Positions 1 to 10,419 of a DNA stretch of 10,419 nucleotides are shown one piece after another. Below the pieces are notes generated by a model. The model saw only the letters and a program-made list of their open reading frames with translations. It was not told the DNA's origin and made no database searches. The translations under genes were made by a program, and so were the position numbers. The first letter of the stretch is position 1. Each line of letters starts with the position of its first letter. The stretch comes from Candidatus Desantisbacteria bacterium CG1_02_49_89 (lineage in GTDB: Bacteria > Desantisbacteria > UBA1551): positions 1-10,419 of the forward strand of contig MNUP01000043.1 of the NCBI GenBank assembly GCA_001871075.1, in the 5' to 3' direction.

Positions 1-50
1 ATTATGCATATTTATATATTATATATATCATATACAATAAACAGGTCAGA

Positions 51-68
51 CATCTAGCATCCAGCATC
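51..68 (+). repeat. CATCYAG heptamer tandem repeat, left part (continues at 234-247)
   Basis: The spacing of CATC is 7 bases: CATCTAG, CATCCAG, CATC. The array resumes after the inserted palindromic element as CATCCAG CATCAAT at 234-247. If 69-232 is removed, keeping one TA, the array closes into a continuous run of five heptamers (the last degenerate). The 15-base string CTAGCATCCAGCATC is found at 54-68 and 230-244. I read this as the array already being tandem rather than as a long target duplication. No function is evident. Confidence 0.7.
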
Positions 69-232
69 TAGTGTGGTGTCACATAAATCCCTTGACATTT
101 GATTCTGCTTTGAGTTGTCATTGCGAGCGACCAAAGGGAGCGTGGCAATCTCGATTTTTAGGTCGAGATTGCTTCGTCGTTAACACTCCTCGCAAAGCCC
201 AAATGTAAAGATCTGTTAGAGACACCACACTA
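69..232. mobile_element. MITE-like palindromic element with 12-bp terminal inverted repeats at a TA site
   Basis: TAGTGTGGTGTC at 69-80 is the exact reverse complement of GACACCACACTA at 221-232. The similarity continues inward: both arms carry an ACATTTG block at the same distance from the terminus (left 95-101, right 201-207 as the complement). The outermost bases are TA on both sides, so the mobile unit is probably 71-230 (160 bp) with a TA target duplication, as in IS630/Tc1-mariner elements and their non-autonomous derivatives. It has no coding capacity. It lies inside a heptamer repeat upstream of ychF. No transposase is present in the window, so the family assignment is an inference from the TA and the terminal repeats. 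Confidence 0.65.
121..195. repeat. Long hairpin core of the MITE-like element
   Basis: GCAATCTCGA (145-154) pairs perfectly with TCGAGATTGC (163-172) around an 8-base loop. Further out, TTGCGAG (121-127) pairs with CTCGCAA (189-195). The wording, with CATTGCGAG leading into GGCAATCTCG, resembles an abundant dispersed repeat I know from many environmental bacterial genomes. Transcribed, it would fold into an extended hairpin. It lacks a U tract, so I do not call it a terminator. Confidence 0.65.
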
Positions 233-261
233 GCATCCAGCATCAATATTTCCGTCTTTAT

Positions 262-285
262 GGCGGGCATGCGATCCTGCCCGCC
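262..285. repeat. GC-rich hairpin upstream of ychF
   Basis: GGCGGGCA (262-269) and TGCCCGCC (278-285) form a perfect 8-bp stem with an 8-base loop, 25 bases upstream of the ychF ribosome-binding site. The complement contains GGCGGGCAGG, which recurs at 4447-4456 in the dnaB-PHP spacer, so this is probably a dispersed palindrome. No run of T follows it, which argues against an intrinsic terminator. Confidence 0.6.
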
Positions 286-310
286 GGCTCTTTGGATTGA
301 CATTTTGTTT

Positions 311-316
311 GGGAGG
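311..316 (+). promoter_or_regulatory. Ribosome-binding site that fixes the ychF TTG start
   Basis: GGGAGG lies 4 bases before TTG at 321. Starting there gives an N-terminus of MGLICGIVGLPNVGKS, which matches the family start (MGFKCGIVGLPNVGKS in E. coli). The in-frame TTG at 297 would add eight residues and has no such site. Confidence 0.8.
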
Positions 317-320
317 ACGA

Positions 321-1355
321 TTGGGACTTATTTGTGGAATCGTGGGCCTGCCCAATGTGGGCAAGTCCACGCTGTTCAATGCTCTCACAAGAGCGAAAGC
401 CGCAATTGCCAACTACCCCTTCACGACTATCGAGCCGAACGTCGGGGTGGTAGAGGTCCCGGATGAGAGACTCCAGGTTCTCGCCAGAATAATCAAGCCC
501 AAAAAGTTAACACCTACCACTATCAAGTTCCTTGACATTGCAGGACTCGTCAGGAACGCCCACAAAGGTGAGGGGCTTGGAAACCAGTTCCTATCTCATA
601 TCCGCGATGTGGACCTGATCGTTGAGGTTGTTCGTTCGTTTGAGGATTCGGGCGTTATTCACGTAAGCGGCGCAGTGGACCCGGCAAGGGACATAGACGT
701 TATTAACCTTGAGCTTGCTTTTGCCGACCTCGATTATCTTTCCAAGCAGATCAACAACAAGAGAAAGAATGTTTCAGCTGACAAGAAAGATCTGCCAATA
801 CTGGAAAAGATAAGGGACGGGATAGACAGCGGCAAGCCCGTGATGCGCGCCGACCTCAGCGCGGGTGAGCTTGAACTTATGCTGCCCCACCCCATCCTCA
901 CGCTGAAACCGATACTGTACCTGCTGAATACGATCGAAGAGAAAATGCCCGATGAGCTCATCAGGTTCGCGCCGCTCCTCATAAACGCGAAGCTGGAGCT
1001 TGAGCTCGCTGACCTGCCGGAAGCCGAGAGGAAGGAATTCCAGCCCGAGGGCTGCGGCCTTGGCCGGTTGATAAGGGCCTGTTACGGAATGTTGGGGCTT
1101 ATGACGTTCTTTACCGTAAAGGGAGACGAAACCCGCGCCTGGACAATAGCTAAAGGGACAAAGGCGCCGCAGGCGGCAGGCAAGGTGCATTCAGACATGG
1201 AGCGGGGGTTCATCTGCGCGGAGACGATCGCGGTCAGAGAGCTGGAAAAACTGAATTCGATAACCGAAGCAAGGGAAAAAGGAATGCTGCGCACAGAGGG
1301 GCGCGAATACGAGGTGCAGGACGGGGACGTGATCCAGTTCCGCTTTAATGTCTAA
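321..1355 (+). CDS. ychF: Redox-regulated ribosome-binding ATPase YchF (Obg-related, OLA1 family)
   Basis: The 344-residue product is slightly shorter than E. coli YchF (363). The N-terminal nucleotide-binding motif is GLPNVGKS at residues 9-16. DIAGL at 72-76 is the switch II motif, with a hydrophobic residue where classical GTPases have the catalytic Gln. NTIE at 203-206 matches the NxxE version of the G4 motif that gives this family ATP preference. A helical insertion lies at about residues 130-190. The C-terminal TGS domain begins near the LMTFFTVKGDE segment and ends in GDVIQFRFNV. The family binds the ribosome and 70S-associated factors in the cytosol and is linked to stress responses. 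The start is the TTG after GGGAGG. The gene is separated from rpsF by 128 bases of repeats and may be transcribed independently. Confidence 0.96.
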   Translation: MGLICGIVGLPNVGKSTLFNALTRAKAAIANYPFTTIEPNVGVVEVPDERLQVLARIIKPKKLTPTTIKFLDIAGLVRNAHKGEGLGNQFLSHIRDVDLIVEVVRSFEDSGVIHVSGAVDPARDIDVINLELAFADLDYLSKQINNKRKNVSADKKDLPILEKIRDGIDSGKPVMRADLSAGELELMLPHPILTLKPILYLLNTIEEKMPDELIRFAPLLINAKLELELADLPEAERKEFQPEGCGLGRLIRACYGMLGLMTFFTVKGDETRAWTIAKGTKAPQAAGKVHSDMERGFICAETIAVRELEKLNSITEAREKGMLRTEGREYEVQDGDVIQFRFNV

Positions 1356-1362
1356 TTTAACC

Positions 1363-1441
1363 GTCGAGCGTCGTAAGTCGAGAGTCGTTCGTTAACTTAT
1401 TAATTCATCAAACGTAAGACGTACGACGTATGACGTACGAC
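1363..1441. repeat. Convergent heptamer arrays (GTCGNNN and ACGTANG) between ychF and rpsF
   Basis: GTCG recurs every 7 bases at 1363, 1370, 1377 and 1384. On the other side of an AT-rich spacer, ACGTAAG, ACGTACG, ACGTATG and ACGTACG follow one another from 1412. The reverse complement of the right arm aligns with the left arm over about 28 positions, with roughly two thirds identical. The whole is therefore an imperfect palindrome made of heptamer tandem repeats. No promoter or S6:S18 leader structure could be recognised with confidence in the rest of this spacer. Confidence 0.6.
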
Positions 1442-1483
1442 AAATAAACACCGAAATCAAAAAGAAATAAGGAGGAAGATATA

Positions 1484-1894
1484 ATGGTAAAACAGTACGA
1501 GTGTATCACGGTGATCGATCCGGCAGTGACGGACGCCCAGAAAGCCGAACTCATCCAGAAGGTCAAGGGCATTATGTCAAATACGAAAGGGGATGTTGAG
1601 AAGGTGGAGGACTGGGGCAGGCGCGAGCTCGCTTACAAGATCAAAGGAAAGAGCCAGGGACTGTATATCTGGTTTATCCTTAGGGGAGAAGCCGGGTTTA
1701 TACCGGAGCTTGAAGCAGCTTTCAAGCTCGATGAAAGGGTTCTTCGGCACCTTATACTCATCCGGCAGAAACCGGATGTTATCAAGGCAAAGCCCGGGAA
1801 GCCGGGGACAGAAGAGAAACCGGAAGAGAGCAGCAAGCCGGCAGAAGAACCGCCGGCAGGACAAACCGAGCCAGGCGTGCAGGAACCCCAATAG
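1484..1894 (+). CDS. rpsF: 30S ribosomal protein S6
   Basis: S6 is a small-subunit platform protein that binds 16S rRNA as a heterodimer with S18. The 136-residue product begins MVKQYECITVIDPAVTDAQK. Core signatures include the WGRRELAYKIKGKSQGLYIW segment and the LDERVLRHLILIR segment, which together span the usual ferredoxin-like fold of about 95 residues. Residues from about 104 on form a low-complexity Pro/Glu/Lys tail, longer than the core needs but common in S6. The ATG is preceded by TAAGGAGG at 8 bases. S18 and L9 follow in the normal order, but no ssb lies between rpsF and rpsR. Confidence 0.97.
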   Translation: MVKQYECITVIDPAVTDAQKAELIQKVKGIMSNTKGDVEKVEDWGRRELAYKIKGKSQGLYIWFILRGEAGFIPELEAAFKLDERVLRHLILIRQKPDVIKAKPGKPGTEEKPEESSKPAEEPPAGQTEPGVQEPQ

Positions 1895-1899
1895 AAACT

Positions 1900-2034
1900 G
1901 ATTACACAGATTATTAGATGCTGATTACACCGATTACAAGATTTTAAAATTCAATATTTTTAAACGTTTTCAAAAAGGTAGTGTGACCACCTATTTTAAT
2001 CTGTGTAATCATCTTTTTGAAATCGGTGTAATCA
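1900..2034. repeat. GATTAC nonamer inverted array 1, at the position where ssb usually lies
   Basis: The left arm has GATTACACAGATTA (1900-1913) and TGATTACACCGATT (1922-1935). The right arm has TAATCTGTGTAATC (1997-2010) and AATCGGTGTAATCA (2021-2034). Each left unit is the exact 14-base reverse complement of one right unit, but the order is A, B then A', B'. The pairs interleave and cannot both form one simple nested hairpin. Between the arms, AGGT(A)GT and AC(C)ACCT near 1976-1992 can form a small imperfect hairpin. The array fills most of the 170-base gap between rpsF and rpsR. Confidence 0.8.
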
Positions 2035-2064
2035 TATACTAAACAAAAAAGGAGGATGTAAATA

Positions 2065-2328
2065 GTGCGAGACAGCAAAGGACAGGAGAGAAGACCGGGT
2101 GGTCCAAGGAAAAGGATGAGGTTTGCGCCCAAGAAATGCAAGTTCTGCATGGACAAGATCCCGTATATCGATTACAAGGACATAGCTCTGCTGAGAAGGT
2201 TCATAACACCTTCAGGCAAAATATTGGGCAGCCGTATTACCGGGAACTGTTCAAGGCACCAATCATACCTTACCCGCGCGATCAAAAGGGCAAGGTATCT
2301 TGCGCTGATCCCGTTCATCGCCATCTAA
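2065..2328 (+). CDS. rpsR: 30S ribosomal protein S18, zinc-binding (C+) type
   Basis: The 87-residue product carries the S18 core: [19 protein letters not shown], then [10 protein letters not shown], then [16 protein letters not shown]. Cys25, Cys28, Cys62 and His65 (CxxC followed by CxxH) are the four ligands of the zinc-binding form of S18. S18 pairs with S6 on the 30S platform. The start is GTG at 2065, 9 bases after GGAGG; the ATG at 2056 is followed at once by a stop, so it cannot be used. Repeat arrays flank the gene on both sides, in contrast to the tight packing usual in this operon. Confidence 0.97.
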
Positions 2329-2332
2329 ATAC

Positions 2333-2456
2333 GATTACGGTGATTCTGTAAAGATGATTACAGTGATTTTTTAATAACGATTACGGTGTAGAAGCAGTAA
2401 CACTGTAATCAGCAGTTAATAATCACCGTAATCATTAGTTGATAATCACTGTAATC
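2333..2456. repeat. GATTACRGTGATT inverted array 2, between rpsR and rplI
   Basis: There are three forward units after the rpsR stop: GATTACGGTGATT (2333-2345), GATTACAGTGATT (2356-2368) and GATTACGGTG (2379-2388). Three reverse units follow before the rplI ribosome-binding site: CACTGTAATC (2401-2410), AATCACCGTAATC (2421-2433) and AATCACTGTAATC (2444-2456). Both the G and the A variants occur in each arm, so several alternative stems are possible. The array begins 5 bases after the stop codon and ends 15 bases before the rplI start. Confidence 0.85.
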
Positions 2457-2471
2457 CAGAGGGAAATAAAC

Positions 2472-2915
2472 ATGAAAGTGATACTGAGAAAAGATGTTGA
2501 GAAGCTGGGGAAAGCAAGAGACCTTTTGGATGTATCCGAAGGACATGCCCGCAACTACCTCCTTCCGAAGAACCTTGCTTACATTGCCACTCCGGGGAAC
2601 ATAAAGAAACTGGAGGACGAGAAGCACAGGGAGGAAACCGCGAAGGAAAGGGAGCTGCAGGCGGTGCACGACCTTAAAACGAAAATGGAGGGTGTATCCT
2701 GCACCGTTGTAAGGAAAAGCGAGCAGGAGAACCGCCTTTACGGCTCGGTCCTTGCCCCTGACATCGCGGAAGCGCTTGTCGCAAAGGGCTTCGAGGTTGA
2801 TAAGAAACAGGTCGAGCTTATAGAGCCTATAAGGGAATTCGGGATATACACTGTGCCGGTGCGTCTGGGGCCGGATATTGTGGCCCAGGTAAAGGTGTGG
2901 GTCGTTAAGGAATAA
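2472..2915 (+). CDS. rplI: 50S ribosomal protein L9
   Basis: The 147-residue product is close to the 149 of E. coli L9. The N-terminal rRNA-binding domain starts MKVILRKDVEKLGKARDLL and includes GHARNYLLPKNLAYIAT, the L9 signature. A charged connecting helix follows (about residues 42-75), then the C-terminal domain with ENRLYGSV and EFGIYTVPVRL. L9 sits at the base of the L1 stalk and affects frame maintenance and fidelity. I chose ATG 2472 because the family starts there and AGAGGG precedes it. An upstream in-frame start at 2439 would translate the last units of the repeat array and is unlikely. Confidence 0.96.
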   Translation: MKVILRKDVEKLGKARDLLDVSEGHARNYLLPKNLAYIATPGNIKKLEDEKHREETAKERELQAVHDLKTKMEGVSCTVVRKSEQENRLYGSVLAPDIAEALVAKGFEVDKKQVELIEPIREFGIYTVPVRLGPDIVAQVKVWVVKE

Positions 2916-2921
2916 AAACTT

Positions 2922-3030
2922 GATTACGGTGATTTCAAATAAGATTACGGTGATTATTCGAAGATTAACAGATTCTGATTAAGAATTATTTTAAATAATC
3001 ACTGTAATCTCGGTTATAATCACTGTAATC
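2922..3030. repeat. GATTACRGTGATT inverted array 3, between rplI and dnaB
   Basis: Forward units are GATTACGGTGATT at 2922-2934 and 2943-2955, with a degenerate GATTAACAGATT after them at 2963. Reverse units are AATCACTGTAATC at 2997-3009 and 3018-3030. Here the forward units are the G variant and the reverse units the A variant, so forward and reverse pair with one mismatch or a G-T wobble. Placement repeats the rule seen in arrays 1 and 2: forward just after a stop, reverse just before the next start. Confidence 0.82.
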
Positions 3031-3056
3031 ATAGCGGAACGAAGTGGAGCGAAAAA

Positions 3057-4382
3057 ATGGCTGAAAAGATACCGCCGCAGAACCTGGAGGCTGAGATTTC
3101 AGTGCTGGGCGCGATGATGCTTGAGAAGGAAGCGATACCCAAGGTTGTGGAGTTCCTCATGGGGGACGATTTCTATAAGAACGCGCACAAGGAAATATTC
3201 AAGTCTATGATCTCGCTGTTTGACAGGGGCGAGCCGGTTGACCTCGTGACGCTTGCCAACGAACTCAAAAAGGGCGGGGACCTTGAAAGGATAGGGGGCG
3301 CCACGTACCTGACGTCCCTGCTTGACAGCGTGCCCACTGCCGCGAACGTGGAATACTATGCCAAGATCGTGAAGGACAAGTCCCTGCTGCGCGCCGTCAT
3401 CGACGTCTCTTCCCAGATAGTGCAGATGGGTTTCGCGGACGGGGATGCGAAGCAGACAATTGACAAGGCGCAGTCAATGCTTTTCAATGTGGCAACCGAA
3501 AAAGGTTCCAGGGGCTTTGTGCCGATGAGTAAGCTGGTTAAGGACAGTTTTGAATACATCGAAAGCCTTTCGAACAAGAAAGTATACGTTACCGGAGTCG
3601 CGACAGGATTCGTTGAATTCGATAAAATGACCAACGGGCTGCAGCCCTCAGACCTGATAATCATAGCAGGCCGTCCCGGAATGGGAAAATCCGCTTTCTG
3701 CCTTAATCTTGCCGCGCACGCCTCCATAGAGCAAAAATTGCCCGTCGCCGTGTTCAGCCTTGAAATGAGCAGCGACCAGGTCGTGCAGAGGATGCTTTTT
3801 TCCGAGGCAAGGGTGGCGGGGAAAAAACTTAAGGACGGATATGGAAGCTCGGAGGACTGGCCCAAGCTGACAAAAGCAGCCGGGCGGCTTTCTGAAGCGT
3901 CCATCTACATTGACGACAGCCCTGGCCTCAACGTGCTTGATGTGCGTTCCAGAGCAAGGCGCCTCCAGGCGGAATACGGCATAAAACTCCTGATAATAGA
4001 TTACCTTCAGCTTATGACGAGCTACGAAAAAATGGAATCACGCCAGCAGGAGGTTGCCACGATCTCCCGTTCTTTAAAAGGACTTGCCAAGGAGTTGAGG
4101 ATACCCGTGATCGCAGTGTCCCAGCTGAACCGCGCGCCCGAAGCAAGGAAGGAAGGCGCCAAGCCCAGGCTTGCGGACCTGCGGGAGTCCGGCGCTATCG
4201 AGCAGGACGCGGACGTGGTTGCATTCGTATACAGGGAGGAATACTACGATCGGGACAAAGAGGACCTGAAAGGGAAGGCTCTGCTTATCCTTGAGAAGCA
4301 AAGGAACGGGCCGACCGGCGAGGTTGATCTTATCTGGATAAGCGATTACACGAAGTTTGAAAACCCCGCCACCAGAGTTTAG
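3057..4382 (+). CDS. dnaB: Replicative DNA helicase DnaB
   Basis: DnaB is the hexameric 5'-3' helicase at the replication fork, loaded at the origin and interacting with primase. The 441-residue product opens MAEKIPPQNLEAEISVLGAM, typical of the DnaB N-terminal collar domain. After the linker the RecA-like motor has Walker A GRPGMGKS at 205-212, EMSSDQVVQRM, and Walker B IIDYLQL with Asp315. Also present are VISQLNRAPE-like sensor residues (AVSQLNRAPEARK), LRESGAIEQDADVV and the closing EKQRNGPTGEVDL strand with its arginine finger region. Length is normal for the family and no intein interrupts it. GGAG lies 7 bases before the ATG. Linkage rplI-dnaB is widely conserved. Confidence 0.97.
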   Translation: MAEKIPPQNLEAEISVLGAMMLEKEAIPKVVEFLMGDDFYKNAHKEIFKSMISLFDRGEPVDLVTLANELKKGGDLERIGGATYLTSLLDSVPTAANVEYYAKIVKDKSLLRAVIDVSSQIVQMGFADGDAKQTIDKAQSMLFNVATEKGSRGFVPMSKLVKDSFEYIESLSNKKVYVTGVATGFVEFDKMTNGLQPSDLIIIAGRPGMGKSAFCLNLAAHASIEQKLPVAVFSLEMSSDQVVQRMLFSEARVAGKKLKDGYGSSEDWPKLTKAAGRLSEASIYIDDSPGLNVLDVRSRARRLQAEYGIKLLIIDYLQLMTSYEKMESRQQEVATISRSLKGLAKELRIPVIAVSQLNRAPEARKEGAKPRLADLRESGAIEQDADVVAFVYREEYYDRDKEDLKGKALLILEKQRNGPTGEVDLIWISDYTKFENPATRV

Positions 4383-4383
4383 G

Positions 4384-4412
4384 GTTAAAAGTTAAAGGTT
4401 GAAAGTTAAAAG
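4384..4412. repeat. GTTAAAR heptamer tandem repeat
   Basis: GTTAAAA, GTTAAAG, GTTGAAA and GTTAAAA follow one another without gaps from 4384, giving a strict 7-base period just after the dnaB stop codon. It is an AT-rich simple array with no hairpin partner nearby. Confidence 0.7.
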
Positions 4413-4417
4413 ATTAC

Positions 4418-4482
4418 CACGAAAGCCACACCTACGCCAAGGCTTCGGCGGGCAGGCACGAAAGTGCCACGAAAACACGAAA
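4418..4482. repeat. CACGAAA cluster with a nested GC palindrome
   Basis: CACGAAA occurs four times (4418, 4457, 4468, 4476). Between the first and second copies lies a GC-rich palindromic insert at about 4431-4456, with CGCC pairing to GGCG and ending GGCGGGCAGG. That last 10-mer occurs in the opposite orientation at 276-285. The arrangement suggests one repeat type inserted into another. There is no T run after the stem, so it is not a convincing terminator. Confidence 0.55.
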
Positions 4483-4504
4483 TTCTCTTATTTTGCTGAT
4501 GATA

Positions 4505-4525
4505 AATGACGATTGACTAATGACT
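4505..4525. repeat. RATTGAC-like heptamer tandem repeat
   Basis: AAATGAC, GATTGAC and TAATGAC are consecutive heptamers, with TGAC recurring every 7 bases. They lie 52 bases upstream of the PHP-domain gene start. A single reverse unit of the nonamer family, AATCACCGTAATC, follows at 4556-4568, directly upstream of that start. Confidence 0.55.
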
Positions 4526-4555
4526 GCTTTAAAAACACCGGAATCATATTTAAAA

Positions 4556-4568
4556 AATCACCGTAATC
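4556..4568 (-). repeat. Solitary AATCACCGTAATC unit before the PHP gene
   Basis: This is an exact copy of the reverse units at 2421-2433. It ends 8 bases before ATG 4577, repeating the rule that reverse-orientation units precede starts. No forward partner follows the dnaB stop codon; that place is taken by the GTTAAAR array. Confidence 0.75.
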
Positions 4569-4576
4569 GGGACGTA

Positions 4577-5443
4577 ATGAAGAAAGTTGACCTGCACGTC
4601 CATACTAATAAGAGCGACGGAACCTTTTCTCCGGAAGAGGCTGTGGACTACGCCTGCACCCTGGGGCTTTCCGCGATCGCCATAACCGACCACGACACGG
4701 TGCTGGGGATCCAGCCCGCGATGGTGCGCGGCGATAAATACGGCATAGAGATCATACCCGGCATAGAGATAAGCGCCGAATGGGTGGAGAACGGGGTGGA
4801 ACTCGAAGTCCACATGCTGGGGTATTTTATAGATCACCGCAATTCAGGTTTCCAGAAAAGGCTGTACGAACTCTCAAACCTGCGGATGAAGCGCGCGGAG
4901 ATAATACTCGGAAAGCTCAGGGGACACAACATAAAGATCGATATGGATGAACTGAAGGAATTCCTGCAGCCGTCTGAATCAGGCACCCCCTGGGTCGGAA
5001 GGCTGCACATAGCGCAGGCAATGGTAAAGAAAGGCTGCGTGAAATCAATAAACAGGGCGTTTGACCAGTACATAGGGAACGGCAAATGCTGCTACGTGCC
5101 GAAACACCAGCTCACCCCGGAAGGCGCGGTCCAGATGATAAAGGAAATGAAGGGCCTTGCGGTCATAGCCCACCCCGGCCTGCTGAACCAGGAATTTTCC
5201 GCTTCGCTTATAAGGCGCCTTGTAAAGAACGGCCTTGACGGCATAGAGATATATTACCCGGAACACAGCCCGACCACTATAAGGAACATGGAAATGCTCG
5301 CTGCGGAAAACAGCATCCTCGCAACCGGCGGCACTGACTGCCACGGTTTCGCGAAAGGGAACATACTGATGGGAACCCTTGATGTTCCCTACGAACTGCT
5401 TGAGAAAATGAAAGAAAGACACTCTCGCGCACAGGGAGGATGA
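4577..5443 (+). CDS. PHP-domain phosphoesterase (TrpH/YciV-like, 3',5'-nucleoside bisphosphate phosphatase or RNase AM type)
   Basis: The 288-residue product is a PHP metal-dependent phosphoesterase. Metal-ligand motifs are in the expected order: HVH at residues 7-9, TDHD at 37-40, Glu64 in PGIEIS, His199 in IAHPG and the DCH triad at 254-256. Length and motif spacing fit the TrpH/YciV group, whose characterised members remove 3'-phosphates from pAp-like bisphosphates or trim RNA 5' ends. The exact substrate cannot be read from sequence. I prefer ATG 4577 (MKKVDLHVHT) over the in-frame ATG 4520, whose extension would translate the repeat at 4556-4568. The SD is weak. The stop codon abuts the ATG of the next gene, and the run GGGAGG near its end serves that gene, suggesting translational coupling. 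Confidence 0.88.
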   Translation: MKKVDLHVHTNKSDGTFSPEEAVDYACTLGLSAIAITDHDTVLGIQPAMVRGDKYGIEIIPGIEISAEWVENGVELEVHMLGYFIDHRNSGFQKRLYELSNLRMKRAEIILGKLRGHNIKIDMDELKEFLQPSESGTPWVGRLHIAQAMVKKGCVKSINRAFDQYIGNGKCCYVPKHQLTPEGAVQMIKEMKGLAVIAHPGLLNQEFSASLIRRLVKNGLDGIEIYYPEHSPTTIRNMEMLAAENSILATGGTDCHGFAKGNILMGTLDVPYELLEKMKERHSRAQGG

Positions 5444-7225
5444 ATGCCTTTCAAAAAAACCCTATTGATCACCTGTTCTTTTGCTATAGCCTGTTTTTCG
5501 GCGCAGGGGGAGGCCGGAGTGAAAGAAGTGTCTGATGGCAGCATGAAAGTCACGGCAGTTGAGGAGAAAGGGGAGATCTCCGGTTTTGATCTTTCGGCCG
5601 GCGGGAAGATTATCGCGCCCGTGCGCCTTTCGTCAAACGGTTTTATAACGGCTTTAAAAGCCGAAGCAAAGGAAGAGGGAAAAACGAAGACCCTTACGCT
5701 GTCCGGGCTGAAGGGAAAGCCAGGGACAGGCGTGAAGTTCGATGCTTCTGATTTCGTTTCGATCGCGATAACCACGGGCGAGCTGTACCCGGTTGTCAGG
5801 TTCAAGATAACCCTTGCCGAATTCAGCGAAGACGCGTGGAAGGCAGGCGCAGGGAACTGCCCGTTCCATTTCATAACCTGTTCTATGCCTGACGCGGACG
5901 CCTGGCAGATGAGGGGATGGACAATGGCAACCCCGAAAGCAGACCAGTTCCCGCTTTTAATAGATCCCCACGGAGGGAATGACTGCGAAATCGCTTCAAA
6001 ATTCAACAGAAACTGGAGTTACATCTGCCCGCTGGGCGGCCACCCCGTGCCCGCGATCGGTATCTGGGCTCCTGAGAGAAAACACTACGTCGCGTTCCTT
6101 TTTCAGGGAGCAAGGTTCCTTGATCACACCGAGAAATATATAGCGACAGCGTACTGCTGGAAAGAAGGCAGCGATAACCAGTTCATAACGCTCGCGTATC
6201 CTTACGGCGGAGCGCTCTACCAGAGCCTGGTGCTCCCCAAAAAAGGTGATTCGTTCGGGTCGTGGTTCCACCTGGTATGGTCCATTGACATGCCTGCCGC
6301 GAAAGAGCCGCACGAACTGATGCACGAATTTATTTTTGCGAAATATTCCGCGTTACTCCCGCAGGTTCCCCGCATTAACGATATGTCATACCTGACCGGC
6401 CAGAGCCAGAAAGCGCTGAAGGTTTTCCCCCAGGCGTCCGGAACAGGCCTGGTCTATAAAAGCGGCGGGGACGCGTTTTCAGAACCGGGCGGGATGTATA
6501 TCAGCGGGTTTGACATGCACAGGGAGCTGCCGGTTGAAGCCGCTTTCAGGAGAAAGCAGAAAGCGGAAATAGAAAGGTGCAAGAAAGACCTTGAGTATCT
6601 CTATCCCCTTGCCAAAAAGATCAAGGCCGGCGGGGATGAATGTATAGTCTGGGAAGAGCCGCTTGAAGGAAAGTGGAAACCGGGGTGGGACCCTGACAAC
6701 AGGAGCATACACAACAGCGATATGTGGGCTCCGGGTATATCTCTGGTCGACCTTTACCGCAACGAGAAAGACCCCAAATACCTTCCCTGGATAGACGGCA
6801 TCTACAACTGGACCAAGCATTTCCTGTTCACCCGCAACGAGTTCCACGATGTCCCGTCTTCCCCGTTCGCCATCGGCTGCAATATGATGTGCACCTTCCT
6901 TATGGATTACTATTTTACCTTCAAACACGACCCTGAAAGGGCGCAGAAAGCAAAGGACGCGGTTGATATGGCAAGGGCGTACCTTTACAGGTACCTGCCG
7001 ATATGGCCTTCTGACAACGACGAGGCTGATAACCTGGACAGCGCTTTCCTCTTAGAGCCCAATTCAGGCAGGGACTGGGCCGCGCTTGCCTGCGCCAACG
7101 AGGTGCAATGGGTCCTGAACGAGATCACCGAAATTTACGTGCATACCGGGGACAAGAAGCTGAATTACTACATGAAAGGCAATCTTGAGCGCTGGTACCT
7201 GCTATACAGGGACGAATTACCATAA
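5444..7225 (+). CDS. Large secreted protein, N-terminal part (probable six-hairpin/toroid glycan-active enzyme), broken by a frameshift
   Basis: I do not recognise a named family. The 593-residue frame starts with a signal peptide: MPFKK, then a hydrophobic stretch to about residue 20. A Cys in AIAC at residue 17 leaves a lipoprotein possible. Residues about 25-280 look beta-rich. Residues about 370-590 are helical and rich in Trp, Tyr and Asp, with segments such as DMWAPGISLVDLYRNEKDPKY and GIYNWTKHFLFTRNEFHDV. These resemble alpha/alpha-toroid glycosidases and polysaccharide lyases, but that is an inference. The ATG abuts the PHP stop, with GGGAGG just upstream. The protein stops abruptly at YLLYRDELP while similar composition continues in the +1 frame, so this is most likely the first half of one longer protein. 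Confidence 0.72.
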   Translation: MPFKKTLLITCSFAIACFSAQGEAGVKEVSDGSMKVTAVEEKGEISGFDLSAGGKIIAPVRLSSNGFITALKAEAKEEGKTKTLTLSGLKGKPGTGVKFDASDFVSIAITTGELYPVVRFKITLAEFSEDAWKAGAGNCPFHFITCSMPDADAWQMRGWTMATPKADQFPLLIDPHGGNDCEIASKFNRNWSYICPLGGHPVPAIGIWAPERKHYVAFLFQGARFLDHTEKYIATAYCWKEGSDNQFITLAYPYGGALYQSLVLPKKGDSFGSWFHLVWSIDMPAAKEPHELMHEFIFAKYSALLPQVPRINDMSYLTGQSQKALKVFPQASGTGLVYKSGGDAFSEPGGMYISGFDMHRELPVEAAFRRKQKAEIERCKKDLEYLYPLAKKIKAGGDECIVWEEPLEGKWKPGWDPDNRSIHNSDMWAPGISLVDLYRNEKDPKYLPWIDGIYNWTKHFLFTRNEFHDVPSSPFAIGCNMMCTFLMDYYFTFKHDPERAQKAKDAVDMARAYLYRYLPIWPSDNDEADNLDSAFLLEPNSGRDWAALACANEVQWVLNEITEIYVHTGDKKLNYYMKGNLERWYLLYRDELP

Positions 7226-8984
7226 AAGCATAAGCGAATACCCGGAAACGGCATTCACAGAAGGCCTGGGGTTCTTCGACGGGGCAGGCCCGGGAAGAGG
7301 CGGGAGGTACAACTTCGGAGTAGGCGGCATACTGCCCTTCCATTTTCCGATAGGTAATTCAATGCTGCGCGTCACAGCCGGGGAAAAGGGCGCGTTCGCA
7401 TGCAACAAAAAAGGAGCGCACACCTATATAACGGAATACCGCTACTCGCAAGACGGCAATTTCGCGTTCAGGGTAAAAAGCAAACTGAAAGAGCCTTTCG
7501 ACGTTTCGATCACCTTCCCTTTTTATAACATAACTGACAAAACCGTGAAGATCGCCCGCGGCGATACCAGGATGGAGCTTGTAAGGTCCGAGGGTTACAA
7601 GACCCCGCCCACAAGCCCGTCATCGCTTTACGTGATGGGGGTCCTTGACGAAGACATGGTGATCGTGGGAGACGTGGATATGAAGTCCCCGGTCATAACG
7701 CTTGAGCACGGGTTTGAATACAGGAAACCCTCCGCGCTTGAGCTGAAAGACAACGGGTTTGAAATGCTTTTTCTGCCCGCGAACGCCGAGGTTGCCATTG
7801 ACTGGGAGGACGTGAATTCCTTTGCCGGGCTGCTTCCAGGTAAGCACTGCGCGTTCAAAATCCCGTATTACATAATACCTCCGGAAATAAGCCAGGGGCC
7901 GATCGCTGTTAAGGATAAGTGCAGTTTCACTGAGCCGGTTTCAGGCGCTTCCAGGATCTTTATCCTGTATTCTGAGGAAGGACCCGCCCCCGGGATTTCC
8001 GCGGTGCTTGATGATGGGAAAAACATCGCGTTTTCAGAAGACTCGGCTCTCGCGTGGAAGTTCTGGCCTCCGTGTTTCCAGAAGAAGTTCTGGATGGGAA
8101 GTGCCGCGGTACCAGCGGGAAGGAAAATTACAGGCATCATTCTGAAGGACGCGCTTGTTTTCGCTGTGACCTGCTGGAAAGGTGACGACGCGGGCCTGAA
8201 ACCGGTGATGGAATGTTTTGCCGCTGCGGCGCTTGAAGGCAAAAAAATAAAAGCCGCGGAAAAAGAAACAGGGGAATTCAAGAAAAAACTTGAGGGAGTT
8301 CCGGCCGGAAAGATGGCGATGCTGCCCCCAAGCTATGGAAGCATCGCGGCAACCCTTGCGGGCAAGATCGGCATAATGGACAAGATGAAAAAGTTGAACG
8401 ACAGCCAGCTTGTGACCCCGGAATTCTTCAACGCCCAGAAGTTCCCGGTCGCCTTTTATTTCGGTGGCGAGGAATACGTGAAAACGGTCAGGGAGGACGG
8501 GGACGGCATTGAAGCTCTGAAAAGGTACCTGGCAGGCGGCGGGTTGCTGGTGCTTATGGGCGCGGGCCCTTACCCGATGTTCTACGGGTATGAAAAAGGC
8601 GCCAGCGCGGGTTCAGACCCGTTCCTGCCGAAGATCGGAGTTCCGATGAGCTGCCCGTTCGAAAGGCCGCCCGAACCGATCGAAATGACTTTCAACAAGA
8701 ACCAGAAGATAATCAAGGGGCTTCCTGAGACGCTTCCTTTCCCGGAGACCGGGGACCAAAGGCTGCGGCCGATCCAGGCAGAGCAGGTAACAAGCGAGGC
8801 GCAGGTCACTTCAATACTTACCGCCGAGAACTACGGGGACGCCATCTGCTACATTGAATTCACCGACGGGGAGCTGAAGGGCGGGAAGATCCTTTATGTC
8901 TGGGCGACCCTGATGGGCCAGGATTACGGCCAGACCATAATGAGCGACGTGTACAAGTTCATCGCGGCGCAGCTTATCAAATAA
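7185..8984 (+). CDS. Large secreted protein, C-terminal part (beta-rich region plus glutamine-amidotransferase-like domain), in the +1 frame
   Basis: This frame overlaps the preceding one by 41 bases and has no ribosome-binding site before TTG 7185. Its first residues up to about TNYHK read through the out-of-frame end of the upstream part. I therefore take it as the continuation of the same gene. The open frame begins only at 7176, so the shift lies at 7176-7225, probably near GAATTACC (7214-7221), where RDE then YHKSISEYPE would join smoothly. Residues about 25-330 look beta-rich, with GLGFFDGAGPGRGGRYNFG at the start. Residues about 400-599 resemble a class I amidotransferase-like (ThuA/GH42-trimerisation-like) alpha/beta domain, with LKRYLAGGGLLVLMGAGP near residue 450; no catalytic Cys is evident at the nucleophile position. 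The 3' end, MSDVYKFIAAQLIK, is duplicated at 9453-9498. If expressed separately, the first in-frame ATG is 7362. Confidence 0.68.
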   Translation: MSAGTCYTGTNYHKSISEYPETAFTEGLGFFDGAGPGRGGRYNFGVGGILPFHFPIGNSMLRVTAGEKGAFACNKKGAHTYITEYRYSQDGNFAFRVKSKLKEPFDVSITFPFYNITDKTVKIARGDTRMELVRSEGYKTPPTSPSSLYVMGVLDEDMVIVGDVDMKSPVITLEHGFEYRKPSALELKDNGFEMLFLPANAEVAIDWEDVNSFAGLLPGKHCAFKIPYYIIPPEISQGPIAVKDKCSFTEPVSGASRIFILYSEEGPAPGISAVLDDGKNIAFSEDSALAWKFWPPCFQKKFWMGSAAVPAGRKITGIILKDALVFAVTCWKGDDAGLKPVMECFAAAALEGKKIKAAEKETGEFKKKLEGVPAGKMAMLPPSYGSIAATLAGKIGIMDKMKKLNDSQLVTPEFFNAQKFPVAFYFGGEEYVKTVREDGDGIEALKRYLAGGGLLVLMGAGPYPMFYGYEKGASAGSDPFLPKIGVPMSCPFERPPEPIEMTFNKNQKIIKGLPETLPFPETGDQRLRPIQAEQVTSEAQVTSILTAENYGDAICYIEFTDGELKGGKILYVWATLMGQDYGQTIMSDVYKFIAAQLIK

Positions 8985-8998
8985 AGTATCAAGTAGCG

Positions 8999-9014
8999 GC
9001 AGAGCTTGCTCTGC
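8999..9014. repeat. Perfect GC hairpin at the upstream edge of the PIN remnant
   Basis: GCAGAGC (8999-9005) and GCTCTGC (9008-9014) pair perfectly around TT. It lies 14 bases after the stop of the large secreted gene. No T tract follows it, so terminator function is doubtful. It may mark the junction where the following foreign-looking segment begins. Confidence 0.5.
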
Positions 9015-9260
9015 TGTCAATCGATAACTGAAGAAATCAAAGAACTGGCAGAAAGGTACGTTGCTGAAGGGATTATTCCAGAAAGATTCAAAAATGATGC
9101 ACGCCATATTGCTGTGGCAGTGGTGCACAACATGAACGTGATTGTAAGTTGGAATTTGGAGCATATAATCAGATTGAAAACCAAGCTGGGAATAGAAGGG
9201 ATAAATCGTCCCCTTGGCTATCAATCCATAGAGATAATGACTCCCGAGGAGGTATTGTAA
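9006..9260 (+). pseudogene. PIN-domain (VapC-like) protein, N-terminally truncated
   Basis: The readable part, from about ITEEIKELAERYVAEGIIPE onward, matches the C-terminal half of PIN-domain nucleases of toxin-antitoxin systems. It shows DARHIAVAVVHNMNVIVSWN, then EHI, and ends with LGYQSIEIMTPEEVL. In this subfamily the D..HIA...SWN..H block carries the later conserved positions. The N-terminal strand with the first catalytic Asp and the mid-domain Glu, about 60-75 residues, is missing. The only in-frame start is a TTG inside the hairpin at 8999-9014, preceded by an in-frame stop at 8994, so the upstream half is absent rather than hidden. It is therefore probably inactive as a nuclease. 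The next gene starts one base after its stop codon, the usual toxin-antitoxin operon spacing. The segment is AT-richer than the genes to its left. Confidence 0.75.
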
Positions 9261-9261
9261 A

Positions 9262-9444
9262 ATGGCTAAAATATCTAAAGTCCTTGATGAAATTCACAGG
9301 ATAAGAGAAGAGATTTATGAAGAAGAAAAAGGCTTAACTACAGAGGAAGTTTTAAAAAAGATTCATTCGGAATCAGAAAGGATTATGAAGAAATACAATC
9401 TTAAACTGAGGCGCGTAGAAAACAAAGAGACTGTAAGAGTATAA
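9262..9444 (+). CDS. Small charged protein adjacent to the PIN remnant, putative antitoxin-like partner
   Basis: The 60-residue product begins MAKISKVLDEIHRIREEIYE and continues with GLTTEEVLKKIHSESERIMKKY. It is almost wholly predicted helix with dense Glu and Lys. Short proteins with an EIHRIREEIYEE..GL pattern commonly sit beside PIN-domain genes, and I infer the same pairing here. I do not recognise a formal antitoxin family or a DNA-binding fold. The start is supported by GAGGAGG 9 bases upstream, inside the end of the PIN frame, and by a one-base intergenic gap. The frame is intact, unlike its neighbour, so it may still be translated. Confidence 0.7.
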   Translation: MAKISKVLDEIHRIREEIYEEEKGLTTEEVLKKIHSESERIMKKYNLKLRRVENKETVRV

Positions 9445-9452
9445 AAATTGTC

Positions 9453-9498
9453 AATGAGCGACGTGTACCAGTTCATCGCGACCCAGCTGATCAAATAA
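9453..9498 (+). pseudogene. Duplicated 3' end of the large secreted gene (paralogue remnant)
   Basis: These 46 bases match 8939-8984 at 42 positions, including the TAA stop. The encoded tails are MSDVYKFIAAQLIK (first copy) and MSDVYQFIATQLIK (this copy). Two of the changes alter residues conservatively, so this is the tail of a diverged paralogue and not a fresh copying error. The body of that paralogue is missing; the PIN module (8985-9452) occupies the space. Confidence 0.8.
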
Positions 9499-9535
9499 TA
9501 GACCACAGAGACTATGTAACATTTATTGCGTATTC

Positions 9536-9558
9536 GTAGGGTAAACCTTCAGGTTTGC
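9536..9558 (+). repeat. REP-like unit: GTAG followed by a hairpin (1)
   Basis: GTAG at 9536-9539 is followed by GTAAACC (9541-9547), the loop TTCA, and GGTTTGC (9552-9558). A GTAG tetranucleotide 5' of a small palindrome is the signature of REP sequences mobilised by TnpA-REP (RAYT) transposases. No such transposase lies in the window. Confidence 0.55.
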
Positions 9559-9592
9559 AAGATATTAATGTATTTGATGTATATTAAAATGA

Positions 9593-9673
9593 AATTCTTG
9601 ATTTATTTATGCAAGGCTTTAGCCTTGCGTGTTTGGGAGTAGGGGCTTTAGCCCCAGCCAAGAGTCAAGAATT
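9593..9673. repeat. Palindromic cassette with two hairpins, including a second GTAG REP-like unit
   Basis: AATTCTTGA (9593-9601) and TCAAGAATT (9665-9673) are exact inverted repeats enclosing two stems. The first is GCAAGGC-TTTA-GCCTTGC (9611-9628). The second is GGGGC-TTTA-GCCCC (9642-9655), headed by GTAG at 9639-9642. The identical TTTA loops and shared GTAGGG head link this to the unit at 9536-9558. No coding potential is seen in 9499-9665. Confidence 0.6.
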
Positions 9674-9740
9674 ATTCGGGGTGGCTGATAAGTTTAAAGG
9701 AAGAGGACGGCCCAAGAAGTCTCTGGTGCCAGAAAAATAG
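9666..9740 (+). pseudogene. Possible C-terminal scrap of an unidentified basic protein
   Basis: In one frame the segment reads ELFGVADKFKGRGRPKKS and stops at TAG 9738-9740. The GRGRPKK stretch is AT-hook-like and basic. There is no start codon with a ribosome-binding site and the 5' part overlaps the palindromic cassette, so at best this is the tail of a lost gene. It could equally be chance. Confidence 0.2.
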
Positions 9741-9883
9741 GAAAAATACAACCGTCCCACTTTTATACAGAAAAATACAAAGGAAAAAATAACTGGTGCT
9801 GGGCAAAGGACATTGAAGTAGACAACACAGGAAACATATACATCGCAACTATGGAAGGGGTTGTGAAATATAGACAGAAATAA
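9722..9883 (+). pseudogene. C-terminal remnant of a beta-propeller (NHL/SBBP-like) protein
   Basis: The frame ending at TAA 9881-9883 reads WAKDIEVDNTGNIYIATMEG and then VVKYRQK. The pattern DI.VD..GN.Y.AT..G.VK is that of one blade of NHL or SBBP-type beta-propellers. Only about one blade is recognisable; no start codon or ribosome-binding site introduces it, and the upstream sequence is palindromic repeat. I take it as the tail of a gene removed by rearrangement. It ends 12 bases before the next start. Confidence 0.5.
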
Positions 9884-9895
9884 AGGGGAATAAAG

Positions 9896-10192
9896 ATGAA
9901 AAGGCTTATCATAATTACAACATCGCTGGTTTTTGTATTGTGCGCCGGGGCTAGAATCTGGGCACAATCCGACTATACTTCAAAATTAATTGGGGAACTC
10001 AAAGATAAAAATGCGTACGTGCGAATACGTGCTGCAAGAGAGTTGGGGAGAGCAAGAGATCCTTTATCTATAGAATTCCTGATTGACGCACTAAAGGACG
10101 AACACCCGCGTGTCCGAATATTCGCGGCAAGGACTTTGGGGAAAATAGGAGATTCCATGGCTGTGAAACCCTTAATCCTGAAAAACGGATAA
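9896..10192 (+). CDS. Short secreted HEAT-repeat protein, probably truncated
   Basis: The 98-residue product has a signal peptide: MKRL followed by a hydrophobic core to about residue 20, with likely cleavage near WAQ-SDY at 23-24. Two HEAT/PBS-lyase-like repeats follow: LIGELKDKNAYVRIRAARELG at about 31-51, and FLIDALKDEHPRVRIFAARTLG. A third begins as AVKPLI and stops after LKNG. Such exported HEAT proteins normally contain many repeats, and the reading stops inside repeat three, so this looks like a truncated copy or a degraded member. AAGGGG lies about 8 bases before the ATG, so translation is plausible. Repeats of this type mediate protein contacts; no partner can be inferred. Confidence 0.7.
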   Translation: MKRLIIITTSLVFVLCAGARIWAQSDYTSKLIGELKDKNAYVRIRAARELGRARDPLSIEFLIDALKDEHPRVRIFAARTLGKIGDSMAVKPLILKNG

Positions 10193-10419
10193 AAAGCCTT
10201 CTTTTTAACTCTCGTCGTCAGGACTATCATGTAACTCATTTGCAAATTGAATAAAATTTAACACAACAATACTGTTTATTATGGTATTGCCCGATGAAAT
10301 GCAAACTGAAAATCTTTTAGTATTTGCAAAATTAATGAAAAAAGATGTTCCTCTGAATTAAGTAAGACCATCTGCACCGAAGGAAAATTAAATTTTTACA
10401 GTCTTTTTGGCATAATCCA
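10193..10419. other. Gene-poor tail of the window
   Basis: This AT-rich stretch holds no convincing gene. AAAAAG (10191-10196) and CTTTTT (10201-10206) can form a weak A-T stem right at the HEAT gene stop, which is not strong enough to call a terminator. A 26-codon frame at 10281-10361 reads MVLPDEMQTENLLVFAKLMK before its stop. It looks protein-like and may be another gene tail, but it has no ribosome-binding site and I cannot assign it. Confidence 0.4.

Follow-up and report, generated by a model that had tools for sequence, protein, structure and literature searches.

The stretch of DNA analysed here (the window) is the entire contig C118, 10,419 bp long, of a draft genome of 2.48 Mb that consists of 150 contigs and is 93.5% complete. 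It contains, in this order, ychF, rpsF, rpsR, rplI, dnaB, a PHP-domain gene and a gene for a large secreted protein. Several intergenic gaps in the ribosomal-protein, dnaB and PHP region (1892-2041, 2327-2456, 2921-3031 and 4531-4569) contain pairs of inverted repeats around GATTACGGTGATT / AATCACCGTAATC, units of about 23 nt that recur from gap to gap. The secreted-protein gene contains a one-base frameshift near 7205-7225, which divides it into two open reading frames, while its paralogues on contigs C46 (1,254 amino acids) and C16 (1,126 amino acids), to which its product is 38% identical, are single open reading frames; the frameshift may mean that the gene is a true pseudogene, or it may be an error of sequencing. 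The protein has no family match in Pfam or NCBIfam, and its predicted structure is poor (mean pLDDT 39.7). The gene has no close homologue in 59 genomes, in GTDB contigs or in viral contigs, a plasmid search gave no match, and an Rfam search found nothing. In genome G001, a relative of the same order and the sole other genome of the phylum among those compared, unrelated genes are located at its position. Relatives yielded no empty allele of the locus, since these collections lack a close homologue of the secreted gene. The features of the locus, and of four other loci described below, are listed in Table 1. Downstream of tail copy 2, positions 9726-9884 of the window hold the apparent 3' end of another gene (ending in WAKDIEVDNTGNIYIATMEGVVKYRQK and a stop codon), which is 5'-truncated, has no upstream part and no Pfam match, and lies in the same decaying stretch as the PIN remnant. 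This is followed by an apparently secreted HEAT-repeat open reading frame of 98 amino acids (9896-10192), which looks shortened.

Table 1. Features of the window locus and positions of the repeated gene ends at the other loci
Feature	Position	Strand	Description
Host gene	5444..8984	+	Secreted protein of about 1,190 amino acids; two open reading frames, 5444-7225 and 7185-8984
Tail copy 1	8939..8984	+	Final 14 codons of the host gene plus its stop (MSDVYKFIAAQLIK, stop)
Spacer	8985..9020	+	Contains the REP-like palindrome (AAGTAGCGGCAGAGCTTGCTCTGCTG, 8991-9016), which borders the truncated PIN gene
Remnant of the PIN toxin gene (C-terminal half)	9021..9260	+	Frame open from 9006 onwards; lacks the first two catalytic acids
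AGGAGG	9247..9252	+	Likely ribosome-binding site of the partner gene, within the PIN remnant; read from the sequence
Partner	9262..9444	+	Intact, 60 amino acids, putative antitoxin; 57-59% identity to the C87 and C29 partners
AAATTGTC	9445..9452	+	3' flank of the module, common with C29; breakpoint to tail copy 2
Tail copy 2	9453..9498	+	Displaced copy of the host gene 3' end (MSDVYQFIATQLIK, stop); presumably non-functional
C15 (L147)	414-688 and 2100-2402		3' end of a BatE-like TPR/SH3 gene around XRE and M78 peptidase genes; 303 nt, 84%
C35 (L166)	16886-16949 and 18220-18283	minus-strand coordinates	3' end of hypF; 64 nt, 83%
C83 (L212)	2497-2566 and 5817-5886		3' end of a CHU_C-domain gene; 70 nt, one or two differences
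C75 (L205)	8762-8815 and 8907-8960		PorV-like gene; orphan second tail 92 nt downstream, no cargo

The last 46 nt of the host gene, stop codon included, recur at an offset of 514 bp with four differences (42 of 46 positions, or 91%; BLAST E 3.8e-11 against a 310-kb sample of the genome), exactly as the original prediction had described. For other gene ends the best matches are at chance level and mostly fall at 20-28 of 46 positions. The four differences include a change of K to Q, one of A to T and one silent change, and the longest run identical between the copies is 16 nt. The homology extends from one base 5' of an ATG to precisely the end of the stop codon. Both flanks of copy 2 are unrelated to those of copy 1, with nothing in common outside the 46 nt. 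A DNA pattern allowing up to three mismatches finds the tail at just these two sites in the 2.48-Mb genome, and the degenerate peptide pattern [ST]DVY[KQ]FIA[AT]QLIK finds the same two sites only. The tail is therefore not a dispersed repeat, in agreement with what had been predicted. The window tails are too short to distinguish drift from prior divergence, or to date copy 2.

The 468 nt between the two copies have a G+C content of 37.6%, against 53.7% in the secreted gene, and this AT-rich PIN module appears to be of foreign origin. That it is AT-richer and that it combines a truncated PIN gene with an intact small partner gene had both been noted before, and both hold. The truncation can be gauged from an intact PIN homologue of 156 amino acids on contig C87, which matches PF01850 above the cut-off. 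Aligned with it at 55% identity, the window copy keeps approximately the last 77 residues, from about residue 80 onwards; its N-terminal half is lost, and with it the first two catalytic acids. The break is located at the REP-like palindrome, which is dispersed in the genome, with copies on C100, C85 and other contigs. The region named as the secreted gene in the original prediction is the host gene of the repeat, with the corrections that it is split by a frameshift and that the spacer behind it contains a dispersed palindrome. Comparison with solved structures gave no useful match for the PIN protein or the partner, and the partner has no match to curated antitoxin families.

Relatives of the partner were sought in 290 genomes, and nine genomes gave matches. 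In G001, G147, G120 and G087 the partner lies directly 3' of a PIN gene, in most cases with an overlap. In G187 (L118, 841-1497) the PIN frame is apparently broken, with an intact partner directly downstream; this appears, from its sequence, to be another case in which the toxin was lost and the antitoxin kept. With relatives of the partner directly behind PIN in these five other genomes, the segment can be read as a decayed toxin–antitoxin pair in the order toxin to antitoxin, of which the putative antitoxin is retained. Its linkage to PIN suggests that the partner acts as an antitoxin. Another partner gene of the same genome stands by itself on contig C29 (L020, 4815-5051), where PIN has been cut to its last residues beside palindromic repeats and an equivalent of the ribosome-binding site is retained. 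The window locus would therefore exemplify loss of a toxin with retention of its putative antitoxin, as C29 would again. The window partner differs from those of C87 and C29 with a dN of about 0.33 and saturated dS; for the partner sequences overall dN is 0.14-0.45, and silent sites are saturated.

The 3' edge of the module is sharp. The left edge of tail copy 2 abuts AAATTGTC without an extra base. On C29, AAATTGTC likewise follows the partner, and GCCTATAAATTCCTT comes next. A longer sequence, TTGTCGCCNATAAATTCCTT, is present behind the partner on both C29 (L020:5055-5074) and C87 (L019:4432-4451, minus strand), despite the saturation of silent sites, and the window keeps just TTGTC of it ahead of the break. 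It was considered as the end of a mobile element and rejected, there being two exact copies only, each behind a partner gene. On C87 (L019), the intact PIN–partner pair and a RelE-type pair are located amid long, near-perfect intergenic direct repeats of 48, 57 and 82 nt (3855-3902/5152-5199 and 4005-4146/6063-6250).

In a scan for similar arrangements that covered 1.41 Mb, or 57% of the genome, the terminal 46 nt of 1,072 genes were each matched against the next 4 kb. It found eight second copies with at least 36 of 46 positions matching. Three are ordinary and were set aside: L168 consists of perfect tandem repeats, L154 of two whole transposase genes and L206 of two intact tandem genes. The remaining five, the window included, are orphan tails, and four of these (window, C15, C35 and C83) bracket cargo, the exception being C75. 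The four inserts have a G+C content of 37-39%, with 48-56% in the host genes upstream. None contains a recombinase gene, and the four tails have no sequence in common. At four of the five orphan-tail loci the homology ends within 4 nt (0-4) of the stop codon. Among 877 gene ends at 80 other loci, on contigs of many different bacteria, which served as a control, there are no orphan tails and three matches, all intact tandem genes; among 191 gene ends of G001 there are none either, one G001 contig being present in both sets. The difference between five and zero is not significant by itself (Fisher P = 0.06) and is suggestive only; it is the likeness in cargo type, composition and layout that carries the case. 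A counterpart on the start side of a gene was seen on C40 (L171, 7274 and 7410), where a gene 5' end is repeated 136 nt upstream (39 of 46 nt).

The cargo of the other loci is of a related kind. On C15 the XRE and M78 genes match capH and capP in PADLOC; here the homology extends about 150 nt past the stop codon, unlike at the other loci. On C35 the insert is a single gene for an AAA_14/DUF4143 ATPase (PADLOC PDC-S01, E 9e-69), and tail 2 begins 2 nt past its stop codon; the longest identical run between the C35 tails is 14 nt. This genome has a single hypF gene, and hypC follows 14 nt 3' of hypF without an insert in G001, in a comparison where the hypF genes are only 54% identical; the second hypF tail is therefore not a remaining paralogue. 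It is degenerate, having lost conserved residues (DGGIS to DAVIA), as expected for a silent copy. On C83 the cargo is an MNT–HEPN pair, the MNT matching PADLOC PDC-S09, and a deaminase/HATPase_c_4 protein, with the caveat that the CHU_C sorting domain of the host is of a kind often common to paralogues. The codon differences between tails are 8 silent to 2 replacement on C15 and about 10 silent to none on C75, a silent excess over the 75% replacement expectation (P = 4e-4 and 1e-6, respectively). Drift after a fresh duplication is unlikely to have produced such differences, which would fit alleles of two strains. A donor allele for the side that would have been joined by homology was not found.

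These observations are probably, though by no means certainly, explained by insertion of an AT-rich toxin–antitoxin segment at the 3' end of the secreted gene, through recombination anchored in that gene end. A foreign AT-rich segment encoding a PIN toxin and its small antitoxin would have entered there and doubled the gene end, the upstream copy completing the reading frame and the downstream copy being displaced and silent. The likeliest route would be homology-facilitated illegitimate recombination: the incoming fragment, in which the cargo follows an allele of the gene end, would pair at the gene, and an illegitimate junction would form inside the resident tail, so that one of the two tails would be foreign. 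The silent-rich tails on C15 and C75, together with the evidence from hypF, favour such an incoming gene-end allele with cargo. A true long target duplication would give an identical map, and for the window the two routes would look the same. In a later step the N-terminal half of PIN would have been lost at the REP palindrome, with the antitoxin and its ribosome-binding site retained. An empty allele would read the gene, a single tail and then TAGACCACAGAG. This reading is near to the second of the origins originally predicted, a module that arrived together with a paralogue's tail: module and gene tail may well have come by recombination, but paralogues of the secreted gene were rejected as donors, as their C-terminal ends differ.

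The origin that had been put forward beside it was a tandem pair of paralogues, the second of them nearly all replaced by the module. As weighed here, the PIN module would have lain between closely similar neighbours, and a deletion would have spared just the last 46 nt of the second gene. In favour, C80 has members of the secreted-gene family side by side, the cargo-free orphan tail on C75 could stem from a lost paralogue, as its differences are exclusively silent, and the window tails themselves show one silent change. We nevertheless regard this origin as unlikely. Family members elsewhere in the genome with the same C-terminal domain end differently, the tail does not occur in them, and no body of a second gene is left; on one side the stop codon is the precise limit of the homology, and on the other the module begins just as precisely. 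The identical map behind the single-copy hypF would require a different cause, tandem paralogy covering the window locus alone. The conservative nature of the replacements, from which a paralogue had been deduced, is a poor guide, as four random substitutions keep the frame open in 69% of trials, and in 6% of trials it is open with an equal or better similarity score. The sharp edge at the stop codon would also suit a site-specific island, in which the 46-nt repeats are the attL and attR sites of an integrase, since lost, that targeted the gene 3' end, the tail being restored as in e14: such an element leaves a substitute gene end at one border and the displaced tail at the other. With no recombinase gene in any of the four inserts and no common attachment site, this is very improbable; the four tails being unrelated, a single integrase cannot explain all of them.

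Slightly less credible still is a duplication made by local slippage or template switching next to an unrelated module that was already present. Short duplications with one drifting copy are plausible in decaying intergenic DNA, and gene fragments do lie downstream (9726-10192), but tail 2 begins at the module's own 3' flank without an extra base, and three more cargo loci show the same order. We consider it least probable of all that the assembly merged versions of the gene end from two strains into one contig. The genome is indeed a 150-contig draft, and the same gene carries a frameshift; however, the exact runs shared by the tails of the window and of C35 are shorter than usual assembly k-mers, and the layout repeats on separate contigs with biologically related cargo.

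If insertion with recombination at the gene end is accepted, the locus bears on the spread of toxin–antitoxin and defence genes that have neither a transposase nor an integrase. Its recurrence at three more loci suggests a repeated route by which defence-type genes enter just behind a host gene. If diverged duplicated tails mark insertion, they would be a simple signature, countable in any genome; the tails would date insertions and reveal the side that recombined by homology, and insertion with long target duplication would become testable outside Helicobacter and beyond restriction–modification genes. It is doubtful, as a general statement, that this lineage of Desantisbacteria repeatedly gains toxin–antitoxin and defence genes as integrase-free cassettes at host 3' ends, which carry or duplicate the tail and keep the gene intact. 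Were it true, it would amount to a gene-sparing mobility of defence genes in bacteria, comparable to that of the tail-carrying open reading frames of fungal mitochondria.

No description of toxin–antitoxin or defence cargo combined with diverged tails of a host gene was found in the literature searched, although several known systems show parts of this arrangement. Prophage e14 and phage 21 in icd provide a substitute gene end and leave the original end as a fragment; their insertion requires an integrase and one fixed target, neither of which is seen at the loci described here. VapC-like PIN modules (PF01850) consist, like the intact version on C87, of a PIN gene and a small, tightly linked partner, an adjacency conserved in all five of the genomes mentioned above. 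Differences are that the toxin gene comes first, that the partner falls outside the curated antitoxin families and that the toxin copy in the window is dead.

Insertion with long target duplication was recognised for restriction–modification genes of Helicobacter pylori in a comparison of two strains (Nobusato et al. 2000; PMC1643837, PMC3874152), with duplications on the order of 100 bp (PMC3874152). The process shares with our loci a selfish pair, direct copies of host sequence on both sides, the lack of a transposase and a variable repeat length. Direct copies flank the inserts in the window and on C15, C35 and C83, and the cargo (PIN and partner in the window, and that of the other loci) is of the addiction type without a recombinase of its own. 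The cargo differs, being toxin–antitoxin and other defence-type genes here, and so do the duplicated part, here the 3' end of a gene including the stop codon, the divergence of the copies and the lack of an empty allele among the genomes searched.

Homology-facilitated illegitimate recombination is documented in natural transformation (PMC3240628) and has been proposed for the stacked immunity genes of Vibrio T6SS clusters (PMC5361080). The Vibrio case resembles the route favoured here in that homology would act on one side and an illegitimate junction on the other, the old 3' end is pushed downstream, and protective genes are kept while toxins are lost. In Vibrio, however, the displaced tail is the old effector's own, while in the window it comes from an unrelated host gene ahead of the module. 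In fungal mitochondria, mobile open reading frames supply a foreign C-terminus for atp6, cox2, nad3 or atp9 (PMC3630166). Their driver is a homing endonuclease encoded by the insert, unlike in the window, where the insert consists of the PIN remnant and the partner only. The outcome is nevertheless much alike: one tail completes the host gene, the mobile gene lies behind it, the native tail is displaced, and the tails may differ chiefly by silent changes.
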